Assembly (NCBI RefSeq): GCF_900113185.1
Contig: NZ_FOZD01000003.1
Span: 1 to 64,000, forward strand
DNA from: Agromyces sp. CF514
GTDB lineage: Bacteria > Actinomycetota > Actinomycetes > Actinomycetales > Microbacteriaceae
Direction of reading: 5' to 3'
Length of the DNA: 64,000 bases
In this document: in pieces, positions 1 through 64,000 of the stretch
How the letters are laid out: each line of letters opens with the position of its first letter
Numbering within the stretch: position 1 is the first letter of the stretch
Position numbers and translations under genes: made by a program
Notes under the pieces: generated by a model
Seen by the model: the letters and a program-made list of their open reading frames with translations, nothing else
Told to the model about the DNA's origin: nothing
Database searches by the model: none

Positions 1-86
1 ACACATTCCGAACCCGGAAGCTAAGACTCGCAGCGCCGATGGTACTGCAGGGGGGACCCTGTGGGAGAGTAGGACACCGCCGGACA
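1..86 (+). rRNA. rrf: 5S ribosomal RNA, 3' part
   Basis: The first bases match the conserved 3' two thirds of bacterial 5S rRNA: the CCGAACCCGGAAG loop region, the GGTACTGCAGGGGGGACCCTG helix region and the closing GTAGGACACCGCC strand. The 5' end lies outside the window, so an rRNA operon runs in from the left on this strand. The exact 3' end is estimated from the terminal helix. Confidence 0.95.
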
Positions 87-95
87 ACCATTACC

Positions 96-133
96 AGGAA
101 GGCCACCCCACAGGGGTGGCCTTCCTGCATTTA
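96..133 (+). terminator. Terminator of the rRNA operon
   Basis: A perfect 14 bp stem (AGGAAGGCCACCCC, 96-109, with GGGGTGGCCTTCCT, 113-126) closes a 3 nt loop and is followed by GCATTTAA. It lies about 10 nt after the 5S end, the usual place for an intrinsic terminator of an rRNA operon. Confidence 0.9.
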
Positions 134-203
134 ACACACCACGCGAGTACGGAGAACGACGACGGGCACGCACGGCCCATCGCCACCGCATGCGCGACAA
201 ACG

Positions 204-230
204 AAGGCCGCCCCGAGGGGCGGCCTTTCT
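204..230. terminator. Second hairpin, serves the MarR gene and the rRNA operon
   Basis: AAGGCCGCCCC (204-214) pairs with GGGGCGGCCTT (217-227), followed on the plus strand by TTCT. It lies 20 nt past the stop codon of the leftward MarR gene and downstream of the rRNA terminator, so it can act in both directions. Confidence 0.75.
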
Positions 231-249
231 GCGTTCGCCGGACCGATCG

Positions 250-756
250 CTAGGCGTCGACGTCGTCGAGACGTGCGATGACGACCTCGAGCAGCCGCGC
301 GAGCTCGCCGCGTTCGGCGTCGCTCAGGTCCTGCAGCACGTCGGACTCGACGACGTCGGATCCGCGGATCGCGACGCTGAACAGCTGCCAGCCGGCATCC
401 GTGAGGTTCACGAAGATGCGGGTGCGGTTCTCGGCGTCGGGCGTGCGCTCGACGAGGCCGCGCTCCACGAGCTTGTCGAGGCGGTGCGTCATCGAGGAGG
501 GGGCGACGTTCGTGAGCTCGGCGAGCTGGCTCGGCGTCAGGGCCTCCCCGGCCTTGGCGAGCGAGGTCACGACGGCCCACTCGCCCGCGGTGACCTCGAG
601 GTCCACGAGCTGGCGGGCGTACCACTGGTCGAGCTTCTTGGTGAGGCCCTGCACCGCGGTGATGACCCGCTGCACCGACTCCTCGCCGCCGGCCTTGACG
701 TACGTCGCGACGGCGCGCCGATGGAGTTCCTGGGCGCTCGGAGTTCGTCTGGCCAT
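250..756 (-). CDS. MarR family transcriptional regulator
   Basis: 168 residues, the normal MarR length. The winged helix-turn-helix spans about residues 55-125, with LTPSQLAELTNVAPSSMTHR as the DNA-reading part and a charged wing at 113-120. N- and C-terminal helices would form the dimer. The gene diverges from an MFS exporter at 894, and a 14 bp palindrome (793-806) lies between them, so it probably represses the exporter and itself. A GAGAAT -10 element (763-768 on this strand) sits 6 nt before the ATG with no ribosome binding site, which suggests a leaderless mRNA. The ligand cannot be read from sequence. Confidence 0.9.
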   Translation of the reverse strand: MARRTPSAQELHRRAVATYVKAGGEESVQRVITAVQGLTKKLDQWYARQLVDLEVTAGEWAVVTSLAKAGEALTPSQLAELTNVAPSSMTHRLDKLVERGLVERTPDAENRTRIFVNLTDAGWQLFSVAIRGSDVVESDVLQDLSDAERGELARLLEVVIARLDDVDA

Positions 757-792
757 ACGGGAATTCTCCCATGCTTCTTTCGGTTGCTAATA

Positions 793-806
793 TTTCGATA
801 TCGAAA
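793..806. promoter_or_regulatory. Probable MarR operator
   Basis: A perfect 14 bp palindrome TTTCGATATCGAAA in an AT-rich island between the divergent MarR and MFS genes. MarR proteins bind palindromes of this size. It is the only strong dyad in the gap. Confidence 0.65.
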
Positions 807-893
807 ACTTCGGAATCGAAGAGCGCGGGTGACGGGCCGAGGGCGGCGCGGGACATCCGTCGCTCCTCGACGACCTCGGGAGGGGGCGCCTTC

Positions 894-2300
894 ATGCGCG
901 CGAAACTGCTCGTGCTCGCCAGCGCCATCGGCTCGCTCGGCTGGGGAGCCGTGCTGCCCTACCAGTACGCCTACGCGGCCGACACTCGGGAGTGGGGCGC
1001 GCTGATCGCGGCCGGTGCCTCGTCGCTCTTCTCGGTGGGGGCGCTCGTCGCGGCGCCTCTCGCCGGCCGACTGGCCGACCGCTTCGACCCCGTCCGCGTC
1101 GCCGTCATCGCCCAGGTGCTCGGCGCGGCGGGCGTCGCGTCGCTCGTGTTCGCCGACGTTCCGGCGCTCTTCCTCGCTGGCATGCTCGTGTTCGGACTCG
1201 GCCTGTCGGCCGCCGTGCCGGCCAAGCAGGTGCTCGCGCTGAACTGGTCGTCGAGCGCGGATCGCCGCAAGATCTTCGCCTACAAGTTCACCGCCGAGTC
1301 GCTCGGCATGGCGGCCGGCGCGTTCCTCGCGGGGCTCGTCGTCGATCTGAACCGCGCCGACGGACTCGACATCGGTTTCCTGATGGCGGCCGGCGGTTTC
1401 GTGCTGTCGTCGGCGATCATCGCCCTCGCCGGGCGGATGTCTCGAGCGGGCGCGCCCGCGTTCAAGTCGCCGGCCGGCGTTCGCGGCGTCGTCGAGTCCC
1501 CCGCGACGGGAGCGCTCGGCGTCGTCGACGCGGCGACGGGTGCCATCGCCGTGGTCGACCTCGACGGCGACGGCCACGCCGACGGCGCCGCACGTTCGCG
1601 CGGCGCGCTGAGGCTGATCTTCGCCCAGCCGGCGATGCGCTGGACCGCGGTCGTCACCATCGCGCTCGCACTGGGGTTCTACGCCCAGTTCGAATCCGGC
1701 CTGCCGGCCTACGGCCTCACGGTGCTCGACATCGACCCCTCGGCGATCGGCATGGCTGCGGCCGTCAACTGCCTCGTCATCGTGGCGTTGCAGGTCATCG
1801 TCGTGAAGCTCACGGCGAAGCGGGGCGCGCCAGCCCTGCTCATGGTGGTCGGCAGCGTCTGGGTGGTCTCGTGGCTGATCCTCTCTGCGGCGCAGTTCGC
1901 CCCCGGCGTCGCGACGGCGATGTTCGTCATGACCTACGGCATCTTCGCTGTGGGCGAGACGATCTACAGCCCCGTACTGAACCCGCTCACGGCGCAGCTG
2001 GCGCCGAAGGGCATGGTGGGCCAGACGCTCGGCACGATCGCGGCGCTGCAGACCGCGTTCTCGGCCGCAGGCCCGCTCGTCGCAGGTGTGCTGCTCGGCG
2101 CGGGACTCACCGATGCGTTCCTCGGCATGCACCTGGCCGTGAGCGTGGTCGCCGTCTTCGCGGCCTGGCGGATCAAGCGCGCATTGGCTGCGACTCCCGC
2201 CCCGACGGAGACGGTGGCGGCGGGTGCGACGCCGAGCGTCTCCGAGGTACGGTCACGCGAGGAGCCTCCGACGACTCCGGTCGATCTCGTCCGGGCCTAG
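894..2300 (+). CDS. MFS transporter, probable drug exporter
   Basis: 468 residues from the ATG at 894, chosen because AGGGGG precedes it by a few bases. The open frame continues back to 771 but would include the operator. About 12 hydrophobic segments fall in two halves. A long hydrophilic loop near residues 185-235, rich in Gly, Val and Asp, separates them. The motif GRLADRFDP (about 60-68) is the MFS loop 2-3 signature. The divergent MarR gene suggests repression lifted by a transported or related compound. The substrate is unknown. Confidence 0.85.
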   Translation: MRAKLLVLASAIGSLGWGAVLPYQYAYAADTREWGALIAAGASSLFSVGALVAAPLAGRLADRFDPVRVAVIAQVLGAAGVASLVFADVPALFLAGMLVFGLGLSAAVPAKQVLALNWSSSADRRKIFAYKFTAESLGMAAGAFLAGLVVDLNRADGLDIGFLMAAGGFVLSSAIIALAGRMSRAGAPAFKSPAGVRGVVESPATGALGVVDAATGAIAVVDLDGDGHADGAARSRGALRLIFAQPAMRWTAVVTIALALGFYAQFESGLPAYGLTVLDIDPSAIGMAAAVNCLVIVALQVIVVKLTAKRGAPALLMVVGSVWVVSWLILSAAQFAPGVATAMFVMTYGIFAVGETIYSPVLNPLTAQLAPKGMVGQTLGTIAALQTAFSAAGPLVAGVLLGAGLTDAFLGMHLAVSVVAVFAAWRIKRALAATPAPTETVAAGATPSVSEVRSREEPPTTPVDLVRA

Positions 2301-2353
2301 CGCGCACCGGCTGCGCGCCCTCGAGGGAGGCGATCCGTGCGGCCGACACGGCG

Positions 2354-2396
2354 GAGGGGCGGATGCCTCGGCATCACGCCGCGGCATCCGCCCCTC
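2354..2396. terminator. Hairpin terminator between convergent genes
   Basis: GAGGGGCGGATGCC (2354-2367) pairs perfectly with GGCATCCGCCCCTC (2383-2396) around a 15 nt loop. It lies between the ends of the rightward MFS gene and the leftward nitroreductase gene. It has no T-tract. Two more hairpins with GGATGCC/GGCATCC arms lie at gene ends at 5030 and 7483. Confidence 0.7.
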
Positions 2397-2407
2397 TCGG
2401 TCTGCTG

Positions 2408-3001
2408 CTAGGCGCCGACGATGACGAACTCGTCGAGCGCCTTGCGCTCGCGCGGTGCGACCTCGCGCTCGCGGAGCACGTCGGGCAGCGCGTCGATGTT
2501 ACCGAGGGCGCCGACGGTGGTGATCGAGACGACCTCCTGGTTCTCGGGGAGGCCGAACGCGTCATGGATGGCTGCCGCGTCGAAGCCGCCCATCTGGTGG
2601 GTGTGCAGACCCTCGTGCTGCGCCTGCACGGTCATGTGCGCCACCGCCTGGCCGAGGTCGTACCGCGCCCACGGGCGCGGACGGCCCTCGGCGTCGGAGG
2701 TCTCGGCGACGTTCACGATGAGCACGGCGGCCGAGTCGGCCCAGGCCTGGTTGAAGCCCGCGAGCGCGTTGTGGATGGTCGTGAAGGCCTCGGTGCCGCG
2801 TCGAGCGACGATGAAGCGCCACGGCTGCGTGTTGTTGGCCGAAGGCGCCCACCGGGCCGCCTCGAAGATCGTGCGCAGGGTCTCGGTGTCGACGACGGCC
2901 GCCGGGTCGAACGCGCGGGGGCTCCAACGGTCGGCGAGCGGGTCGATGAGCGGCGCCTCGGTGGCGGCGCGACGCGAGGTGAGATCGGTGACGAGGGTCA
3001 T
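2408..3001 (-). CDS. Nitroreductase family protein (FMN)
   Basis: 197 residues. It carries the nitroreductase signature near the N terminus: SPRAFDP, then ARWAPSANNTQPWRF (about 50-64), which contacts FMN phosphate. The ending lacks extra domains. Such enzymes use NAD(P)H to reduce nitro groups, quinones or enones, usually as cytosolic dimers. The start at 3001 places the family's first helix correctly, and the longer frame to 3265 adds only low-complexity sequence. A TetR gene diverges upstream with a 20 bp palindrome between them, which may control both. The physiological substrate is unknown. Confidence 0.88.
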   Translation of the reverse strand: MTLVTDLTSRRAATEAPLIDPLADRWSPRAFDPAAVVDTETLRTIFEAARWAPSANNTQPWRFIVARRGTEAFTTIHNALAGFNQAWADSAAVLIVNVAETSDAEGRPRPWARYDLGQAVAHMTVQAQHEGLHTHQMGGFDAAAIHDAFGLPENQEVVSITTVGALGNIDALPDVLREREVAPRERKALDEFVIVGA

Positions 3002-3154
3002 GGCGAACCAGCTTTCAGAGTGGGGGAACATGTGCCGGGGCGCCATCGACCCATTCCATTGCAACGCATGAACCTGTGAGACATTCCCGGAGGACGTGAG
3101 CATCGTACCGACGAAGCCTGATGCGGAGCCGATGCAGCCGGGTCGCGGTCGTGA

Positions 3155-3188
3155 ACTCCGATCGCGATCGGAGTCCGACTCGTACGAT
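3155..3188 (+). promoter_or_regulatory. TetR operator with leaderless promoter
   Basis: A perfect 20 bp palindrome ACTCCGATCGCGATCGGAGT (3155-3174) is followed by a TACGAT -10 hexamer (3183-3188), 6 nt before the ATG at 3195. The operator therefore covers the -35/-10 spacer of the TetR gene's own promoter, the classic layout for autorepression. Confidence 0.7.
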
Positions 3189-3194
3189 GGCCAG

Positions 3195-3749
3195 ATGATC
3201 ACCGTCGACGGCCAGGCCGCCAGAGTCCTCACCGCGTACACGGACCTGCTCGTCGAGCGGGGCATCCGCGGTGCGACGCTCGAGGCCGTTGCGAGCCGGG
3301 CCGGCCTCTCGAAGTCGGGTGCGCTGCACCACTACTCGTCGGTCGGGGCGCTGCGTGCCGCGTTGTTCGTCGAGCTGCGCGCCCAGGCGCGACGCGACGC
3401 CGACGAGCTGCGTGCGGAACCCGAGAAGGCGGTGCGCTACTACCTCGTGTCCTCGCTCGATCGCGACAGCGAGCTCGAGCGCGTGATCGACGCGGGGTAC
3501 CGCATCGCGCAGACGGGCGATGAGACGGCCCTCGCCGTGCTTCGGGAATGCCGTGACGACTGGCTCGACGCCCTCGTCGCGGCGACGGGCGATGAGAGCC
3601 TCGCGCGCATGGTGCTCTTCGTCGGCGACGGCATGAACCACAACGCCCTGCTCAGCCTGCGCGAGGGCGATGACGTGCTCACCGAGCCGCGCGTCGACGA
3701 GCTCGTCGGGGTGCTCGAGGGCCTCCGGCGCGACGCAGCGCGAGGCTGA
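3195..3749 (+). CDS. TetR family regulator
   Basis: 184 residues from the ATG at 3195. A GTG at 3096 would add 33 residues, but that stretch holds the 20 bp operator, so the shorter start is preferred. The N-terminal helix-turn-helix runs GIRGATLEAVASRAGLSKSG with ALHHYSS as the recognition end (about residues 20-48). The rest is the helical ligand domain. It diverges from the nitroreductase gene. Its inducer is unknown; autoregulation is inferred from operator position. Confidence 0.88.
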   Translation: MITVDGQAARVLTAYTDLLVERGIRGATLEAVASRAGLSKSGALHHYSSVGALRAALFVELRAQARRDADELRAEPEKAVRYYLVSSLDRDSELERVIDAGYRIAQTGDETALAVLRECRDDWLDALVAATGDESLARMVLFVGDGMNHNALLSLREGDDVLTEPRVDELVGVLEGLRRDAARG

Positions 3750-3788
3750 CCGGAAACCGGCGCGCGCGGCGCGGCGCCGGGCCAAACG

Positions 3789-3823
3789 CGAACGGCCCGG
3801 TCGGGATCCGACCGGGCCGTTCG
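3789..3823. terminator. Bidirectional terminator
   Basis: A 16 bp GC-rich stem: CGAACGGCCCGGTCGG (3789-3804) pairs with its complement (3808-3823) around a 3 nt loop. It lies between the ends of the convergent TetR and threonine aldolase genes. Confidence 0.85.
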
Positions 3824-3844
3824 TGGATGGAGCGAGGTGCGGCG

Positions 3845-4930
3845 CTACGCGGCCGCGAGCTCCTCGCGGATGCCCGCGACGAACGCGTCGATGTCGGCCT
3901 CGCTCGTGTCGAACGAGCACATCCAGCGGACCTCGCCCTTGGCGGCATCCCAGTCGTAGAACTTGAAGCCGCGGTCGCGCAGGCGGTCGGCGACGCCGAG
4001 GGGCAGCACCGCGAACACGCCGTTGGACTGCGTGGGCTGGCTGAAGCCGAGGCCCGGCAGTTCGCCCGCGGCGATGCCCGCGTCGAGTGCTTCGCGCAGG
4101 CGGCGGGCCATGGCGTTCGCGTGCGAGGCGCTCTCGAGCCACAGGTCGCCCTCGAGCAGCGCGATGAGCTGCGCCGACACGAAGCGCATCTTCGAGGCGA
4201 GCTGCATGTTGAGCTTGCGCAGGTACTTCAGGCCCTCGGATGCGGCGGGGTTCAGCACCACGATCGCCTCGGCCCCGAGCGCACCGTTCTTGGTGCCGCC
4301 GAAGCTCAGCACGTCGACGCCGGCGTCGCGCGTGAACGCGCGCAGCGGCAGGCCGAGCGAGGCGGCTGCGTTCGAGAGGCGGGCGCCGTCCATGTGCAGG
4401 AGCATGCCGTGCTCGTGGGCGTGATCGGCGATCGCGCGCACCTCGTCGGGCGTGTAGAGCGTGCCGAGCTCGGAGGTCTGCGTGATCGACACGACGAGCG
4501 GCTGTGCGCGGTGCTCGTCGCCCCAGCCCCATGCCTCTTCGTCGATGAGCTCGGGCGTGAGCTTGCCGTCGGGCGCGACCACGGTGAGCAGCTTCATGCC
4601 GCCGACGCGCTCGGGCGCACCGCCTTCGTCGGAGTTGATGTGCGCGGTCTTCGCCGAGATCACGGCACCCCAGCGAGGAAGCATCGACTGCAGGCCCGTG
4701 ACGTTCGCGCCCGTTCCGTTGAAGACCGGGAAGGCCTCGACGCCCTCGCCGAAGTGGTGGGCGAAGACCTGCTGCAGGCGCTCGGTGTAGGCGTCTTCGC
4801 CGTAGGCGACCTGATGACCGCCGTTCGCTGCAGCGATCGCGGCCAGGACCTCGGGGTGCACGCCCGAGTAGTTGTCGGAGGCGAAGCCGCGCACGGTCAC
4901 GTCGTGGATGGGGGTGTTCTCGAGACTCAC
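3845..4930 (-). CDS. Low-specificity threonine aldolase family protein
   Basis: 361 residues from the GTG at 4930, which has AGGA 7 nt upstream. A longer frame reaches 5059 but starts with Arg/Pro-rich sequence unlike the family. PLP fold type I features are clear: FASDNYSGVHP at the start, NGTGANVTGL, the LHMDGARLSNA aspartate that holds the PLP ring, and SFGGTKNG, whose lysine forms the Schiff base. The enzyme would split L-threonine or allo-threonine to glycine and acetaldehyde in the cytosol. It stands alone between two terminators. Confidence 0.9.
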   Translation of the reverse strand: MSLENTPIHDVTVRGFASDNYSGVHPEVLAAIAAANGGHQVAYGEDAYTERLQQVFAHHFGEGVEAFPVFNGTGANVTGLQSMLPRWGAVISAKTAHINSDEGGAPERVGGMKLLTVVAPDGKLTPELIDEEAWGWGDEHRAQPLVVSITQTSELGTLYTPDEVRAIADHAHEHGMLLHMDGARLSNAAASLGLPLRAFTRDAGVDVLSFGGTKNGALGAEAIVVLNPAASEGLKYLRKLNMQLASKMRFVSAQLIALLEGDLWLESASHANAMARRLREALDAGIAAGELPGLGFSQPTQSNGVFAVLPLGVADRLRDRGFKFYDWDAAKGEVRWMCSFDTSEADIDAFVAGIREELAAA

Positions 4931-5029
4931 CGGACCATCCTGCCACTCGAGACTGACCGAACTCTGCGGCCACCTGCGATCCGGTGGCATCGCGCGGGGT
5001 GCTGGGGTGCGCCGACCCGCACGGGGGTA

Positions 5030-5062
5030 CGGATGCCGCGGGCATCGCGCCCGCGGCATCCG
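5030..5062 (-). terminator. GGATGCC-type hairpin terminator
   Basis: CGGATGCCGCGGGC (5030-5043) pairs with GCCCGCGGCATCCG (5049-5062) over a 5 nt loop. It lies 28 nt past the stop codon of the leftward phosphodiesterase-like gene. Confidence 0.75.
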
Positions 5063-5090
5063 CTCGCCCGATCGGGACGAGACCGACGGA

Positions 5091-7196
5091 TCAGTTCAGG
5101 GTGAACGCGACGGTCGAGGTGTTGCCGGCCACGTCATGGACGACGAGCGTGTTGGCGCCGCGGACCGCGCCGAGCACGCCTGGCTTGACCCCGTTGAGGT
5201 CGGACCAGGCGTTGTTCGTCAGGTCCTTCACGACGCCGTTGAGCACGACCTTGTCGATCTTGCCCGCGTCGTACAGCTTGAAGCTCACGCGGTCGTAGAC
5301 GCCGTCGGCGCCGATCGTCTCGCCGGCGCCGGTCTTGACGGTCGCGGTCGGCGCGGTGGCGTCGATCGTGAAGGCGAAGGTCCCCGTCCTGGCGATGTTG
5401 CCCGCAAGGTCCTCGGCGTTGAACTTCACGGTGTAGGCACCGTCGGGCAGGGACACGGTCGCGCGGTGGGTGCCGGCGGTCGCGCCGTTCATCGCGCTCT
5501 GCGTGCTCTTGACGAGCGTGCCGTCGCGGTAGACGTTCGCGACGATGCGCTTGAGGCCGCGGTCGTCCGTCGCGTCGACCTGCACGTCGAGTGCGCGGAA
5601 CGGCCCGGCGGCCGTCGGTGCGGCGAGCGTGGCGACGGGCTTGGTCGTGTCGGGGAGCTCGGGCGCGGCATCCTGCTCGAGGGCGACGCGGTCGACGGTC
5701 CAGAACGCGCTGTTCGTGCCCGTGTAGTGGAAGCGGAACTGCGCGGTCCTCGCGCCCGCAGGCACGTCGAACGCCAGGCGCTCATTCGCGTTCGTGTTCG
5801 CCGCGTAGGCCTTGAGCGACTGCGGCGCGCCGCCGTCGTAGCTCACGAGCACCTCGGCCGACTGCGGACCGTCGATGAAGTAGTTCGTGGCGTAGGCGAG
5901 GGTGGCGGTCGCTGCGCCGGTGAGCGGGTACGCGGGGCTCACGAGCGTCGAATCGAACTGGCCAGCCGCGTGCGACTTGTCGTCCCACTCGTCGGAGTCG
6001 GCCACGGCGAAGACGTCGCGGCTGCGCACGCTCGTCTCCCGGCGCTGGCCGAGCTCGACGTTCGTCCAGAAGTCGTCGGTCGCGAACGACCAGCCCGCCC
6101 ACTCGGCGACCCCGCCGGCGGGCATCCTCGAGTTGTCGATGCTCCAGCCTTCGGGGGTCGTGTGCGTCCATCCGAGCACGCCGTTCGCCGGGCGGGTCTC
6201 GTCGACCTTGCCCTGCAGCACCGGACGGAGGGCGTCGAAGTCGTCGGCCTTGAGGTCGCCGATCGCGGTACCGTCGAGCTTCCACGCGGGGTCGGCCGCG
6301 ATGCCGTCGGCGGCGAGCACGGTCGGCGCGATGTCGACGATCTTCACGTCGTTGCGAACGGACCCGGCCGCGATGCCGGGGCCCGTGGCGACCACGAACG
6401 TCTTGCGCTCGGCGGGCGTGCTGCCGCCGTGGCCGCCGGTCGGGGTGTGGCCGTGGTCGGCCGTGACGATGATCGTCCAGTCCTCGGTCGACCGCGTGGG
6501 CCGGGACTCGACGGCTGCGAGGATCTGGCCGAGCTGGCCGTCGACCTTTTTCAGCGCTGCCGCGTAGGCGGCGCCGTTCGTGCCCACCGAGTGGCCCGCG
6601 CCGTCGACGTCGTCGAGGTGCACGAACACGTCGTCGGGGTCGCCCGCGCTCAGGGCCTCGACGGCCTTCGCGGTCGTGCCGACATCGCTGCCGCCGGCGA
6701 TGCGGGTATCGACCTTCGAGCCGAAGACCATCTGCGGGATCGGCGTCCAGGTCCCGACGACGAGGGTGTCGCGTTGCGGAGTCGCTGCCTCGATACGCGA
6801 GAGGTAGTCGGGGTACTCGCCGTACTTCGGGTTGCTGAACGAGTTGTCGACCACGTTGTGCTTGTCGGGCCAGACGCCCGTCGCGATGGTCGACCAGCCG
6901 GCGCCCGACACCGTGCCGGCCATGGGCTGGGCGTAGAGGTTGCTCGCGGACGTGAGCCCGCCCGCTCGCAGGCCGTCGAGGTTCGGCATCTCGGCCGCCT
7001 CGAGGAAGTCGAAGCTCGCTCCGTCGATGCCGACGACCAGGGTCTTGGCCGAGCGGCCCGTGTCGGGCGCGGCGGCCGGAGCGGGCATGGCGGCCGGAGC
7101 GGCCTGCGCGGCCTGTGCGCAGAGCGGCGTCGCGACGAGCGCGGCGGCGAGGAACGAGGTCGAGACGGCGCGGAGTGCGCGGTTCGGCGAGGGCAT
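5091..7196 (-). CDS. Secreted alkaline phosphatase superfamily / phosphodiesterase-like protein
   Basis: 701 residues from the ATG at 7196, preceded by GGAAGG 9 nt away. A Sec signal peptide covers about residues 1-32 (hydrophobic core then Ala-rich AQA site). Residues about 45-310 are an alkaline phosphatase/nucleotide pyrophosphatase type fold: VVGIDGASFDFL carries the first metal aspartate, GAGWSTIATG the usual nucleophile region, VHLDDVDGAGHSVG and TADHGHTPTGGHGG the metal-binding Asp/His residues. The rest is a lectin-like/MAM-like segment and one or two Ig-like repeats (DTKPVATLAAP; DLAGN; DVAGN). It probably acts outside the cell on phosphodiesters or phosphorylated glycans; the substrate is unknown. 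A short PHO-box-like GTTCACC (7365-7371) upstream is too weak to prove Pho control. Confidence 0.85.
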   Translation of the reverse strand: MPSPNRALRAVSTSFLAAALVATPLCAQAAQAAPAAMPAPAAAPDTGRSAKTLVVGIDGASFDFLEAAEMPNLDGLRAGGLTSASNLYAQPMAGTVSGAGWSTIATGVWPDKHNVVDNSFSNPKYGEYPDYLSRIEAATPQRDTLVVGTWTPIPQMVFGSKVDTRIAGGSDVGTTAKAVEALSAGDPDDVFVHLDDVDGAGHSVGTNGAAYAAALKKVDGQLGQILAAVESRPTRSTEDWTIIVTADHGHTPTGGHGGSTPAERKTFVVATGPGIAAGSVRNDVKIVDIAPTVLAADGIAADPAWKLDGTAIGDLKADDFDALRPVLQGKVDETRPANGVLGWTHTTPEGWSIDNSRMPAGGVAEWAGWSFATDDFWTNVELGQRRETSVRSRDVFAVADSDEWDDKSHAAGQFDSTLVSPAYPLTGAATATLAYATNYFIDGPQSAEVLVSYDGGAPQSLKAYAANTNANERLAFDVPAGARTAQFRFHYTGTNSAFWTVDRVALEQDAAPELPDTTKPVATLAAPTAAGPFRALDVQVDATDDRGLKRIVANVYRDGTLVKSTQSAMNGATAGTHRATVSLPDGAYTVKFNAEDLAGNIARTGTFAFTIDATAPTATVKTGAGETIGADGVYDRVSFKLYDAGKIDKVVLNGVVKDLTNNAWSDLNGVKPGVLGAVRGANTLVVHDVAGNTSTVAFTLN

Positions 7197-7482
7197 GGCG
7201 ATGGACCTTCCGATGATGGCTGGGATTCGCGGCGACGGATGCCGCCGCGATCCAGTCTTCGGAGATCGAAGCCTCGGATGGGCGCGTATCGGGAGTTGTC
7301 GAGACATGTTCGCCCCGGGTTCATGCGGCCCGACCCGAACTCGCCGAGTTCGCGTGAGGAGCAAGGTGAACAACTCCGCAGAGTTCGCGGATCTTGTCGA
7401 TACACGTCGGATGCTGCGGCGGGTCTCGATGCGGCGCCGGGGTGCCTGCTCGACCGTCGGTGGCCTGCGGGTGCTGAACGCA
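7197..7482. other. Non-coding gap upstream of the phosphodiesterase-like gene
   Basis: No reading frame here has family-like sequence or a plausible start. It holds the ribosome binding site of the gene starting at 7196 and probably its promoter. A GTTCACC word on the minus strand (7365-7371) resembles one half of an actinobacterial PHO box, but the second half is poor. Nothing else is supported. Confidence 0.5.
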
Positions 7483-7516
7483 CGGATGCCCCGGGGCGCC
7501 GGCCCCGGGGCATCCG
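7483..7516 (-). terminator. GGATGCC-type hairpin terminator of the ABC exporter
   Basis: CGGATGCCCCGGGGC (7483-7497) pairs perfectly with GCCCCGGGGCATCCG (7502-7516) around GCCG. It lies 30 nt past the end of the leftward ABC permease gene. Confidence 0.75.
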
Positions 7517-7545
7517 CTCGCCTGACGGCGAAGCCGTGTCTCGAC

Positions 7546-8649
7546 TCAGCCGCGCAGGGCGTCGCCGAGCTTCACGCGGGCGCCGGTCTTCAGCAGCGAG
7601 TTGCGGTAGATGCGCTCGCCGATGAGCACCGCGGCGACCGTCGTCGCGAGCAGGATCGCGAGCGAGACGAACGGCTCCCACCACTCGGCGGAGCCGAGGA
7701 ACACGCGCATCGGCATGCCGACGGGCGCCGAGAACGGCACGTAGCTCATGATCGAGAGCACCGTCGGGTCGTCCCTGAACACGATGATGAGGAAGTAGGG
7801 CAGCATCACGAGCATCGTCACGGGCGTGGTGACCGAGCCGATGTCCTCGGCGCGCGAGACCATGGCCGCGGTCGCCGCGAACAGGGCGGCGAGCATCACG
7901 AAGCCGATCGCGAAGAAGACGATGAACCAGGCGACCGAGGCGCCGAGCCCGCCGAGCAGCACCTTCTGCCCGGTGAGCATGAGCCCCAGCATCGCGATCA
8001 CCGCGATCGCGATGATCTGCCCGAACGCCAGCACGCTGTTGCCGATGACCTTGCCCGTCAGCAGTGCGCGTGCCGAGACGGTCGAGAGCAGGATCTCGAC
8101 CACGCGGGTCTGCTTCTCCTCGACGACGGACTGCGCGATGGTCGAGCCGAACGTGATCGCCGACATGAAGAACACGATGCCGAAGCCGAAGGCGACGAAG
8201 TACGCGAGCATCGGGTCGACCGCGGCCGGCTCGAGCAGCTCGACGCTCGGGGAGATCGCGAGCGCCGAGGCGACACCGGTCGGGGCCTGGTCGAGCCCGA
8301 TCACGGTGATGCCCAGCGGGTCGGAGGCCGAGGGCACGACGATCGCGTCGACCTCGCCGTCGCGCAGCAGCTGCTCGCCGGCGGCCTGGTCGTCGACCGG
8401 CACGGGGTCGAGCGCGGCATTGCCCTCGACCGCGGACGAGGCGCCCGCGACGACGGCGACCTTCGTCGCCTCGTTCTGCCCGCCGAACAGGCTGCCGAGC
8501 ACGACCGAGGCGAGCACGGCGAGCATGAGCACGCCCGTCGAGATGAGGAACGTCTTGCTGCGCAGGCGCATCGAGATCTCGCGGCCCGCGATGAGGCTCA
8601 CGCTGTCGACGAAGCGGGGAGTGGCCGGACGATCGAGGGTGGTGCTCAT
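7546..8649 (-). CDS. ABC-2 type exporter permease (NatB-like)
   Basis: 367 residues from the ATG at 8649, which overlaps the stop of the ATPase gene as ATGA, so the two are translationally coupled. One membrane segment follows RSKTFLIS (about 31-52). A large external loop (55-165) and five segments in the C-terminal half follow. VVEEKQTRVVEILLSTVSA before the fourth segment is the typical ABC-2 permease signature. This gene plus the ATPase make a sodium/drug-type or lipid exporter of the NatAB group. The cargo is unknown. Confidence 0.87.
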   Translation of the reverse strand: MSTTLDRPATPRFVDSVSLIAGREISMRLRSKTFLISTGVLMLAVLASVVLGSLFGGQNEATKVAVVAGASSAVEGNAALDPVPVDDQAAGEQLLRDGEVDAIVVPSASDPLGITVIGLDQAPTGVASALAISPSVELLEPAAVDPMLAYFVAFGFGIVFFMSAITFGSTIAQSVVEEKQTRVVEILLSTVSARALLTGKVIGNSVLAFGQIIAIAVIAMLGLMLTGQKVLLGGLGASVAWFIVFFAIGFVMLAALFAATAAMVSRAEDIGSVTTPVTMLVMLPYFLIIVFRDDPTVLSIMSYVPFSAPVGMPMRVFLGSAEWWEPFVSLAILLATTVAAVLIGERIYRNSLLKTGARVKLGDALRG

Positions 8650-9530
8650 CGCACGACCTCCTTGAAGATCTGGGCGAGCGACGTGCGCTCGCGGGTGAAG
8701 CTGACGAGACCGCCGCGGCCGACGGCCTCGGCGAGGGCGGCCTCGCGCGCGGCATCCGACTCGGCCTCGAACACGGCCCAGCCGCCGTCGAACTCGATGA
8801 CGTCGATGCCCGCCTGCTGCCTCAGCCACCCGGCGTCGCCTGCGACGAGCAGCTCCCAGCGCTCGGTGCCGTGCTGGGCGCGCAGGGCCTCGCCGGTTCC
8901 GGATGCCGCGATGCGGCCGCCCGCGATGATGACGAGGTCGTCGCAGAGGCGCTCGACGATGTCGAGCTGGTGCGACGAGAACAGCACGGGAACGCCGGTG
9001 GCCGCGACATCCGCGAGCACGGCCTGCACGGTCTCGACGGCCATCGGGTCGAGGCCCGAGAACGGCTCGTCGAGCACGAGCATCTCGGGGCGGTGCACGA
9101 GCGACGCCGCGATCTGCGCGCGCTGCTGGTTGCCGAGCGAGAGCGACTCGATGGTGTCGTTCGCGCGCTCGCCGAGGCCGAGTCGCTCGAGCAGCTCGAG
9201 CGCATTGGCCCTGGCGGCGGCAGGAGCCCAGCCGTGCAGCCGCGCGAGGTAGACGGTCTGCTCGAGCACCTTCATCTTCGGATACAGCCCCCGCTCCTCG
9301 GGCATGTACCCGAAGCGGCGGCGGTCGACCGCGCCGACGGGGGCGCCGTCGAGCAGCACGGTTCCGCCGTCGGAGGCGAGCACGCCGAGGATGATGCGCA
9401 TGGTCGTGGTCTTGCCGGCGCCGTTGCCGCCGACGAATCCGGTGAGCCGGCCGTCGCCGACCGAGAAGCTCACGTGGTCGAGGGCGAGGCGCTCGCCGTA
9501 GCGCTTGGTGACGTCGTGGAGTTCGAGCAT
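8646..9530 (-). CDS. ABC exporter ATP-binding protein (NatA-like)
   Basis: 294 residues starting MLELHDVTKRYG at 9530; the frame upstream is not protein-like. Walker A GGNGAGKTTT lies at 34-43, the signature is LSLGNQQRAQ, and Walker B is MLVLDEPFSGLD. The C-terminal ~80 residues are the accessory domain common to exporter ATPases. It powers the permease encoded by the overlapping downstream gene. An elaborate inverted repeat (9565-9644) lies just upstream. Confidence 0.92.
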   Translation of the reverse strand: MLELHDVTKRYGERLALDHVSFSVGDGRLTGFVGGNGAGKTTTMRIILGVLASDGGTVLLDGAPVGAVDRRRFGYMPEERGLYPKMKVLEQTVYLARLHGWAPAAARANALELLERLGLGERANDTIESLSLGNQQRAQIAASLVHRPEMLVLDEPFSGLDPMAVETVQAVLADVAATGVPVLFSSHQLDIVERLCDDLVIIAGGRIAASGTGEALRAQHGTERWELLVAGDAGWLRQQAGIDVIEFDGGWAVFEAESDAAREAALAEAVGRGGLVSFTRERTSLAQIFKEVVR

Positions 9531-9564
9531 GCCTTCACGGTACGGACGCCGCGGGGTCGCGGCA

Positions 9565-9644
9565 TCCCCCTTGCGGCGGGTGTGCCGACGGTCCGTCGGT
9601 TGGCGCGGGCCGGGCACGAGGCGGGCGATCCGCCGCAAGGGGGA
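9565..9644. repeat. Nested inverted repeat between Lrp and ABC genes
   Basis: Outer arms TCCCCCTTGCGGCGG (9565-9579) and its exact complement (9630-9644) enclose 50 nt. Inside, CCGACGG T CCGTCGG (9585-9599) forms a second hairpin. It lies 19 nt past the Lrp stop and 35 nt before the ABC start, both on the minus strand. It could end the Lrp transcript or form a leader structure for the ABC operon. Confidence 0.6.
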
Positions 9645-9662
9645 GCGGTCGGACGTCGCGTC

Positions 9663-10682
9663 TCAGCCGAGCGGGATGCTCTCGCCCGTGGCGAACCCGT
9701 CGGGGGAGATCAGGCGCCCGAGGTGCTTGTGCACGCGGAGCACCATGGAGCGGTCGACGATGCGCGCGCCCGGCAGGCGGCGCTCGAGCTCGGCCTCGCG
9801 CTGCACGACCTCGGTGCGCGACTTCGAGCTCACCGCGAGGATGAGGTTGTACGGGCCGGTCACGACCGTGGCGAACTGGACCTCGGGCATCTGGGCGAGC
9901 ATGGCGGCGCTCGATTCGATGGTCGCGGTGGGCACCTGCACGAAGAACCACGACACGATCGGCCAGGTCGAGTACGGCCCGGAGACGTCGGCGCGGATGA
10001 GCAGGCGCTCGGTCTGCCGCAGCCTCGCGAGGTAGTCGCCGGCCCGCTGCGGACTGATGCCGAGCCGCTCGGCGATCATGCCGTACGAGGCGCGCCCGTC
10101 GCGTTCGAGCACGCGCCGCATGCCTTCGACGATGGCCGCGTCGACGTGCTTGGCCGAGCTGGCCCGGGGCGGGCGAGGAGCGGGGATGCGCGCGACCTGC
10201 CCGTCGGAGAGGGCGCGCACGGTCCAGCTCGACCCGAGTCGCAGGGTGAGGTTGACGATGTGCGACTGCACCGAGCGCACCCCGGGCAGGCGGCCGAACC
10301 GCTCGATGACGGCCTCGGCGAGCTCGGCGTCGTTCGCGGCGACGAGCGTGGCGATCAGGTCGCGCCGACCGCTCGTGAGGTCGATGGAGTAGACGGCGGG
10401 ATCGAGCGCGAGCTCCTCGGCGGTCCTCGTCGCCTGGCCCGGTGCGCAGCTGAACTCGATGATCGCCGAGGCGGACTCGTCGGCACGGCCCGGCAGGGTC
10501 GTGAGCCATGCGAATCCCGCCTGCTCGATGCGCGCCCAGCGTCGTGCGAGCGTCGCCGGATCGCTGCCGAGGATCGGGGCGAGCGTCGTCCAGGGAACCC
10601 GGGGTTCGACCTGCAGGGCGTGGAGAATCTGCAGATCGAGGTCGTCCAGACCGGAAACGCGCATCATCACCGCCGAAGTCAC
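9663..10682 (-). CDS. Lrp/AsnC family regulator with two HTH halves
   Basis: 339 residues from a GTG at 10682 that has AGGA 5 nt upstream; ATGs at 10667 and 10664 are alternatives. It is twice the usual Lrp length. The N-terminal half has an AsnC helix-turn-helix (LDLQILHALQVEPRVPWTTL) and a ligand domain. The second half repeats this: VDAAIVEGMRRVLERDGRAS, then a RAM-like domain to the end. Such double Lrp proteins are common in actinobacteria. It diverges from an MFS gene followed by an amidohydrolase and probably controls them in response to an amino-acid-like effector. Confidence 0.88.
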   Translation of the reverse strand: MTSAVMMRVSGLDDLDLQILHALQVEPRVPWTTLAPILGSDPATLARRWARIEQAGFAWLTTLPGRADESASAIIEFSCAPGQATRTAEELALDPAVYSIDLTSGRRDLIATLVAANDAELAEAVIERFGRLPGVRSVQSHIVNLTLRLGSSWTVRALSDGQVARIPAPRPPRASSAKHVDAAIVEGMRRVLERDGRASYGMIAERLGISPQRAGDYLARLRQTERLLIRADVSGPYSTWPIVSWFFVQVPTATIESSAAMLAQMPEVQFATVVTGPYNLILAVSSKSRTEVVQREAELERRLPGARIVDRSMVLRVHKHLGRLISPDGFATGESIPLG

Positions 10683-10767
10683 GAGTTTCCTGCATCCTAA
10701 CCGCACAATGCGGCAGGCGCGCAGAATCTTGCAACACCCCATCACCGTCGATCGAAGTGGACCCGTC

Positions 10768-12258
10768 GTGACCGTTCAACCCCTTGCAGCCGCCGACCTC
10801 CGGGTCGGCCGCTTCCTCGTTCCCGTGCTCATCACCCTCGAACTCTTCAGCGGCCTCATCCAAGGGTGGATCGTGCCGCTGCTCGGCAGCGTCGCCGAGC
10901 ACTACCGGGTGTCCGGCGGCGCCGTGAGCTGGGTGCTCACCGTCGGCCTGCTCTCCTCCGCCGTCTCGGTGCCGCTCATGGTCGTGCTGGCAGACCGGTT
11001 CGGTCGGCAGAAGCTGCTCGTCATCGCCGTCGTGCTCTCTGCCGTCGGGTCCGTGCTCATCGCCCTCGCCCCGGCCTTCCCGCTCGTGCTCCTCGGCGCC
11101 GTCATCCAGGGCCCGGTGGCCGCGTGCCTGCCGCTCGAGATGGCGCTGCTCAAGCACTTCCGACCGGAGCGGGCGAACCGCATCATCGGCTACCTCGTCG
11201 GCATGCTCACCATCGGCGTCGCGCTCGGCGCCGTGCTCGGCGGCGTCGCGATGGACGCGATCGGCAACCTGCCCGTCGTGCAGTTCCTGCCGGCGGCCGT
11301 GCTCGTGCTCTTCATCCCGATCGTGTGGCGGCTCGTGCCGCGCGACTCCGGCGACGCGACGCGTTCGGTCGACTGGCTCGGGGCGACCACGCTCGGCATC
11401 GCGCTCGTCGGCGTCATGTACGGCCTCTCCGAGGGGCCCGTCTCGGGCTGGGGCTCGCTCACGGTGCTCCTCCCCCTCGTCATCGGCGGGATCGCGCTCG
11501 TCGGGTTCTTCATCGCCGAGTCGCGCGTGTCGACGCCGCTCGTCGACGTGAAGGCGCTCAAGGGCGCTCGCCTGCTGCCCGCGCTCGTGGTCGGGTTCCT
11601 CGCGTCGATGGCGCTGTTCGGCAACCAGACCCCGACGGTGCTCTACTTCACGGCCGACCCGGGCGCCGTCGGCTACGGCCTCGCCGGATCGGCGGGCCTC
11701 GTCGGCATCGTGTTCGGCGTGACCGCGCTGTTCTCGAGCGCGGGTGCGTTCCTCTCGTACCGCGTCGCCAAGGGCATCGGCTCGCGGTTCGCCGTGGCCG
11801 TCGGATGCCTCTGCATCGCGGTCGGCGTCGGCGGCATGGTGTTCGCTCCGCGCGAGCTGCTGGTCGTGGTCGGGCTCGGCGCCCTCTCGGCGTTCGGCTC
11901 GGGCATCGCGTTCGGCATCCTGCCGGGCCTCGTCGTCGAGCGCGCACCGGAGACGTCGGCGGCCTCGGTCTCCGGCGTCTACAACACCACGCGCACCCTC
12001 GGCGGCGCGCTGGCCGGGGCCTTCGTCGCCTCCATCCTCGCGGCCGTGCTGCTCTCGGGCGGTGGGGCGGATGCCTCGGCGCCGCCGGTGCCCGCACTGG
12101 GGGCGTTCCAGCTCATCTGGGGCGTGTTCGCCGGCCTCAACGTCGTGGCCGCCGCCGTCGCCCTCGCGCTCGGCCGCTCCCGGGCGGACGAGGCATCCGC
12201 CTCTTCGACCGACCAGAACTCCCCTGACGACGCACTCACGATCGGAGCAACCTCATGA
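10768..12258 (+). CDS. MFS transporter
   Basis: 496 residues from the GTG at 10768; an ATG at 10708 is possible but would reach into the promoter. About 14 hydrophobic segments can be drawn, with the loop 2-3 motif LADRFGRQK near residue 72, so it resembles the DHA2/MFS_1 type. The last bases overlap the next gene as ATGA, so it is coupled to an M20 amidohydrolase. With the divergent Lrp regulator this suggests uptake or export of an amide or N-acyl amino acid that the hydrolase handles. Confidence 0.85.
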   Translation: MTVQPLAAADLRVGRFLVPVLITLELFSGLIQGWIVPLLGSVAEHYRVSGGAVSWVLTVGLLSSAVSVPLMVVLADRFGRQKLLVIAVVLSAVGSVLIALAPAFPLVLLGAVIQGPVAACLPLEMALLKHFRPERANRIIGYLVGMLTIGVALGAVLGGVAMDAIGNLPVVQFLPAAVLVLFIPIVWRLVPRDSGDATRSVDWLGATTLGIALVGVMYGLSEGPVSGWGSLTVLLPLVIGGIALVGFFIAESRVSTPLVDVKALKGARLLPALVVGFLASMALFGNQTPTVLYFTADPGAVGYGLAGSAGLVGIVFGVTALFSSAGAFLSYRVAKGIGSRFAVAVGCLCIAVGVGGMVFAPRELLVVVGLGALSAFGSGIAFGILPGLVVERAPETSAASVSGVYNTTRTLGGALAGAFVASILAAVLLSGGGADASAPPVPALGAFQLIWGVFAGLNVVAAAVALALGRSRADEASASSTDQNSPDDALTIGATS

Positions 12259-13508
12259 CCATCACCGCACCCGAGACCGCAGCCGCCCGCGACCGCGGGA
12301 TCGATCCCGACGGCGCCCGCCTCGAGGCATCCGTCACGGCAGCCGTCGAGGCACGTCGCCACGAACTCGTCGCCCTGAGCCACGCCATCGGCGAGGACCC
12401 CGAGCTCGCCTTCGAGGAGCACCGCGCGGCCGAGCGCGTCGCGGTGGCCCTCGAGGCGAACGGCTTCGACGTCACGCGCGGGGCCTACGGGCTGCCGACC
12501 GCGGTCGAGGGCGTCTACGGCACCGGCGACGTCACGGTCGCCGTGGTCTCGGAGTACGACGCGCTGCCGGGCGTGGGCCACGGCTGCGGGCACAACCTCA
12601 TCGCCGCCGCGGGCGTCGGCGCCGCGATCGGCTTGCGGGCCGTCGCCGACGAGCTCGGCATCCGCGTGAAGCTGCTCGGGTCGCCCGCTGAGGAGCTCGG
12701 CGGCGGAAAGATCCTGATGCTGCGCGAAGGGGCGTGGAACGACACCACGTTCTCGCTCATGGTGCACGGCGGCGGTGCGGACCAGTACCGTACGGCGCCC
12801 ATGACGACGATGGCGCTCGAGCGCATCATCGTGCGCTTCACGGGCGTGCCCGCCCACGCCGCGGCCGGACCCCACGAAGGCGTCAACGCGGGTGACGCCG
12901 CGACGCTCACCCAGGTCGCGCTGGGCCTGCTGCGCCAGCAGCTCAAGCGAGGCACCGTGCTCTCGTCGTTCGTGCGCAACGCCGGCGAGGCGGCGAACAT
13001 CATCCCCGCGCACGCCGAGCTCGAGATCGAGATGCGCTCGGGGAACGCCGAGGACTGGGCGGTCGTGCGCCGACGCGTGCGCGAGTGCCTCGCCGGCGCC
13101 GCGCAGGCCACGGGTTGCACGCTGGAGATCGAGCTGCCCGAGCTGCCGTACGGCGTGCTGAAGCAGGACGAGCGCCTCGCCGAGCACTTCGACGACGTGC
13201 TGCGCGAGCTCGGCTACGAGGTGAAGGACCTGCCCGACGGTCCGCAGGGATCGACGGACATGGCGGATGTCTCGCAGTACCTGCCTGCGATCCACCCGAT
13301 GATCTCGATCAGGGGCATCGACGCGAACACACCCGGCCACAGTCCGGAGTACGCCGCGCTCGCGCGCACGCCGGAGGCGGATGTCGCGGTCATCGACGGC
13401 GCGATCGGGCTGGCGCTCGCCGCGGTCAGGGTCGCGGCCGACCCGGAGCACCGGGCCGAGCTGATCGCGGCGCAGGCCGTGCGCGGACCGTTCGCCTGGG
13501 AGGACTGA
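12255..13508 (+). CDS. M20 family amidohydrolase (AbgB / aminoacylase-like)
   Basis: 417 residues. Features of the M20D group: SEYDALPGVGHGCGHNLIAA carries metal-binding Asp and His, then SPAEELGGGK with the catalytic Glu pair, a dimerisation domain at about 185-300 (FTGVPAHAAAGPHEGVNAGDA) and a final metal His in IDANTPGHSPEYA. It should cleave an amide bond of an N-acyl or p-aminobenzoyl-type amino acid in the cytosol. Its start overlaps the MFS gene stop. The exact substrate cannot be told. Confidence 0.88.
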   Translation: MTITAPETAAARDRGIDPDGARLEASVTAAVEARRHELVALSHAIGEDPELAFEEHRAAERVAVALEANGFDVTRGAYGLPTAVEGVYGTGDVTVAVVSEYDALPGVGHGCGHNLIAAAGVGAAIGLRAVADELGIRVKLLGSPAEELGGGKILMLREGAWNDTTFSLMVHGGGADQYRTAPMTTMALERIIVRFTGVPAHAAAGPHEGVNAGDAATLTQVALGLLRQQLKRGTVLSSFVRNAGEAANIIPAHAELEIEMRSGNAEDWAVVRRRVRECLAGAAQATGCTLEIELPELPYGVLKQDERLAEHFDDVLRELGYEVKDLPDGPQGSTDMADVSQYLPAIHPMISIRGIDANTPGHSPEYAALARTPEADVAVIDGAIGLALAAVRVAADPEHRAELIAAQAVRGPFAWED

Positions 13509-13615
13509 CCGCTCGATCGAACGTCGCACGAGCAGCGCCGGCCGGCGGGACACCGGCCGGCGCGCTCGCGTGCAAGGGGGTTCCGGATGTCGGCGGCGCT
13601 GGTTACCCTCACTGG

Positions 13616-15076
13616 GTGAGCGAGTCGGGGGCGAGCGAGGCGGGCGTGCAGGCGAGCGCGGGTGCCGCGGCGCCCGGGGCCGTGGTGCCGCCGCCGAACG
13701 GCATGCGCACGTTCATGCAGGTGCTCGTGAACACGGCGATCGCGAACGTCACGACGAGCTTCCTCTGGTTCGCGCTCACGTTCTGGGTCTACCTCGAGAC
13801 CCGCTCGGTGCTCGCGACCGGCATCATCGGCGGCGCGTACATGCTGCTCATCGCCTTCTTCGCGATGCTGTTCGGCTCGATCGTCGACCGTCATCGCAAG
13901 CTGCAGGTGATGGTCTTCTCGAGCTTTGTCACGCTCGGGGCGTTCGTGATCGCCGGCGTGCTCTACCTGCTGCAGCCCGAGTCGTCGCTCGTCGACCTCG
14001 GCGGCCCCTGGTTCTGGGCGTTCTCGGGCATCATCCTGCTCGGCGCCGTCGTCGAGCACATGCGCAACATCGCCCTGTCGACCACGGTGACCCTGCTCGT
14101 TCCGGTCGAGCGGCACGCCAACGCCAACGGCCTCGTCGGCACCGTGCAGGGCATCGCCTTCATCGTCACGAGCGTGTTCAGCGGGCTCGCGATCGGGCTG
14201 CTCGGCATGGGCTGGACCCTGGTCATCGCGATCGGGCTCACGCTCGTCGCGCTCGTGCACCTGATGTTCCTGCGGGTTCCCGAAGCGCGGCCCGTGCCGG
14301 CCGAGGGCGAGCGGGCTTCGACCATCGACCTCAAGGGAAGCATCGCCGCCGTGCGAGCCGCGCCCGGCCTGTTCGCCCTGATCATCTTCTCGACGTTCAA
14401 CAACCTCATCGGCGGCGTCTACATGGCGCTCATGGATCCCTACGGCCTGACGCTCTTCCCCGTCGAGGCCTGGGGCATCGTGCTCGGCGTCTCGGCGACC
14501 GGGTTCGTCATCGGCGGCCTGGTGATCGCGAAGTTCGGCCTGGGCAGGAACCCGATCCGCACGATGCTGCTGCTCGTCGTGGGCATGGGCGTGCTCGGCG
14601 CGCTCTTCACGATCCGCGAGTGGTGGGTGCTCTACGGCGTCGGCATCTGGTTGTACATGGCGATCATCCCCGCCGTCGAGGCCGCCGAGCAGACGGTCAT
14701 CCAGAAGGTCGTGCCGTTCGGCCGTCAGGGCCGCGTCTTCGGGTTCGCGGCGGCGATCGAGTCGGCTGCCGCTCCGATCACGGCGTTCCTCATCGCGCCC
14801 ATCGCCGAGTTCGTCATCATCCCCTACATGAACACGGATGCCGGACAGCAGGCGTGGGGCTGGCTGCTCGGCGAGGGCGAGGCGAGGGGCATCGCCCTCG
14901 TGTTCCTCATCTCGGGGCTCGCGATGGTCGTGCTCGCGCTCCTCGCGTTCACGACGCGCTCGTACCGCGTGCTCTCGGCGGAGTACCAGGGCAACGAGGC
15001 GTCGGCTCCCGATCCCGATGCCGGCGGCGGAGCGGCCGAAGGCACCTCCGCCGACGCGGCTCAGCGCAGCGCGTAG
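13616..15076 (+). CDS. MFS transporter, DHA3-like
   Basis: 486 residues from the GTG at 13616. A TACCCT -10 hexamer (13604-13609) ends 6 nt before it, so the message is probably leaderless. About 12 membrane segments; SIVDRHRKLQVM is the loop 2-3 motif. A Ser/Ala-rich N terminus and a short acidic, Gly-rich tail flank the core. Its last 16 bases overlap the 3' end of the convergent DHFR-like gene. Substrate unknown. Confidence 0.85.
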   Translation: MSESGASEAGVQASAGAAAPGAVVPPPNGMRTFMQVLVNTAIANVTTSFLWFALTFWVYLETRSVLATGIIGGAYMLLIAFFAMLFGSIVDRHRKLQVMVFSSFVTLGAFVIAGVLYLLQPESSLVDLGGPWFWAFSGIILLGAVVEHMRNIALSTTVTLLVPVERHANANGLVGTVQGIAFIVTSVFSGLAIGLLGMGWTLVIAIGLTLVALVHLMFLRVPEARPVPAEGERASTIDLKGSIAAVRAAPGLFALIIFSTFNNLIGGVYMALMDPYGLTLFPVEAWGIVLGVSATGFVIGGLVIAKFGLGRNPIRTMLLLVVGMGVLGALFTIREWWVLYGVGIWLYMAIIPAVEAAEQTVIQKVVPFGRQGRVFGFAAAIESAAAPITAFLIAPIAEFVIIPYMNTDAGQQAWGWLLGEGEARGIALVFLISGLAMVVLALLAFTTRSYRVLSAEYQGNEASAPDPDAGGGAAEGTSADAAQRSA

Positions 15077-15639
15077 GTCAGGTTCACGACTCCGCCCGGC
15101 CGTGCCTCGACGTGCCGGAACTCGAGGGCGCGGTCGGCGATGCGAGGCGGCGCGAACGAGCGCCCGGCTCCCAAGAGCGCGGGCACGACGCGCAGGTGGA
15201 GTTCGTCGACGAGTCCGGCGCCGAGCAGGGCGTCGGTGAGGGTGAGGCTTCCCCAGACGAGCACCGTGGCGAACCGCTGCTTCACCTCGGCGGCCGCCTC
15301 GACGCCGTCGCCGCGGAGGACCTCGATCTCGCCGTCACCCCATGGGGCGTTGGGCAGCGTGTTCGAGACCGCGAACTTGGGCAGCCGGTCGATGAGCTCT
15401 GCGACCTGCTCGACCGCGGGGTCGACCCCCGGCCAGTAGTCGGCGAACATGCGATAGGTGGTGGCGCCGAGGAGGATCGCATCGGCCTGACCGACATAGG
15501 CGAGCTGCTCGGCGTCGTTGAAGTCGACCTCGCCGTCGGCGCCCGGGCGCACGAGCGCCTCGAAGAAGTCGATGCCGCCGTCGGGGTCTGCGGCATAGCC
15601 GTCGAGCGTGACGACCTGTTCGACGATGAGGCGGCCCAT
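15061..15639 (-). CDS. Dihydrofolate reductase-like (RibD C-terminal) protein
   Basis: 192 residues beginning MGRLIVEQVVTLDGYAADP, the usual start of the RibD C-terminal family. VGQADAILLGATTYRMFADYW and VLVWGSLTLTDALLGAGLVDEL form the NADPH fold. Third gene of an ArsR-SRPBCC-DHFR operon; its ATG overlaps the previous stop by one base (TGATG). The trio is common in actinobacteria but its physiological role is not settled. Confidence 0.85.
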   Translation of the reverse strand: MGRLIVEQVVTLDGYAADPDGGIDFFEALVRPGADGEVDFNDAEQLAYVGQADAILLGATTYRMFADYWPGVDPAVEQVAELIDRLPKFAVSNTLPNAPWGDGEIEVLRGDGVEAAAEVKQRFATVLVWGSLTLTDALLGAGLVDELHLRVVPALLGAGRSFAPPRIADRALEFRHVEARPGGVVNLTYALR

Positions 15640-16112
15640 CAGCGGACTCCGGAATCGAGGCGTTCGACGAGCAGGTCGAACGCGGAGTCCCAGCCGTCGT
15701 AGACGTTCGAGTCGCCCGGGGCGCCGTCGATGCCCTGCACGTGGAAGGTCATGAGGGTCTGGTCGCCATCGACGCCATGCACGGCGAGGTCGATCGAGAT
15801 GACCGGCAGTTCGTCGTCGGCGTCGCCGGGGGAGCCCCAGGTGAAGACGAGGCGCGAGGGCGGCGTGATCTCGCGGTACACGCCGACGGTGGGATAGGTC
15901 GTGCCGTCGGGCGCGATCATCGTGTAGCGGTAGTTGCCGCCGGGGCGAGCGTCGATCTCGACCGACTCCCGGGGGGTCTCGATACCCCGAGGATGCCACC
16001 AGGCGGCGGCCTCGTCGGGGTCGGTCCATGCGTTCCAGACGACCTCGCGCGGTGCGTCGAAGACGCGGGTGATGGTGAACTGCTTCGATCCGGTGGCGGT
16101 CTGCTCAGGCAT
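15639..16112 (-). CDS. SRPBCC / AHSA1-like protein
   Basis: 157 residues. FTITRVFDAPREVVWNAWTDPDEAAAWWHPRG is split across the first β-strand and helix of the START-like fold, and the ending VYDGWDSAFDLLVERL is the long C-terminal helix that closes the cavity. Such proteins bind a hydrophobic ligand. It overlaps the upstream ArsR gene by 8 bp and the downstream gene by 1 bp, so all three are made together. Confidence 0.88.
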   Translation of the reverse strand: MPEQTATGSKQFTITRVFDAPREVVWNAWTDPDEAAAWWHPRGIETPRESVEIDARPGGNYRYTMIAPDGTTYPTVGVYREITPPSRLVFTWGSPGDADDELPVISIDLAVHGVDGDQTLMTFHVQGIDGAPGDSNVYDGWDSAFDLLVERLDSGVR

Positions 16113-16446
16113 CCGTCTGTCCTTTCAATGCTCGGAGTCGTTCGCTCAGCAGGTCGAAGCGCTCGTTCCATTCACCGCGGTGTCGATCGACCCAGGCGGA
16201 TGCCTCGTCGAGCGGTTCGGTGCGGAGGGTGCAGGTGCGCCACTGGGCGTTCGTGGTGCGCTCGATGAGCCCGGCCCGTTCGAGCACCTTGAGGTGCTGC
16301 GAGATCGCAGGGCGGCTGATCGCGAACGGCTCGGCCAGGTCTCCGACGGTCGTCGGCCCTTCGCGCAGGCGCGAGAGGATCTCGCGTCGCGTCGGGTCGG
16401 CGAGCGCCTGGAACACGATGCTGAGCTCGTCGTGCGCATCACCCAA
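16105..16446 (-). CDS. ArsR family winged-helix regulator
   Basis: 113 residues starting at a TTG (16446). AAGGAG stands 8 nt upstream at 16455-16460 and settles this rare start. The fold is clear: ALADPTRREILSRLREG, then TVGDLAEPFAISRPAISQHL as helix-turn-helix and AGLIERT leading into the wing. No metal-binding cysteines are visible, so it is probably not a metal sensor. The AT-rich leader (about 16447-16485) has an imperfect dyad TTAAGCACTTC / GAGTTACTTA that may be its operator. Confidence 0.88.
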   Translation of the reverse strand: MGDAHDELSIVFQALADPTRREILSRLREGPTTVGDLAEPFAISRPAISQHLKVLERAGLIERTTNAQWRTCTLRTEPLDEASAWVDRHRGEWNERFDLLSERLRALKGQTDA

Positions 16447-16546
16447 TGTAAGTAACTCCTTAATTAATGAAGTGCTTAACCATAAGGCGGGAGTGTGGCG
16501 GCGTCAAGGGCAGGTCTGCGTGAGACTCGACCGGTCGGGCCGACGG

Positions 16547-17154
16547 TCAGTCGACCTGCTCGCTCGGCAGGCGGCAGAGGATCGCGCCCAGCGGGCGATG
16601 ACCTCGGCCGGATCGCAGGTGGGTCTCGAGGATCTCGAAGCCGCTCGCCTCGAGAAGCAGGTGCAGCTCGGGCGCCGGCCACCGGTACGCGGTCGTGACG
16701 GCGTGGTCGAATCGTTCGATCGACGGCCCCTCGAAGAAACCGAGCACGAGCGCCCCGCCCGGGCGCAGCACCCGTGCGAACTCTGCGATCGGCGCTGGGA
16801 TGCGCGACGGATCGTGGTGGATCGTCGAGAACCACGAGAGCACGCCGCCGAGCGAGCCGTCGGGCTGCTCGATCCGGTCGATGCTCCCGGTGTCGAACCT
16901 GACGCCCGGGTGGGTGGCTCGAGCGTGCGCGAGGAACTCGGGAACGAGGTCGATGCCGCGGGCGTCGAGTCCGCGGCCGACCAGGTAGCCCGTCCAATGC
17001 CCCGGCCCGCAGCCCGCGTCGAGCACGGGTCCGTCGACCATCTCGGTCCAGTTGTCGACGAGCTGTCGGTCTGAGGCGTGCACCGGGTCATGGACCCGAT
17101 CCGCGCGATGTACTCGGCAGCGCGGCGTGAGTACGCGTCGGTGACCTCGGTCAT
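16547..17154 (-). pseudogene. SAM-dependent methyltransferase, frameshifted
   Basis: Two frames together make one class I methyltransferase. The first 22 residues (MTEVTDAYSRRAAEYIARIG then SM) read from the ATG at 17154. After position 17089 the family-like sequence continues in another frame from VHASDRQLVDNW, with the SAM site VLDAGCGPGHWTGYL. Restoring one G after the ATG at 17091-17089 would give SMDPVHAS and one 202-residue protein, so a single base seems lost. A leaderless TACGCT promoter (17162-17167) sits 7 nt before the start. It could be a true pseudogene, a sequencing error or, less likely, programmed shifting. Confidence 0.8.
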
Positions 17155-17213
17155 GGGCCCGAGCGTAGCGAAGGGCGCCGACAGCGCGTCGGTCGGGCGC
17201 CGCGTGCGGCGGT

Positions 17214-17582
17214 CTAGGCCCGGTCGTGCAGCGTGACGTGGTAGCCGTCGGGGTCGGCGAAGGTGAAGGTTCGGCCGAACGGGCCGTCGATCGGGCCGGA
17301 GACGATCGCGTGGCCCGCGGCGACCAGTGCGTCGTGGATGGCCTGGACGTCGGTGGCGTGCAACCAGATCGCCGCCCCGATGCCCGGCTGGGCCACCGAG
17401 GCGAGGTCGGTGCCGGGAACGAGGTCTCGGAGCGCGAATGCGATCGGCGCCGTCTCGAAGACGACGGCGTGGGGCGGGCCGGACTCCGAGCGCACGAGGC
17501 CGAGGTACTGCTCGTAGAACGCCTGCGACGCGGCGAGATCGCGGGTCTGGAGGGAGATGAAGTCGGGGCCGGTGACGGGCAT
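17214..17582 (-). CDS. VOC (glyoxalase / bleomycin-resistance fold) protein
   Basis: 122 residues, one VOC module pair: MPVTGPDFISLQTRDLAASQ and FYEQYLGLVR open it and FGRTFTFADPDGYHVTLHD closes it. These metal-binding folds act as lyases, dioxygenases or drug-binding proteins. Start has AAGGAA 8 nt upstream. It diverges from a MarR gene, with twin operators between them, so it is probably induced by the MarR ligand. Confidence 0.87.
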   Translation of the reverse strand: MPVTGPDFISLQTRDLAASQAFYEQYLGLVRSESGPPHAVVFETAPIAFALRDLVPGTDLASVAQPGIGAAIWLHATDVQAIHDALVAAGHAIVSGPIDGPFGRTFTFADPDGYHVTLHDRA

Positions 17583-17600
17583 GATCGCGTTCCTTCTTTC

Positions 17601-17646
17601 GTGTCAGTTTTCTGACACAAAATAATCTATGTCAGACTACTGACAT
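17601..17646. promoter_or_regulatory. Two MarR operators
   Basis: Two copies of TGTCAG-N4-CTGACA lie 28 bp apart, centre to centre: 17602-17617 (spacer TTTT) and 17630-17645 (spacer ACTA). Each extends by one matching base on both sides. The second overlaps the ATG of the MarR gene; the first lies in the leader of the VOC gene. A TAATCT hexamer (17623-17628) stands between them. Confidence 0.85.
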
Positions 17647-18112
17647 GAGTCAAGGTGGAGTCGACCTCGAGACGTCGCTGGGCTACCTGTTGAAGGAGGC
17701 GGCGACCGCACTCCGCACGGCCATGGAGGCGGTGCTGCGCCCGCTGGGCATGACGGTGACCCACTACTCGTGCCTCGAGCTGCTCGCGCAACGCCCCGGC
17801 CTGTCCAACTCCGAGCTCGCGCGAGGGGCGTTCGTCACGCGGCAGTCCATGAACGTGCTGCTGCAGTCCCTCGAGCGGGACGGATTCGTGACGCGACCGG
17901 CAGAGGCCCGCGTCGGCAAGGTGCTCCCGACCCGACTCACCCCGCTCGGCCGACGGAGCCTCGAGCAGGCGACCATCGCCGTGCGGAACGTCGAGCTCAG
18001 GATGCTGGCGGGCATGTCGTCCGAGGAGCAGGCCGGCGCGCGGAGGATCCTGCGCAACATGATCCACTCGCTGCGCGACGGCGACGGCGACGGCCACGGC
18101 GGGGACGCCTGA
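17645..18112 (+). CDS. MarR family regulator
   Basis: 155 residues. Winged helix: LSNSELARGAFVTRQSMNVL (about 58-77) is the helix-turn-helix and GKVLPTRLTPLG the wing. A Gly/Asp tail ends the protein (GDGDGDGHGGDA). The start codon is part of the second operator, so it should repress its own gene as well as the VOC gene. Ligand unknown. Confidence 0.9.
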   Translation: MSQGGVDLETSLGYLLKEAATALRTAMEAVLRPLGMTVTHYSCLELLAQRPGLSNSELARGAFVTRQSMNVLLQSLERDGFVTRPAEARVGKVLPTRLTPLGRRSLEQATIAVRNVELRMLAGMSSEEQAGARRILRNMIHSLRDGDGDGHGGDA

Positions 18113-18164
18113 GCGAGCAAGCGCCTGCCCGAAGCGGACGGACCGCTGCGGCAACCGCCGGGCG

Positions 18165-18995
18165 TCAGGCGGAGGGCCGCACGATCCCGTGCTCGTAGGC
18201 GTAGACCACGGCGTGCACGCGGTCGCGAAGTCCGAGCTTCATGAGCACCTTCGACACGTGGGTCTTCACGGTGGCCTCGCCCACCCACATGCGCTGGGCG
18301 ATCTCGGCGTTCGAGATGCCCTCGGCGAGCAGTTCGAGCACCTCGCGCTCGCGCTCGGTGAGCGTCGCGAGCTCGGGCGGCTCGAACTCGGGACCTCGTG
18401 CGCCGTTCGCGCCGTGCTCGCCGGCATCGGGGAGTGGTTCGGCGCGTCGTCCTGAATCCGGTACGGGGGGTGCCGGCGGTGCGGCGGGTCGGGCAGGCGC
18501 GGTCGGCGCGGCGGAGGCTGCGAGCGTCGATGGGCGTGCGGCTGCCGCCGCGGCATCCGTTCGGCTCGAACGACGCCCGACGGCTTCGATGACCCGCCGC
18601 GTGACGTCGGGCGAGAGCAGCGCGTCACCGCGGGCGACGACCTGCACGGCCTCGATGAGCTGCTCGGGGCTCGAGTTCTTCAGCAGGAACCCGCTCGCGC
18701 CGGCCTCGAGCGCCTCGAAGAGGTAGTCCTCGCGGTTGAACGTCGTGAGCACGAGCACGGCCGTAGCGGATGTCGCGTCGGCCGTGATGCGCCGGGTGGC
18801 CTCGAGCCCGTCCATGCCGGGCATCTGCACGTCCATGCAGACCACGTCGGGTGCGAGGGCGGAGACCTGGGCGACCGCCGCGGCGCCATCGGCCGCCTCG
18901 CCGACGACCTCGATGCCGTCTTCGGAGTCGAGGATCGTGCGGAATCCGGCCCGCACGAGGCTCTGGTCGTCGACGACGAGCACGCGGATGCTCAC
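18165..18995 (-). CDS. NarL/LuxR-type response regulator with long linker
   Basis: 276 residues from the GTG at 18995. Receiver domain about 1-125: acidic pair D9/D10, phospho-acceptor D55 in MDVQMPG, K106 in FLLKNSS. The LuxR helix-turn-helix is at 211-275 (LTEREREVLELLAEGISNAE). Between them, residues about 141-208 form an Ala/Pro-rich disordered linker, some 50 residues longer than usual. GTGA overlap joins it to the upstream kinase gene, its partner. Confidence 0.92.
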   Translation of the reverse strand: MSIRVLVVDDQSLVRAGFRTILDSEDGIEVVGEAADGAAAVAQVSALAPDVVCMDVQMPGMDGLEATRRITADATSATAVLVLTTFNREDYLFEALEAGASGFLLKNSSPEQLIEAVQVVARGDALLSPDVTRRVIEAVGRRSSRTDAAAAAARPSTLAASAAPTAPARPAAPPAPPVPDSGRRAEPLPDAGEHGANGARGPEFEPPELATLTEREREVLELLAEGISNAEIAQRMWVGEATVKTHVSKVLMKLGLRDRVHAVVYAYEHGIVRPSA

Positions 18996-20419
18996 GAGCG
19001 CGCCTCCTCGCGTCGCAGCGGGAACCGGGCGCGCACGAGGTAGCCGCCGCGCGCGCGGGGGCCGACCTCGAGGCTGCCGCCCGCGGCGCCGACGCGTTCG
19101 CGCATGCCGAGCTGACCCAGGCCGCCGGCCTGACCGGTCGCGCCGCCCGCAGCCCGGTCGCCGACGGGCGGGCGCACGATCGATGACGCGGATGCCGCAG
19201 ACGGCGCCGCGACCCGCGTCGCCGTTCCGGTGTTCGTGACCTCGACCTCGAGGGCGTCGGGATCCCAGCGCACGCGAACTTCGGCGGTCGCCGACGATCC
19301 GGCGTGCTTGCGCACGTTCGTCAGCGCCTCCTGCGCGATGCGGTAGGCGCTGAGCTCGACGACCGCCGAGACCGGGCGGCCGTCGCCGACGACCGAGAAC
19401 GTCACGGGCAGGCCGCTCGCAGCCGACTCGGCGACGAGCTCCTCGATGCGGTCGATACCGCGGGTGGACGTGCTCGTGGTCGCCGGCTCGTCGTCGGAGC
19501 TTCGTGAGCTCGCGGAGGCGGCGGCGCCGGTGCCGATCTCGATCGCGCCGGTGTCGCCCGCGCCGCGCAGGGTGCCGAGCAGCCCGTGCAGCTCTTCGAC
19601 GGCGTCGCGAGCACTCGACTCGATCGACGAGAGCGAGGCGGCCGCGGCATCCGGATCCTTCGCGAGCACCCGCCTGGCGGCACCCGCCTGCACGCCGATG
19701 ACCGAGACGTGGTGCGCGACGACGTCGTGCAGCTCGCGCGCGATGCGCAGCCGCTCGAGCGCGACGGCCTGGCTCCGCGTGCGCTCGCGCTCGGCGGCCA
19801 GTTCGGCGGTGCGCTGCTCGAGTTCGGCCCTCGCCCGCGCGGACCGGTACGCGGCGTCCCCGAAGTACCATGCACCGCCGAAGTAGAGCAGGTTCGTGAG
19901 CACGTTGATGAGGCCGTAGGCGACGAACGGCGAGAGAAGGCCGTCGCGGTCGAGCTCGGGGAGGAAGTCCTGCGCGAACGACGAGGTGATGAGGCCCCAG
20001 AACAGCCAGCCGAACATGCCGATCACGATGGCGCCGCGCACGAGGTTCGCCCTGACCCGCGATCGACCCCAGGCGCCGACGGTGTAGATCGCGATGAAGA
20101 GCGCGATGTTCGAGAAGAGCAGTTCGACCACGCCGGCGACCGAACCGGCGACGAACACCGCTGAGGCCACGATCGCGACGATCTCGGGCCAGCGCCGACG
20201 TGCGGCGAGCGGCAGGGTCATGCCGACCACCCAGAGCGCCGCGCCCCACCACGGGCCGTTCTCGGTGATGCCGGTGATGCGGTAGAGCATGACGCTGGCA
20301 CCGGCGGCCGCCGCGAGCACGAGTGCGAGCACGACGTCGTGGCGATACGCGCGGCGGTCGGGGTGCGGGCGCACCCATTCGACCCCGTCGATCACGGGCG
20401 GTGGAACGGTGGCGCTCAT
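18992..20419 (-). CDS. Histidine kinase, HisKA_3 / NarL-type
   Basis: 475 residues. Five or six membrane segments (about 28-185) form a sensor with little outside the membrane. A coiled coil leads to RIARELHDVVAHHVSV with phospho-His H231. The ATPase domain has N-box AQEALTNVRKHAG (362-374) and GLGQLGMRERV (433-443). An Ala/Ser/Gly-rich insert (about 397-432) splits the N-box region from the G-box, unlike most members. A leaderless promoter TAGCGT (20426-20431) sits 6 nt before the ATG. It phosphorylates the overlapping response regulator. The signal is unknown; the ABC or MFS genes nearby are not clearly its targets. Confidence 0.92.
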   Translation of the reverse strand: MSATVPPPVIDGVEWVRPHPDRRAYRHDVVLALVLAAAAGASVMLYRITGITENGPWWGAALWVVGMTLPLAARRRWPEIVAIVASAVFVAGSVAGVVELLFSNIALFIAIYTVGAWGRSRVRANLVRGAIVIGMFGWLFWGLITSSFAQDFLPELDRDGLLSPFVAYGLINVLTNLLYFGGAWYFGDAAYRSARARAELEQRTAELAAERERTRSQAVALERLRIARELHDVVAHHVSVIGVQAGAARRVLAKDPDAAAASLSSIESSARDAVEELHGLLGTLRGAGDTGAIEIGTGAAASASSRSSDDEPATTSTSTRGIDRIEELVAESAASGLPVTFSVVGDGRPVSAVVELSAYRIAQEALTNVRKHAGSSATAEVRVRWDPDALEVEVTNTGTATRVAAPSAASASSIVRPPVGDRAAGGATGQAGGLGQLGMRERVGAAGGSLEVGPRARGGYLVRARFPLRREEARS

Positions 20420-20506
20420 GCTCCAACGCTAGCGAGCGGATGCCGACGACGGATCCGTCGCACGGCGGACTTCGGTCGCGCCGAGTGCGCCGAGCGCGCC
20501 CGCGCT

Positions 20507-20569
20507 CGCCGAGATGCCAGACGTCGTCAGGTCCGTGCGATCGATGCGGCGAAGTCTGGCATCTCGGCG
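20507..20569. repeat. 16 bp inverted repeat between divergent genes
   Basis: CGCCGAGATGCCAGAC (20507-20522) and its exact complement (20554-20569) flank a 31 nt loop. It lies in the gap between the divergent kinase and EXPERA-like genes, 42 nt upstream of the latter's promoter. It is not at a gene end, so it is not an obvious terminator. Confidence 0.65.
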
Positions 20570-20624
20570 GGCATTCCGCGTCGGCATGGCGCGGGCGTTC
20601 GCCGAGCCAGTACGCTCGGGCCCC

Positions 20625-21203
20625 ATGACCGCCGCGACCCCGCCCCAGACCGCCGCCGACGCCGGGCCGGGCGCAGCGGCATCCGTCGCCCTCGCCGACC
20701 CGTGCCGCCCGCCGAACCTGCGCCTGCGCGACCGGCCGTTCGACTGGTTCTTCATCGTGATGTTCTCGCTGTTCACGATCACGAGCCTGATCAGCGACCT
20801 GCTGCCGTCGATCGGCGTGGACTTCTCGCAGCCGTCGTCGAACTTCTTCGTGAACTCGAACTGGTGGTACGCGCACGACACCGACCCGCTGTTCATGGAG
20901 CCGCCGACGTGGATGCGCATCGTGACCGGCCTGTCGGCGTTCGTCTACATGCCCTTCTACATCGTGCTCGTGATCTCGCTCGTGCGCGGCCTCAACTGGA
21001 TCCAGCTGCCGAGCGTCATCTACGCGACCATGATCTCGACGATCACGGGCATCATCGTGTTCGGCGTGGAGTTCTTCGGCGAGCCCGAGTGGGTCACGCC
21101 GAACCCGGTCAAGTTCCTCGCGTTCAACCTGCCGTACGTGCTCGTGCCGATCGTGCTGCTGGTGCGCATGCGCAAGCCGCTGCCCTTCGCGCGACGGTTC
21201 TGA
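20625..21203 (+). CDS. EXPERA / emopamil-binding-like membrane protein
   Basis: 192 residues from the ATG at 20625. A TACGCT -10 (20611-20616) ends 8 nt before it. After a disordered 40-residue N terminus, four membrane segments follow (starting at DRPFDWFFIVMFSLF, IVTGLSAFVYMPFY, SVIYATMISTITGI, FNLPYVLVPIVLL). The arrangement of Asp/Trp in helix 1, PPTWMR before helix 2 and FNLPY in helix 4 recalls the EXPERA fold of TMEM97/EBP sterol-binding proteins. Function in bacteria is unknown. The family call is from memory of the pattern. Confidence 0.6.
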   Translation: MTAATPPQTAADAGPGAAASVALADPCRPPNLRLRDRPFDWFFIVMFSLFTITSLISDLLPSIGVDFSQPSSNFFVNSNWWYAHDTDPLFMEPPTWMRIVTGLSAFVYMPFYIVLVISLVRGLNWIQLPSVIYATMISTITGIIVFGVEFFGEPEWVTPNPVKFLAFNLPYVLVPIVLLVRMRKPLPFARRF

Positions 21204-21224
21204 CCCGGGGTTAGGCTCGCTCGC

Positions 21225-22637
21225 ATGACCGACGCCGTGCCGCCCACCTCGAACGCGCCCGACACCTCGGAGATCGTCGCCGAGCTGCAGCGGCTGCTCC
21301 GCGCCGACCAGGTGCTGACGGATGCCGCGGCGCTCGCCGAGTACGCGCACGACGACGCCGAGTGGGCGCCGTTCGAGACGCCGCTCGCCGTGGTGCTCGC
21401 CGAGCACGACGACGACGTGGTGGCCGTGGTGCGGCTCGCCGCGGCATCCGGAGCCCGCGTGGTTCCGCGCGGTGCGGGCACGGGGCTCTCTGGCGGGGCG
21501 AACGCCGTGGCCGGCGGCATCGTGCTCTCGCTCGAGCGCATGACGCGCATCGTCGCGATCGATGCCGCCGAGCGGTTCGCGGTCGCCGAGGCCGGCGTCG
21601 TCAACGACACGCTGCGGCTGGCGGTCGCCGAGCAGGGCCTCTGGTATCCGCCCGACCCGGCGAGCTACCGCATCTCGACCATCGGCGGCAACGCGGCGAC
21701 GAACGCGGGCGGCATCTGCTGCGTGAAGTACGGCGTGACCCGCGACTACGTGCTCGGCCTGCGGGTCGTGCTCGCCGACGGCGAGATCGTCGACCTCGGG
21801 CGGCGCACCGCGAAGGGCGTCACGGGGTTCGACCTCACCGCGCTCATGGTCGGTTCCGAGGGCACGCTCGGCATCATCACGCGGGTCACCGTGAAGCTCC
21901 TGCCGCTCGCGGGCCGTGAGGAACGCGCGATCGTCGGGGCCTTCCCCTCCCTCGTCTCGGCGGGGGAGGCCGTCGCGGCCATCAGTGCGTCGGGCATCGT
22001 GCCGTCGGCGCTCGAGATCCTCGACCGCACGTGCGTCGAGGCTGTGGACGCGTGGCAGGGGCTCGGGCTGCCGCACGGCGTCGACACGCTGCTGCTCGCG
22101 AAGGTCGACGAGGTCGGTGCGCTCGGCGAGCGGCACGCGGCATCCGTCGCCGGACTCATGGCCGAGGCGGGCGCGCTCTCGGTCGAGCAGGCGTTCGAGG
22201 CCGACGAGGTCGACCGGCTCTTCATCGCCCGACGCCTCGCCTACCCGGCGCTCGAGCGCCTCGGCCCGGTGCTCACCGAGGACATCTGCGTGCCGCGCGG
22301 CGCGGTGCCCGCGATGCTCGCGCGCATCCAGGCGGCTGCCGCCGAGTACGACGTCGTGATCGCGAACATCGCGCACGCCGGCGACGGCAACCTGCACCCG
22401 CTCATCATCGCGCCCGAGGGCGACGATGCCGCGAAGGCCAGGGCGAAGCTGGCGTTCGACCGCATCGTCGACGAGTGCCGCGAGCTCGGCGGCACGGTCA
22501 CGGGCGAGCACGGCGTCGGGCTGCTGAAGCTGCCGGGTGCTCGCGCCGAACTGGGCGACCGGGTGCTCGCGATGCACGCGGCGATCAAGCAGGCGCTCGA
22601 CCCGAAGGGCACGCTCAACCCCGGCAAGGGCTTCTGA
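21225..22637 (+). CDS. FAD-linked oxidase, D-lactate / glycolate dehydrogenase type
   Basis: 470 residues. PCMH-type FAD domain (about 40-220): VVPRGAGTGLSGGANAV, then NAATNAGGICCVKYG and TRDYVLGLRVVLADGE bind FAD. The C-terminal FAD-oxidase domain ends with NIAHAGDGNLHPLI (metal/substrate His) and TVTGEHGVGLLK. It oxidises a D-2-hydroxy acid. A TAGGCT hexamer (21212-21217) lies 7 nt before the ATG, so it is probably leaderless. It stands alone. Confidence 0.9.
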   Translation: MTDAVPPTSNAPDTSEIVAELQRLLRADQVLTDAAALAEYAHDDAEWAPFETPLAVVLAEHDDDVVAVVRLAAASGARVVPRGAGTGLSGGANAVAGGIVLSLERMTRIVAIDAAERFAVAEAGVVNDTLRLAVAEQGLWYPPDPASYRISTIGGNAATNAGGICCVKYGVTRDYVLGLRVVLADGEIVDLGRRTAKGVTGFDLTALMVGSEGTLGIITRVTVKLLPLAGREERAIVGAFPSLVSAGEAVAAISASGIVPSALEILDRTCVEAVDAWQGLGLPHGVDTLLLAKVDEVGALGERHAASVAGLMAEAGALSVEQAFEADEVDRLFIARRLAYPALERLGPVLTEDICVPRGAVPAMLARIQAAAAEYDVVIANIAHAGDGNLHPLIIAPEGDDAAKARAKLAFDRIVDECRELGGTVTGEHGVGLLKLPGARAELGDRVLAMHAAIKQALDPKGTLNPGKGF

Positions 22638-22655
22638 ACGCCGGGCGCGCGCGGG

Positions 22656-23474
22656 TCAGCGCGCCAGGAACGCCAGCAACGCGTCGTTGAACTTCGCGGG
22701 CTGCTCGATGTTGGCGGCGTGCCCGTCGTGCTCGATCACGGTCGAGCTCGCGAGGGCGTTCAGATCGGCGGAGGCCGCGGCGTGCGCCGAGGGCCAGAAC
22801 TCGCTCTCGGCGCCGGCGATGAAGAAGCTCGGCACGGACGCCGCGGCGACGGCGGGCCGCCAGTCGGCGATCGCGTGGTCGTGCAGCAGTTCGAGCTCGG
22901 CGTCGGTGAACGTCGGCTTGCCGCCCTTCGGCAGCTCCATCGCGCGCAGGATCCGTGCGATGCGCACGAGGCCCTTGGCCTTCGCCGGGAAACGGCCAGG
23001 GTCGGGGATCCCGGTGGCGAAGTACGTGTCGCGGTTCGATTCCACGTAGTCGTAGAAGCCGTGCGGCCAGTCGACGTCGTTCAGCATCTTCGGGGTCTGG
23101 TCGACGGTCACGATGTCGCGCACGCGCGCCGCGGCATCCGGTGACTCGTGCAGCATCGCCCAGATCGAGTTCGCGCCCATCGACTGCCCGACCAGGGTCG
23201 CGTCGTGCAGGTCGAGCGCTTCGAGCAGGTCTCGGACGTCGGCGCCGTGCCGGCGCATGGTGTGCCCGTCGGCGGGCCCGACCTCCGACCTGCCGTGGCC
23301 GCGCCGGTCGAACGCGATGACCCGCAGGCCGACGCGCTCGAGCGGCTTGACCTGGTACCGCCAGCTCGTCGCGGCGGCCTTGAAGCCGGCGACGAGCACC
23401 ACGGGCCGTGACATGGTGTCGCCGGATTCGAGGTAGTTCAGGCGGACGCCGTCGGAGCTCGTGATGGTGGGCAT
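22656..23474 (-). CDS. Alpha/beta hydrolase
   Basis: 272 residues. The fold shows VVLVAGFKAAATSW (oxyanion region), VIAFDRRGHGRSE, the nucleophile elbow LVGQSMGANSIW (G-Q-S-M-G) and a late EHDGHAANIEQP with the catalytic His. AGGAG precedes the ATG by 8-9 nt. The N-terminal 20 residues match haloperoxidase/esterase types. The substrate is unknown. The PIG-L gene lies 38 nt upstream on the same strand, so they may share a transcript. Confidence 0.88.
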   Translation of the reverse strand: MPTITSSDGVRLNYLESGDTMSRPVVLVAGFKAAATSWRYQVKPLERVGLRVIAFDRRGHGRSEVGPADGHTMRRHGADVRDLLEALDLHDATLVGQSMGANSIWAMLHESPDAAARVRDIVTVDQTPKMLNDVDWPHGFYDYVESNRDTYFATGIPDPGRFPAKAKGLVRIARILRAMELPKGGKPTFTDAELELLHDHAIADWRPAVAAASVPSFFIAGAESEFWPSAHAAASADLNALASSTVIEHDGHAANIEQPAKFNDALLAFLAR

Positions 23475-23512
23475 GCTCGATCCTCTCCTGTCGGTCGGTT
23501 CGGCGCGACCGG

Positions 23513-24358
23513 TCAGCCGAGCGGTTCGGCCGCCAGGTCGCGCGTGCGGTAGAACTCGTGGTCCCAGAGGGCGTAGATCGCCCACGTCGGCAGAATGTAC
23601 GACTCGGGCATGAAGTCCCGCTGCGACGCGTGGATCTGCCAGCCCTCGAACTTCGTGCCGACTTCGGCCGGCATGGCGTAATTCGGCTCCGGCTGGTTCG
23701 CGACCACGAAGGCGCCGACCTTGCCGCCGAACGCGACGAGCGCCTTGGTGGGGCTGATCGTGTAGACGATCTGGTCGGGGCCGGTGTACGAGCCGCCTGC
23801 CTCCTCGAGCTGGGCGATCGCGAGCTCGGTGACGTGGCCCATCTGCATATGGTCCTTGTGGCCGGTCGCGCCGCTCTCGGGCCAGAACGTCACGACGATG
23901 TCGGGCTTGACCCGGCGCATGGTCGCGGCGACCCGGTCGACCAGCCCACCCTCGTCGACCTCGGGCACGCCGCCGTCGGGGTAGTCCCACACCTCGTGCT
24001 CGTCGACGCCGAGGTTGAAGCTGTTCTTCAGCGCCTCGGCCTTGCGGATGTCGCCGAGGTCCTCCTTGCGGCCGACGACCGGGCCCTGCTCGCCGGCCTC
24101 GCCGCGCGTCGCGGTGATCATCGCGGTGTACGCGCCGTCGCGGTGCTTGGCCCGGTAGAACAGCCCGTTGACGGTCTGCTCGTCGTCGGGGTGGGCGAAC
24201 ACGCCGAGCACGCGGGTGCCGCCGAGTTCGCCGACGACGGATTCGACGCCCTTCGCGGAGGGCTCGTGGAAGAGGTCGCGTCCGGCCCAGTAGACCCCGC
24301 CCACGAGGGCGAGGACGACGGCCGAGACGGTGATGAGCGCGACGGTGCGCTTGCGCAT
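23513..24358 (-). CDS. Membrane-anchored PIG-L family deacetylase
   Basis: 281 residues from the ATG at 24358. One N-terminal membrane anchor (about 5-24). FAHPDDE at 54-60 holds the zinc Asp/His and catalytic Asp; ATGHKDHMQMGH supplies the third zinc ligand. PIG-L enzymes remove acetyl groups from N-acetylglucosamine-type compounds. Here the anchor places the enzyme outside the membrane, unlike mycothiol deacetylase MshB, so cell wall or exported glycan is more likely than mycothiol. Confidence 0.87.
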   Translation of the reverse strand: MRKRTVALITVSAVVLALVGGVYWAGRDLFHEPSAKGVESVVGELGGTRVLGVFAHPDDEQTVNGLFYRAKHRDGAYTAMITATRGEAGEQGPVVGRKEDLGDIRKAEALKNSFNLGVDEHEVWDYPDGGVPEVDEGGLVDRVAATMRRVKPDIVVTFWPESGATGHKDHMQMGHVTELAIAQLEEAGGSYTGPDQIVYTISPTKALVAFGGKVGAFVVANQPEPNYAMPAEVGTKFEGWQIHASQRDFMPESYILPTWAIYALWDHEFYRTRDLAAEPLG

Positions 24359-24546
24359 GGGGGTGCTTTCGGGTCGAGCGGATGACGCGCGGCGGCGTGG
24401 GTGCGCCGGATGCCACGGGCGTGGGGGTGGCAGCATGCTACCCCGCGGCATCCCGGTGACCGAACCACGCTCGGTTTCGATGCCCTTGTACGGGTGGCGG
24501 CGCGGGCGTCGCAGGCGGAGGATGGGCGGGTGAGGGCGAACACGCC

Positions 24547-25854
24547 ATGAGCTCGCCGACGGAGTTGCCGTCGACCCCGACCTCCACGCCCGGGCGCGTG
24601 CAGGCCGTCTACTTCACGCTGCTCATCGGCAACACCCTGGCGGCGTCCTTCATCTGGGGCATCAACACGCTGTTCCTGTTGGATGCCGGCCTGTCGAACC
24701 TCGAGGCGTTCGCCGCGAACTCGTTCTTCTCGATCGGCATGGTGATCTTCGAGGTGCCGACGGGCGTGATCGCGGACACGCTCGGGCGACGCGTCTCGTA
24801 CCTGCTCGGCACGGTCACCCTGGCCGTCACGACGGTCATGTACTACCTGCTGTGGGTGTGGCACTCGCCGTTCTGGGCCTGGGCGCTCGTGTCGGTGCTG
24901 CTCGGCCTCGGGTTCACGTTCTTCTCGGGTGCGGTCGAGGCGTGGCTCGTCGACGCGCTCACGGCGACGGGCTACACGGGCAGCCTCGAGAAGGTCTTCG
25001 GTCGCGGCGTCTCGGTCGCGGGCATCGCCATGCTCGGCGGGTCGACGCTCGGAGGCATCGTCGCGCAGGCGACCGACCTCGGCGTGCCGTTCCTCATGCG
25101 CGCAGGAGTGCTCGTGCTCATGTTCGTGGTCGCCGGGCTGCTCATGCGCGACCTCGGGTTCACCCCGGCCGGCCGCGGGCACCCGATCGCGGCGACGAAG
25201 CAGGTGTTCGTGGCGTCCCTGAAGTACGGCCTCGGGCGGCCGGGCGTGCGCTATGTGATGCTCGCGTCGATGTTCACGACCGGCGTCGGCTTCTACGTGT
25301 TCTACGCGCTGCAGCCGTACCTGCTCGAGCTCTGGGGCGACGAGGGGGCGTACTCGATCGCCGGCCTGGCGGCGGGCATCGTCGCCGGGTCGCAGATCAT
25401 CGGCGGGCTCGTGGCGCCGTGGCTGCGCCGCCGGTTCCGCAAGCGCACGACGTCGATCATGCTCGCCGTCGGCGTGAGCGCGGCGATCCTCGTGGTGCTC
25501 GGCGTGAACCGCAGCTTCTGGGTGGCGCTCCTGCTGCTCGTGCTGTGGGCGCTCATCGACGCGGCGGCCGGGCCGGTGCGTCAGGCCTACCTGAACGACA
25601 TGATCCCGTCGAGCCAGCGCGCCACGGTGCTCTCGTTCGACTCGCTCATCGGCAGCACCGGTGCGGCGGTGGTCCAACCCGTGCTCGGACGGTCGGCGGA
25701 TGTCTGGGGCTACCCGTTCTCGCTCGCGCTCAGCGGTGTCGTGCAGGCGTTCGCGGTGCCGTTCGTGTGGCTCAGCCGGCGCAGCGGTGAGGCGGCCGAC
25801 GTCGCACTGGTCACGGGCGACGCGGCGGAACCCGACTCGGTGCCCGGGTCGTGA
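24547..25854 (+). CDS. MFS transporter
   Basis: 435 residues, 12 membrane segments. EVPTGVIADTLGRRVSYLLG (about 68-87) is the loop 2-3 motif. The layout VYFTLLIGNTLAASFIWGIN at the start and PVRQAYLNDMIPSSQRATV in the second half matches the tetracycline-resistance-like MFS_1 group often found alone in actinobacteria. No adjacent regulator. Substrate unknown. Confidence 0.85.
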   Translation: MSSPTELPSTPTSTPGRVQAVYFTLLIGNTLAASFIWGINTLFLLDAGLSNLEAFAANSFFSIGMVIFEVPTGVIADTLGRRVSYLLGTVTLAVTTVMYYLLWVWHSPFWAWALVSVLLGLGFTFFSGAVEAWLVDALTATGYTGSLEKVFGRGVSVAGIAMLGGSTLGGIVAQATDLGVPFLMRAGVLVLMFVVAGLLMRDLGFTPAGRGHPIAATKQVFVASLKYGLGRPGVRYVMLASMFTTGVGFYVFYALQPYLLELWGDEGAYSIAGLAAGIVAGSQIIGGLVAPWLRRRFRKRTTSIMLAVGVSAAILVVLGVNRSFWVALLLLVLWALIDAAAGPVRQAYLNDMIPSSQRATVLSFDSLIGSTGAAVVQPVLGRSADVWGYPFSLALSGVVQAFAVPFVWLSRRSGEAADVALVTGDAAEPDSVPGS

Positions 25855-25902
25855 GCCCGCGGCATCCGCTCGCCCGGTCTCGGGCCGGTGCCCCGCCCGG
25901 CC

Positions 25903-26280
25903 TCAGCCCTTGCGGTCGAACCGCGGGGTGATGAACTTCGCCGCGACCCAGCCGAGGATCGCGGTGACGAGCCAGACGACGACCGTCGCGAGGATCCACC
26001 CGCCGAGGCCGTCGAAGCTCACGCCGCCGAAGAGCGAGGTGATCCACAGCGCGAGGAACGTCGAGAGCAGCCCGGCGATGCCCGCGACGGTCGGGGCAGA
26101 TCGGTGGAAGATGCTCCGCACGAGCCATTCGACGAGCGCCTGTGCGATCGCGAACACGATGATCGCGACGATGAAACCCCCGGGATGCACGTGGAACCCG
26201 GGCACGAGGAGCGAGGCCAGCAGCAGCGCGAGCGCTGCGGTCGCGAGGAAGATCGCCAGATTCACCAGGGTGCGCACCAT
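25903..26280 (-). CDS. YvlD-like (phage holin family 4) membrane protein
   Basis: 125 residues with four membrane segments and a short basic end (PRFDRKG). The pattern MVRTLVNLAIF, LLVPGFHVHPGGF and a third segment ending in SLFGGVSF is that of COG1950. Despite the holin name these are chromosomal proteins of unknown role, perhaps linked to envelope stress. It is convergent with the MFS gene and there is no phage context. Confidence 0.8.
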   Translation of the reverse strand: MVRTLVNLAIFLATAALALLLASLLVPGFHVHPGGFIVAIIVFAIAQALVEWLVRSIFHRSAPTVAGIAGLLSTFLALWITSLFGGVSFDGLGGWILATVVVWLVTAILGWVAAKFITPRFDRKG

Positions 26281-26350
26281 GCGGCGAGCGTACCGCCGGA
26301 GGCGGCGTTCGCGGCAGGACGACCCGCCCTGAAGAAGCCCTGTGAGGCAT

Positions 26351-26380
26351 TGGCCCCCGAACTGGGGGTCTTGATACCCT
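26351..26380 (+). promoter_or_regulatory. Leaderless promoter
   Basis: TTGGCC (26351-26356), an 18 bp spacer and TACCCT (26375-26380), then 6 nt to the ATG at 26387. The spacer contains the small dyad CCCCCGAACTGGGGG. Confidence 0.6.
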
Positions 26381-26386
26381 GAATCG

Positions 26387-27430
26387 ATGTCCCAGCGCAG
26401 TGGAATCGCTCGGCACCGCCGTTCACCCATCACCCGCACCGCAGGCGGAGCGGGTCGTCGGGGAGCCCGGCCGCCGAGACGGCCTGGTCCGAGCAACCGG
26501 ATGCTCGCGCTCGGCGCGGCCGGTGTGCTCGCACTCTGCGCCCTGGGCGCGACCGCCGGCGTGCACGCGGCAGGGGGCGACGACGCGTCGCCTGCCGTGC
26601 TCCTCGCGAAGGTGCTCGGCACCGATCGAGCGTCCGACGGCGATGTCGGCACCGATGCATCCGGAGTGCGCCCGATCGGCGATGCTGGCGGAGCCCAGGG
26701 CGGTCGCGGCGACGATTCGCCGCCCCAGACCCCGGCTCCGACCCCGAGGCCGACCCCCGACGCTGCTCCGGCTCCCGCCCCCGACCCGGGTGACGGTGCG
26801 CCCGACGAGCCTCTCGACCCGAGCGACCCGATGTCACCCGAGTACAACCCCTACCTCGTGCCCGGTGATCCCGCCTTCGTGGGCGACGATGAGAAGTCGG
26901 CCTGGCTCGGTCGCGAGGCCGTGGTGCGATCGTGCATGGCGGATGCCGGGTATCAGTATCTCGACTGGCAGTGGTGGCTCGGCGGCAGCCCCCAGCCCGA
27001 CGGCCTCTCGGCCGATGAGGCCGCGGCCTGGTCGACCGCGCTCCGTGGCGCACCCGATTCCGGCGACGGATGCCGCGCACAGGCGCAGCGCGCAGCAGAA
27101 GACGCCGCGGCGGCCGGCACGCCGCTCAGCGCGCCCGTGCCCCCGGTTCCCGGCCCCGAGGTGCCGACGCCGCGTGAGGACTGGCTCGCCTTCCAGAGCG
27201 AGGTGCGCGCGTGCATGTCCGACGCGGGCCTCGAGTACCGCTACTGGGAGAACTGGAACCCCGACTACGACTCGACCGAGGGCTCGCCCGCGATGCCCAC
27301 CGGCATGGATGCCGCGGCGATCGCCGCGTGGAACACGGCGGCCTTCGGCGACGCGAGCGACACGAACGCCGGCGGCGGGTGCTGGGCGACGGGCCTCGAG
27401 ACGAGCGGATACCGCACGTTCGACGCGTGA
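26387..27430 (+). CDS. Membrane-anchored protein with a duplicated Cys-containing domain
   Basis: 347 residues, family not recognised. A basic N terminus, then one membrane anchor (about 39-62), a Pro/Asp/Ala-rich stalk (about 115-145), and two similar modules of ~70 residues. Module 1: REAVVRSCMADAGYQYLDWQWW ... AAAWSTALRG ... GDGCRAQ. Module 2: QSEVRACMSDAGLEYRYWENW ... IAAWNTAAFG ... GGGCWA. Each has two cysteines in matching places, so a disulphide in each module is likely. It probably lies outside the membrane. Confidence 0.75.
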   Translation: MSQRSGIARHRRSPITRTAGGAGRRGARPPRRPGPSNRMLALGAAGVLALCALGATAGVHAAGGDDASPAVLLAKVLGTDRASDGDVGTDASGVRPIGDAGGAQGGRGDDSPPQTPAPTPRPTPDAAPAPAPDPGDGAPDEPLDPSDPMSPEYNPYLVPGDPAFVGDDEKSAWLGREAVVRSCMADAGYQYLDWQWWLGGSPQPDGLSADEAAAWSTALRGAPDSGDGCRAQAQRAAEDAAAAGTPLSAPVPPVPGPEVPTPREDWLAFQSEVRACMSDAGLEYRYWENWNPDYDSTEGSPAMPTGMDAAAIAAWNTAAFGDASDTNAGGGCWATGLETSGYRTFDA

Positions 27431-27493
27431 GCCGCCCGCCGGCGATGCCGCATGCCGGTGGCCGCCCGAGCGCGGATCGGCGCCCTGGACGCC

Positions 27494-28333
27494 CTAGACC
27501 TCCTTCCAGAAGGCGAGCAGTTCGCGCGCGACGGCGTCGGGCTGTTCGAGCGGAATCAACGTGCGCGCCCGGGTGATCGTCGTGGCCCGCGCGCCCGGCG
27601 TGAGCGAGGCGGCACGCTCGGCATCGTCGGGCGACCAGTCGCCGCGGTCGTCGCTCGCGAGGTAGAGGCTCGGGACGCAGATGCGGGGCAGGAGCTCCGA
27701 CACGTCGACCCGGTCGAGGATGAACGACTGCAGCGCGAGCGCCATGCCGGCCTTCGTCGGCCGGGCGAGGCTGTGAAGGACGACGGGGAGGATGTCAGGG
27801 TCGGATGCCGAGGCATCCGTCAGCATCGCCTCGATCACGGCCGAGCGCACCGGCCCGACGGCGCCGAAGGCCTGCAGCAGCGGCTTCAACACGTGGATCT
27901 TCCGGCGGAGAGCAGGGGCGATCGGCTCGACCGGCGCGCTGATCGCGACGAACGACCGCAGCACGCCCGGCTGCGTCGCGAGCTCGTAGCCGACGTGGCC
28001 GCCGAAGGCGTTGCCCACCCAATCGACGGGCCCACGCACCGCGAGCGAGTCGAGCGCGTCGCGTGCAGCGGAGGCCGCCTCGACGATCGAGCTGCGTCGG
28101 TGCAGCGGTTCGTTGCGTCCGAGCCCGGGCGGGTCGATCAGCAGGTACCGGCGGTCGGGTGCCTCGCGGCGCAGGATCGGCAGCACGCGGTCCCACGTGC
28201 GGCTGTCGACGAACATCGACGACCAGCACACGGTCGGTCGGCCGTCGACGGGCCCGGACGCTCGGACCGCGAGGTCGCCCAGCCGTGTCGGCACGGCGAC
28301 CAGCTCTTCATTTGATGTGAGTGAGACTGACAT
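27494..28333 (-). CDS. Alpha/beta hydrolase
   Basis: 279 residues from the ATG at 28333. RYLLIDPPGLGRNEPLHRR, then a nucleophile elbow VDWVGNAFGGHVGYELA where the usual Ser is Ala (G-N-A-F-G), so the catalytic nucleophile seems to be missing or replaced. PSLYLASDDRGDWSPDDAER holds the late acid region, but no clear terminal His motif follows (TRARTLIPLEQPD). It may be a binding protein rather than an enzyme. It diverges from a TetR gene with overlapping -10 elements. Confidence 0.8.
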   Translation of the reverse strand: MSVSLTSNEELVAVPTRLGDLAVRASGPVDGRPTVCWSSMFVDSRTWDRVLPILRREAPDRRYLLIDPPGLGRNEPLHRRSSIVEAASAARDALDSLAVRGPVDWVGNAFGGHVGYELATQPGVLRSFVAISAPVEPIAPALRRKIHVLKPLLQAFGAVGPVRSAVIEAMLTDASASDPDILPVVLHSLARPTKAGMALALQSFILDRVDVSELLPRICVPSLYLASDDRGDWSPDDAERAASLTPGARATTITRARTLIPLEQPDAVARELLAFWKEV

Positions 28334-28340
28334 GAAAATG

Positions 28341-28350
28341 ATGTTAACCT
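28341..28350. promoter_or_regulatory. Two divergent leaderless promoters with overlapping -10 elements
   Basis: In ATGTTAACCT the plus strand reads TAACCT (28345-28350), 7 nt before the TetR ATG at 28358. The minus strand reads TAACAT (28346-28341), 7 nt before the hydrolase ATG at 28333. The two hexamers share two bases around GTTAAC. Neither gene has a good ribosome binding site. Confidence 0.75.
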
Positions 28351-28357
28351 GAGTCAC

Positions 28358-28981
28358 ATGAAAAGTCGAGAGGGGTCCCCGGGTGTTCCCGGCGAGTCCA
28401 CGCGGACGTATCGGATGTCGGCGCGCGCCGAGTCCGCAGGGCGAACCGGCGAACGCATCCTCGACGCGATGCTCGCTCGGTTCGCCGGATCGCCCTACGA
28501 GCGCATCCGCCTCGACGACGTGGCCGCCGACGCGGAGGTGACGGTGCAGACCGTCATCCGGCGCTTCGGAGGCAAGTCCGGGCTCATGGTCGCGGTCGTC
28601 GAGCGAGAGCTCGCACGCATCGTCGAGGCACGCGAGGTCGCCGGGCAGGCGCCGCCGGCCTCGGTGCTCGCGGCACTCGTGCAGCACTACGAGCGTTCCG
28701 GAGCGCTGATCCTCAAGATGTACTCCGAGGTCTCGCTCGTGCCCGGGCTGCCCGAGATCGCAGCCAGGGGGCGCGCGTATCACGTCGACTGGTGCCGCCG
28801 GGTCTTCGCCGATCGGCTTCCGCGTGATGAGCAGCTGCGACAGCGCCGCCTGGCGCAGGTGGTGGCCGTCTGCGACGCGACGACGTGGCGCATCCTCCGC
28901 GAAGACGGGGCGCTCACCCCTCCAGAGGTCGAGCTCGCGCTCGCCGAGCTGTTGGACCCGGTGCTCGACCCGCTCGCCTAG
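28358..28981 (+). CDS. TetR family regulator
   Basis: 207 residues. Helix-turn-helix about 33-75: GERILDAMLARFAGSPYERI, then DDVAADAEVTVQTVIRRFG. The rest is a helical ligand domain with KMYSEVSLVPGLPEIAARG. It begins 24 bp from the divergent hydrolase start, so any operator must overlap both promoters. Its last 4 bases overlap the convergent SDR gene. Confidence 0.87.
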   Translation: MKSREGSPGVPGESTRTYRMSARAESAGRTGERILDAMLARFAGSPYERIRLDDVAADAEVTVQTVIRRFGGKSGLMVAVVERELARIVEAREVAGQAPPASVLAALVQHYERSGALILKMYSEVSLVPGLPEIAARGRAYHVDWCRRVFADRLPRDEQLRQRRLAQVVAVCDATTWRILREDGALTPPEVELALAELLDPVLDPLA

Positions 28982-29652
28982 GCGGTGAGCTCGACGACGG
29001 TGCCGTTCAGGTCGCGCGCGGCCGCGGCATCCGGGCTCCAGAGATCGACGACGGATGTCGCGAGCAGGCCCTCGAGGCCCTCGAGCGCTCGCACCCGGAA
29101 CGTGACCGCTGCGGCCGGCGCCTCGGCTTTCGCGAAGCCCTGGGCGAGCGAGCGCATCCAGGACTCCGAAGCCGCCTTGACGGCCGTGTAGTTCGCGCCG
29201 CCCGCCGTGGGCGATGCGACCGTCGTCGACGAGACCATCGCGATGCGGCCGGCGGTCGACGCGACGAGGTCGTCGTAGAACGCACGGCTCACGTACCGGA
29301 GCGCCGTGAACGAGCGCGCGAGGAACTCGTAGTCCTCGTTCGTCTGACCGGCGATGCCGCCGCCGCCGCGCCAGCCGCCGACCAGGTGGATCACGCCGTC
29401 GACGTCGCCGACGCTCGCGTGCACGCGCATCGCGAGCTCGAGCACGTCGTCGCCGTCGGTGAGGTCGGCCACCTCGCCGACGACGCCCGGGACCTCGGCC
29501 TCGAGCGCGTCGATGCGGCCCTGGTCGCTGCCGACAGCGACCACCCGCGCCCCCGCGGCGACGAGCGCCCGCGCGACGGCTCGGCCCGAGGCGCTCGTGG
29601 CCCCCGCGATCAGGACGGTGCGGCCTGCGACGCCGGACGGCTGGTCGGTCAT
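28978..29652 (-). CDS. Short-chain dehydrogenase/reductase
   Basis: 224 residues. The cofactor motif is TVLIAGATSASGRAVARAL, a variant of TGxxxGxG (GATSASG). The catalytic set is S in MVSSTTVA, and YTAVKAA (Y-x-x-x-K). HLVGGWRGGGG replaces the usual NNAG. The substrate is unknown. It converges on TetR and stands after a hairpin at 29692. Confidence 0.85.
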   Translation of the reverse strand: MTDQPSGVAGRTVLIAGATSASGRAVARALVAAGARVVAVGSDQGRIDALEAEVPGVVGEVADLTDGDDVLELAMRVHASVGDVDGVIHLVGGWRGGGGIAGQTNEDYEFLARSFTALRYVSRAFYDDLVASTAGRIAMVSSTTVASPTAGGANYTAVKAASESWMRSLAQGFAKAEAPAAAVTFRVRALEGLEGLLATSVVDLWSPDAAAARDLNGTVVELTA

Positions 29653-29691
29653 TACGGCTCCCCTTCGAGCGTCTGGAGTTCAGGCGGACGC

Positions 29692-29734
29692 ACGCTGCTC
29701 AGGCCGGAACACTCCGGTCGGTCCTGAGCAGCGT
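29692..29734 (-). terminator. Inverted repeat after the DUF6421-like gene
   Basis: ACGCTGCTCAGG (29692-29703) pairs with CCTGAGCAGCGT (29723-29734). The loop has its own CCGG...CCGG. It starts 28 nt after the stop of the gene ending at 29762 and 40 nt before the SDR start, both leftward. A terminator is the simplest reading; there is no T-tract. Confidence 0.6.
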
Positions 29735-29761
29735 ACGTCGTCCTGACTCGCGGGTCGATGG

Positions 29762-31225
29762 TCAGGCGGTGGCGCCCGTGATGCCGACCGTCGACTCGAT
29801 GACGGGCTTCATCTTCTTGTCGAGCGCCTCGAAGAACATCGACAGCGGGAACTCGTCGTCCATCACGAGGTCGGTGTAGCCCTTCGGCGGGCCCGCGAGC
29901 ACCTCGCGGGGCAGGCCCTCGGCCCACACCGACGCCGGGTTCGGCGTCACGACGCTCGTCACGAGGTCGTAGGCGGCGAGCCAGTGCACGGTCTTCGGGC
30001 GGTCGATCGACTTCCAGTAGAGCTCGTCGATCGCGTCGCCGAGCTCGACGACCGCGTCGGGCACCGCGTCCCAGTCGAAGGTGAGCTTCACGTCGGTCCA
30101 GTCGAGCACGTGCTTGCGGTGCAGCCACGCGAACAGCAGCTGGCCGCCGAGCCCGTCGTAGTTGCGCACGCGCGAACCCGTGATCGCGAAGCGGAAGATG
30201 CGGTCGAAGATCACGGCGTACTGCACGAGCTTGCCGGTCGAGCGCATCTGCTCCTCGACCTCGGTGAGCTCGTCGCCGGCCGCGAGGCGGGCGTCGAGCG
30301 CGCGCTGGATCTTGACCGACTCGCGGAACGCGGTCAGGTCGCAGCGCAGTTCTTCGAGGGAGTACAGGAAGAACGGCATGCGCTGCTTGATCATGAACGG
30401 GTCGAACGGCAGGTCGCCGCGCATGTGCGTGCGGTCGTGGATGATGTCCCACATCACGAACGTTCGCTCGGCGAGCTCCTGGTCGTCGAGCAGCGCGGCC
30501 GCGTCGGCGGGCAGCTCGAGCTTCGTGATCTCGGATGCCGCGCGCACGACCCGTCGGTACCGGGCCGCCTCGCGGTCCTGGAAGATCGCGCCCCACGTGA
30601 AGGGCGGGATCTCGCGCATCGCGACCGTCTCGGGGAACAGCACGGCCGAGTTCGTGTCGTACCCGGGCGTGAAGTCGACGAGCCGCAGGCTCACGAAGAG
30701 CTTGTTGCCGTAGTCGCCGGCCTCGAGGGCCGCGATGAACTCGGGCCAGATCGTCTCGACGACGAGCGCCTCGATGTGCCGGTCGGGCGAGCCGTTCTGC
30801 GTGACCATCGGGAACACGACGAGATGGCGGATGCCGTCGACGCGGTGCTGCTGCGGCTGGAAGGCCACGAGCGAGTCGAGGAAGTCGGGAACGCCGTATC
30901 CCTCGGCCTGCCAGCGTCGGAAGTCGACGACCGATGCCGCGAGGTACGCCCGCTCGTGCGGGAACCGCGGTGCGAGCTCGTCGATCGACGCGACGATCAC
31001 GTCGACGAGCTCACCGGCGCGCGCGTGGTCGCCGGCCTCGGGCACCGAGCCGTCCTTGACCTGGATCGACTGGAGTTCGGTGGCGGCGGCCTTCAGCGCG
31101 AGCCAGGCGGCGTCGCTCTCGACGTCGGTCGCGAGGGCGATCTCGGCCGCGGTGATCTCGCGAGCCCGCTCGTCTTCGAGGACCTCGGGTTCGCCGATGA
31201 TGGCGTCGGCAGCAGTGGTCGACAT
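29762..31225 (-). CDS. DUF6421-like actinobacterial protein
   Basis: 487 residues from the ATG at 31225, with GGAGG at good spacing. No known catalytic domain is apparent. Conserved-looking stretches are VVFPMVTQNGSPDRHIEAL, NSAVLFPETVAMREIPPFTW and MWDIIHDRTHMRGDLPFDPF, the last rich in His and Asp as in a metal site. I recall this pattern as DUF6421, widespread in actinobacteria, function unknown. A palindrome GTGCCGATCGGCAC lies upstream at 31250-31263. Confidence 0.7.
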   Translation of the reverse strand: MSTTAADAIIGEPEVLEDERAREITAAEIALATDVESDAAWLALKAAATELQSIQVKDGSVPEAGDHARAGELVDVIVASIDELAPRFPHERAYLAASVVDFRRWQAEGYGVPDFLDSLVAFQPQQHRVDGIRHLVVFPMVTQNGSPDRHIEALVVETIWPEFIAALEAGDYGNKLFVSLRLVDFTPGYDTNSAVLFPETVAMREIPPFTWGAIFQDREAARYRRVVRAASEITKLELPADAAALLDDQELAERTFVMWDIIHDRTHMRGDLPFDPFMIKQRMPFFLYSLEELRCDLTAFRESVKIQRALDARLAAGDELTEVEEQMRSTGKLVQYAVIFDRIFRFAITGSRVRNYDGLGGQLLFAWLHRKHVLDWTDVKLTFDWDAVPDAVVELGDAIDELYWKSIDRPKTVHWLAAYDLVTSVVTPNPASVWAEGLPREVLAGPPKGYTDLVMDDEFPLSMFFEALDKKMKPVIESTVGITGATA

Positions 31226-31428
31226 GTGAACCTCCGTTCCTCGGTATTCGTGCCGATCGGCACTGACGGCGCGGGTGGAAATCGCCGCGCATATCAAGGC
31301 TACGAGGCATCCGTGTGCGATTGATTGAGAAGTCGCGCACGATTGCTGCGTTGCGGCCTCGTTTCAGAGAACGGATCGCCGGAGCGCGAGCGATGCGTGC
31401 GCGGAGCCTCGGCGGTAGCATCCGCAGC

Positions 31429-32181
31429 ATGACGGATGCCGATGCGCTGACGGCCGGAGCCCTCGCGGCGGCGATCGATGCGGCCGGCGATCCGGTCGAC
31501 GCGGAGTTCCTCCAGCGGTTCTTCAAGACCGGCCCCGGCCAGTACGGCGAGGGCGACGTGTTCGTCGGCGTGCGCGTGCCCGTCACCCGCCGCATCGTGA
31601 AGGGCTTCGAGCGGATGCCGCTCGCCGAGGCATCCGCCCTGCTCGAGAGCCCCGTGCACGAACACCGCCTGGCGGCGCTCATCGTGATGGTGAAGCAGTT
31701 CGAGGTCGCGAGCAGGCCGCGCACGCGCGACGACGCGGCACGAGCCGAGCTGCACGCGGCCTACCTCGATGCCGTCCGGGCCGGGCACGTGGACAACTGG
31801 GACCTCGTCGACTCGTCGGCCGGGGTCCTGGTCGGCGAGGTCCTGCGCTCGGGCGACGGCGAGCCTGCGCTGCTCGACGGGCTCGCGGCATCCGACTCGC
31901 TGTGGGAGCGGCGCGTCGCAGTGCTCTCGACGTTCGCGTTCATCAAGGCGGGCGACGCCGGGCCGATCCTGCGGCTCGCCCCGAAGCTGCTCGACGACCG
32001 CGAGGACCTCATGCACAAGGCGGTCGGGTGGATGCTGCGCGAGACCGGCAAGCGCGTCGACCGTGCGGTGCTCACGGGGTTCCTCGACGAGTACGCGCCG
32101 CGGATGCCGCGCACGATGCTGTCGTATGCGACCGAGCACCTCTCGCCCGAGGAGCGTGCGTTCTATCGCGCACTGCGCTGA
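31429..32181 (+). CDS. DNA alkylation repair protein (AlkD-like, HEAT repeats)
   Basis: 250 residues from the ATG at 31429; TAGCAT (31416-31421) lies 7 nt upstream, so it is probably leaderless. All-helical HEAT-like repeats: QRFFKTGPGQYGEGDVFVGV is the AlkD opening, HVDNWDLVDSSAG the WDxVD segment with the catalytic Asp and Trp, SLWERRVAVLSTFAFIK and LMHKAVGWMLRETGKR the later repeats. AlkD glycosylases remove alkylated purines from DNA without base flipping. Confidence 0.9.
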   Translation: MTDADALTAGALAAAIDAAGDPVDAEFLQRFFKTGPGQYGEGDVFVGVRVPVTRRIVKGFERMPLAEASALLESPVHEHRLAALIVMVKQFEVASRPRTRDDAARAELHAAYLDAVRAGHVDNWDLVDSSAGVLVGEVLRSGDGEPALLDGLAASDSLWERRVAVLSTFAFIKAGDAGPILRLAPKLLDDREDLMHKAVGWMLRETGKRVDRAVLTGFLDEYAPRMPRTMLSYATEHLSPEERAFYRALR

Positions 32182-32201
32182 ACGCGGGCGGGGCCCTCAG
32201 C

Positions 32202-32834
32202 TCACCAGGGCTCGCCGATCTTCGGCAGGAACGCGCGCACCTTCTCGAGCGCGTCGGGGAAGCACTCGTCGAGCACTTCGGTGGCGCTGACCCCGAGGCC
32301 GTAGTCGTCGGTGAGGCGCAGGCCGACCACGGCGTTGATGAGCATGCCGGTCGCGAAGAACCCTCGCGTCTCGTCGGCCGAGAAGCCGGCGTCGACGCGG
32401 ATGAACTCCCAGAGGCGGCTGAAGCCGTCGCGCGCGACCTGGCCGATCTCGGTCTCGCCGCCCATCTGCGTGGACCCGGCGATGACCGGCAGCATGCCGC
32501 GCTCGGCGAGCAGTCCGGTGTACGCGGCGCCGAGTCGCGACGCGCGCTCGTCGACCGGGCCGGGCAGCGCCTGCCGGAACGCTTCGAGCAGGTGGTCGTA
32601 GGCGCGGTCGATGACGTCGATGTAGAGCCGCTGCTTCGTGCCGAACAGCCGCACGACGTAGGGCTGGCTGACCCCGGCGGCGCGTGCGACCTCGTCGGTC
32701 GTCGTGCCGACGTAGGTCTTCGCGCCGAAGACCGCGGTGGCCGCGACGAGGATCTGCTCGCGACGGTCTGCGGCGCTCATGCGCCCGGTCGGAGCGGCGG
32801 CTGCTTCGAGTGCTTCGGCGGCTTCGGGACTCAT
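32202..32834 (-). CDS. TetR family regulator of the adjacent MFS exporter
   Basis: 210 residues from the ATG at 32834 (an ATG at 32843 is less likely: the -10 TAACAT, 32842-32847, lies 7 nt before 32834 and would overlap the longer start). Helix-turn-helix DEVARAAGVSQPYVVRLFG near residues 46-64. It diverges from the MFS gene; two matching operators (32844-32894) fill the gap, the first covering its own -10. Confidence 0.9.
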   Translation of the reverse strand: MSPEAAEALEAAAAPTGRMSAADRREQILVAATAVFGAKTYVGTTTDEVARAAGVSQPYVVRLFGTKQRLYIDVIDRAYDHLLEAFRQALPGPVDERASRLGAAYTGLLAERGMLPVIAGSTQMGGETEIGQVARDGFSRLWEFIRVDAGFSADETRGFFATGMLINAVVGLRLTDDYGLGVSATEVLDECFPDALEKVRAFLPKIGEPW

Positions 32835-32843
32835 GCTTGACAT

Positions 32844-32894
32844 GTTATCAGTCGATTACTACAGTGCAAGAGTCGTAAGTAATCATCCGATAAC
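32844..32894. promoter_or_regulatory. Two TetR operators as a large inverted repeat
   Basis: GTTATC-N4-GATTAC (32844-32859) and GTAATC-N4-GATAAC (32879-32894) are complements of each other, centres 35 bp apart. Each is itself an imperfect dyad. The region is AT-rich against the GC-rich background. One site covers the TetR -10; the other lies before the MFS ribosome binding site. Confidence 0.85.
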
Positions 32895-32922
32895 AACATT
32901 CTCGAATCCAAGGAGTCGTGCC

Positions 32923-34449
32923 ATGTCCACCACGGCCGAATCGACCTCGACCACTGCCGAAGACCGGGCGACGGATGCCGCGCGCAGCCCCGGCGGCAAC
33001 GCAGGCGTTGCAGCGAGCGGGGCCCGAGGCGGCGGCCCTGCGGCATCCGCTCGCCGTCCCCGCCCGTTCTGGCTCGTGCTGCTCGCCGCGGCACTGCCCA
33101 TGTTCATGGCCACCCTCGACAACCTCGTCATGACGAACGCGCTGCCCGTGCTGCACGCCGACCTCGGGGCATCCGTCGAAGAACTGCAGTGGTTCATGAA
33201 CGCCTACACGCTCGCCTTCGCGAGCACGATCCTCATGGCCGTCGCGATCGGCGACCGATTCGGGCGCCGCACCGTGTTCGTCATCGGCATCGCCATCTTC
33301 ACGCTCAGCTCGGCGCTCGCCGCGCTCGCCACCGATCCCGGTCAGCTGATCGCGGCCCGCGCCGCCCAGGGGTTCGGCGCCGCGGCGATCATGCCGCTCT
33401 CGCTCACGCTGCTGGCCGGTTCGGTGCCGCTGGCACGCCGTGCGCTCGCGATCGGCATCTGGGGCGGAGTGTCCGGTCTGGGCGTCGCGGTCGGGCCGCT
33501 CGTCGGCGGCGCCGTGATCGAGGGGTGGTCGTGGCAGGCCATCTTCTGGATCAACGTGCCCATCGGCGTGATCGCCGTCGCACTCGCACTCCTCGCGCTC
33601 CCGAACAGCTTCGGCGCCAAGCTCCGCGCCGACCTCGTCGGCGTGGTGCTCTCGGGCGTCGGCCTGCTCGCCCTCGTCTACGGCATCGTGCGCGGCAACG
33701 ACGCGGGCTGGGACAGCACCGAGGTGCTCGCCGGTCTCATCGGCGGCGGCATCCTGCTGCTCGCGTTCGTCTTCTGGGAGTCGCGCGCGAAGGCGCCGCT
33801 GCTGCCGCTGCGACTGTTCCGCGACCGCAGCTTCAGCGTCGCGAACCTGGTCGGGTTCGGCTTCAGCTTCGGTGCGTTCGGGTCTGTGTTCATCCTGATC
33901 CAGTTCCTGCAGGTGGTGCAGGGTGCGAGCCCGCTCGAAGCCGCCGTGCAGACCACCCCGTGGACGCTCGCGCCCATGATCGTCGCCCCGATCGCCGGCA
34001 TCATCGCCCCGCGAGTCGGCACGCGCACCCTGATCGTGATCGGCAACGTGCTGCTCGGCGGGTCGCTGCTGTGGCTCTCAGGCCTCCTCGACGCGAGCGT
34101 CGAGTACCCGGCCTACATCGCACCGTTCATCCTCGCGGGCATCGGCATGGGCCTCGTGTTCGCGCCGTCCGCGACCGCGGTGCTCGCGACCATGGCACCC
34201 ATCGACCACGCGAAGGCGAGCGGCACCAACTCGATGGTGCGCGAGGTCGGCATCGCACTCGGCATCGCGGTGTCGACGGCCGTGTTCACCGGGGCCGGCG
34301 GTGCGCTCACGCCCGACCTCTACCAGGTCGGCGCACAGCCCGCCGTCATCGTGACGGCCGCGGTGCTGCTCGCGACGGCGATCGTGGCGTTCGCGCTGCC
34401 GTCGGGGCAGCAGGCCAAGGGCGCACCGGCCGAAGCGGCGGTCGCGTAG
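32923..34449 (+). CDS. MFS drug exporter, EmrB/QacA type
   Basis: 508 residues from the ATG at 32923 with AAGGAG 7 nt upstream. About 14 membrane segments. ATLDNLVMTNALPVLHADL in segment 1 (motif D1 with Asp), GDRFGRRTVFVIG in loop 2-3, and GPLVGGAVIEGWSWQAIFWI in segment 5 (motif C) mark the DHA2 drug:H+ antiporters. Ser/Thr/Ala-rich N terminus. Control by the divergent TetR is strongly suggested by the twin operators. Confidence 0.92.
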   Translation: MSTTAESTSTTAEDRATDAARSPGGNAGVAASGARGGGPAASARRPRPFWLVLLAAALPMFMATLDNLVMTNALPVLHADLGASVEELQWFMNAYTLAFASTILMAVAIGDRFGRRTVFVIGIAIFTLSSALAALATDPGQLIAARAAQGFGAAAIMPLSLTLLAGSVPLARRALAIGIWGGVSGLGVAVGPLVGGAVIEGWSWQAIFWINVPIGVIAVALALLALPNSFGAKLRADLVGVVLSGVGLLALVYGIVRGNDAGWDSTEVLAGLIGGGILLLAFVFWESRAKAPLLPLRLFRDRSFSVANLVGFGFSFGAFGSVFILIQFLQVVQGASPLEAAVQTTPWTLAPMIVAPIAGIIAPRVGTRTLIVIGNVLLGGSLLWLSGLLDASVEYPAYIAPFILAGIGMGLVFAPSATAVLATMAPIDHAKASGTNSMVREVGIALGIAVSTAVFTGAGGALTPDLYQVGAQPAVIVTAAVLLATAIVAFALPSGQQAKGAPAEAAVA

Positions 34450-34478
34450 CGAAGGCGGCCGCTCGACCGCGGCACGAC

Positions 34479-34515
34479 GAAGCCCCCGCCCCGGAGCATC
34501 CGGAGCGGGGGCTTC
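34479..34515. terminator. Bidirectional terminator
   Basis: GAAGCCCCCGC (34479-34489) pairs with GCGGGGGCTTC (34505-34515), and TCCGG-type bases in the loop pair further. It lies between the convergent MFS and DUF4190 genes. Confidence 0.85.
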
Positions 34516-34529
34516 TGCGCGCGTGCGAC

Positions 34530-34832
34530 TCAGTAGGTCGAGGTGACCGCGCTCGTCGTGGCGAGCACCGAGACGAAGACGATCGTCAGGATGATGCCGA
34601 TCACGATCGACGCGAAGCCGATGATGACGGCGGCGAGGGCGAGGCCGCGGCCGCGCTCGCCCGTCTTCTTGACCTGGTTGAGGCCGATGAAGCCGAGCAC
34701 GATCGCGACGACGTTGAACCCGATGATCGACAGCACGAAGCCGACGATCGACAGGACGTTCCACTTCTCGGACGGCGCGACCGGGGCGGCGGGCTGGGCG
34801 GGGGGAACGGGGGCGGCGGGCAGGTCAGACAT
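34530..34832 (-). CDS. Small DUF4190-type membrane protein
   Basis: 100 residues. Pro/Ala-rich N terminus (about 20), then NVLSIVGFVLSIIGFNVVAI, GFIGLNQVKKTGERGRGLAL and a second hydrophobic hairpin. The KKTGERGRGLA loop between the two helices is the DUF4190 hallmark. Function unknown. AAGGAA precedes the ATG by 7 nt. It follows the acs gene on the same strand by 170 bp. Confidence 0.82.
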   Translation of the reverse strand: MSDLPAAPVPPAQPAAPVAPSEKWNVLSIVGFVLSIIGFNVVAIVLGFIGLNQVKKTGERGRGLALAAVIIGFASIVIGIILTIVFVSVLATTSAVTSTY

Positions 34833-35002
34833 GCGGGCTTCCTTCGCGGGTATGGGGCGGATATCGCCGGATGCAGCGTGGCAGGTCAGGTCGCCGGTCG
34901 TCAATGGGCAACGCCGCGCTCGCGCCATGCGACGACGCCGGGCGTCATGCGCGCCGACTTCCACGGGCGCCGCCCGCGCGCCGACCTCAGCGGACGCCGG
35001 CC

Positions 35003-37027
35003 TCAGCCCGCGAGCAGCTCGGCGATCGCGTCGGGCACGCGGTCGTCCTGGAGCGAGGTCACATCGCCGAGCGGGCGGCCCTCGGCGAGATCCACGAGCA
35101 GGCGGCGCATGATCTTGCCCGAGCGGGTCTTCGGCAGGTCGGCGACGAACACGACCTCGCGGGGCTTCGCGATCGGGCCGATGGCGGTGGCCACGTGGGC
35201 ACGCAGCGCCGCGGCGCGCTCGGCCGCGGCATCCGATCTCGCTGCGATGCCCGTCAGGGCGTCGGATGCCACCACGAACGCCACGATCGCCTCGCCCGTC
35301 GTCGCGTCGCCGACCCCGACGACTCCGGCCTCGCCGACCGAGGAATGGGCGACGAGCGCCGACTCGATCTCGATGGTCGAGAGCCGGTGGCCCGACACGT
35401 TGATGACGTCGTCGACCCGGCCGAGCAGCCAGATGTCGCCGTCGGCGTCGACCTTCGCGCCGTCGCCCGAGAAGAAGTATCCGCAGTCGGCGAAGCGGGC
35501 CCAGTAGGCGTCGCGGTACCGCTCGGGGTTGCCCCACACGGTGCGCGCCATGCCGGGCCAGGTGCCGTCGATGACGAGGTAACCCCCATGGCCGGGTGCG
35601 ACATCCGACCCCTGCTCGTCGACGACCCGCGTCGTGAGCCCGGGCAGCGCGCGCAGCGACGAGCCGGGCTTCAGCGTCGAGACGCCGGGCAGCGGCGCCA
35701 TGACGGCAGCGCCCGTCTCGGACTGCCACCAGGTGTCGACGATGGGCGCCGCGCCCGCACCGATCTGCTCGCGGAACCACATCCACGCCTCGGGGTTGAT
35801 CGCCTCGCCCACCGAGCCGAGCAGTCGGATCGACGACAGGTCGTGGCCGCCGGCATCCGCTCCGGGAACTCCCTCGGGGAACCAGGTCATGAGCGAGCGG
35901 ATGAGCGTGGGCGCGGTGTAGTAGGTCGTGACGCCGTAGCGCTCGATGATCTCGAAGTGCCGGCCCGGGTGCGGGGTGTTCGGCGTGCCCTCGTAGATGA
36001 CGCTCGTCGTGCCCGTGAGCAGCGGCCCGTAGTGCACGTAGCTGTGCGCGGTGACCCACGCGAGGTCGGCCGTGCACCAGTAGACGTCGTCGGGCTTCGC
36101 GTCGAAGACCGCCCAGTAGCTGTACGCCACGTGCGTGAGGTAGCCGCCGGTCGTGTGCACCAGGCCCTTCGGCTTTCCGGTCGTGCCGCTCGTGTAGATG
36201 ATGAACAGCGGATGCTCCGCATCGAAGCTCTCGGCCTCGTGCACGTCGGGCTGTCGGCCGACGACCTCGTGCCACCAGACGTCGCGCCCTGGCGTGAACG
36301 GCAGGTCGGGCGTCTCGTCGCCCGTGCGCCGGATCACGAGCACGTGCTCGACGGATGCCACGCCTGCGACGGCCGCGTCGACGGCCGCCTTGACCGGCAC
36401 GGCCGCGCCCCTGCGGAACTGGCCGTCGGTCGTGATGACGAGCTTGGCCCCCGTGTCTTCGACGCGGAACCGCAGCGCCTCCGACGAGAAGCCTCCGAAC
36501 ACGAGCGAGTGCACCGCGCCGATGCGCGTGACGGCGAGCGTCGCGATGACCGTCTCGAGCAGCACGGGCAGGTAGACGACGACGCGGTCGCCCGCGACGA
36601 CCCCGAGCTCGGTGAGCGCGTGCGCGGCCTTCGCGACCTCGCGCTGCAGCTCGGCATAGGTGAGCGAGCGTCGGTCGCCGCGCTCGCCCTCGAAGTGGAA
36701 CGCGACCTTGTCGCCGCGCCCCGCGGCCACGTGCCGGTCGACCGCGTTGACGCTCGCGTTCAGGCGTCCGCCCGCGAACCACTCGGCACGCGGCACGCTG
36801 AGTTCGCCGGTCTCACCATTGGTCCTCGCCGGATGCCACGTGTGGGCCGTGTGCCACGGCTCCGCCCAGTCGAGCCGGGCCGCCTGCTGCTCCCAGAACG
36901 CGACCGGATCGGCGTCGGCCGCGGCGCGCAGCGCGTCGGCATCGGCCGCCGTGACGTTGGCCCGCGCGGCGAAGGCGTCGGATGCGGGGAAGCGGCGGTG
37001 CTCGTGGAGCAGGGGGTCGATGCTCAT
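35003..37027 (-). CDS. acs: Acetyl-CoA synthetase (acetate--CoA ligase, AMP-forming)
   Basis: 674 residues from the ATG at 37027. The full family layout is present: N-terminal ACAS domain (FWEQQAARLDWAEPWH), AMP-binding P-loop YTSGTTGKPKG, TWWQSETG, GYFFSGDGAKVDADGD, and the C-terminal PKTRSGKIMRRLL with K638, the lysine acetylated in the regulated bacterial enzymes. It makes acetyl-CoA from acetate, ATP and CoA via acetyl-AMP in the cytosol. The 197 bp divergent gap to the MBL gene holds its promoter. I see no clear regulator site. Confidence 0.95.
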   Translation of the reverse strand: MSIDPLLHEHRRFPASDAFAARANVTAADADALRAAADADPVAFWEQQAARLDWAEPWHTAHTWHPARTNGETGELSVPRAEWFAGGRLNASVNAVDRHVAAGRGDKVAFHFEGERGDRRSLTYAELQREVAKAAHALTELGVVAGDRVVVYLPVLLETVIATLAVTRIGAVHSLVFGGFSSEALRFRVEDTGAKLVITTDGQFRRGAAVPVKAAVDAAVAGVASVEHVLVIRRTGDETPDLPFTPGRDVWWHEVVGRQPDVHEAESFDAEHPLFIIYTSGTTGKPKGLVHTTGGYLTHVAYSYWAVFDAKPDDVYWCTADLAWVTAHSYVHYGPLLTGTTSVIYEGTPNTPHPGRHFEIIERYGVTTYYTAPTLIRSLMTWFPEGVPGADAGGHDLSSIRLLGSVGEAINPEAWMWFREQIGAGAAPIVDTWWQSETGAAVMAPLPGVSTLKPGSSLRALPGLTTRVVDEQGSDVAPGHGGYLVIDGTWPGMARTVWGNPERYRDAYWARFADCGYFFSGDGAKVDADGDIWLLGRVDDVINVSGHRLSTIEIESALVAHSSVGEAGVVGVGDATTGEAIVAFVVASDALTGIAARSDAAAERAAALRAHVATAIGPIAKPREVVFVADLPKTRSGKIMRRLLVDLAEGRPLGDVTSLQDDRVPDAIAELLAG

Positions 37028-37224
37028 GCTGGTCCGTTCGTCGTCGCGTGTCTCAGGCGACCGGACGGGGCTCCGATCGCGATGGGCGAGGCGCATCGAC
37101 GCTGGTGCGGGCATCCCGATGCTCCGACGCTACGTGAGGCCGCCCGGCCCGGTCCGATGCGGCGTCATGCTCCGTCACGCCGGACGAGTTGTAGCGTGAA
37201 GGACACGCTTCGAGAGGAATCCCC

Positions 37225-37860
37225 ATGACCGCGATCACCCTGCTCGGCCATTCCGCGATCAGCCTCGACAACGGCGGCAGCCGTCTCGTCATCGACCCCG
37301 GCGCCTTCAGCGACCTCGCCGGGCTGGCGGATGCCGCTGCGGTGCTCGTGACCCATGGGCACCCCGATCACGTGGCGGCTGCCGCGCTCGTGGGCGTCAC
37401 GGCCGACGTCTGGGCGCCCGCGGCTGTCGTCACGCAACTCGAGGAGGCTGGAGTGCCGGCGGATCGGCTGCACGCCGTCGCACCGGGAGATACGTTCGAT
37501 GCAGCCGGCTTCGACATCGCCGTCGTCGGAACCGGGCTGCACGCGGAGATCTACCCGAGCCTGCCTCCGGTGGCGAACAACGCCTACCTGATCGACGGCC
37601 GGCTGCTCGTCCCCGGGGATTCGTTCACGGCCGCTCCGGACCCGGAGGCGGTCGAGGTGCTCTTCGCTCCCGTCATGGCCCCCTGGCTCAAGCTGGCCGA
37701 GACGATCGACTACGCGAAGCGGCACCCGAACGCGACGGTCGTGCCCGTCCACGACGGCCTCCTTGCCGACTCCGGACGGACGTTCACCGACAACATCGCC
37801 GGCGCGCTGATCGGGAGCGCCTACCGCCGGATCCCGGCCGGCGAGGCGACCGAGATCTGA
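37225..37860 (+). CDS. MBL-fold metal-dependent hydrolase (UlaG-like)
   Basis: 211 residues. ITLLGHSAISLDNGGSRLVI opens it, and VTHGHPDHV (H-x-H-x-D-H) holds two metal ions. VVGTGLHAEIYPSLP and LLVPGDSF give the later His/Asp ligands, and VVPVHDGL near the end the last His. RBS GAGAGGA before the ATG. Substrate unknown; relatives act on lactonic or phosphorylated compounds. Confidence 0.85.
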   Translation: MTAITLLGHSAISLDNGGSRLVIDPGAFSDLAGLADAAAVLVTHGHPDHVAAAALVGVTADVWAPAAVVTQLEEAGVPADRLHAVAPGDTFDAAGFDIAVVGTGLHAEIYPSLPPVANNAYLIDGRLLVPGDSFTAAPDPEAVEVLFAPVMAPWLKLAETIDYAKRHPNATVVPVHDGLLADSGRTFTDNIAGALIGSAYRRIPAGEATEI

Positions 37861-37900
37861 ACGAGCGGGCGGCTCACGCGGCTCACGCTGCTCGGGCGGC

Positions 37901-38830
37901 TCACGCCCACTTGCGCACTGCCCAACGCTCGAAGAGGCCGACGAGGGCGTCGGTGAGCTTGCCGAGCACCGCGAGCAGGATGATCGCGAGGAAGATGCGG
38001 TCGATGCGACCGTTCTGGCCCGAGTCGAGCAGCAGGAACCCGAGGCCCATCGAGCTCGCGATGAGCTCGGCTGCCACGAGGAAGAGCCAGGCCTGTGCGA
38101 GCGCGAGGCGCAGCGCGGAGACGACCGAGGGCACGACCGCGGGCAGCTGCACCGCGGTGAAGAGGCGGATGCCGCGGAGGCCGAACGCGCGCCCGGCCTC
38201 GAGCAGGTGCCGGTCGACGTGGCGGAGGGCCGCGGCGACGATCGTGTAGACCGGGAAGAAGGCTCCGATCGCGATGAGGATGATCTTCGAGTCCTCGGCG
38301 ATGCCGAACCAGAGGATCAGCAGCGGGATCCACGCGAGCGACGGCACCGCGCGGATCGCGCCGAGCGTCGGCGAGAGCAGGATGTCGCCCAGCTTCGAGA
38401 GTCCGACGATCGCGCCGACCACGAGGCCGAACACGGCGCCGATCGCGAACCCGATGAACACGCGCTGCGTCGAGATCGCGATGTAGAGGCCGAGCAGCCC
38501 GCGCTGGGCGAGGTCGACGGCCGCGAGCCAGACCATCTCGGGGCTCGGCAGCATCGAGACCGGCACCAGCCCGCTCGTCGAGACGAACTGCCACGTGAGC
38601 AGCAGTGCGAGCGGGATGATGGCGCCGCCGACGACGGCGAACCAGCGGCGGTCGACCAGCCGGCGTCGCGCGCCGGTTCCGCGGGGTGGATCAGGAGTGA
38701 CGGATGCCTCGCGTCCGGCGCCGCGACCCGCGGCGACCGCGGTGATCGGGCCGTTCGCGGCGACCCTGATCTCCTCGCCGTCGTAGATCGCGGCCCCGGT
38801 GGAGGTCACGCCGTTCGAGGCATCCGTCAT
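37901..38830 (-). CDS. ssuC: ABC transporter permease, sulfonate/nitrate/taurine type
   Basis: 309 residues. A basic tail (about 1-60) precedes six membrane segments. The EAA loop at about 210-230 (EAGRAFGLRGIRLFTAVQLP) binds the ATPase. Third gene of an ATPase-binding protein-permease operon, starting 12 nt after the binding protein gene. The TauC/SsuC type is well supported, but the substrate could be a sulfonate, nitrate or a thiamine precursor. Confidence 0.85.
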   Translation of the reverse strand: MTDASNGVTSTGAAIYDGEEIRVAANGPITAVAAGRGAGREASVTPDPPRGTGARRRLVDRRWFAVVGGAIIPLALLLTWQFVSTSGLVPVSMLPSPEMVWLAAVDLAQRGLLGLYIAISTQRVFIGFAIGAVFGLVVGAIVGLSKLGDILLSPTLGAIRAVPSLAWIPLLILWFGIAEDSKIILIAIGAFFPVYTIVAAALRHVDRHLLEAGRAFGLRGIRLFTAVQLPAVVPSVVSALRLALAQAWLFLVAAELIASSMGLGFLLLDSGQNGRIDRIFLAIILLAVLGKLTDALVGLFERWAVRKWA

Positions 38831-38842
38831 CTCAGTCGATCC

Positions 38843-39880
38843 TCACTCGAAGCGCGACGGGTCTGCGGCGGTCGCGAACTCGTCGTTGATGAGGGTGTCG
38901 AGCGCGTCGTCGACCTGCTCCTGCGAGGGGACGTCGCCGAGCTCGACGAAGATCGGGCCGATCTTCTCGAGCACCGCGACCTGCGCGTCACCGGGAACGT
39001 TGTCGACGTCGAGGTTCGTGCGCTCGGTGATGACCTTCGTGGCGACGGCCTCGTCGAGTCCGGCGACCTCGGCGAGGATCGAAGCGGTCTCCTCGGGGTT
39101 CTCCTCGGCCCAGGCGCGCGCGTGCTCGTAGGCGTCGACGACGGCCTGCGCGACCTCGGGCTTGTTCTCGATGAAGTCCTCGGTCGCGTTCAGGAACCCG
39201 TACGAGTTGAAGTCGACGTTGCGGTAGAAGAGCGAGGCGCCCGCCTCTTCGGCGCCGGCCATGATCGGGTCGAGACCCGCCCAGGCGTCGACGGAACCGT
39301 TCTGGAGTGCGGCCCAGCCATCGGCGTGCTGCAGGTTCTGCACCGTGATGTCGTCGGCCGAGAGGCCCTCGGCCTCGAGCGACTGCAGCAGGAAGAAGTA
39401 GGGGTCGGTGCCCTTGGTCGCGGCGACCTGCTTGCCCTTGAGGTCCTCGACGGACTCGACGCCCGTGCCGTCGGTCGTGACGAGGGCGGCCCACTCGGGC
39501 TGCGAGAAGATGTCGATGACCTGGATCGGCGAGCCGTTCGAGCGTGCGAGCAGCGCGGCCGAGCCGGCGGTCGAGCCGACGTCGATGGCCCCGGCGCGCA
39601 GCGCCTCGTTGGCCTTGTTCGAGCCGGCCGACTGCACCCAGTTCACGGTGAGGCCGGCGTCTTCGAGCCAGCCCTGGTCCTTGATGACGAGGCTCAGCGG
39701 GTTGTAGGTCGCGAAGTCGATGTTGAGCGTCTGGCCCTCGAGCGAGACGGCCTCGCCGGATGCCGCGGGCTCGGGCTCTGCGGCCTGGCCCTCGCCGGCG
39801 ACGCAGCCCGAGAGCAGCAGGGCGGAGGCGGCGGCGCCCGCGACGAGCGCGGATCGCAGGAACGGTGCGGTGCGGGACAT
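38843..39880 (-). CDS. ssuA: Substrate-binding lipoprotein, SsuA/NMT1-like
   Basis: 345 residues. Signal peptide with lipobox LLLSGC (Cys about 25). An NMT1/SsuA fold follows: LNIDFATYNPLSLVIKDQGW, then ALRAGAIDVGSTAGSAAL, and GLDPIMAGAEEAGASLFYRN. GAGGAG precedes the ATG. It captures the substrate outside the membrane and hands it to the permease. Aliphatic sulfonates are the likeliest guess. Confidence 0.86.
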   Translation of the reverse strand: MSRTAPFLRSALVAGAAASALLLSGCVAGEGQAAEPEPAASGEAVSLEGQTLNIDFATYNPLSLVIKDQGWLEDAGLTVNWVQSAGSNKANEALRAGAIDVGSTAGSAALLARSNGSPIQVIDIFSQPEWAALVTTDGTGVESVEDLKGKQVAATKGTDPYFFLLQSLEAEGLSADDITVQNLQHADGWAALQNGSVDAWAGLDPIMAGAEEAGASLFYRNVDFNSYGFLNATEDFIENKPEVAQAVVDAYEHARAWAEENPEETASILAEVAGLDEAVATKVITERTNLDVDNVPGDAQVAVLEKIGPIFVELGDVPSQEQVDDALDTLINDEFATAADPSRFE

Positions 39881-39968
39881 GTGTTCTCCTCTGGGTGGGA
39901 CGCGACGCGGGTGCTGTGGTGCGTCGGACGTCGGTGCGGTGAAGCGCGGGTGTTGGAGTGCGGGTCGG

Positions 39969-40859
39969 TCAGTACGGGTAGTGCGGGATCGTGGTGCCGG
40001 TCTCGATGCCGCGGGCGACGCCGTGCCGGTCGATGCCGAGTCCGTCGAGCAGGCGCCCGCGGAGCTCGGCGAGCTCTGCCGAGCCGCGGTCGCGGGGTCG
40101 GTGCCCGGGAACGACCACCGTCTGCGTGACGACGGCGCCGGGCGTGGCATCCGGACCCGCTTCGTGCCCGAGCAGGATCACCCGGTCGGCCAGCTGCAGC
40201 GCCTCGTCGACGTCGTGCGTCACGAGGAGCACGGTCGCGGGCTCGGCGGCGTGCACGTCGAGCAGCAGGTCCTGCATCTTCAGGCGCGTCAGGGCGTCGA
40301 GCGCGCCGAACGGCTCGTCGAGCAGCAGCACGGCGGGGTTGCGCGCGAGGGCGCGGGCGAGCGAGGTGCGCTGCGCCATGCCGCCCGAGACCTCGCGCGG
40401 CCGGTGGTCGGCGAAGTCGGCGAGGCCGACGAGGTCGAGCAGGCGCGCGACCTGGTCGCGACCCTCGGCGCGGGGGGTGCCGCGGGGCAGCCCGAGTGCG
40501 ACGTTGTTCGCGATCGTGCGCCACGGCAGCAGGCGCGGCTCCTGGAACCCGACGGCCGAGCGGGCGTCGAACGGCTTCACGGGCTCGCCGCCGATGAGCG
40601 TCTCGCCCTGCGTCGGCCGGTCGAGGCCGCCGGCGATGCGCAGCAGCGTCGACTTGCCGCATCCGCTCGGCCCGAGGATGGCGACGATCTCGCCGGCGGC
40701 GATCTCGAGGTCGATGTCGCGCAGCACCTGACGCTCGCCGCCCTGGGTGGCGAACGCGCGACCCAGACCGCGGAACGAGACCGGCGCGGCGGCGGCGGAG
40801 TGCGCATTCGCTCGCGTGTTCGACGACGCTGCGCGAGCGGTGGCGGATGCCGCGGCCAT
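39969..40859 (-). CDS. ssuB: ABC transporter ATP-binding protein, SsuB-like
   Basis: 296 residues from the ATG at 40859 with GAGGAG upstream. The first 25 residues are Ala-rich and unusual. Walker A GPSGCGKST 63-71, EPRLLPWRTIANNVALGLP (typical of SsuB/TauB), signature VSGGMAQRTSLARAL, Walker B VLLLDEPFGALD. First gene of the operon, with a good promoter at 40899-40927. Confidence 0.9.
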   Translation of the reverse strand: MAAASATARAASSNTRANAHSAAAAPVSFRGLGRAFATQGGERQVLRDIDLEIAAGEIVAILGPSGCGKSTLLRIAGGLDRPTQGETLIGGEPVKPFDARSAVGFQEPRLLPWRTIANNVALGLPRGTPRAEGRDQVARLLDLVGLADFADHRPREVSGGMAQRTSLARALARNPAVLLLDEPFGALDALTRLKMQDLLLDVHAAEPATVLLVTHDVDEALQLADRVILLGHEAGPDATPGAVVTQTVVVPGHRPRDRGSAELAELRGRLLDGLGIDRHGVARGIETGTTIPHYPY

Positions 40860-40898
40860 GGCGTCTCCTCGACGTGCGGTGGCTGGTGGGGTGCTTCG

Positions 40899-40927
40899 AC
40901 GGTATCCAGCAGGGCAGGCACTGTCAG
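40899..40927 (-). promoter_or_regulatory. Promoter of the ssu-like operon
   Basis: On the minus strand CTGACA (40927-40922), a 17 bp spacer and TACCGT (40904-40899), 39 nt upstream of the ATG at 40859. This is close to a housekeeping promoter. No riboswitch-like fold is obvious between it and the gene. Confidence 0.65.
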
Positions 40928-41014
40928 GTGAGGCTGACCCGGGGCGTAACACGGCGGGTTCTCGCGTGACGCCCGACGACGTCGAAGTTCCTGCGAACGG
41001 GACCGGTCACGGGT

Positions 41015-42364
41015 TCACGAGCGTGGCAGGGTCTGCGAGCGGCTGCGCGCGGCATCGGCACGGCTTCGCAGCAGGTCGCGCTCACGGGCGTTCGAGGTCA
41101 TGCCGGCGGCGCGCTCGAACTCGACGGCTGCGTCGAGACCCCGGCCGAGGCGCTCGAGCAGGTCTCCGCGCACGCTCGGCACGAGGTGGTAGTCGCGCAA
41201 CGCGGGCAGGCCGGTGAGCTGGTCGAGCAGGGTGAGCCCGGCCTCCGGCCCGTACGCGCGCCCGAGCGCGACCGCACGGTTGAGTTCGGCGACGGGTGAT
41301 CCGGTGCGCTGCCCGAGCCGTTCGTAGAGCTCGGCGATCGACGCCCAGTCCGTGGCGTCGACGGATGCCGCGCGCGCGTGCTCGTCGGCGATCGCGGCCT
41401 GGAGCACGAACGGTCCGGGCTCGGCGGCCGGGCTCAGGGCGGGCCCGGCGATGAGGATGGCGTCGGCGCGGGCGAGCGCCTGCCGTCCGCGGCGGATGCG
41501 CTCGGCATCCCACGCCCTGCGGTCCTGATGCTCGAGCAGCACGGGTTCGCCGTCGGCGCCGACGCGTGCGGCGAGCCGCGAGGACTGCAGCTCCATGAGG
41601 GCCGAGAGCCCGTGCACCTCGGGGTCGTCTGGCACGATCGCGGTGAGGATGCGGCCGAGTCGCACGGCCTCGTCGCAGAGCGTGGGCCGCACCCACTCCT
41701 CGCCCTCGGTCGCCGAGTACCCCTCGTTGAAGAGCAGGTAGACCACTCCGAGCACGGTCTGCAGTCGTGCGGCCCGCTCGTCGCCGCTCGGTTCCTCGAT
41801 CGCGGCGCCCGCCTCGGCGAGCGTGCGCTTGGCGCGCGAGACGCGCTGCGCGACCGTCGCCTCGGGCGCGAGGAACGCGCGGGCGATCTCGCGCGTCGAG
41901 AGCCCGGCGACGAGCTTCAGGGTCAGCGTGGTCTGCGCCTCGGCGGTGAGGGCGGGGTGGGCGCAGATGAACATGAGGCGCAGCACGTCGTCCTCGACGT
42001 GGTCGATGCCGGCGCCGGGGTCGGCATCGACGGCCTCGTCGAGTTCGCGGGCGAGCGCTGCGAAGGCGTCGTCGTGCTTCGCCTTCCGGCGGAACTCGTC
42101 GACGGCTCGACGCTTGGCGGTCGTCATCAGCCAGGCCCCGGGATTGCTCGGGATGCCGGTCGCGGGCCATTGCGCGAGCGCTGCGACGATCGCATCCTGC
42201 GCGACGTCCTCGGCGAGCCCGACGTCGCGCACGATGCGCACGAGCGCGGCGATCAGGCGCGTCGACTCCAGTCGCCACACGGCCTCGATCGCGGCGCGCG
42301 TCGGCCCGGCGCTCGGAACGGCGCTCGGCCCGGCGCCCACCCGGTCACTCGACTGCTCGCCCAC
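41015..42364 (-). CDS. ECF sigma factor with C-terminal TPR-like domain (ECF42 type)
   Basis: 449 residues, far longer than simple ECF factors. Region 2 about 25-95 (LVRIVRDVGLAEDVAQDAIV, GAWLMTTAKRRAVDEFRR), region 4 about 140-190 (KLVAGLSTREIARAFLAPEA), then a ~230-residue helical TPR-like/DUF6596 domain (LLFNEGYSATEG, AELNRAVALGRAYGPEAGL). ECF42 factors pair with DGPF/YCII proteins, exactly as here: the YCII gene ends 52 nt upstream. There is no anti-sigma gene; control is thought to run through the C-terminal extension. Matching promoters lie before the YCII and DUF998 genes. Confidence 0.92.
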   Translation of the reverse strand: MGEQSSDRVGAGPSAVPSAGPTRAAIEAVWRLESTRLIAALVRIVRDVGLAEDVAQDAIVAALAQWPATGIPSNPGAWLMTTAKRRAVDEFRRKAKHDDAFAALARELDEAVDADPGAGIDHVEDDVLRLMFICAHPALTAEAQTTLTLKLVAGLSTREIARAFLAPEATVAQRVSRAKRTLAEAGAAIEEPSGDERAARLQTVLGVVYLLFNEGYSATEGEEWVRPTLCDEAVRLGRILTAIVPDDPEVHGLSALMELQSSRLAARVGADGEPVLLEHQDRRAWDAERIRRGRQALARADAILIAGPALSPAAEPGPFVLQAAIADEHARAASVDATDWASIAELYERLGQRTGSPVAELNRAVALGRAYGPEAGLTLLDQLTGLPALRDYHLVPSVRGDLLERLGRGLDAAVEFERAAGMTSNARERDLLRSRADAARSRSQTLPRS

Positions 42365-42416
42365 GTGGGCATGAGACCACGCGCGCCGCCCCGACGCAAG
42401 GGTCGCGGGCGACCCG

Positions 42417-42770
42417 CTAGAACTCCGCGATCTGCCGGATCTCGACGCTGCCGACGAACCCGGGCCAGTGATCGACGTGGATCTGCATGAGCCGGCGCCC
42501 GAGCTCCACCGCCTCCTCGTACGACCGCACCTCGATCACGGCGTACCCGCCGACGAGTTCCTTCGCCTCGGTGAACGGGCCGTCGACGGCCTTGATCGCG
42601 CCGTCGGCGAGCGACACGATCGCGCCCGCCGAGCTCGGCAGCAGCCCCTGGCTGTCGAGAAGCACGCCCGTCTCGCGACCCCAGCGGTCGTACTCGGCCA
42701 TGGCCTCGTAGATCGCGGGCGGGGTCTCGCCCTGATGCTCGTCGGACTTCATCAAGCACATGTACCGCAT
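42417..42770 (-). CDS. YCII / DGPF-domain protein
   Basis: 117 residues, single ferredoxin-like YCII domain. It starts MRYMCLMKSDEHQ and carries VDGPFTEAKELVGGYAVIEV with the DGPF motif that names the ECF42 partners. GAGGAGG precedes the ATG. It precedes the sigma gene in one operon. The biochemical role is not known; DGPF proteins are the usual targets of ECF42 sigma factors. Confidence 0.9.
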   Translation of the reverse strand: MRYMCLMKSDEHQGETPPAIYEAMAEYDRWGRETGVLLDSQGLLPSSAGAIVSLADGAIKAVDGPFTEAKELVGGYAVIEVRSYEEAVELGRRLMQIHVDHWPGFVGSVEIRQIAEF

Positions 42771-42819
42771 GGGATTCCTCCTCGGTGAGGCCCGCCCCGG
42801 TGGCGTGCCCTCACCATAG

Positions 42820-42847
42820 CGTCGGCGTCTCGAGGCCGTTCTCGACA
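42820..42847 (-). promoter_or_regulatory. ECF42-like promoter of the YCII-sigma operon
   Basis: On the minus strand TGTCGA (42847-42842), 17 bp, CGACG (42824-42820). The first 12 bases read TGTCGAGAACGG. 49 nt separate CGACG from the ATG at 42770. The published ECF42 consensus, as I recall it, is TGTCGA at -35 and CGA-type at -10. Confidence 0.8.
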
Positions 42848-42851
42848 CGGC

Positions 42852-42870
42852 ATCCGGAGATTCTCCGGAT
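42852..42870. promoter_or_regulatory. Dyad between the divergent ECF promoters
   Basis: ATCCGGAGA-T-TCTCCGGAT is a perfect 19 bp dyad lying between the two TGTCGA -35 boxes (42847 and 42885). It may bind a further regulator of both promoters. Confidence 0.5.
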
Positions 42871-42884
42871 TCCTTCGAAGCGCA

Positions 42885-42912
42885 TGTCGAGAACGGATGC
42901 CGCGCCGCGACG
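42885..42912 (+). promoter_or_regulatory. ECF42-like promoter of the DUF998 gene
   Basis: TGTCGA (42885-42890), 17 bp, CGACG (42908-42912). The first 12 bases TGTCGAGAACGG are identical to the divergent promoter, and again 49 nt separate CGACG from the ATG at 42962. Confidence 0.8.
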
Positions 42913-42961
42913 TCTTGGTGAACGACCCGTTCCATCGGGCCGACGACCGAAGGGAATCACC

Positions 42962-43669
42962 ATGAACACGTCACTCGACACTGCGAACGCCGTGACCTCC
43001 GGGGCGCCGGCATCTGATGCCGCCGTCCGTCCGGCGCACGCGTCGGACCCCGCCACGAGGCGGCTCGTGCTCGCGGGCGTCGTCGCCGGCCCGCTCTTCG
43101 TCACGGTCGGACTCGTGCAGGTGCTCACGCGCGAGGGATTCGACCTGACGCGGCATCCGCTCAGCCTGCTCTCGCTCGGTGACCGCGGCTACGTGCAGAT
43201 CGCGAACTTCATCGTCGCCGGCATCCTGATGCTCGCGTTCGCGGTCGGCGCTCGCCGCAGCCTCGCCGGCGGGCCCGGCCGAACCTGGGCGCCCGTGCTG
43301 TTCGCGCTGTACGGCGTGGGCCTCGTGCTGGGCGGCGCGTTCACGGCCGACCCGGCGCTCGGGTTCCCGCTCGGCACGCCCGACGGGTACCCGACCGAGT
43401 GGACGTTCCACGGCGGCGTGCACGCGTTCGCCGCGCCGCTCGCGTTCCTGGCGCTGGTCGCGGTGACGTTCGTCGTGGCGAAGCGCCTGCGCTGGGAGGG
43501 CCATCGCGCGGCGGCGGTCTGGTCGATCGTCACGGGCGTGCTGTGCCTGCTGCTGTGCATCCCGTTCGGGCCCGCGGCGAGCATGCGCCTGTTCGTGGGC
43601 GTCGCGCTCGGCTTCGCGTGGATCGCGGTGTACGCGGCATACCTGTTGCGGGGCCGTGCGTCGAGCTGA
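42962..43669 (+). CDS. DUF998 membrane protein, probable ECF42 target
   Basis: 235 residues. After ~30 disordered residues, six membrane segments. LTREGFDLTRHPLSLLSLGDRGYVQIANF after segment 1 is split by the typical DUF998 RHPLS motif, and segments continue to YAAYLLRGRASS. Function unknown. AAGGG precedes the ATG. The mirror promoter ties it to the sigma/DGPF operon. Confidence 0.85.
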   Translation: MNTSLDTANAVTSGAPASDAAVRPAHASDPATRRLVLAGVVAGPLFVTVGLVQVLTREGFDLTRHPLSLLSLGDRGYVQIANFIVAGILMLAFAVGARRSLAGGPGRTWAPVLFALYGVGLVLGGAFTADPALGFPLGTPDGYPTEWTFHGGVHAFAAPLAFLALVAVTFVVAKRLRWEGHRAAAVWSIVTGVLCLLLCIPFGPAASMRLFVGVALGFAWIAVYAAYLLRGRASS

Positions 43670-43687
43670 CCGGCCATGCTGCGTCGT

Positions 43688-44290
43688 TCAGGCCTCGACG
43701 GGCCGCCACATGGTCGTGATCGGGCTCGCCTCGTCGAGCGGCGACGTGAAGCCGCCGACGGCGCGGAACCCGGCGCGCTCGTAGCGCCGGTCGTTCGCCG
43801 GGTTCGTCGACTCGAGGTAGGCCGCGAGCCCGAGCTCGGCGAACTCCTGCACGTTCGCCGCGAGCATCTGCTGGGCGAGCCCCTCGCCGCGTCGCGACGG
43901 GTGGGTCGCCAGGAGACTCAGGTACCAGTGCGGCGGTACGTCGTGCGGATGGTTGGCGTCGAACCGCAGCATGATCTCATCGAAGGCGGCGACCTGCCGC
44001 GGGGCGAGCGTCTCGTCGACGATCGCCTTCACGCGTGCGGACTGCGCCTCGGTCATCTCGGCGACGTCGGGCGGAAGCCACACGGCGACCGAGGCTCCGT
44101 CGTCGACGACCCGCACGCCGTCGTGGGGCAGCGCGCCCTCGACGAACGGGGTCCAGAACGGCACCAGGTGGTCGGTCGCCCCGTCGGGGCGGCGCAGGAT
44201 CGGACCCCAGACCGGGTCGTCGGCGAACGCGAGGGCCAGCGTCTCGGCGATGGCCGGGACGTCGGCGTCGGTCGCGCGTCTCTGCTGCAT
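43688..44290 (-). CDS. GNAT family N-acetyltransferase
   Basis: 200 residues. RRATDADVPAIAETLALAF opens the GNAT fold. WYLSLLATHPSRRGEGLAQQ (motif A, R/Q-x-x-G-x-G/A for acetyl-CoA) and YLESTNPANDRRYERAGFR (motif B) follow. Acetyl acceptor unknown. It converges on the DUF998 gene. Confidence 0.87.
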   Translation of the reverse strand: MQQRRATDADVPAIAETLALAFADDPVWGPILRRPDGATDHLVPFWTPFVEGALPHDGVRVVDDGASVAVWLPPDVAEMTEAQSARVKAIVDETLAPRQVAAFDEIMLRFDANHPHDVPPHWYLSLLATHPSRRGEGLAQQMLAANVQEFAELGLAAYLESTNPANDRRYERAGFRAVGGFTSPLDEASPITTMWRPVEA

Positions 44291-44311
44291 CCGCTCATGG
44301 TCTCACGCCGA

Positions 44312-44388
44312 CGACGGGAGGAGAACGGCCGCAGGGGAGGACGACTCGGCTGGAATCGTCCTCCCCTGGGTGGAATCTCCTCCCGTCG
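44312..44388. repeat. Nested hairpin with symmetric internal loop
   Basis: Outer arms CGACGGGAGGAGA (44312-44324) and TCTCCTCCCGTCG (44376-44388); inner arms AGGGGAGGACGA (44333-44344) and TCGTCCTCCCCT (44356-44367). Eight unpaired bases separate the stems on each side, and an 11 nt loop closes it. It lies in the 181 bp gap between an acetyltransferase start and the end of an oxidoreductase gene. The rest of that gap holds two GGATGCC words and nothing else clear. Confidence 0.75.
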
Positions 44389-44471
44389 AAGCATCCGGGC
44401 GGGGCGGATGCCGCGGGCGGGCGGATGCCTCGGGCGCGGGCGTACCCGGCCGAGGCCCGCGGCGGCCCGGC

Positions 44472-45167
44472 TCAGGCGGCCGGGTCGGCGCCGGCCGCCA
44501 CGAGGGCCGGCTGGCGGCGGCGGGCCTTCGCGGCATCCGTCGCCCCGAGCCGTCGGGCGGACTCGAGCCAGGCTGCGCGCGTCTCGGGGGTCGAGAACCG
44601 CACGGGAGTGAACCGCGTGATGCCGATCGTGCGCACTCCGCAGTAGCCGAGGGTCGCGCGCTTGAGCGAGGTCTCGGCGGCGTTGCGGTAGACGAAGCGG
44701 TTCCAGGCGACGGGGGAGTCCATGGTCATGAAGATGCGCGCGGTCTTGCCCGTGAGCAGCCGCGTCGAGATCTGCCCGCGGCCGTACTTGAAGGCCGTGC
44801 CCGAGAGCACCGCGCGGTCGAGGAACGCCTTCAGCACCGCGGGGTACGTGCCCCACCACTGCGGGAAGAAGAACACGAGGTGGTCGGCCCACGCGACGTC
44901 GTCGATGAACTCGCGGATGCGCGGCTCGAGGTGCGAGGTGTCGCCGTCGGGGGCGCGCAGGTCGCGGCGGTCGGCGGGCAGCAGGTCGAACTCGCGCTCG
45001 GCGAGGTCGATGACCCGCACCTGCGAGCCGTCGGCCGGAGCACCGGTCGCGTCGACGGATGCCGCGCGCAGGCCTGCCGCGTACTGCTCGGCGAGGGCGT
45101 GGTTGAAGCTGCCGGCGTTGGGGTGGCCGATGATCACGAGCGTGTTCGTCATGGTGCTGTTCGTCAT
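44472..45167 (-). CDS. Flavodoxin-fold NAD(P)H dehydrogenase (quinone type)
   Basis: 231 residues. TLVIIGHPNAGSFNHALAEQ (FMN-binding loop), then AWADHLVFFFPQWWGTYPAVLKAF, the NQO1/MdaB/KefF signature, and GKTARIFMTMDSP. It would reduce quinones with two electrons, avoiding radicals, in the cytosol. The MarR gene lies 3 bp upstream on the same strand, so the two form an operon. Confidence 0.9.
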   Translation of the reverse strand: MTNSTMTNTLVIIGHPNAGSFNHALAEQYAAGLRAASVDATGAPADGSQVRVIDLAEREFDLLPADRRDLRAPDGDTSHLEPRIREFIDDVAWADHLVFFFPQWWGTYPAVLKAFLDRAVLSGTAFKYGRGQISTRLLTGKTARIFMTMDSPVAWNRFVYRNAAETSLKRATLGYCGVRTIGITRFTPVRFSTPETRAAWLESARRLGATDAAKARRRQPALVAAGADPAA

Positions 45168-45170
45168 GGT

Positions 45171-45644
45171 TCAGTGCTCCTTGGAGTCGAGGTGGCGGAT
45201 GACCGCCTTGAGGTCTTCGTGCAGCGCGTCGAGGTCTGGGGAGACGAGGTCGTCGAACTCGTCGCTGAAGGAGGCCCCGAGCACCGGCAGTGCCTCGGCG
45301 AGCAGTTGCCCGGCCTTCGGGGTGATGGACAGCAGCACGCGCCTGGCGTTCGCCGGGTCGGCGCTGGTCTGCACGAACCCCGCCTCGACGAAGGCGGGCA
45401 CGCGCTTGCTGACTGCGGCCTTGCTGACGCCGAGGCAGTCGGCGAGGAAGGTGATGTCGGGCGGTGACGGCAGGTTCGCGATCACCGCGATGAACTGGAA
45501 CTGGCTGAAGCTGATGCCGTAGCGCGCCTGCAGCAGCGCGTCCGCGAAGCGATCCATGCGGTCGACGAGCAGGTGCAGGGTGACCGTGAGGTGGTCGCCC
45601 AGGGGGCCGCCGGGTTCTGGGAGGGCTTTCGGTTCGGGGCTCAT
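45171..45644 (-). CDS. MarR family regulator
   Basis: 157 residues from the ATG at 45644. Helix-turn-helix PPDITFLADCLGVSKAAVSK (61-80). Promoter TTGACA (45679-45674), 17 bp, TTTACT (45656-45651), 6 nt, ATG: near-consensus and leaderless. A 27 bp palindrome covers the -35 and spacer. It is followed by the flavodoxin-fold reductase gene and diverges from an SDR gene, so it may sense electrophiles or quinones; that is inference. Confidence 0.92.
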   Translation of the reverse strand: MSPEPKALPEPGGPLGDHLTVTLHLLVDRMDRFADALLQARYGISFSQFQFIAVIANLPSPPDITFLADCLGVSKAAVSKRVPAFVEAGFVQTSADPANARRVLLSITPKAGQLLAEALPVLGASFSDEFDDLVSPDLDALHEDLKAVIRHLDSKEH

Positions 45645-45656
45645 GAGATGAGTAAA

Positions 45657-45710
45657 CCTGTTGACATTCGCAATGTCAACAGGTTGACGAAAAAAGGTCA
45701 ACACGTTGAC
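45657..45710. promoter_or_regulatory. Array of MarR half-sites
   Basis: Five GTTGAC/GTCAAC half-sites lie in 51 bp: 45660-45665, 45675-45680, 45683-45688, 45697-45702, 45705-45710. The first pair lies in a perfect palindrome CCTGTTGACATT-CGC-complement (45657-45683). The last pair forms GTCAAC-AC-GTTGAC (45697-45710). An A-tract separates them. Confidence 0.85.
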
Positions 45711-45768
45711 ACTCAGGTTCGGCGAGCGCGGGGGATCCGAGCCGTCCCGCCGCTGCGAGAATGGACGG

Positions 45769-46608
45769 ATGACCAGAACGGTGCGCGGAGCCGGCCTCCT
45801 CATCACGGGGGCCGCCGGCGGCATGGGCCGCATGTACGCGCAGCGCGCGGTCGCCGAGCGCGCCGCATCCGTCACCCTGTGGGACCGCGACGCGTCGGCG
45901 CTCGCCCGCACGGTCGACGAGCTCGGCACCGTGTCGCAGGGGCGCACGCGCATCCACTCGTACGTGGTCGACCTCGCCGACCTCGGCTCGATCGCCAAGC
46001 ACGCCCAGAAGGTGCGCAGGGAGGTCGGCAACCCCGACGTGCTCATCAACAACGCGGGCATCGTGCGCGGCAACGGCTACTTCTGGCAGACCGACAACGG
46101 CGACGACACCCGGCCCACCATGCAGGTCAACGCGCTCGCGCCCATGTACGTGACCCGCGAGTTCCTGCCAGGCATGATCGCGAACTCCTACCGGCCCGCA
46201 CGCATCGTGAACATCGCCTCGGCTGCGGGCACGATCGCGAACCCGCGCATGGCGACCTACGCCGCCTCGAAGGCCGCACTGATCGGGTGGAGCGACTCGC
46301 TGCGCGTCGAGCTCGAGCAGGCCGACCACACGAACGTGAAGGTCACGACGGTCACCCCGAGCTACGTCTCGACGGGCATGTTCTCGGGCGCGCGCGGGCC
46401 GGCGCTCGCGCCGGTGCTCGAGCCCGGATTCGTCGTGGAACGGGTCTGGCGCGCCATGCTCGCCGGCAAGCCGCTGCTCGAGCTGCCCTGGAGCGTCGGG
46501 CTCTCACGTGCGCTGCGCGGGCTGCTGCCGACCCGGGTGTTCGATCGCGTCGTGGGCGACGGCTTCGGCGTCTACCGATCGATGGAGCGGTTCACCGGGC
46601 GTCGCTGA
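45769..46608 (+). CDS. SDR family oxidoreductase
   Basis: 279 residues. TGAAGGMGR cofactor loop near residues 13-21, NNAGIVRGNG, catalytic S in IVNIASAAG and YAASKAA. A GAGAAT hexamer (45757-45762) ends 6 nt before the ATG. It diverges from the MarR gene, and the half-site array controls the gap. Its stop codon lies in the first unit of a 15 bp tandem repeat. Substrate unknown. Confidence 0.88.
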   Translation: MTRTVRGAGLLITGAAGGMGRMYAQRAVAERAASVTLWDRDASALARTVDELGTVSQGRTRIHSYVVDLADLGSIAKHAQKVRREVGNPDVLINNAGIVRGNGYFWQTDNGDDTRPTMQVNALAPMYVTREFLPGMIANSYRPARIVNIASAAGTIANPRMATYAASKAALIGWSDSLRVELEQADHTNVKVTTVTPSYVSTGMFSGARGPALAPVLEPGFVVERVWRAMLAGKPLLELPWSVGLSRALRGLLPTRVFDRVVGDGFGVYRSMERFTGRR

Positions 46609-46690
46609 GCCGGGCGTCGCTGACCCGGGGGTCGCTGACCCGGTGGTCGCTGACCCGGTGGTCGCTGACCCGGTGGTCGCTGAACAGACC
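46601..46690 (+). repeat. 15 bp tandem repeat, six units
   Basis: Units at 46601, 46616, 46631, 46646, 46661 and 46676, consensus GTCGCTGACCCGGTG. Units 3-5 are identical, the first two differ by one to three bases and the last is degenerate. Unit 1 contains the SDR stop codon, and since 15 is a multiple of 3 each unit repeats an in-frame TGA. Confidence 0.92.
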
Positions 46691-46726
46691 GTCGTGGGCG
46701 GTCGCGCCCGGCCGCGGCATCCGGCA

Positions 46727-47209
46727 TCAGAGCGCCTTCCGCATGTGCAGCGACGCGGTGAGGTAGCCGAGGCTCTCGTAGAGCGTGATCGCCGGGATGT
46801 TGTACGCGAACGCGTTCAGGCCGAGGCTCGTCGCGCCGCCGTCCTTCGCGATCGCGTCGGCGCGCTGCATGACGATGCGCGCGATGCCGCGGCGCTGGAA
46901 CTCGTCGTGGACGCGGATGTCGTAGATCCACCAGTCCTCGACGCCCGTGCCGCCCCACGGTCCGAGCCAGAACCACCCGGCATCCTCGCCGGCCAGGCGG
47001 ATGGTGAAGAGCAGGTGGCCGTCGATGAGCCGGCCGTCGGGGAAGAACCGCTGCTCGGACTCGGCGCGCGCGGCATCCGCACCCTCGGCGCTGTCACCGG
47101 CTTCGAGCCGCGACTCCTCGTACTCGCGCATCGCCACGGGCAGCCACGCCTCGACCTCGTCAGGGGTCTTCGGGTCGAGCGTGATCTCGTCGGGGTTCGC
47201 CTGCGTCAT
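46727..47209 (-). CDS. GNAT family N-acetyltransferase
   Basis: 160 residues. DIRVHDEFQRRGIARIVMQR is motif A with Q-R-R-G-I-A for acetyl-CoA; GATSLGLNAFAYNIPAITLYESLGY-type sequence (split) is motif B. The front half is substrate-specific and not recognisable. It lies 57 bp after the lipoprotein gene on the same strand. Confidence 0.88.
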   Translation of the reverse strand: MTQANPDEITLDPKTPDEVEAWLPVAMREYEESRLEAGDSAEGADAARAESEQRFFPDGRLIDGHLLFTIRLAGEDAGWFWLGPWGGTGVEDWWIYDIRVHDEFQRRGIARIVMQRADAIAKDGGATSLGLNAFAYNIPAITLYESLGYLTASLHMRKAL

Positions 47210-47266
47210 GCCTCCATGGTGGCGGATGTCGCGGCGGATGTCTCGGGCGCGAGCTCCGGCGCCCGG

Positions 47267-47692
47267 TCAGTCGTCCTCGTTCTTGTCCTTGCCCTTCCCC
47301 TTGCCCTTGTTGTCGCTGTTGCCGGGCGAGTCGTCGGAGTTCCCGGAATCGTCCGAATCGTCGGTGGTCGGCGTCGGCGTGGGGGTCGCGGCGACCTCTG
47401 CCGCCTCGAGGTCGGCTCGCACGAGCGCGAGGGCGTCCCTGATCTCCTGCTCCTGCGCGGCATCGAGGTCGCCGTCGGCGGCTGCCTGGTCGACGTCGGC
47501 TTCGAGGAGCCCGAGCTCGGCGAGGGCGCCCGCGTAGTCGGCCGAGGCCGCGCGCTCCGAGATGCGGACGACCGACGTGTGCATCTCGGCGGCGGTGTCG
47601 TCGTTCGTCGGAGCGCACGACGTGAGGCCGAGGGCGACGAGCAGGGCGACGCCGGCGGCGACGGCGGTCGCGCGAAGGCTCGAGCGCATCAC
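47267..47692 (-). CDS. Small lipoprotein, coupled to the Ser/Thr kinase
   Basis: 141 residues. Signal peptide with lipobox LTSC (Cys about 26), a short helical domain (about 36-100, ADYAGALAELGLLEADVDQA), and a highly charged tail of Thr/Pro then Asp/Ser/Asn and Lys/Gly repeats (TPTPTPTTDDSDD; NKGKGKGKDKNEDD). Family not recognised. ATGA overlap with the kinase gene means co-translation, so it may act in the same extracytoplasmic sensing path. Confidence 0.75.
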   Translation of the reverse strand: MMRSSLRATAVAAGVALLVALGLTSCAPTNDDTAAEMHTSVVRISERAASADYAGALAELGLLEADVDQAAADGDLDAAQEQEIRDALALVRADLEAAEVAATPTPTPTTDDSDDSGNSDDSPGNSDNKGKGKGKDKNEDD

Positions 47693-48978
47693 GGGGTCAC
47701 CGCCTCGTCGAGCTGCTCGAGGTGCACGCCGAGCTCGCCGGGAACGCTCGGAAGCGGTTCAGGGGCTGCCGTGGGTGGCGCGACGAGCGGCGCGACCAGG
47801 ATCCACAGCAGCGTCGCGGCCACGGCGGCCACCAGCGCGAGCACGGCGATGCGCGCCGTCCGTCTCGGCCGGCGCGTGTCGCGGGAAGGCGTGTGCGCAG
47901 GGCCCGGCTGCGGCTCCGGTGTTGCCTCGGACGAGTTCGATCCCGGCACCGTGAGCACGCGCGTCGACCCTTCGCCGGTCGCGTCGGGCCGGGGCTCGCC
48001 GGGCATCCGCACGGTCGCGACGTCGTCGGCGACGGATGTCCCGGCTCCGGTCATCGCGACGGTCGGCGTCTCGGCTGCCCCGGCGAATGCGATGGTGGTC
48101 GCCGTCTGGGCCGCATCCGATCGTTCCGACACGTCGAGCGCGGACGCCGCGACCACGACCTCGAGCGCCGTCGGGCGCTCGGCGGGCTCGCGCGCGGTCA
48201 TCGCGCGGAGCAGCGCCACCCAGTCGTCGCCGAGCTCTGGTGGCACGACCGGGTCGCGAACGAGTCGAGCGCTCGCCGACTCGGCGGCGGGGCCCGGGAA
48301 CGCGGCCTGCTGTGTCCGCGCCTCGAGCACGAGCAGCCCGAGCGCGTAGACGTCGGCGGGCGGTGCGGGGACGGCCCCGGTCACCTGCTCGGGACTCACG
48401 TACCCCGGCGTGCCGACGAGGAGCCCGGTGCTCGTGAGCCGGGCGTCGTCGATGAGCCTCGCGATGCCGAAGTCGGCGAGCTTCGCGTTCCAGGTGCGGC
48501 CCGGCACGTTCGCGGGCTCCAACAGCACGTTGGCGGGCTTGATGTCGCGGTGCACGATGCCCCGGTCGTGGATCGCGTGCAGCGCCTCGGCGAGGTCCGA
48601 GAGCATGGCCGCGGCCTCGCGGGAGCAGAGCGGGCCCAGCCGCAGCGCCTCGCGCAGGTCGCGCCCTTCGACGAGTTCCATGACGAGGAACTCGCGGCCG
48701 GTCGACGGGTCGTGGCCGGCGTCGTAGAGCCGCACGAGCGCGCGATGCGAGAGGCTCGCGAGCAGCGCGATCTCCGAGGCGCGGCGGTCGCGGTCGTCGG
48801 TGCCCTCGGCGGCGGCCCCGAAGACCTTGACCGCGACGGGTCGGTGCAGGAGCAGGTCGTCGGCTCGGTAGACGCTGGCCATGCCGCCACGGCCGATGAG
48901 TCGGTCGAGGCGGTAGCGTTCGGCCATCGTGATCCCGATGAACGGGTCTCCGACGACGCGTTCGGGAGAAGTCGTCAC
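47689..48978 (-). CDS. Ser/Thr protein kinase with one membrane anchor
   Basis: 429 residues if read from GTG 48978 or the adjacent GTG 48981; TACGCT (48985-48990) ends 6 nt before 48978, favouring that start. Kinase domain about 20-275: GRGGMASVYRAD (P-loop), VAVKVF lysine, HRDIKPANVLLE catalytic loop, LADFGIARL (DFG), GTPGYVSPEQ. A disordered Thr/Pro linker, then a membrane anchor (IAVLALVAAVAATLLWILV) and a short outside tail without PASTA repeats. PknB-like family. Confidence 0.92.
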   Translation of the reverse strand: MTTSPERVVGDPFIGITMAERYRLDRLIGRGGMASVYRADDLLLHRPVAVKVFGAAAEGTDDRDRRASEIALLASLSHRALVRLYDAGHDPSTGREFLVMELVEGRDLREALRLGPLCSREAAAMLSDLAEALHAIHDRGIVHRDIKPANVLLEPANVPGRTWNAKLADFGIARLIDDARLTSTGLLVGTPGYVSPEQVTGAVPAPPADVYALGLLVLEARTQQAAFPGPAAESASARLVRDPVVPPELGDDWVALLRAMTAREPAERPTALEVVVAASALDVSERSDAAQTATTIAFAGAAETPTVAMTGAGTSVADDVATVRMPGEPRPDATGEGSTRVLTVPGSNSSEATPEPQPGPAHTPSRDTRRPRRTARIAVLALVAAVAATLLWILVAPLVAPPTAAPEPLPSVPGELGVHLEQLDEAVTP

Positions 48979-49034
48979 CACTCGAGCGTAGATCGATCGG
49001 CCGGAAACCGCCCGGTCGGCCCGCTTCGGCGGCC

Positions 49035-49070
49035 GTCGCGCCTAGTGGAACAGTCGCGCCTAGAGGAACA
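49035..49070 (-). repeat. 18 bp tandem duplication across the exonuclease stop codon
   Basis: GTCGCGCCTAGTGGAACA (49035-49052) is followed directly by GTCGCGCCTAGAGGAACA (49053-49070), one mismatch. On the minus strand each copy carries a TAG stop; the real stop is the one at 49062-49060. Confidence 0.85.
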
Positions 49071-49902
49071 TCGGTCGGTCGAACTCGTCGTCGCCGCCGC
49101 CCAGGTCGAGGTCGACGAGCACCGGCACGTGGTCGCTCGGGGCGGTGCCCTTGCGCTCGTTGCGGTGGATCGACGCGCCGGTGACGGCGTGCGCGAACGC
49201 CTCGGACCCGAGGATGAAGTCGATGCGCAGACCCTCGTTGCGGGGGAACCGCAGCTGCTTGTAGTCCCAGTAGGTGAAGCCCTCAGGCACGAGCGGGCGC
49301 ACGACGTCGGCGACGCCCGCGCCCTCGAACGCGAAGAACGCCTCGCGTTCGGCCGGCGAGACGTGCGTCGTCACGCCCTCGATGACGGTGGGGTCGCCGT
49401 TGTCGTGGTCGAACGGCACGATGTTGAAGTCGCCCATGAGCGCGAACGGGCGCGTCGGGTGCGCGGAGGTCTCGGCGCGCGTGTACTCGCGCAGGGCCGC
49501 GAGCCAGTCGAGCTTGTAGGTGTAGTGCGGGTCGTCGAGCGAGCGCCCGTTGGGCACGTAGAGGCTCCAGACGCGCACGCCGTCGATGGTCGCGCCGAGC
49601 GCACGCGCCTCTTTCGGCAGGTCGGGGCCCTCGTGGCCCTTGAGGAACCCGGGCATGCCCGGGAACTCGGTCTGCACGTCTTCGATCGGTGCGCGGCTCG
49701 CGATGGCGACGCCGTTCCACTGGTTCAGGCCGTGGATCGAGAGCTCGTAGCCGGCAGCCTCGAACGCCTCGTGCGGGAACTGCTCCGGCTTGCACTTGAT
49801 CTCCTGCATGGCCAGGACGTCGACGTCTTCTCGCACCATCCAGTCGACCGTGCGTTCGACGCGGGTGCGGATCGAGTTGACGTTCCAGGTGGCGATGCGC
49901 AT
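49060..49902 (-). CDS. xth: Exodeoxyribonuclease III
   Basis: 280 residues from the ATG at 49902. EEP-fold motifs: MRIATWNVNSIRTR, MQEIKCKPEQFP (metal Glu), YVPNGR, LMGDFNIVPFD (Asp/Asn) and SDHVPVLVDL (catalytic His). It repairs abasic sites and trims 3' ends. TAGGCT (49910-49915) is 7 nt before the ATG, so it is probably leaderless. Its 3' end carries the small duplication above. Confidence 0.94.
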   Translation of the reverse strand: MRIATWNVNSIRTRVERTVDWMVREDVDVLAMQEIKCKPEQFPHEAFEAAGYELSIHGLNQWNGVAIASRAPIEDVQTEFPGMPGFLKGHEGPDLPKEARALGATIDGVRVWSLYVPNGRSLDDPHYTYKLDWLAALREYTRAETSAHPTRPFALMGDFNIVPFDHDNGDPTVIEGVTTHVSPAEREAFFAFEGAGVADVVRPLVPEGFTYWDYKQLRFPRNEGLRIDFILGSEAFAHAVTGASIHRNERKGTAPSDHVPVLVDLDLGGGDDEFDRPMFL

Positions 49903-49950
49903 GGGTTCAAGCCTACGGTCGGCGGGCGACACCGACGGACGACGAGGTGC

Positions 49951-50457
49951 TCAGGCCGGGAGCTCGGCGTCGTGGTCGGCGGCCTTGCGCGCGAGCGGGA
50001 GCACCACCCAGGCGCCGATCACGATCACGATGCCGATGCCGAGCGCCCACCAGCCGGCGGGCCGCGACACCGCGACATCGAACACGAGCGAGGTGACCCC
50101 GACGAGCAGCAGGCCGACGACGACGAGGTGGCCGACGAGCAGGCGGTTGCCCGTGAGCACGAGCCGCTCCTTCACCTTGCGCCGGAACAGCGCGCGATGC
50201 AGCGTCACGGGCGCCAGGCCGATCACGGTCGCGAGTCCGGCAAGCGAGACCAGCACGAGGTAGAGCCGCAACTGGTAGTCGTCGAGCTCGTCGAATCGGG
50301 GCTGGAAGGCCACCGCGATGAGGAAGCCGCCGATGAGCTGCGTGCCGGTCAGGGCGACCCGCAGCTCCTGCAGGATCTCGTTCCAGTTGCGATCGCTGCG
50401 CTGGTTCGCGGTCTCGTCGCGGCCGTCGCCGGGCACGACGTCGAGGTGGTCGTCCAT
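49951..50457 (-). CDS. DUF6328-like membrane protein
   Basis: 168 residues. DRNWNEILQELRVALTGTQL precedes four membrane segments; RLYLVLVSLAGLATVIGLAP and GWWALGIGIVIVIGAWVVLP are two of them. The pattern matches the actinobacterial DUF6328 group as I remember it. Function unknown. TACCAT (50463-50468) lies just upstream of the ATG. Confidence 0.7.
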   Translation of the reverse strand: MDDHLDVVPGDGRDETANQRSDRNWNEILQELRVALTGTQLIGGFLIAVAFQPRFDELDDYQLRLYLVLVSLAGLATVIGLAPVTLHRALFRRKVKERLVLTGNRLLVGHLVVVGLLLVGVTSLVFDVAVSRPAGWWALGIGIVIVIGAWVVLPLARKAADHDAELPA

Positions 50458-50716
50458 GCTCGATGGTAGGCCGAACGCGCGCCGGTCGGGCAACCTCGCG
50501 CCGCGCCCGTCCTCACGCGGATCCGAGGTCGTTCCGGACCCGAAATCCCCCCAGTTCCGGGGGGTTCGGCGGGGCGGGCCGCAGAGTACTCTCATGGACA
50601 TCAGGACGGGGGCGACCCCGGCCCGACCCCAACCACCCGCTGCGCCGCAGCAGGACCCGCCCCGACCTGACCCGTTGGAACACCCGCAGCGACGCCCTTA
50701 CCCGACTGGTGTCATC

Positions 50717-51430
50717 ATGCGCGCAACGACTGCCGGCATCCTGCTCGCGGCGGCCCTCGTCCTCGTCGGAGGACAGGCCGCCTACGCGGAGGAGATCCCC
50801 CCGAGTCCCGACCCCGGATACGTTCCCGAGGTCCCCGTCGAGCCGAGCCTCGGCGGATCCACCGCGGTCGGCGTCTGCGACAACGACGCCCCGTACATCT
50901 TCTTCTCCGTCGAGCTGACCGACCCCGACGGGGTCGCCACCTCGAACTTCGCACGGCTCATCCTCAGCGGGGCGGGCGGGCAGACCATGGAGATCCCGCT
51001 CGGCGAGCTGCAGGGCGGTTCGCTGTCCGGCAGCGTGCTCTGGCCTGGCGCGTCGGTCGACGAGAACGGCAACGCGAACGGATGGCCCGGCTGGGCGTTC
51101 GTGAACGGGCAATGGGTCGAGACGACCGGCAACTTCGCGTGGACCAGGAGCGTGTCCTCGGCGATGATCGTCGTCAACCCCGAGGTCACCGTGCCGCTGA
51201 GCTACCCGCCCGCGACCCCGGCCTGCACCGATCCCGGGGGATCGACGCCGGCGGGTGACATGGCGGTCGACACCGTCAACGGCGAGTCGCTGCCGCACAC
51301 GGGGGTCGCGGCGTGGACGCTTCCCCTCGGACTGGCCGCACTCGGAGCGGCCGTCGTCGGGCTCGTCCTCGTGCTCATGCGCCGACGCCGCACCAGCACC
51401 AGCACGGGCACCGGCACCGGCACCGAATGA
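50717..51430 (+). CDS. LPHTG-anchored surface protein
   Basis: 237 residues from the ATG at 50717; a longer frame starting at 50594 is Pro-rich and probably leader. Signal peptide about 1-24 (AYA cleavage). An Ig-like/β domain with Asp and Gly turns follows (YIFFSVELTDPDGVATSNF; WPGASVDENGNANGWPG). Near the end: LPHTG (192-196), a membrane segment and RRRR, the sortase sorting signal, then a Thr/Gly tail. The sortase is not in this window. It overlaps the DUF4012 gene as ATGA. The 259 bp gap upstream has a TACTCT hexamer (50587-50592) and a CCCCCC/GGGGGG dyad. Confidence 0.8.
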   Translation: MRATTAGILLAAALVLVGGQAAYAEEIPPSPDPGYVPEVPVEPSLGGSTAVGVCDNDAPYIFFSVELTDPDGVATSNFARLILSGAGGQTMEIPLGELQGGSLSGSVLWPGASVDENGNANGWPGWAFVNGQWVETTGNFAWTRSVSSAMIVVNPEVTVPLSYPPATPACTDPGGSTPAGDMAVDTVNGESLPHTGVAAWTLPLGLAALGAAVVGLVLVLMRRRRTSTSTGTGTGTE

Positions 51431-53217
51431 CCGAACCGCACCCCGACGAGATCGCGCCGACGACCCGCAAGCCGGGTCGTCGGGCGCGCATCGTGCTCCT
51501 CGTGTGCGGTGCGCTCGTCGTGGCGGTGCTGGCAGCGGCTGCGTGGATCGGGGTGCGCGGGTGGCTCGCCAAGGCCGAGTTGGAGGCTGCGGCCGAGTCG
51601 GGCGAGGCGGTCGCGACGGCGATGCTCGCCCGTGATGTCGACACGGCCGGCACCGAGGCCAGGCGCTTCGCCGCCCATGCGTCCGAGGCGGCGCGGCTGA
51701 CGGGCGACCCGATCTGGGCCATGGCGCAGGCGATTCCGTGGGTCGGCGACGACCTGGCGGCGGCGAGCACGATGGCGAGGGAGCTCGACCACGTCTCGTC
51801 CGACGCCGTGCTGCCGATGGTCGGGATCCTCGACGACCTCGACCCGAACACGCTTCGCGACGGCTCGGGGCGCATCGACGTCACGCGCATCGCGTCGATC
51901 GCGCCGGTGATCCACGGCGCGTCGACGTCGATCGGAACCGCACTCGACAGCGTGTCGGGCATCCCCCGAGCAGGGCTGTTCGCGCCGATCGCGTCGGCGC
52001 GGGATCGCTTCGTCGACGCGCTCACCCGCGCCTCCGGCATGGCGGGAGCGGTCGACGACGCGGTCGCGTTCGTGCCGGCGGCCCTCGGCTCCGACGCGCC
52101 GCGACAGTACCTGATCCTCTCGCTCAACAACGCCGAGCTCCGCACCGCGGGCGGCATCCCCGGCGCGATCGCGCTCGTCAGCGTCGACGACGGGGCGCTC
52201 TCGCTCGTGCGGCAGGCCAGCGCATACGACTTCTCGGAGTTCACCCAGCCGCTCGCGGTCCGCGACGGGACCCGCGCCGTGTTCGGCGACGAGGTCGGCC
52301 GGTACATCCAGAACATCACGATGACGCCCGACTTCGCCGAGACCGGCGAGCTCGCGGCCGGCATGTGGAAGCAGGCGTTCGGCGACCGCATCGACGGCGT
52401 GGTGGCCCTCGACCCCATCGCGCTGTCGTACCTGCTCGAGGCGACCGGGCCGGTGAAGGTGCCCGGCGCCACCCCCATCGACGCCGACAACGCCGTCGAG
52501 CGCCTGCTCGTCGACCCGTACCGCGTGCCGACGTTCGACCAGTTCGCGAGGGACCAGTACTTCGGGTCCGTCGCCGCCGCGACGCTGACCTCGATGCTCT
52601 CGCAGCCGGTCGACCTCGGTGCGCTCGTGTCCTCCCTGGGTCGTGCCGGCGCCGAGCAGCGGCTCTCGGTGTGGAGCGCCCACCCCGACGAGCAGGCCGC
52701 GCTCGAGCGCTCGGCGTTCGCCGGGCTGCTCGCCGCCCAGCAGGCATCGGGAGCGCAGACGTACGGCGTCTACCTCAACGATTCGACCGCGGCCAAGCTC
52801 GACCCCTACCTCGACGTCTCGATCGACGTCGGCGCGGCTCCGGCGGGCGACGACGGCCGGTCGGAGGTCACGGTGCGCATGACGCTCGCCAACACGGTCA
52901 CGCCCGACGATCTCGCCCTCATGCCGAGCGACGCGAGCGGCGCGTACCGCGAGGGCTTCGGCCACGGACGGATCGCGACGATCGTCACGGTCTCGCCGCC
53001 GGAGGGCGCGTTCGACGGCGGCGTGCTCGTCGACGGCAAGCGCGTCGCCTACGCCGGTGACGGGGCTGCGGGCTCGGCGAACTCGCTCCCGATCGACGTG
53101 GAACCGGGTGCCACCACCGTGCTCGAGTTCCGGTTCCTGAGCGCCGAGCCGGGGCAGGTCGACCCGAAGGTCGTGCACACGCCGCTCATCCGGCCGATCG
53201 CGATCGGCGGACTCTGA
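51427..53217 (+). CDS. DUF4012 domain membrane protein
   Basis: 596 residues. One membrane segment (about 22-44) then a large outside part. YLILSLNNAELRTAGGIPGA (about 226-245) is the hallmark of DUF4012; PDFAETGELAAGMWKQAFGD follows. These proteins occur with wall polysaccharide and surface-protein genes; their activity is not known (a distant LytR-type fold is possible). Coupled by ATGA overlap to the LPHTG protein, so the two probably act together at the surface. Confidence 0.88.
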   Translation: MTEPHPDEIAPTTRKPGRRARIVLLVCGALVVAVLAAAAWIGVRGWLAKAELEAAAESGEAVATAMLARDVDTAGTEARRFAAHASEAARLTGDPIWAMAQAIPWVGDDLAAASTMARELDHVSSDAVLPMVGILDDLDPNTLRDGSGRIDVTRIASIAPVIHGASTSIGTALDSVSGIPRAGLFAPIASARDRFVDALTRASGMAGAVDDAVAFVPAALGSDAPRQYLILSLNNAELRTAGGIPGAIALVSVDDGALSLVRQASAYDFSEFTQPLAVRDGTRAVFGDEVGRYIQNITMTPDFAETGELAAGMWKQAFGDRIDGVVALDPIALSYLLEATGPVKVPGATPIDADNAVERLLVDPYRVPTFDQFARDQYFGSVAAATLTSMLSQPVDLGALVSSLGRAGAEQRLSVWSAHPDEQAALERSAFAGLLAAQQASGAQTYGVYLNDSTAAKLDPYLDVSIDVGAAPAGDDGRSEVTVRMTLANTVTPDDLALMPSDASGAYREGFGHGRIATIVTVSPPEGAFDGGVLVDGKRVAYAGDGAAGSANSLPIDVEPGATTVLEFRFLSAEPGQVDPKVVHTPLIRPIAIGGL

Positions 53218-53253
53218 GCGGCACGTTCTGGCAGGCGGCACACGCGTGATGTC

Positions 53254-54069
53254 ATGATGGTGCCGAGTCTGGGCGAGCCGGGGAGAGCCGTGGGATACAG
53301 CATCGAAGGCATCGAGGGGGTGCCCGAGATCGTAGCGGGCGCCGATCTGGCGGCCATCATCGTCGGGGCGACGACCCTCGAAGCGGGCGACATCCTCGTG
53401 ATCACGTCGAAGGTGGTCTCGAAGGCCGAGGGGCGCGTCGTCGCCGCATCCGATCGCGAGCAGGCGATCACCGACGAGACCGTGCGCGTCGTCGCGACGC
53501 GCGCGTACGAGGGCGGCGTCACGCGCATCGTCGAGAACCGCCAGGGCATCATCGGCGCCGCCGCGGGGGTCGACGCCTCGAACGCCCCCGACGGCACGGT
53601 GCTGCTGCTGCCGCTGGACCCCGACGCGTCGGCACGGGCGCTCGCCACCGGCATCCGCGCGCTCACCGGGCTCTCGATCGGCGTGATCCTGTCGGACACG
53701 CTCGGCCGCCCGTGGCGCGACGGCCAGACCGACATCGCGATCGGCGCGGCCGGCGTGCACGTCTTCGACGACCTGCGAGGGGCGACGGATGCCTCGGGCA
53801 AGCCGCTCGCCGTGACCATGCCGTGCGTGGCCGACGAGATCGCAGGCGCGGCCGAGCTCGTGAAGGGCAAGTCCGCCGGGATCCCGGTGGCCGTGGTGCG
53901 CGGACTCGGGCGCTACGTCGGCGAGCTCGACCTGCCCGGTGCCCGCAGCATCCAGCGTCCGCCCGAGCGGGACCTGTTCCGCGTGGGCGCCGACGAGGCC
54001 TACGACAACGGCTACCGCGACGGGTTCGACGAGGCGCAGAACGAGGGGCCGCTCCGGCGGGACCTGTAG
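53254..54069 (+). CDS. cofE: Coenzyme F420-0:L-glutamate ligase, first copy
   Basis: 271 residues from the ATG at 53254; a GTG at 53290 with GGGGAGAG upstream is also possible and would start GYSIEGIEG. CofE features: [74 protein letters not shown], the last two holding GTP/metal residues. It adds L-glutamate to F420-0. No nitroreductase-like FbiB domain follows. A second cofE lies at 56125, with which it shares long identical stretches. A GntR gene follows. Confidence 0.92.
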
Positions 54070-54090
54070 CACTTCGACCGACTTCGTGGT

Positions 54091-54104
54091 TTTTGGATCC
54101 AGAA
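54091..54104. promoter_or_regulatory. GntR-type site 1 (TGGATCCA)
   Basis: TTTTGGATCCAGAA, core TGGATCCA at 54094-54101, lies 40 nt before the ATG of the GntR gene and upstream of its TACGTT -10 (54130-54135). The same core recurs at 55019 and 63300. Confidence 0.75.
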
Positions 54105-54143
54105 ACGCGTGATCGTGGTCGATATCCGCTACGTTCAGGATCC

Positions 54144-54926
54144 ATGAGCGCGCAGAACGCAGGCCCCAGGGGCGGCACGTCGGCATCGGCCCCCGTCGGC
54201 GACGGAGGTGCCGCGGCCCTCCAGCAACTCGCGGGGCAGCACGCGACCGGCTACCGATCGGTCGGCGTGATGGTCTACGACATCCTGAAGGATGCGATCC
54301 TGAGCGGCGCGCTGCTGCCGGGGCAGAAGCTCCGACAGGAGACGCTCGCGGAGCTCATCGGCGTGTCGCGCCTGCCGGTTCGGTCGGCCCTCATCCAGCT
54401 CGAGGCCGACGGGCTCGTCGAGTTCCACGACCGCCGCGGCGCCGTCGTGAAGTCGCTCTCGCCTTCGCAGGCCAAGGAGGTCTACGACATCCGCGTGCTC
54501 CTCGAGGTCGAGGCGCTGCGGCTGACGATGGCCGAGCTCACCGACGAGCGCGTCGCCCGCCTGCGGGCGCTCGGCAAGTCGGCGGACCAGAAGCAGGAGG
54601 GCGCCGAGTTCGTCGACGCCCGCACCGAGTTCTACGCCGAGCTCTACGACGCCGCGCGCCGGCCCGTGCTCTGGGACATGATCGAGCAGTTGCGCCTCAA
54701 GGTCGGCCGTTATGTGCTCGGGTGGCGCCTCGTGGGCGACGCCGAGCACAGCCACACGCATGAGCAGCTGGTCGAGGCCGTCGCCTCGGGCGATGCCGAT
54801 CGGGCGGCGGGCGTGCTGCGAGATCACCTCGTCGGCGTGCGCGATGCCGTGCTCGAGCTGCTCGAGGCGGAGTCGCAGGAGACGGATGCCTCGGCGCCTG
54901 CCCTGCGCGTCCGCGCGCCGCGCTGA
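54144..54926 (+). CDS. GntR family regulator, FCD type
   Basis: 260 residues. Winged helix about 40-105 ([36 protein letters not shown]), then the FCD effector domain ([59 protein letters not shown]) with the His/Asp metal set. A TACGTT hexamer sits 8 nt before the ATG, so the message is probably leaderless. The gene stands between two cofE genes, and its likely sites mark the F420 operons, so it probably governs F420 use. The effector is unknown. Confidence 0.92.
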
Positions 54927-55014
54927 GCGAGGTCCCGGCTCTCCGCACCGCCTCCGGCTCGCTGCGAGGTTCCATCCCGCCGCAGCAACCGCTCCGGCAT
55001 CGCGCGCCTCTTGC

Positions 55015-55030
55015 TTTTTGGATCCAGAAT
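55015..55030. promoter_or_regulatory. GntR-type site 2 (TGGATCCA)
   Basis: TTTTTGGATCCAGAAT (55015-55030), core 55019-55026, about 100 nt before the GTG of the LLM-cofE-cofC-fgd operon and probably within its promoter region (TTGCTT starts at 55011). Confidence 0.75.
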
Positions 55031-55129
55031 CCGAAATACTGAACCTGTCGGGCAGCCGACGACCTGAACGGGCCCGCCGAATCTCCGAATGCGTGCCACG
55101 GCCCCGCACGGGAGCGGGAGGATGGAGGG

Positions 55130-56128
55130 GTGTCAGTGCACATCGGATACGCCGCCATGCTCGAGCAGTTCCCGCCCGCCGAGGCGGTGGCGCTCGCCGC
55201 GCTCGCCGAGCAGCACGGCTTCACGGGCGTCATGGCCTCCGACCACTTCCAGCCGTGGCTGCCGCAGCAGGGCGAGTCCTCGTTCGTCTGGAGCGTGCTC
55301 GCCGCGCTCGGCGAGCGCACGACCGGCGACCTCGGGCCCGGCGTGACCACGCCGACCTACCGGTGGCACCCGGCCATGGTCGCGCAGGCCAGCGCGACGC
55401 TCGCGTCGATGTACCCCGGTCGGCACTGGCTGGGCATCGGCTCCGGCGAGGCGGTCAACGAGCACATCGTCGGCGAGTACTGGCCCGAGGCGCACGAGCG
55501 CATCAACCGCATGTTCGAGGCGATCGAGCTCATCAAGAAGCTCTTCAGCGCCTCGATCGCCGGGCGCGAGGTGCGCCACGCAGGGCCCCACTTCAAGCTC
55601 GAGACCACGCGGCTCTGGACCATGCCGCCGGTCGCGCCCGAGATCTTCGTCGCGACCCAGGGCCCCGTGACGGCGAAGCGCGCCGGCCGGCAGGTCGACG
55701 GCATCATCACGACGGGCGCCGACGACGAGCGCCTGCGCGTACTGCTCGCGAAGTTCGACGAGGGTGCCCGCGAGGGCGGGCGCGACCGCTCGAAGCTCAC
55801 GCGGGTGCTGCAGCTGCACCTCTCGTGGGCGCCGACCGACGAAGAGGCGATGGCGAACGCGCTGCGCGAGTGGCCCATCGCGGGCATGCGCTTCGCTCGC
55901 GGAGACATCCGCTCGCCCTTCGAGTTCGAGCAGCTGGCGCGCTCGGTGCGGCCCGAGGACTTCACCGGCCGGCTCACGGTGTCGAGCGACCCAGACGTGC
56001 ACCGTGCGCACATCCAGCGGCTGATCGACCTGGGGTTCGACCGCATCTACCTGCACAACGTGGGGCGCAACCAGCGCGAGTGGCTCGAGGTCTTCGGGCG
56101 CGACGTGCTGCCGAGGCTCGTGCGATGA
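55130..56128 (+). CDS. LLM-class F420-dependent oxidoreductase, G6PDH family
   Basis: 332 residues from a GTG with GGGAGG 8 nt upstream. TIM-barrel luciferase-like fold: [15 protein letters not shown] and IGSGEAVNE match the active-site region of Fgd (His/Trp and Glu conserved), and [19 protein letters not shown] binds F420. It is shorter and diverged from the fgd gene at 57881, so its substrate is probably not glucose-6-phosphate. First gene of the operon; overlaps cofE by ATGA. Confidence 0.9.
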
Positions 56129-57075
56129 GCACTGCGTTCGCGACCTCGCCGCCCGCCGAGCGCGGGTTCGATCGGGTGACGGATGCCGCGGCCATCGCGG
56201 TGCGCGCCCTCGCCGGCCTCGGCGAGATCCGCCCGGGCGACGACCTCGTCGACCTCATCGCGCGTGCCGCCGCCGACGCCGGCGGGCTGCGCGACGGCGA
56301 CATCGTCGTGGTGACCTCGAAGATCGTGTCGAAGGCCGAGGGGCGTATCGTCGCCGCGGCCGACCGCGAGCAGGCCATCACCGACGAGACCGTGCGCGTC
56401 GTCGCGACGCGGGCGCACCCGGGCGGCACCACGCGCATCGTCGAGAACCGCCAGGGCATGGTCGCGGCCGCGGCGGGCGTCGACGCGTCGAACACGCCCG
56501 AGGGCACGGTGCTGCTGCTGCCCGTCGACCCCGACGCGTCGGCGCAGGCGCTCGCAGTCGGGCTGCGGTCGCGCACCGGCCGGAGCGTCGGCGTGATCCT
56601 CTCCGACACGCTCGGCCGCCCGTGGCGCGAGGGCCAGACCGACGTCGCGATCGGTGCAGCCGGCGTGCACGTGGTCGACGACCTGCGCGGCGGCACCGAT
56701 GCGGCGGGGCGCACCCTGACCGTCACCATGGCCTGCCTCGCCGACGAGCTCGCCGGGGCGGGCGACCTCGTCAAGGGCAAGGCGAGCGGATGTCCCGTGG
56801 CGATCGTCTCGGGCCTCGCCCGCGCGGTCGGCGCGCTCGACCTGCCCGGCGCGGCGTCGATCGCGCGCCCGTCCGACCGCGACATGTTCCGGCTCGGCAC
56901 CGACGAGGCGATCGAGCTCGGGCGCCGCGACGGACACGAGGCGGGGTTCGCCCGCGGACGCGCGGTCGGGCATGCCGAGGGGTTCGCCTCCGGCTATGCC
57001 GAAGGCGTCGCGGCGGCCCGTGCCGAAGCGCTGGCCGCGCGGGCCCGGCTCCAGACGGAGGCGACCACATGCTGA
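56125..57075 (+). CDS. cofE: Coenzyme F420-0:L-glutamate ligase, second copy, with repeat tail
   Basis: 316 residues. The CofE core (about 30-260) has every motif seen in the first copy: [74 protein letters not shown]. The last ~55 residues are an unusual Gly/Ala/Glu helix built of short repeats ([17 protein letters not shown] then [17 protein letters not shown]). The first copy has only a short version ([19 protein letters not shown]). It overlaps cofC by 7 bp. Confidence 0.93.
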
Positions 57076-57884
57076 CCTACGACGTCGTCGTGCCGGTGAA
57101 GCTCCTCGCCGAGGCCAAGACGCGCCTCGCGCCCTCGCTCGACCGCGCCGCGCGCGCCGACCTCGCGCGGGCGTTCGTGCTCGACACGATCGACGCGGCG
57201 CTCGCCGCCGAACGCGTGAACCGCGTGATCGTCGTCGGCGACCTCAGCGGCCACGTCGACGAGGTGCCGAACGGCGTGGTCGTCGTCGCCGAGCCCGAGC
57301 CGCGCTCGCTCACCGCCGCGATCCGACACGGCATCACCGAGGCCAGGCGGCTCGCCACCGCCGAACGTGCACCGGCAGCTCCTCCAGCTGCCACCGCCGA
57401 CCATGATCCGGCCGTGGTGCCCGGCAACGGACGCGCTCCGCGCAGCCACCGCGGCATCGCCGTGCTGCTCGGCGACCTGCCGGCGCTGACCCCGCAGGCG
57501 CTCGATGCCGCGCTCGGCGCCGCGTCGCGGCATCCGCTCGCCTTCATGCCCGATGCCGAGGGCACCGGAACGACCCTCGCGGCCGCCGCCGCGCACACGC
57601 GGTTCGAACCCGCGTTCGGCGCGGACTCGGCGCTGCTGCACCGCACCCTCGGATTCCACGACCTCTCGCACGAGGTGCCCGCACCGCTCGCCGAGCCCAT
57701 GCGGCGCGATGTGGACACCATCGCGGCGCTCGACGCGGCCGTTCATCTCGGCGTCGGGGCGCACACCGCGGCTGCCCTCGCCGCACGCGAGCCGGCCGCA
57801 CGCGACGAGCCGTCACCCGCGTCCGAACCCGACGCCCGCGCGTCATCACGCCCCACCGACTCCACCAGAAAGGGAGCAGCATGA
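57069..57884 (+). CDS. cofC: 2-phospho-L-lactate (or phosphoenolpyruvate) guanylyltransferase
   Basis: 271 residues. [17 protein letters not shown] is the nucleotide-binding start; [18 protein letters not shown] the metal Asp motif; and [14 protein letters not shown] plus [14 protein letters not shown] complete the CofC/FbiD fold. An insert of ~30 Ala/Pro-rich residues lies mid-protein and a disordered tail of ~45 residues ends it. It makes the activated lactate for F420-0 assembly. Overlaps cofE and, as ATGA, fgd. Confidence 0.92.
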
Positions 57885-58915
57885 CCCTCACCCTCGGATA
57901 CAAGGCCAGCGCCGAGCAGTTCGACCCGCGCGAGCTCGTCGAGATCGCGGTCGCCGCCGAAGCGCACGGCATGGAGTCGGTGTTCACGAGCGACCACTTC
58001 CAGCCGTGGCGCCACACGGGCGGCCACGCGCCGTTCTCGCTCGCGTGGATCGCCGCAGTGGGCGAGCGCACCTCGAAGATCCGCATCGGCACCTCGGTGC
58101 TCACGCCGACGTTCCGCTACAACCCGGCCGTGCTCGCACAGGCGTTCGCGACCATGGGCGTGCTCTACCCGGGGCGGGTCATCCTCGGCGTCGGCTCGGG
58201 CGAGGCGCTCAACGAGATCGCCACGGGCTTCCAGGGCGCGGGCGATCAGGAGTGGCCCGAGTTCCGCGAGCGCTACGCGCGCCTGCGCGAGTCGGTGCGG
58301 CTCATGCGCTCGCTCTGGAACGACGACGGACAGGTGAGCTTCGACGGCGAGTACTACTCGACGCACGACGCCTCGATCTACGACCGTCCCGACGGGGGCG
58401 TGCCGATCTACATCGCCGCGGGCGGGCCGCAGGTCGCCAAGTACGCCGGACGCGCCGGCGACGGCTTCATCTGCACCTCCGGCAAGGGCGCCGAGCTCTA
58501 CGCCGACCAGCTCATGCCCGCCGTGCGAGAGGGCCTCGAGGCCCGCGCCGACGGCCGCACGTTCGACGAGTACGACCGCATGATCGAGATCAAGCTCTCG
58601 TACGAGGAGGACCTCGACACGGCGCTCGACAACACCCGGTTCTGGTCGCCCCTGTCGCTCTCGAAGGAGCAGAAGCACGACATCACCGACCCCGTCGAGA
58701 TGGAGCGCGCCGCCGACGCCCTGCCGATCGAGACGATCGCCAAGCGCTGGATCGTCGGCACCGACCCCGACGAGGTGGTCGAGCAGATCGGCCAGTACAT
58801 GGACTGGGGCTTCAACCACCTCGTGTTCCACGCGCCCGGCCACGACCAGCGCCGGTTCCTCGAGCTGTTCGAGCGCGACCTCGCTCCGCGACTGCGCGCC
58901 CGCGCCGCGAAGTAG
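57881..58915 (+). CDS. fgd: F420-dependent glucose-6-phosphate dehydrogenase
   Basis: 344 residues, close to the mycobacterial Fgd1 over its whole length. [20 protein letters not shown] puts His39 and Trp43 where the active-site His and Trp are; [10 protein letters not shown] gives Glu108; [20 protein letters not shown] and [14 protein letters not shown] follow. It oxidises glucose-6-phosphate and reduces F420, supplying F420H2. AAAGGAG precedes the ATG, which overlaps cofC. Confidence 0.96.
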
Positions 58916-58941
58916 CGGCCGGCCGCTCGCCCGCACCGACC

Positions 58942-58975
58942 CAGGGCGCCCCGATTCGACGATCGGGGCGCCCTG
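58942..58975 (+). terminator. Terminator of the F420 operon
   Basis: CAGGGCGCCCCGAT (58942-58955) pairs perfectly with ATCGGGGCGCCCTG (58962-58975) around 6 nt. It lies 26 nt after the fgd stop. Confidence 0.85.
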
Positions 58976-59006
58976 TCGTGTGCGCGTGGCGAACCGGTCG
59001 CCCCCC

Positions 59007-59035
59007 GCGTCCGGCATTCGCCGAATGTCGGACGC
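59007..59035. repeat. Dyad of unknown role upstream of the dehydrogenase
   Basis: GCGTCCGGCATTCG (59007-59020) and CGAATGTCGGACGC (59022-59035) are complements with one mismatch, separated by a single base. It lies 140 nt upstream of the next start codon. The short centre suits a protein-binding site better than an RNA hairpin. Confidence 0.5.
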
Positions 59036-59174
59036 CGGCGGCGACACGCCGTGCCGGAGCCCGAGCAGCCGGCGCGTCGCGCGCGACATCCGACGAACGA
59101 TGCGCGCGCCGCAGGCGTACCGTTGGAGGTGCGGCACCGATGCCGGGCCGCCGCGCCGACATCGAGGAGGGGCC

Positions 59175-60092
59175 ATGGCCGTCATCGGATGGATCGGACT
59201 CGGGCACATGGGCGGGCCCATGGCGGCCCACCTGGTCGCGGCCGGGCACGAGGTGCGCGGCTTCGACCTCGACGAGGCGGCGTGCCTGGTCGCGGCCGAG
59301 CGCGGGGTGCAGGTGTGCGAGAGCATCGCCGACGCCGTCTCGGGCGCGGACGCCGTGTTCACGTCGCTGCCGGGCAACGACCACGTGCGCGCGGTCTACG
59401 CGGCGACCGGCGGCGTGTGGGCCACTGCACCGTCGCAAGCGCTGCTGCTCGACACCTCGACGGTCGACGTCGACACCTCGCGGTGGTGCCACGCCGAGTC
59501 GGCCGCGCACGGATTCGCGTTCGTGGACTCCCCCATCTCGGGCGGCATCGCCGGGGCCGAGCGCGGGTCGCTGACCTTCATGCTCGGCGGCGATCCCGAC
59601 GCCGTGGCGGCGGCCCGCCCGCTCGTGGAACCCATGGCTGCGCACGTCTTCGACCTCGGCGGTCCGACCCTCGGCATCGCGGCGAAGCTCGCCAACAACC
59701 TCATGCTCTTCGTCTCGCTCGTGGGCGTCGCCGAGGGGGCCGCGCTCGCGGCGTCGCTCGGGCTCGACCCGGTGAGGTTCCACGAGGTCGCGTCGGCCTC
59801 TTCGGGTGACTCCTGGCCGCTCCGCACCTGGTATCCGGCCCCCGGCGTGGTCGAGACGAGTCCCGCGAACCGCAGCTTCGACGCGACCTTCTCGGCGGCG
59901 CTCGCCGAGAAGGACCTCTCGTTCGCGGTCGCGGCGGGCGAGGCATCCGGTCTGCACACCCCGGCGGCCGAGCTCGCGCTCGAGCAGTTCCGCCGGCTCG
60001 CGTCGGAGGGGTATGCGGGCAAGGACGCCAGCCTGGTCGCGAAGTACCCGCCCGCCGACGGCACGGTGCCCGGGTTCGACCCCGAGGGCTGA
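59175..60092 (+). CDS. Beta-hydroxyacid dehydrogenase (3-hydroxyisobutyrate dehydrogenase family)
   Basis: 305 residues from the ATG at 59175 with GAGGAGGGG upstream. Rossmann start IGWIGLGHMGGPMAAHLVAAG, substrate motif DSPISGGIAGAERGSLTFML, catalytic Lys in GIAAKLANNLMLF, and EKDLSFAVAAGEASG at the end. It would oxidise a 3-hydroxy acid with NAD(P). No link to the flanking F420 genes is visible beyond position. Confidence 0.9.
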   Translation: MAVIGWIGLGHMGGPMAAHLVAAGHEVRGFDLDEAACLVAAERGVQVCESIADAVSGADAVFTSLPGNDHVRAVYAATGGVWATAPSQALLLDTSTVDVDTSRWCHAESAAHGFAFVDSPISGGIAGAERGSLTFMLGGDPDAVAAARPLVEPMAAHVFDLGGPTLGIAAKLANNLMLFVSLVGVAEGAALAASLGLDPVRFHEVASASSGDSWPLRTWYPAPGVVETSPANRSFDATFSAALAEKDLSFAVAAGEASGLHTPAAELALEQFRRLASEGYAGKDASLVAKYPPADGTVPGFDPEG

Positions 60093-60119
60093 GCAGGCCC
60101 GGCGCGGCAGCCCGGAGGG

Positions 60120-60947
60120 TCAGCGGCTCTCGCCGGCCTCCGACGCGAGACGCTCCGCCGCTCGTGACGCCACCGCGGGCGACGCGACCGCGATGAGTGG
60201 GCGTCCCGTGAGCGGGTGCGTGAGCACCTCTGCCCGCACGCCGTAGACGTCGTGCACGAGTTCCGAGGTCAGCACCTCGGTGGGCGGCCCGGCCGTGACC
60301 ACCCTTCCGCCGGCGAGCACGACGACGTGGTCGGCGTAGGCGGCGGCGTGCGAGAGGTCGTGCAGGGCGGCGACGACCGTGAGCCCGTCGCGCGCGAGCC
60401 CGGCGAGCAGGTCGAGGGCGACGAACTGCGAGCCGAGGTCGAGGTGGTTCGTCGGCTCGTCGGCGAGCAGCAGGGTCGGCTCCTGGGCGATGGCCCGCGC
60501 CAGCGTGACGCGCTGCCGTTCCCCGCCCGAGAGTGAGTCGAGGTGTCGGCCGGCGAACTCCGCAGCGCCGACCGCGGCGAGAGCGGCGTCGATGACCGCA
60601 CGGTCATGCGCCCCGGCGACACCGAACGCGCCGAGATGCGGCGTGCGCCCGAGGGCGACGGATGCCTCGACCGTCAGCCGTCCGTCGATCTCGGCCTGCT
60701 GCTCGGCGAGGGCGACGACCTTCGCGCGCTCGCGCCGTCGCATGCCGTCGAGGGATCTGCCGTCGAGTCGCAGTTCGCCGTCACGTGCGCGCTCGACGGC
60801 CGCGATGAGGTGCAGGAGCGTCGACTTGCCGGCGCCGTTCGGTCCGACCAGTGCGGTCAGCGCGCCGTGGGGCAGCGTCGCGTCGACGCCATCGATGATC
60901 GTGCGTCCGGCGCGGTCGAAGCGCACGCGCGACAGGTCGAGGGTCAT
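60120..60947 (-). CDS. ABC importer ATPase of the proposed F420-0 cassette
   Basis: 275 residues. Walker A GPNGAGKSTLLH (about 36-47), signature LSGGERQRVTLARA, Walker B LLLADEPTNHLDLGSQ. FecE/BtuD-like. Third gene of a binding protein-permease-ATPase operon, overlapping the permease by ATGA. Such cassettes next to cofE and fgd in actinobacteria were proposed to import F420-0 (TIGR03873 family). Cobalamin or haem uptake is the alternative for a lone FecE-type ATPase. Confidence 0.85.
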   Translation of the reverse strand: MTLDLSRVRFDRAGRTIIDGVDATLPHGALTALVGPNGAGKSTLLHLIAAVERARDGELRLDGRSLDGMRRRERAKVVALAEQQAEIDGRLTVEASVALGRTPHLGAFGVAGAHDRAVIDAALAAVGAAEFAGRHLDSLSGGERQRVTLARAIAQEPTLLLADEPTNHLDLGSQFVALDLLAGLARDGLTVVAALHDLSHAAAYADHVVVLAGGRVVTAGPPTEVLTSELVHDVYGVRAEVLTHPLTGRPLIAVASPAVASRAAERLASEAGESR

Positions 60948-62113
60948 GCCGTCCTCCTCGTGCGAAGCAGCAGCCAGGCGAAGACCGGGCCGCCGATCAG
61001 GGCGGTGATGATGCCGACCGGCAGTTCGCGCGGGTCGAACAGGGTGCGGGCCGCGGTGTCGGCCCACACGAGGAAGATCGCGCCCGCGAGTGCCGAGAGC
61101 GGCAGCAGTGCGCGGTGCCCGGGGCCGGTCACGAGTCGCACGGCGTGGGGGAGCACGAGCCCGACGAAGCCGATCGACCCGCTGACCGCGACGAGCGCGC
61201 CCGTGAGCAGGGCCGTGCCGCCGAGCAGCAGCACGCGCGAGCGGGCGACGTGCACGCCGAGCGCGGCCGCGCCCGCCTCGCCGATCGCGAAGGCGTCGAG
61301 CGTGCGGGCACTCGCCAGTAGCGGCAGGCCGACGACGACGAGCGCGACGCCGCTGATCGCGACCGAGCCCCAGTCGGTGCCGGCGAGGGAGCCGAGCAGC
61401 CAGTTGAGGATCTCGCGGTAGCTGTCGCCCGTCGCGCTCCAGAAGATGACGAGGCTCGTGATCGCGCCGAACACGCTCGACACGGCGATGCCGGCGAGCA
61501 CCGTGGTGGTGGGGTCGAGCCGGGCGCCGCGGCCCGAGCGCGCGGAGGCCGCCATGGCCAGGCCGAGCGTCGCGACCAGCGCCGCGAGCGCGCCGGCGAA
61601 CGCCGCCAGCGGCAGCAGCAGCCCGACGCCGAGCACGATGACGACGACCGCACCGACCGAGGCGCCGGACGAGAGTCCGAGCAGGTACGGGTCGGCGAGC
61701 GTGTTGCGGGTCACGGCCTGCATGACCGCGCCGCAGAGCGCGAGCCCGGCGCCGACCACCGCGGCCGTGAGCACGCGCGGCATCCGAAGCTCCCAGACGA
61801 TGCCGTCGCGGATCGTCGAGAGCGTCGGCTCGCCGAACCCGAGGTGCGCGGCGATGCTCGCGAACACGTCGGTCGGCGCGATCGGCGCCGGACCGATGGT
61901 GACCGCGACGATGACGGATGCCGCGAGCACCGCCGCGAGCAGCAGGCCCCAGGCGAGCGCGCGCCCGCCCCTCGCCGGTCGAGTAGGGAGCGCAGCGAGC
62001 GTATCGAGACCAGCCGGGGCCTCTGGCGGGGTCGGGTCTCGATACGGCGCTGGCGCGCCTACTCGACCGGCGGGGCTCGCCGCCGCGCTCGCTCCTCGAC
62101 TGGCGGAGCCCAT
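60944..62113 (-). CDS. FecCD-family permease of the proposed F420-0 cassette
   Basis: 389 residues from the ATG at 62113 (TGATG overlap with the binding protein stop). About ten membrane segments with FecCD motifs: VVGAGLALCGAVMQAVTRN, ADPYLLGLSSGASVGAV, GSIGFVGLVLPHAVRLVTGP. The first ~50 residues are Pro/Arg-rich and unlike permeases; residues about 15-47 are encoded by an inverted repeat element (61975-62070), so they look inserted. No better start exists before the first membrane segment (about 52). Confidence 0.87.
   Translation of the reverse strand: MGSASRGASAAASPAGRVGAPAPYRDPTPPEAPAGLDTLAALPTRPARGGRALAWGLLLAAVLAASVIVAVTIGPAPIAPTDVFASIAAHLGFGEPTLSTIRDGIVWELRMPRVLTAAVVGAGLALCGAVMQAVTRNTLADPYLLGLSSGASVGAVVVIVLGVGLLLPLAAFAGALAALVATLGLAMAASARSGRGARLDPTTTVLAGIAVSSVFGAITSLVIFWSATGDSYREILNWLLGSLAGTDWGSVAISGVALVVVGLPLLASARTLDAFAIGEAGAAALGVHVARSRVLLLGGTALLTGALVAVSGSIGFVGLVLPHAVRLVTGPGHRALLPLSALAGAIFLVWADTAARTLFDPRELPVGIITALIGGPVFAWLLLRTRRTA
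61975..62070. repeat. REP-like inverted repeat inside the permease gene
   Basis: Arms CCGGTCGAGTAGG...GTATCGAGACC (61975-62011) and its near complement (62035-62070) are separated by 23 nt. The 13 outer and 11 inner bases of each arm match; the middle differs. I recognise GGTCTCGATAC...CCTACTCGACCGG as a repeat scattered through Microbacteriaceae genomes. A partial third arm (CGCTCGCTCCTCGACTGG) follows at 62087-62104. Confidence 0.8.
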
Positions 62114-63156
62114 CAGAACCCCAGGGCTCCGAGCTGCTCGACGGTCGAGGCGACCGCGCCGACGTTGCGCACGCCTGCCTCGGTCGACGGGAAGTCGAGC
62201 ACGACGTACCGCTTCTGCTGCACGGCGGGCAGGGTGGCGGTGGCGGGGTTCGCCTCGAGCTGGGCGATCTTCTGGTCGGCGGTGTTCCATGCGGCGTCGA
62301 CGAGCACGATGACGTCGGGGTTCGCGTCGACGATGGCCTCCCAGCTCATCGAGGTCCAGGTGTCGTGCACGTCCTTCGCGACGTTGTCGAGGCCCGCGGC
62401 CCCCATGATCATCTGCGGTGCGCCGATGCCGGCTCCCACGTAGGGCGTCTCGTCGCCCGAGCTGTACCAGAGGGCCGTGAGCCCCTCGTCGTTCGGCTCG
62501 ATCGCGTCGAGCGCGGCCCGCTGGTCGGCGACCAGGTCGGCTGCGGCATCCGGAACCCCGAAGAGGTCGCCGGCCTCGCCGAACTCGCGGAACACCTCGT
62601 CGAACGTGAGCGGGTCGGGCATGTAGCCCTCGGCCTTGCACGCGGCCGGGGCGACGTAGGTCGCGACGCCGAGCTTCGCGAGGTCGCTGCGCTCGCCCGC
62701 GCCCTCGGCCGACAGGTTCGACTCCCAGCCGGCGAAGACGAGGTCGGGCTCGAGCGCGAGCGTCGCCTCCTGCGAGGGCACCTTGTCGGAGACGACCTCG
62801 ATGCCGGATGCCGCGTCGGCGTACTCGTCGGGCACCGGGCCGTCGCTGAAGGCCGAGCCGATCACGCGGTCGGCGAGGCCGAGCGCGAGCATGAGCTCGA
62901 GCGTCGACGACTTGATGGTGAGCACGCGCTCGGGGGCGGCTTCGAGCGTGACCTCGGTGCCGCAGTTGTCGACGGTGATCGGGTAGGCGGATGCCGCGGC
63001 CTCGGCCGAGGGGTCGGCGCCGCCGGTCGAGGCGGCGGTCGGGGCGGCGCAGCCGGCGAGCAGGAGCGCTGCGGCCGGGATCGCGAGTGCGGCGGCGAGG
63101 CGAGCGGGGCGCGCGGCGGGGCGCGCGGCCAGGGGGTGACGGCGGGAGATGGGCAT
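62113..63156 (-). CDS. Substrate-binding lipoprotein of the proposed F420-0 cassette
   Basis: 347 residues. Signal peptide with lipobox LLLAGC (Cys about 36), an FecB/BtuF-type binding fold starting YPITVDNCGTEVTL. LTIKSSTLELMLALGLADRV and WYSSGDETPYVGAGIGAPQM look like the family proposed to bind F420-0 (TIGR03868), which I recall from actinobacteria that carry cofE and fgd. GGAGGAACC precedes the ATG. Ligand not proven; a haem- or cobalamin-binding role remains possible. Confidence 0.83.
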   Translation of the reverse strand: MPISRRHPLAARPAARPARLAAALAIPAAALLLAGCAAPTAASTGGADPSAEAAASAYPITVDNCGTEVTLEAAPERVLTIKSSTLELMLALGLADRVIGSAFSDGPVPDEYADAASGIEVVSDKVPSQEATLALEPDLVFAGWESNLSAEGAGERSDLAKLGVATYVAPAACKAEGYMPDPLTFDEVFREFGEAGDLFGVPDAAADLVADQRAALDAIEPNDEGLTALWYSSGDETPYVGAGIGAPQMIMGAAGLDNVAKDVHDTWTSMSWEAIVDANPDVIVLVDAAWNTADQKIAQLEANPATATLPAVQQKRYVVLDFPSTEAGVRNVGAVASTVEQLGALGF

Positions 63157-63231
63157 GGTTCCTCCGGGAAAGGTCTGGTGCGGACTTCGACAGATGTCGA
63201 CGACTCACGGCCCAATCCCGGGCCATCACGA

Positions 63232-63289
63232 CCGATCAGCCTGATCGGCGGTCGGGTTCATCCTACGGCGGGTGCCGATTCGGAATCAA
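63232..63289 (-). promoter_or_regulatory. Promoter and dyad of the importer operon
   Basis: On the minus strand TTGATT (63289-63284), 18 bp, TAGGAT (63265-63260) make a good promoter. Just downstream a perfect dyad CCGATCAG-C-CTGATCGG (63232-63248) lies in the transcribed leader, about 80 nt before the ATG. The 3' leader shows no known riboswitch fold. Confidence 0.6.
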
Positions 63290-63295
63290 TACTGG

Positions 63296-63311
63296 ATTCT
63301 GGATCCAGAAT
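63296..63311. promoter_or_regulatory. GntR-type site 3 (TGGATCCA), perfect palindrome
   Basis: ATTCTGGATCCAGAAT is a perfect 16 bp palindrome. It lies 7 bp upstream of the -35 box of the importer operon and 55 bp before the divergent hydrolase start, so it could control both. Confidence 0.8.
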
Positions 63312-63365
63312 ACGCAAAGATGACTCTGCACCGCTGCTTCGCCGATCCGAGAGGACCCGCACCAC

Positions 63366-64000
63366 ATGATCACCACGAACGTCGAGTTCATCAGCGAGGG
63401 CGATCGCCTCGCCGCGATCTGGCGAACGCCCGAGACCCCCGGTCCGTACCGCGCGATCGTGCAGGGCCCCGGCTGGCTCGGCCTGAAGGACGCCAAGCTC
63501 TACGTGCGCTACCACGAGGCGCTCGTCGCCGCCGGGTTCGCCGTGCTCGTCTTCGACTACCGCGGCTTCGGCGACTCCGAGGGCGACCGCGGCATCCTCT
63601 CGCCCGCACGCCAGCTGCAGGACCTCGTGAACGCGGTCACCTACCTGACCACGCGCGACGACGTGGTCGCCGACGCGATCGGCGTCTTCGGCACGGGCGG
63701 CACCGGTGGCGGCAACGCGGTGCTGCTCGCCGACGCCGACCCGCGCGTCAAGGCGGCCGTCAGCCAGGTGCCCGTCGCCGACGGCACCGATTGGCTGCAC
63801 CGCATGCGCCAGGAGCACGAGTGGCTCGCCTTCCTCGCGAGCCTCGACGAGGACCGCAGGCTGCGCGTGACCACCGGTGCCGGCCGGCTCGTGCACCCCC
63901 GCGAGGAGATCATGGTGCCGACGCCCGAGCGCCGCGCCACCACGATCAAGGCCGACGTCGACGACCGCATCCCGAGCGCGATCCCGCTCTCGTGCGCCGA
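63366..64000 (+). CDS. Alpha/beta hydrolase-like protein, incomplete at the window end
   Basis: The frame is open from the ATG at 63366 to the end of the window (211 codons so far); I translated it directly. An alpha/beta hydrolase core is visible: VQGPGWLGLKDAKLYVRYHEA (split), VLVFDYRGFGDSEGDRG, then the nucleophile-elbow position reads GVFGTGGTGGGNAVL, with no Ser, Cys or Asp where G-x-S-x-G is expected. So it is probably not a classical serine hydrolase. It diverges from the importer operon across GntR site 3. Confidence 0.8.
   Translation, partial: MITTNVEFISEGDRLAAIWRTPETPGPYRAIVQGPGWLGLKDAKLYVRYHEALVAAGFAVLVFDYRGFGDSEGDRGILSPARQLQDLVNAVTYLTTRDDVVADAIGVFGTGGTGGGNAVLLADADPRVKAAVSQVPVADGTDWLHRMRQEHEWLAFLASLDEDRRLRVTTGAGRLVHPREEIMVPTPERRATTIKADVDDRIPSAIPLSCA

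Follow-up and report, generated by a model that had tools for sequence, protein, structure and literature searches.

Matching divergent promoters suggest that a DUF998 membrane-protein gene is a target of the adjacent ECF42-type sigma factor in Agromyces

Introduction

Promoters of ECF42 sigma factors combine a TGTCGA-type -35 element with a CG(A/T)C -10 element. Two sequences of this kind face outward from one intergenic region of Agromyces sp. CF514, within the 64,000-nucleotide stretch of DNA analysed here (positions 1 to 64,000 of contig NZ_FOZD01000003.1; hereafter, the window). One lies before a DGPF gene and the sigma factor gene that follows it, and the other before a gene for a DUF998 membrane protein. 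This arrangement raises the question of whether the DUF998 gene is a target of the sigma factor encoded beside it. The analysis presented here favors, at a probability of roughly 85%, a self-contained three-gene ECF42-type module, in which the sigma factor would read both its own operon and the DUF998 gene via matching promoters.

ECF42 promoters and YCII-family neighbors of ECF42 genes are already known. DUF998 as a target, the extended promoter elements, and the change of promoters on both sides of the locus with the sigma recognition helix were absent from the literature searched, a set outside of which the principal ECF42 papers fall. Searches of the same scope returned no paper on ECF42 with DGPF, and a search for a regulator of DUF998 also found none. 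One paper in that set has both DUF998 and sigma factor (PMC12716043).

Genes at the Locus

The DGPF gene (42417..42770, minus strand, ATG at 42770) encodes a YCII-family protein (Pfam YCII, E 7e-13) whose sequence contains DGPF. It is the first gene of a presumed DGPF-sigma operon and stands directly upstream of the sigma factor gene (41015..42364, minus strand), an arrangement kept in all 16 orthologous loci described below. The start codon of the sigma factor gene is uncertain, since the alignment of its orthologues begins at residue 22 in most cases. On the opposite side, the DUF998 gene (42962..43669, plus strand, ATG at 42962) encodes a member of Pfam PF06197, scoring 117.7 bits against a gathering cut-off of 30 (E 6.2e-34). 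The AlphaFold model of this presumed membrane protein (mean pLDDT 81.4) consists of six long helices and one short helix. No PDB structure matched this model at E<=0.001, and none was convincing for function. The DUF998 family is described as structurally alike to Frag1/DRAM/Sfk1, with a six-helix bundle (PMC10584675, in part), and a selection for ester hydrolysis recovered one metagenomic DUF998 protein as a hit (PMC6302743). Six DUF6596 and five DUF998 matches lie above the Pfam family cut-offs in the window genome. A search between 40900 and 43800 found no E. coli-type sigma-70 promoter.

The Sigma Factor and the ECF42 Group

The sigma protein carries Sigma70_r2 and Sigma70_r4_2 above the gathering score and matches no sigma3 model at E<=0.001. 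Its PDB matches are ECF-type and related sigma factors, and sigma70-ECF superfamily is the sole NCBIfam model above its cut-off among the 25 matches listed. The protein also contains DUF6596 (Pfam, E 2.8e-38), a probable marker of ECF42. In the AlphaFold model (428 residues, mean pLDDT 87.4), a C-terminal extension of ~260 residues (173-424) is all-helical. The best Foldseek matches of this extension are largely TPR proteins, with probabilities near 1.0 and a best E-value of only 3.6e-3 (none <=0.001). Because no Pfam TPR model matches the protein at E<=0.001, the TPR assignment rests on fold.

Together with the YCII gene upstream, the sigma factor gene fits the ECF42 group as described in PMC8999054 and PMC6180224, and TGTCGA-N17-CGAC is found before both the DGPF and DUF998 genes. 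In the accessible parts of the literature, S. venezuelae Sven_0747, P. putida ECF-10, and S. meliloti RpoE10 share with the Agromyces protein a sigma2-sigma4 build, a TPR-type extension, and a YCII-family neighbor, and a bipartite TGTCG(A/G)-N17-CG(A/T)C promoter is common to these systems and the window. For example, three ECF42-type promoters of S. meliloti read TGTCGG-N17-CGTC (PMC6180224, Table 1; the spacer of 17 was counted in this analysis), with the motif overlapping the mapped start in one case. Unlike the known ECF42 systems, the Agromyces locus has an extended TGTCGAGAA and a GTGA box, and a divergent DUF998 gene under a matching promoter. In S. meliloti, the targets are a different set of conserved hypothetical genes, some of which carry glyoxylase-like domains (PMC6180224). 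ECF41 systems offer a further likeness, as they too have a fused C-terminal regulatory extension, and S. meliloti RpoE9 has a single adjacent target; however, the extension is SnoaL-like in ECF41 and DUF6596/TPR-like here.

The Promoter Pair in the Window

The original prediction placed TGTCGAGAACGG-N11-CGACG on both strands and read the two sites as ECF42-type promoters. Both sequences are indeed present as exact, outward-facing 28-mers, at 42847-42820 (minus strand) and 42885-42912 (plus strand). Before the DGPF-sigma operon (promoter-like motif 42820..42847), TGTCGAGAA occupies 42847-42839 and CGAC 42824-42821, with a 17-nt spacer after TGTCGA; before DUF998 (42885..42912), TGTCGAGAA occupies 42885-42893 and CGAC 42908-42911. 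By comparative sequence, both look like ECF42-type promoters, with a TGTCGA-N17-CGAC build equal to that of the S. meliloti promoters. CGACG is separated from the ATG by 49 nt on each side (ATG 42770, minus; ATG 42962, plus).

No match to TGTCGAGAACGG-N11-CGACG occurred in dinucleotide shuffles of the window (n = 100). The genome scan that had been proposed bears out the rarity of the exact pattern, which matches only the two window sites. Even with a gap of 9-13 nt between TGTCGAGAACGG and CGACG, there are only two matches in the genome (4,298,469 bases, 4 contigs), and a reversed-pattern control has none. The loose motif is not specific alone, because up to three mismatches yield 108 genome matches (against 12 in the control), a third genome site of the 28-mer pattern has just one mismatch, and the shorter TGTCGAGAA-N14-CG[AT]C has one extra window copy within the DGPF gene, at 42653 (plus strand).

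Each site is followed at positions 7-10 after CGAC by a GTGA box, at 42811..42814 (minus strand) on the DGPF side and 42918..42921 (plus strand) on the DUF998 side. This box, which had been missed previously, is present in 31/31 promoters of the orthologous loci and probably lies near the transcript start. GTGA as a leaderless GTG start codon was ruled out, since its frame relative to the gene start differs among species. By eye, GTGA was also seen at an equal or neighboring offset in a number of paralogous ECF42 promoters.

A perfect 9+1+9 palindrome, ATCCGGAGA-T-TCTCCGGAT (42852..42870), lies between the two -35 elements and is a candidate UP element or operator. Upstream of the DGPF -35 element, an AT-containing element of the GAAT/GAAA/GGAT type was seen within 25 nt in 12/16 loci with a loose pattern.

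Conservation across Agromyces

Sixty Agromyces genomes were searched. An orthologue of the DGPF protein is present in 16 (identity of at least 59%; next best match 39%, among the matches listed), and the identical set of 16 holds the sigma orthologue (at least 67%; next best 57%). DUF998 is found at 50% identity or more in 15 of those genomes. At the sixteenth locus (L127, genome G011), only fragments of DUF998 are left and its promoter is missing; the DGPF gene and promoter are kept, and the sigma match spans residues 1-352 of 428. This locus can be seen as a natural loss of the output arm. DUF998, or its remains, and DGPF are divergent neighbors in 16/16 loci. Separately, two sigma relatives at 56-57% identity have one TGA inside the match (G022:C1:919846-921105 and G010:C1:2471236-2472498).

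Promoter sites were chosen by TGTCGAGA-N15-CG[AT]C, and consequently the TGTCGAGA and CG[AT]C letters are fixed in the site set. A site matching this pattern is present at every expected place. Among these 31 sites, 30 retain the A that comes next, CG[AT]C is followed by G, and GTGA lies 7-10 nt after CG[AT]C in all. The refined motif, TGTCGAGAA-N14-CG[AT]CG-N5-GTGA, occurs in full on the DGPF side of all 16 orthologous loci. On the DUF998 side, 14 of the 15 intact loci have it in full and one (G032) with a single mismatch.

Two details of the original prediction fared less well. GAACGG had been put forward as an extension after TGTCGA; only GAA is conserved, the last three letters vary, and the G032 DUF998 promoter has GAT. 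The equal 49-nt gaps are real in the window, but they reflect coincidence rather than constraint: among the 15 intact loci only the window has 49/49, and comparison of the orthologous loci gave gaps between CGACG and ATG of 44-57 nt on the DGPF side (16 loci) and 42-64 nt on the DUF998 side (15 loci). The distance between the two -35 elements likewise ranges from 25 to 43 nt across loci.

Searches for five genes that flank the trio in the window used 16 stretches, which together include all 15 other loci but in some cases little flanking DNA. The complete set of five was found only in L152; L122 has three, L123 and L151 have one apiece, L156 has a weak partial match to one, and the other 11 yielded none. 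With so few of the flanking genes found around the other loci, the conserved unit is the three-gene module.

Specificity of the Refined Motif

The refined motif (at most one mismatch) occurs in 16/60 Agromyces genomes, exactly those with the sigma and DGPF orthologues, and its reversed control occurs in none. The motif was built on the same 31 promoters, so its presence in the 16 genomes is expected; the informative part is its absence from the 44 genomes without a sigma orthologue (0/44), at least 43 of which carry other DGPF-like genes, among the matches listed. In total there are 35 matches. Thirty-one lie at the DUF998/DGPF locus, 30 of them perfect, and the other four, each with one mismatch, are spread over four genomes. 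Two of these stand before further YCII-type genes, recognized by Pfam (L329) or by the DGPF letters (L331), and one precedes a DUF1905 gene (L330); the fourth is L332. Full matches in the 60 genomes are confined to the DUF998/DGPF locus, where they stand back to back upstream of the sigma operon and of DUF998. Allowing up to three mismatches in the window genome brings up, as the next site among the matches listed, a paralogous DGPF promoter.

The original exact motif is more scattered, occurring in 14/199 genomes of relatives (own genome included). Nine of the 14 have it at this locus, six on both sides. Of the other six hits, four (L004, L006, L011, and L021) lack any match to the three proteins, and for two (L003 and L005) the sole match is a distant sigma relative (~41%).

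The reading of DUF998 as part of the neighboring ECF42-type regulon is very likely correct, given both promoters in 15/15 intact loci and the motif in 16/16 genomes with the sigma orthologue against 0/44 without it.

Promoter Letters and the Sigma Recognition Helix

The window genome has five other ECF42-type genes (L141-L145). Four have promoters, which read TTC, TCC, TCG, and TTT after TGTCGA; no promoter was found for the fifth. At L141:4382-4436, another back-to-back ECF42-type pair (TGTCGATTC...CGTC on both strands) lies between DGPF-like genes.

Promoter letters were compared with the residues of what we take, from knowledge of sigma region 4.2, to be the recognition helix. The comparison was given 159 loci, including 60 paralogous regions hand-picked from the DGPF matches listed; 51 had no sigma match and three (L232, L236, and L237) no readable helix, leaving 105 tabulated. 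The strict motif, TGTCGA-N17-CG[AT]C, is present in 64 and missing from 41. With Ser-Arg before Ala-Lys in the helix, the base after TGTCGA is G in 18 cases, A in three, and T in none, the strict motif not being found in nine. With Val-Arg, it is T in 37 and G in four (not found in 10). The remaining arginine helices are Thr-Arg (one T, five not found), Ala-Arg (one A), and Phe-Arg (one not found). Sixteen helices lack the arginine, and none of these has the strict motif. The Ser-Arg counts are not independent, since 16/21 Ser-Arg promoters come from one orthologous clade; without the 16 orthologous loci, the set has two G and three A. Fisher tests of the association gave 7e-13 and 9e-5, which are not true probabilities, given the relatedness among the loci and a rule that was noticed ahead of counting. 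Judged by these sequences, the motif class follows the sigma recognition helix.

Four exceptions to the helix-base rule were noted (L249, L252, L286, and L289), all Val-Arg paralogues with a TGTCGAGAA promoter and GTT before CGTC. Owing to such paralogues, the partner cannot be told from the -35 letters alone.

DUF998 Loci beyond Agromyces

In a wider scan, a DUF998 alignment was run against genome contigs and the best 80 of 342 relatives were kept, so the share found near ECF42 is not a census. An ECF42-type gene is near DUF998 in 35 of the best 80, with 26 divergent (seven of them Agromyces), eight codirectional, and one in another arrangement. Within the best 80 of 342, the pairing spans Actinobacteria and Chloroflexi.

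Loci that keep the genes and lose the motif had been named as evidence that would speak against the original prediction. Agromyces keeps the motif, but 16 of the 19 divergent loci outside the genus lack a TGTCGA-type motif under the patterns used. These 16 bear another motif, TTCCC-N16-18-CG[AT]CG, which is two-sided in 13 loci and one-sided in three. The other three loci (L161, L216, and L229) have the TGTCGA type with small changes on both strands. Altogether, 16 of the 19 loci have one motif class on both strands, three have a motif on one side only, and none is mixed. All 16 TTCCC-type loci have sigma factors without the helix arginine, and the three TGTCGA-type loci have it. Because the TTCCC motif came from visual inspection of these very loci, and the TGTCGA pattern had been relaxed at the initial letter of each element, weight can be given only to the agreement between the two sides and to the contrast with 45 controls. 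Among these control loci, which have no ECF42 gene in the stretch, 5/45 have either motif before DUF998; one of the five, L214, has a DGPF match near the contig end, and its sigma gene may therefore be cut off. The strict motif precedes DUF998 in 8/26 divergent loci (seven Agromyces), 1/5 DUF998-first loci, and 3/45 loci without an ECF42 gene.

Another gene order, DUF998-DGPF-sigma in tandem, occurs at four Agromyces loci (L136-L139). A mirrored TGTCAA-N17-CGAGGTA pair, first spotted by eye at these loci, is upstream of DUF998 in 4/4, and no Pfam family was found for the gene opposite the tandem operon in L136. In several actinobacteria, a mirror element, ATGTGACAGGGAAYG / CRTTCCCTGTCACAT, was seen between DUF998 and DGPF-sigma (L172, L184, L195, L196, L219, and others); in L216 and L229, ATGTGACAGGGAAYG-type elements are direct repeats apart from the promoters. 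A wider family search (398 genomes, E<=1e-30) gave seven genomes with a DUF998 match, four of them Agromyces and the other three at 41-47% identity. A plasmid collection contained 19 records with a DUF998 relative, all below 60% identity.

Alternative Explanations

The two sites might be ECF42-type promoters and DUF998 might nevertheless answer, exclusively or in addition, to other ECF42 paralogues, making the module cross-wired rather than private. The genome offers candidates, with six DUF6596 genes, the four Val-Arg paralogues with TGTCGAGAA promoters in other species show that the letters can be shared, and TGTCGA-N17-CG[AT]C itself is common to 64/105 tabulated loci. Nevertheless, cross-wiring is improbable: the four paralogue promoters found in the window genome read TGTCGATTC, TCC, TCG, and TTT, many Val-Arg paralogues have, by eye, a GTT before CG[AT]C that the window pair lacks, and the refined motif is missing from 44 genomes without the sigma orthologue although at least 43 carry other DGPF-like genes. 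It is highly improbable that the repeat instead binds a conventional transcription factor that controls the two divergent genes. Back-to-back inverted sites around a central palindrome (42852-42870) would suit such a factor, and the ATGTGACAGGGAAYG sites of distant loci are operator-like, those of L216 and L229 being direct repeats away from the -10 element. Against it stand the bipartite build, whose fixed 17-nt spacer matches that of published ECF42-type promoters (PMC6180224), the variable distance between the sites (25 to 43 nt), a presence that tracks the sigma orthologue in 60 genomes, and letters that vary with sigma region 4.2.

A different doubt concerns the role of DUF998, which may be a membrane partner of the ECF42-DGPF pair in sensing or feedback and not a mere output. 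ECF42 is a group without an identified anti-sigma factor near its genes (PMC6180224, accessible text), DUF998 is the sole other gene with the full motif, it comes first in the DUF998-DGPF-sigma run of the four tandem loci, and 35 of the best 80 of 342 relatives show the pairing. This role is nonetheless unlikely, as none of the five other ECF42-type genes of the genome (L141-L145) has a DUF998 match next to it, in G011 the DGPF gene and most of the sigma gene persist beside a broken DUF998, and no ECF42 gene was found in the stretch at 45 of the best 80 DUF998 loci. It is a speculative extension, similarly doubtful, that DUF998 is the missing membrane part of the ECF42 circuit class, a sensor or feedback component, with both promoters rewritten together whenever the helix changes.

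A Model for the Three-Gene Module and Its Implications

In the three-gene module favored here, DUF998 is very likely a target of the adjacent sigma factor, as judged from sequence. The sigma factor, as a product of the DGPF-sigma operon, would recognize TGTCGAGAA as an extended -35 element, a 17-nt spacer after TGTCGA, and CG[AT]C as the -10 element, and transcription would start near GTGA. A signal may activate the sigma factor, probably via the TPR-like extension and perhaps via the DGPF protein, as the ECF42 literature suggests; PMC8999054 describes the interaction partner of the ECF42 extension as yet to be found, and according to PMC6180224 no anti-sigma factor is identifiable near ECF42 genes. 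Once active, the sigma factor would switch on DUF998 as its output and possibly reinforce itself. Autoregulation cannot be assumed, because the YCII gene of the S. meliloti ECF42 operon did not rise upon RpoE10 overproduction (PMC6180224, in part).

With two matching promoters and one uncharacterized membrane protein, the circuit is small enough for a direct test. DUF998 would gain a regulatory context from an ECF42-type circuit, and the joint change of the helix and both promoters of a locus could provide a specificity code for ECF42 promoters.
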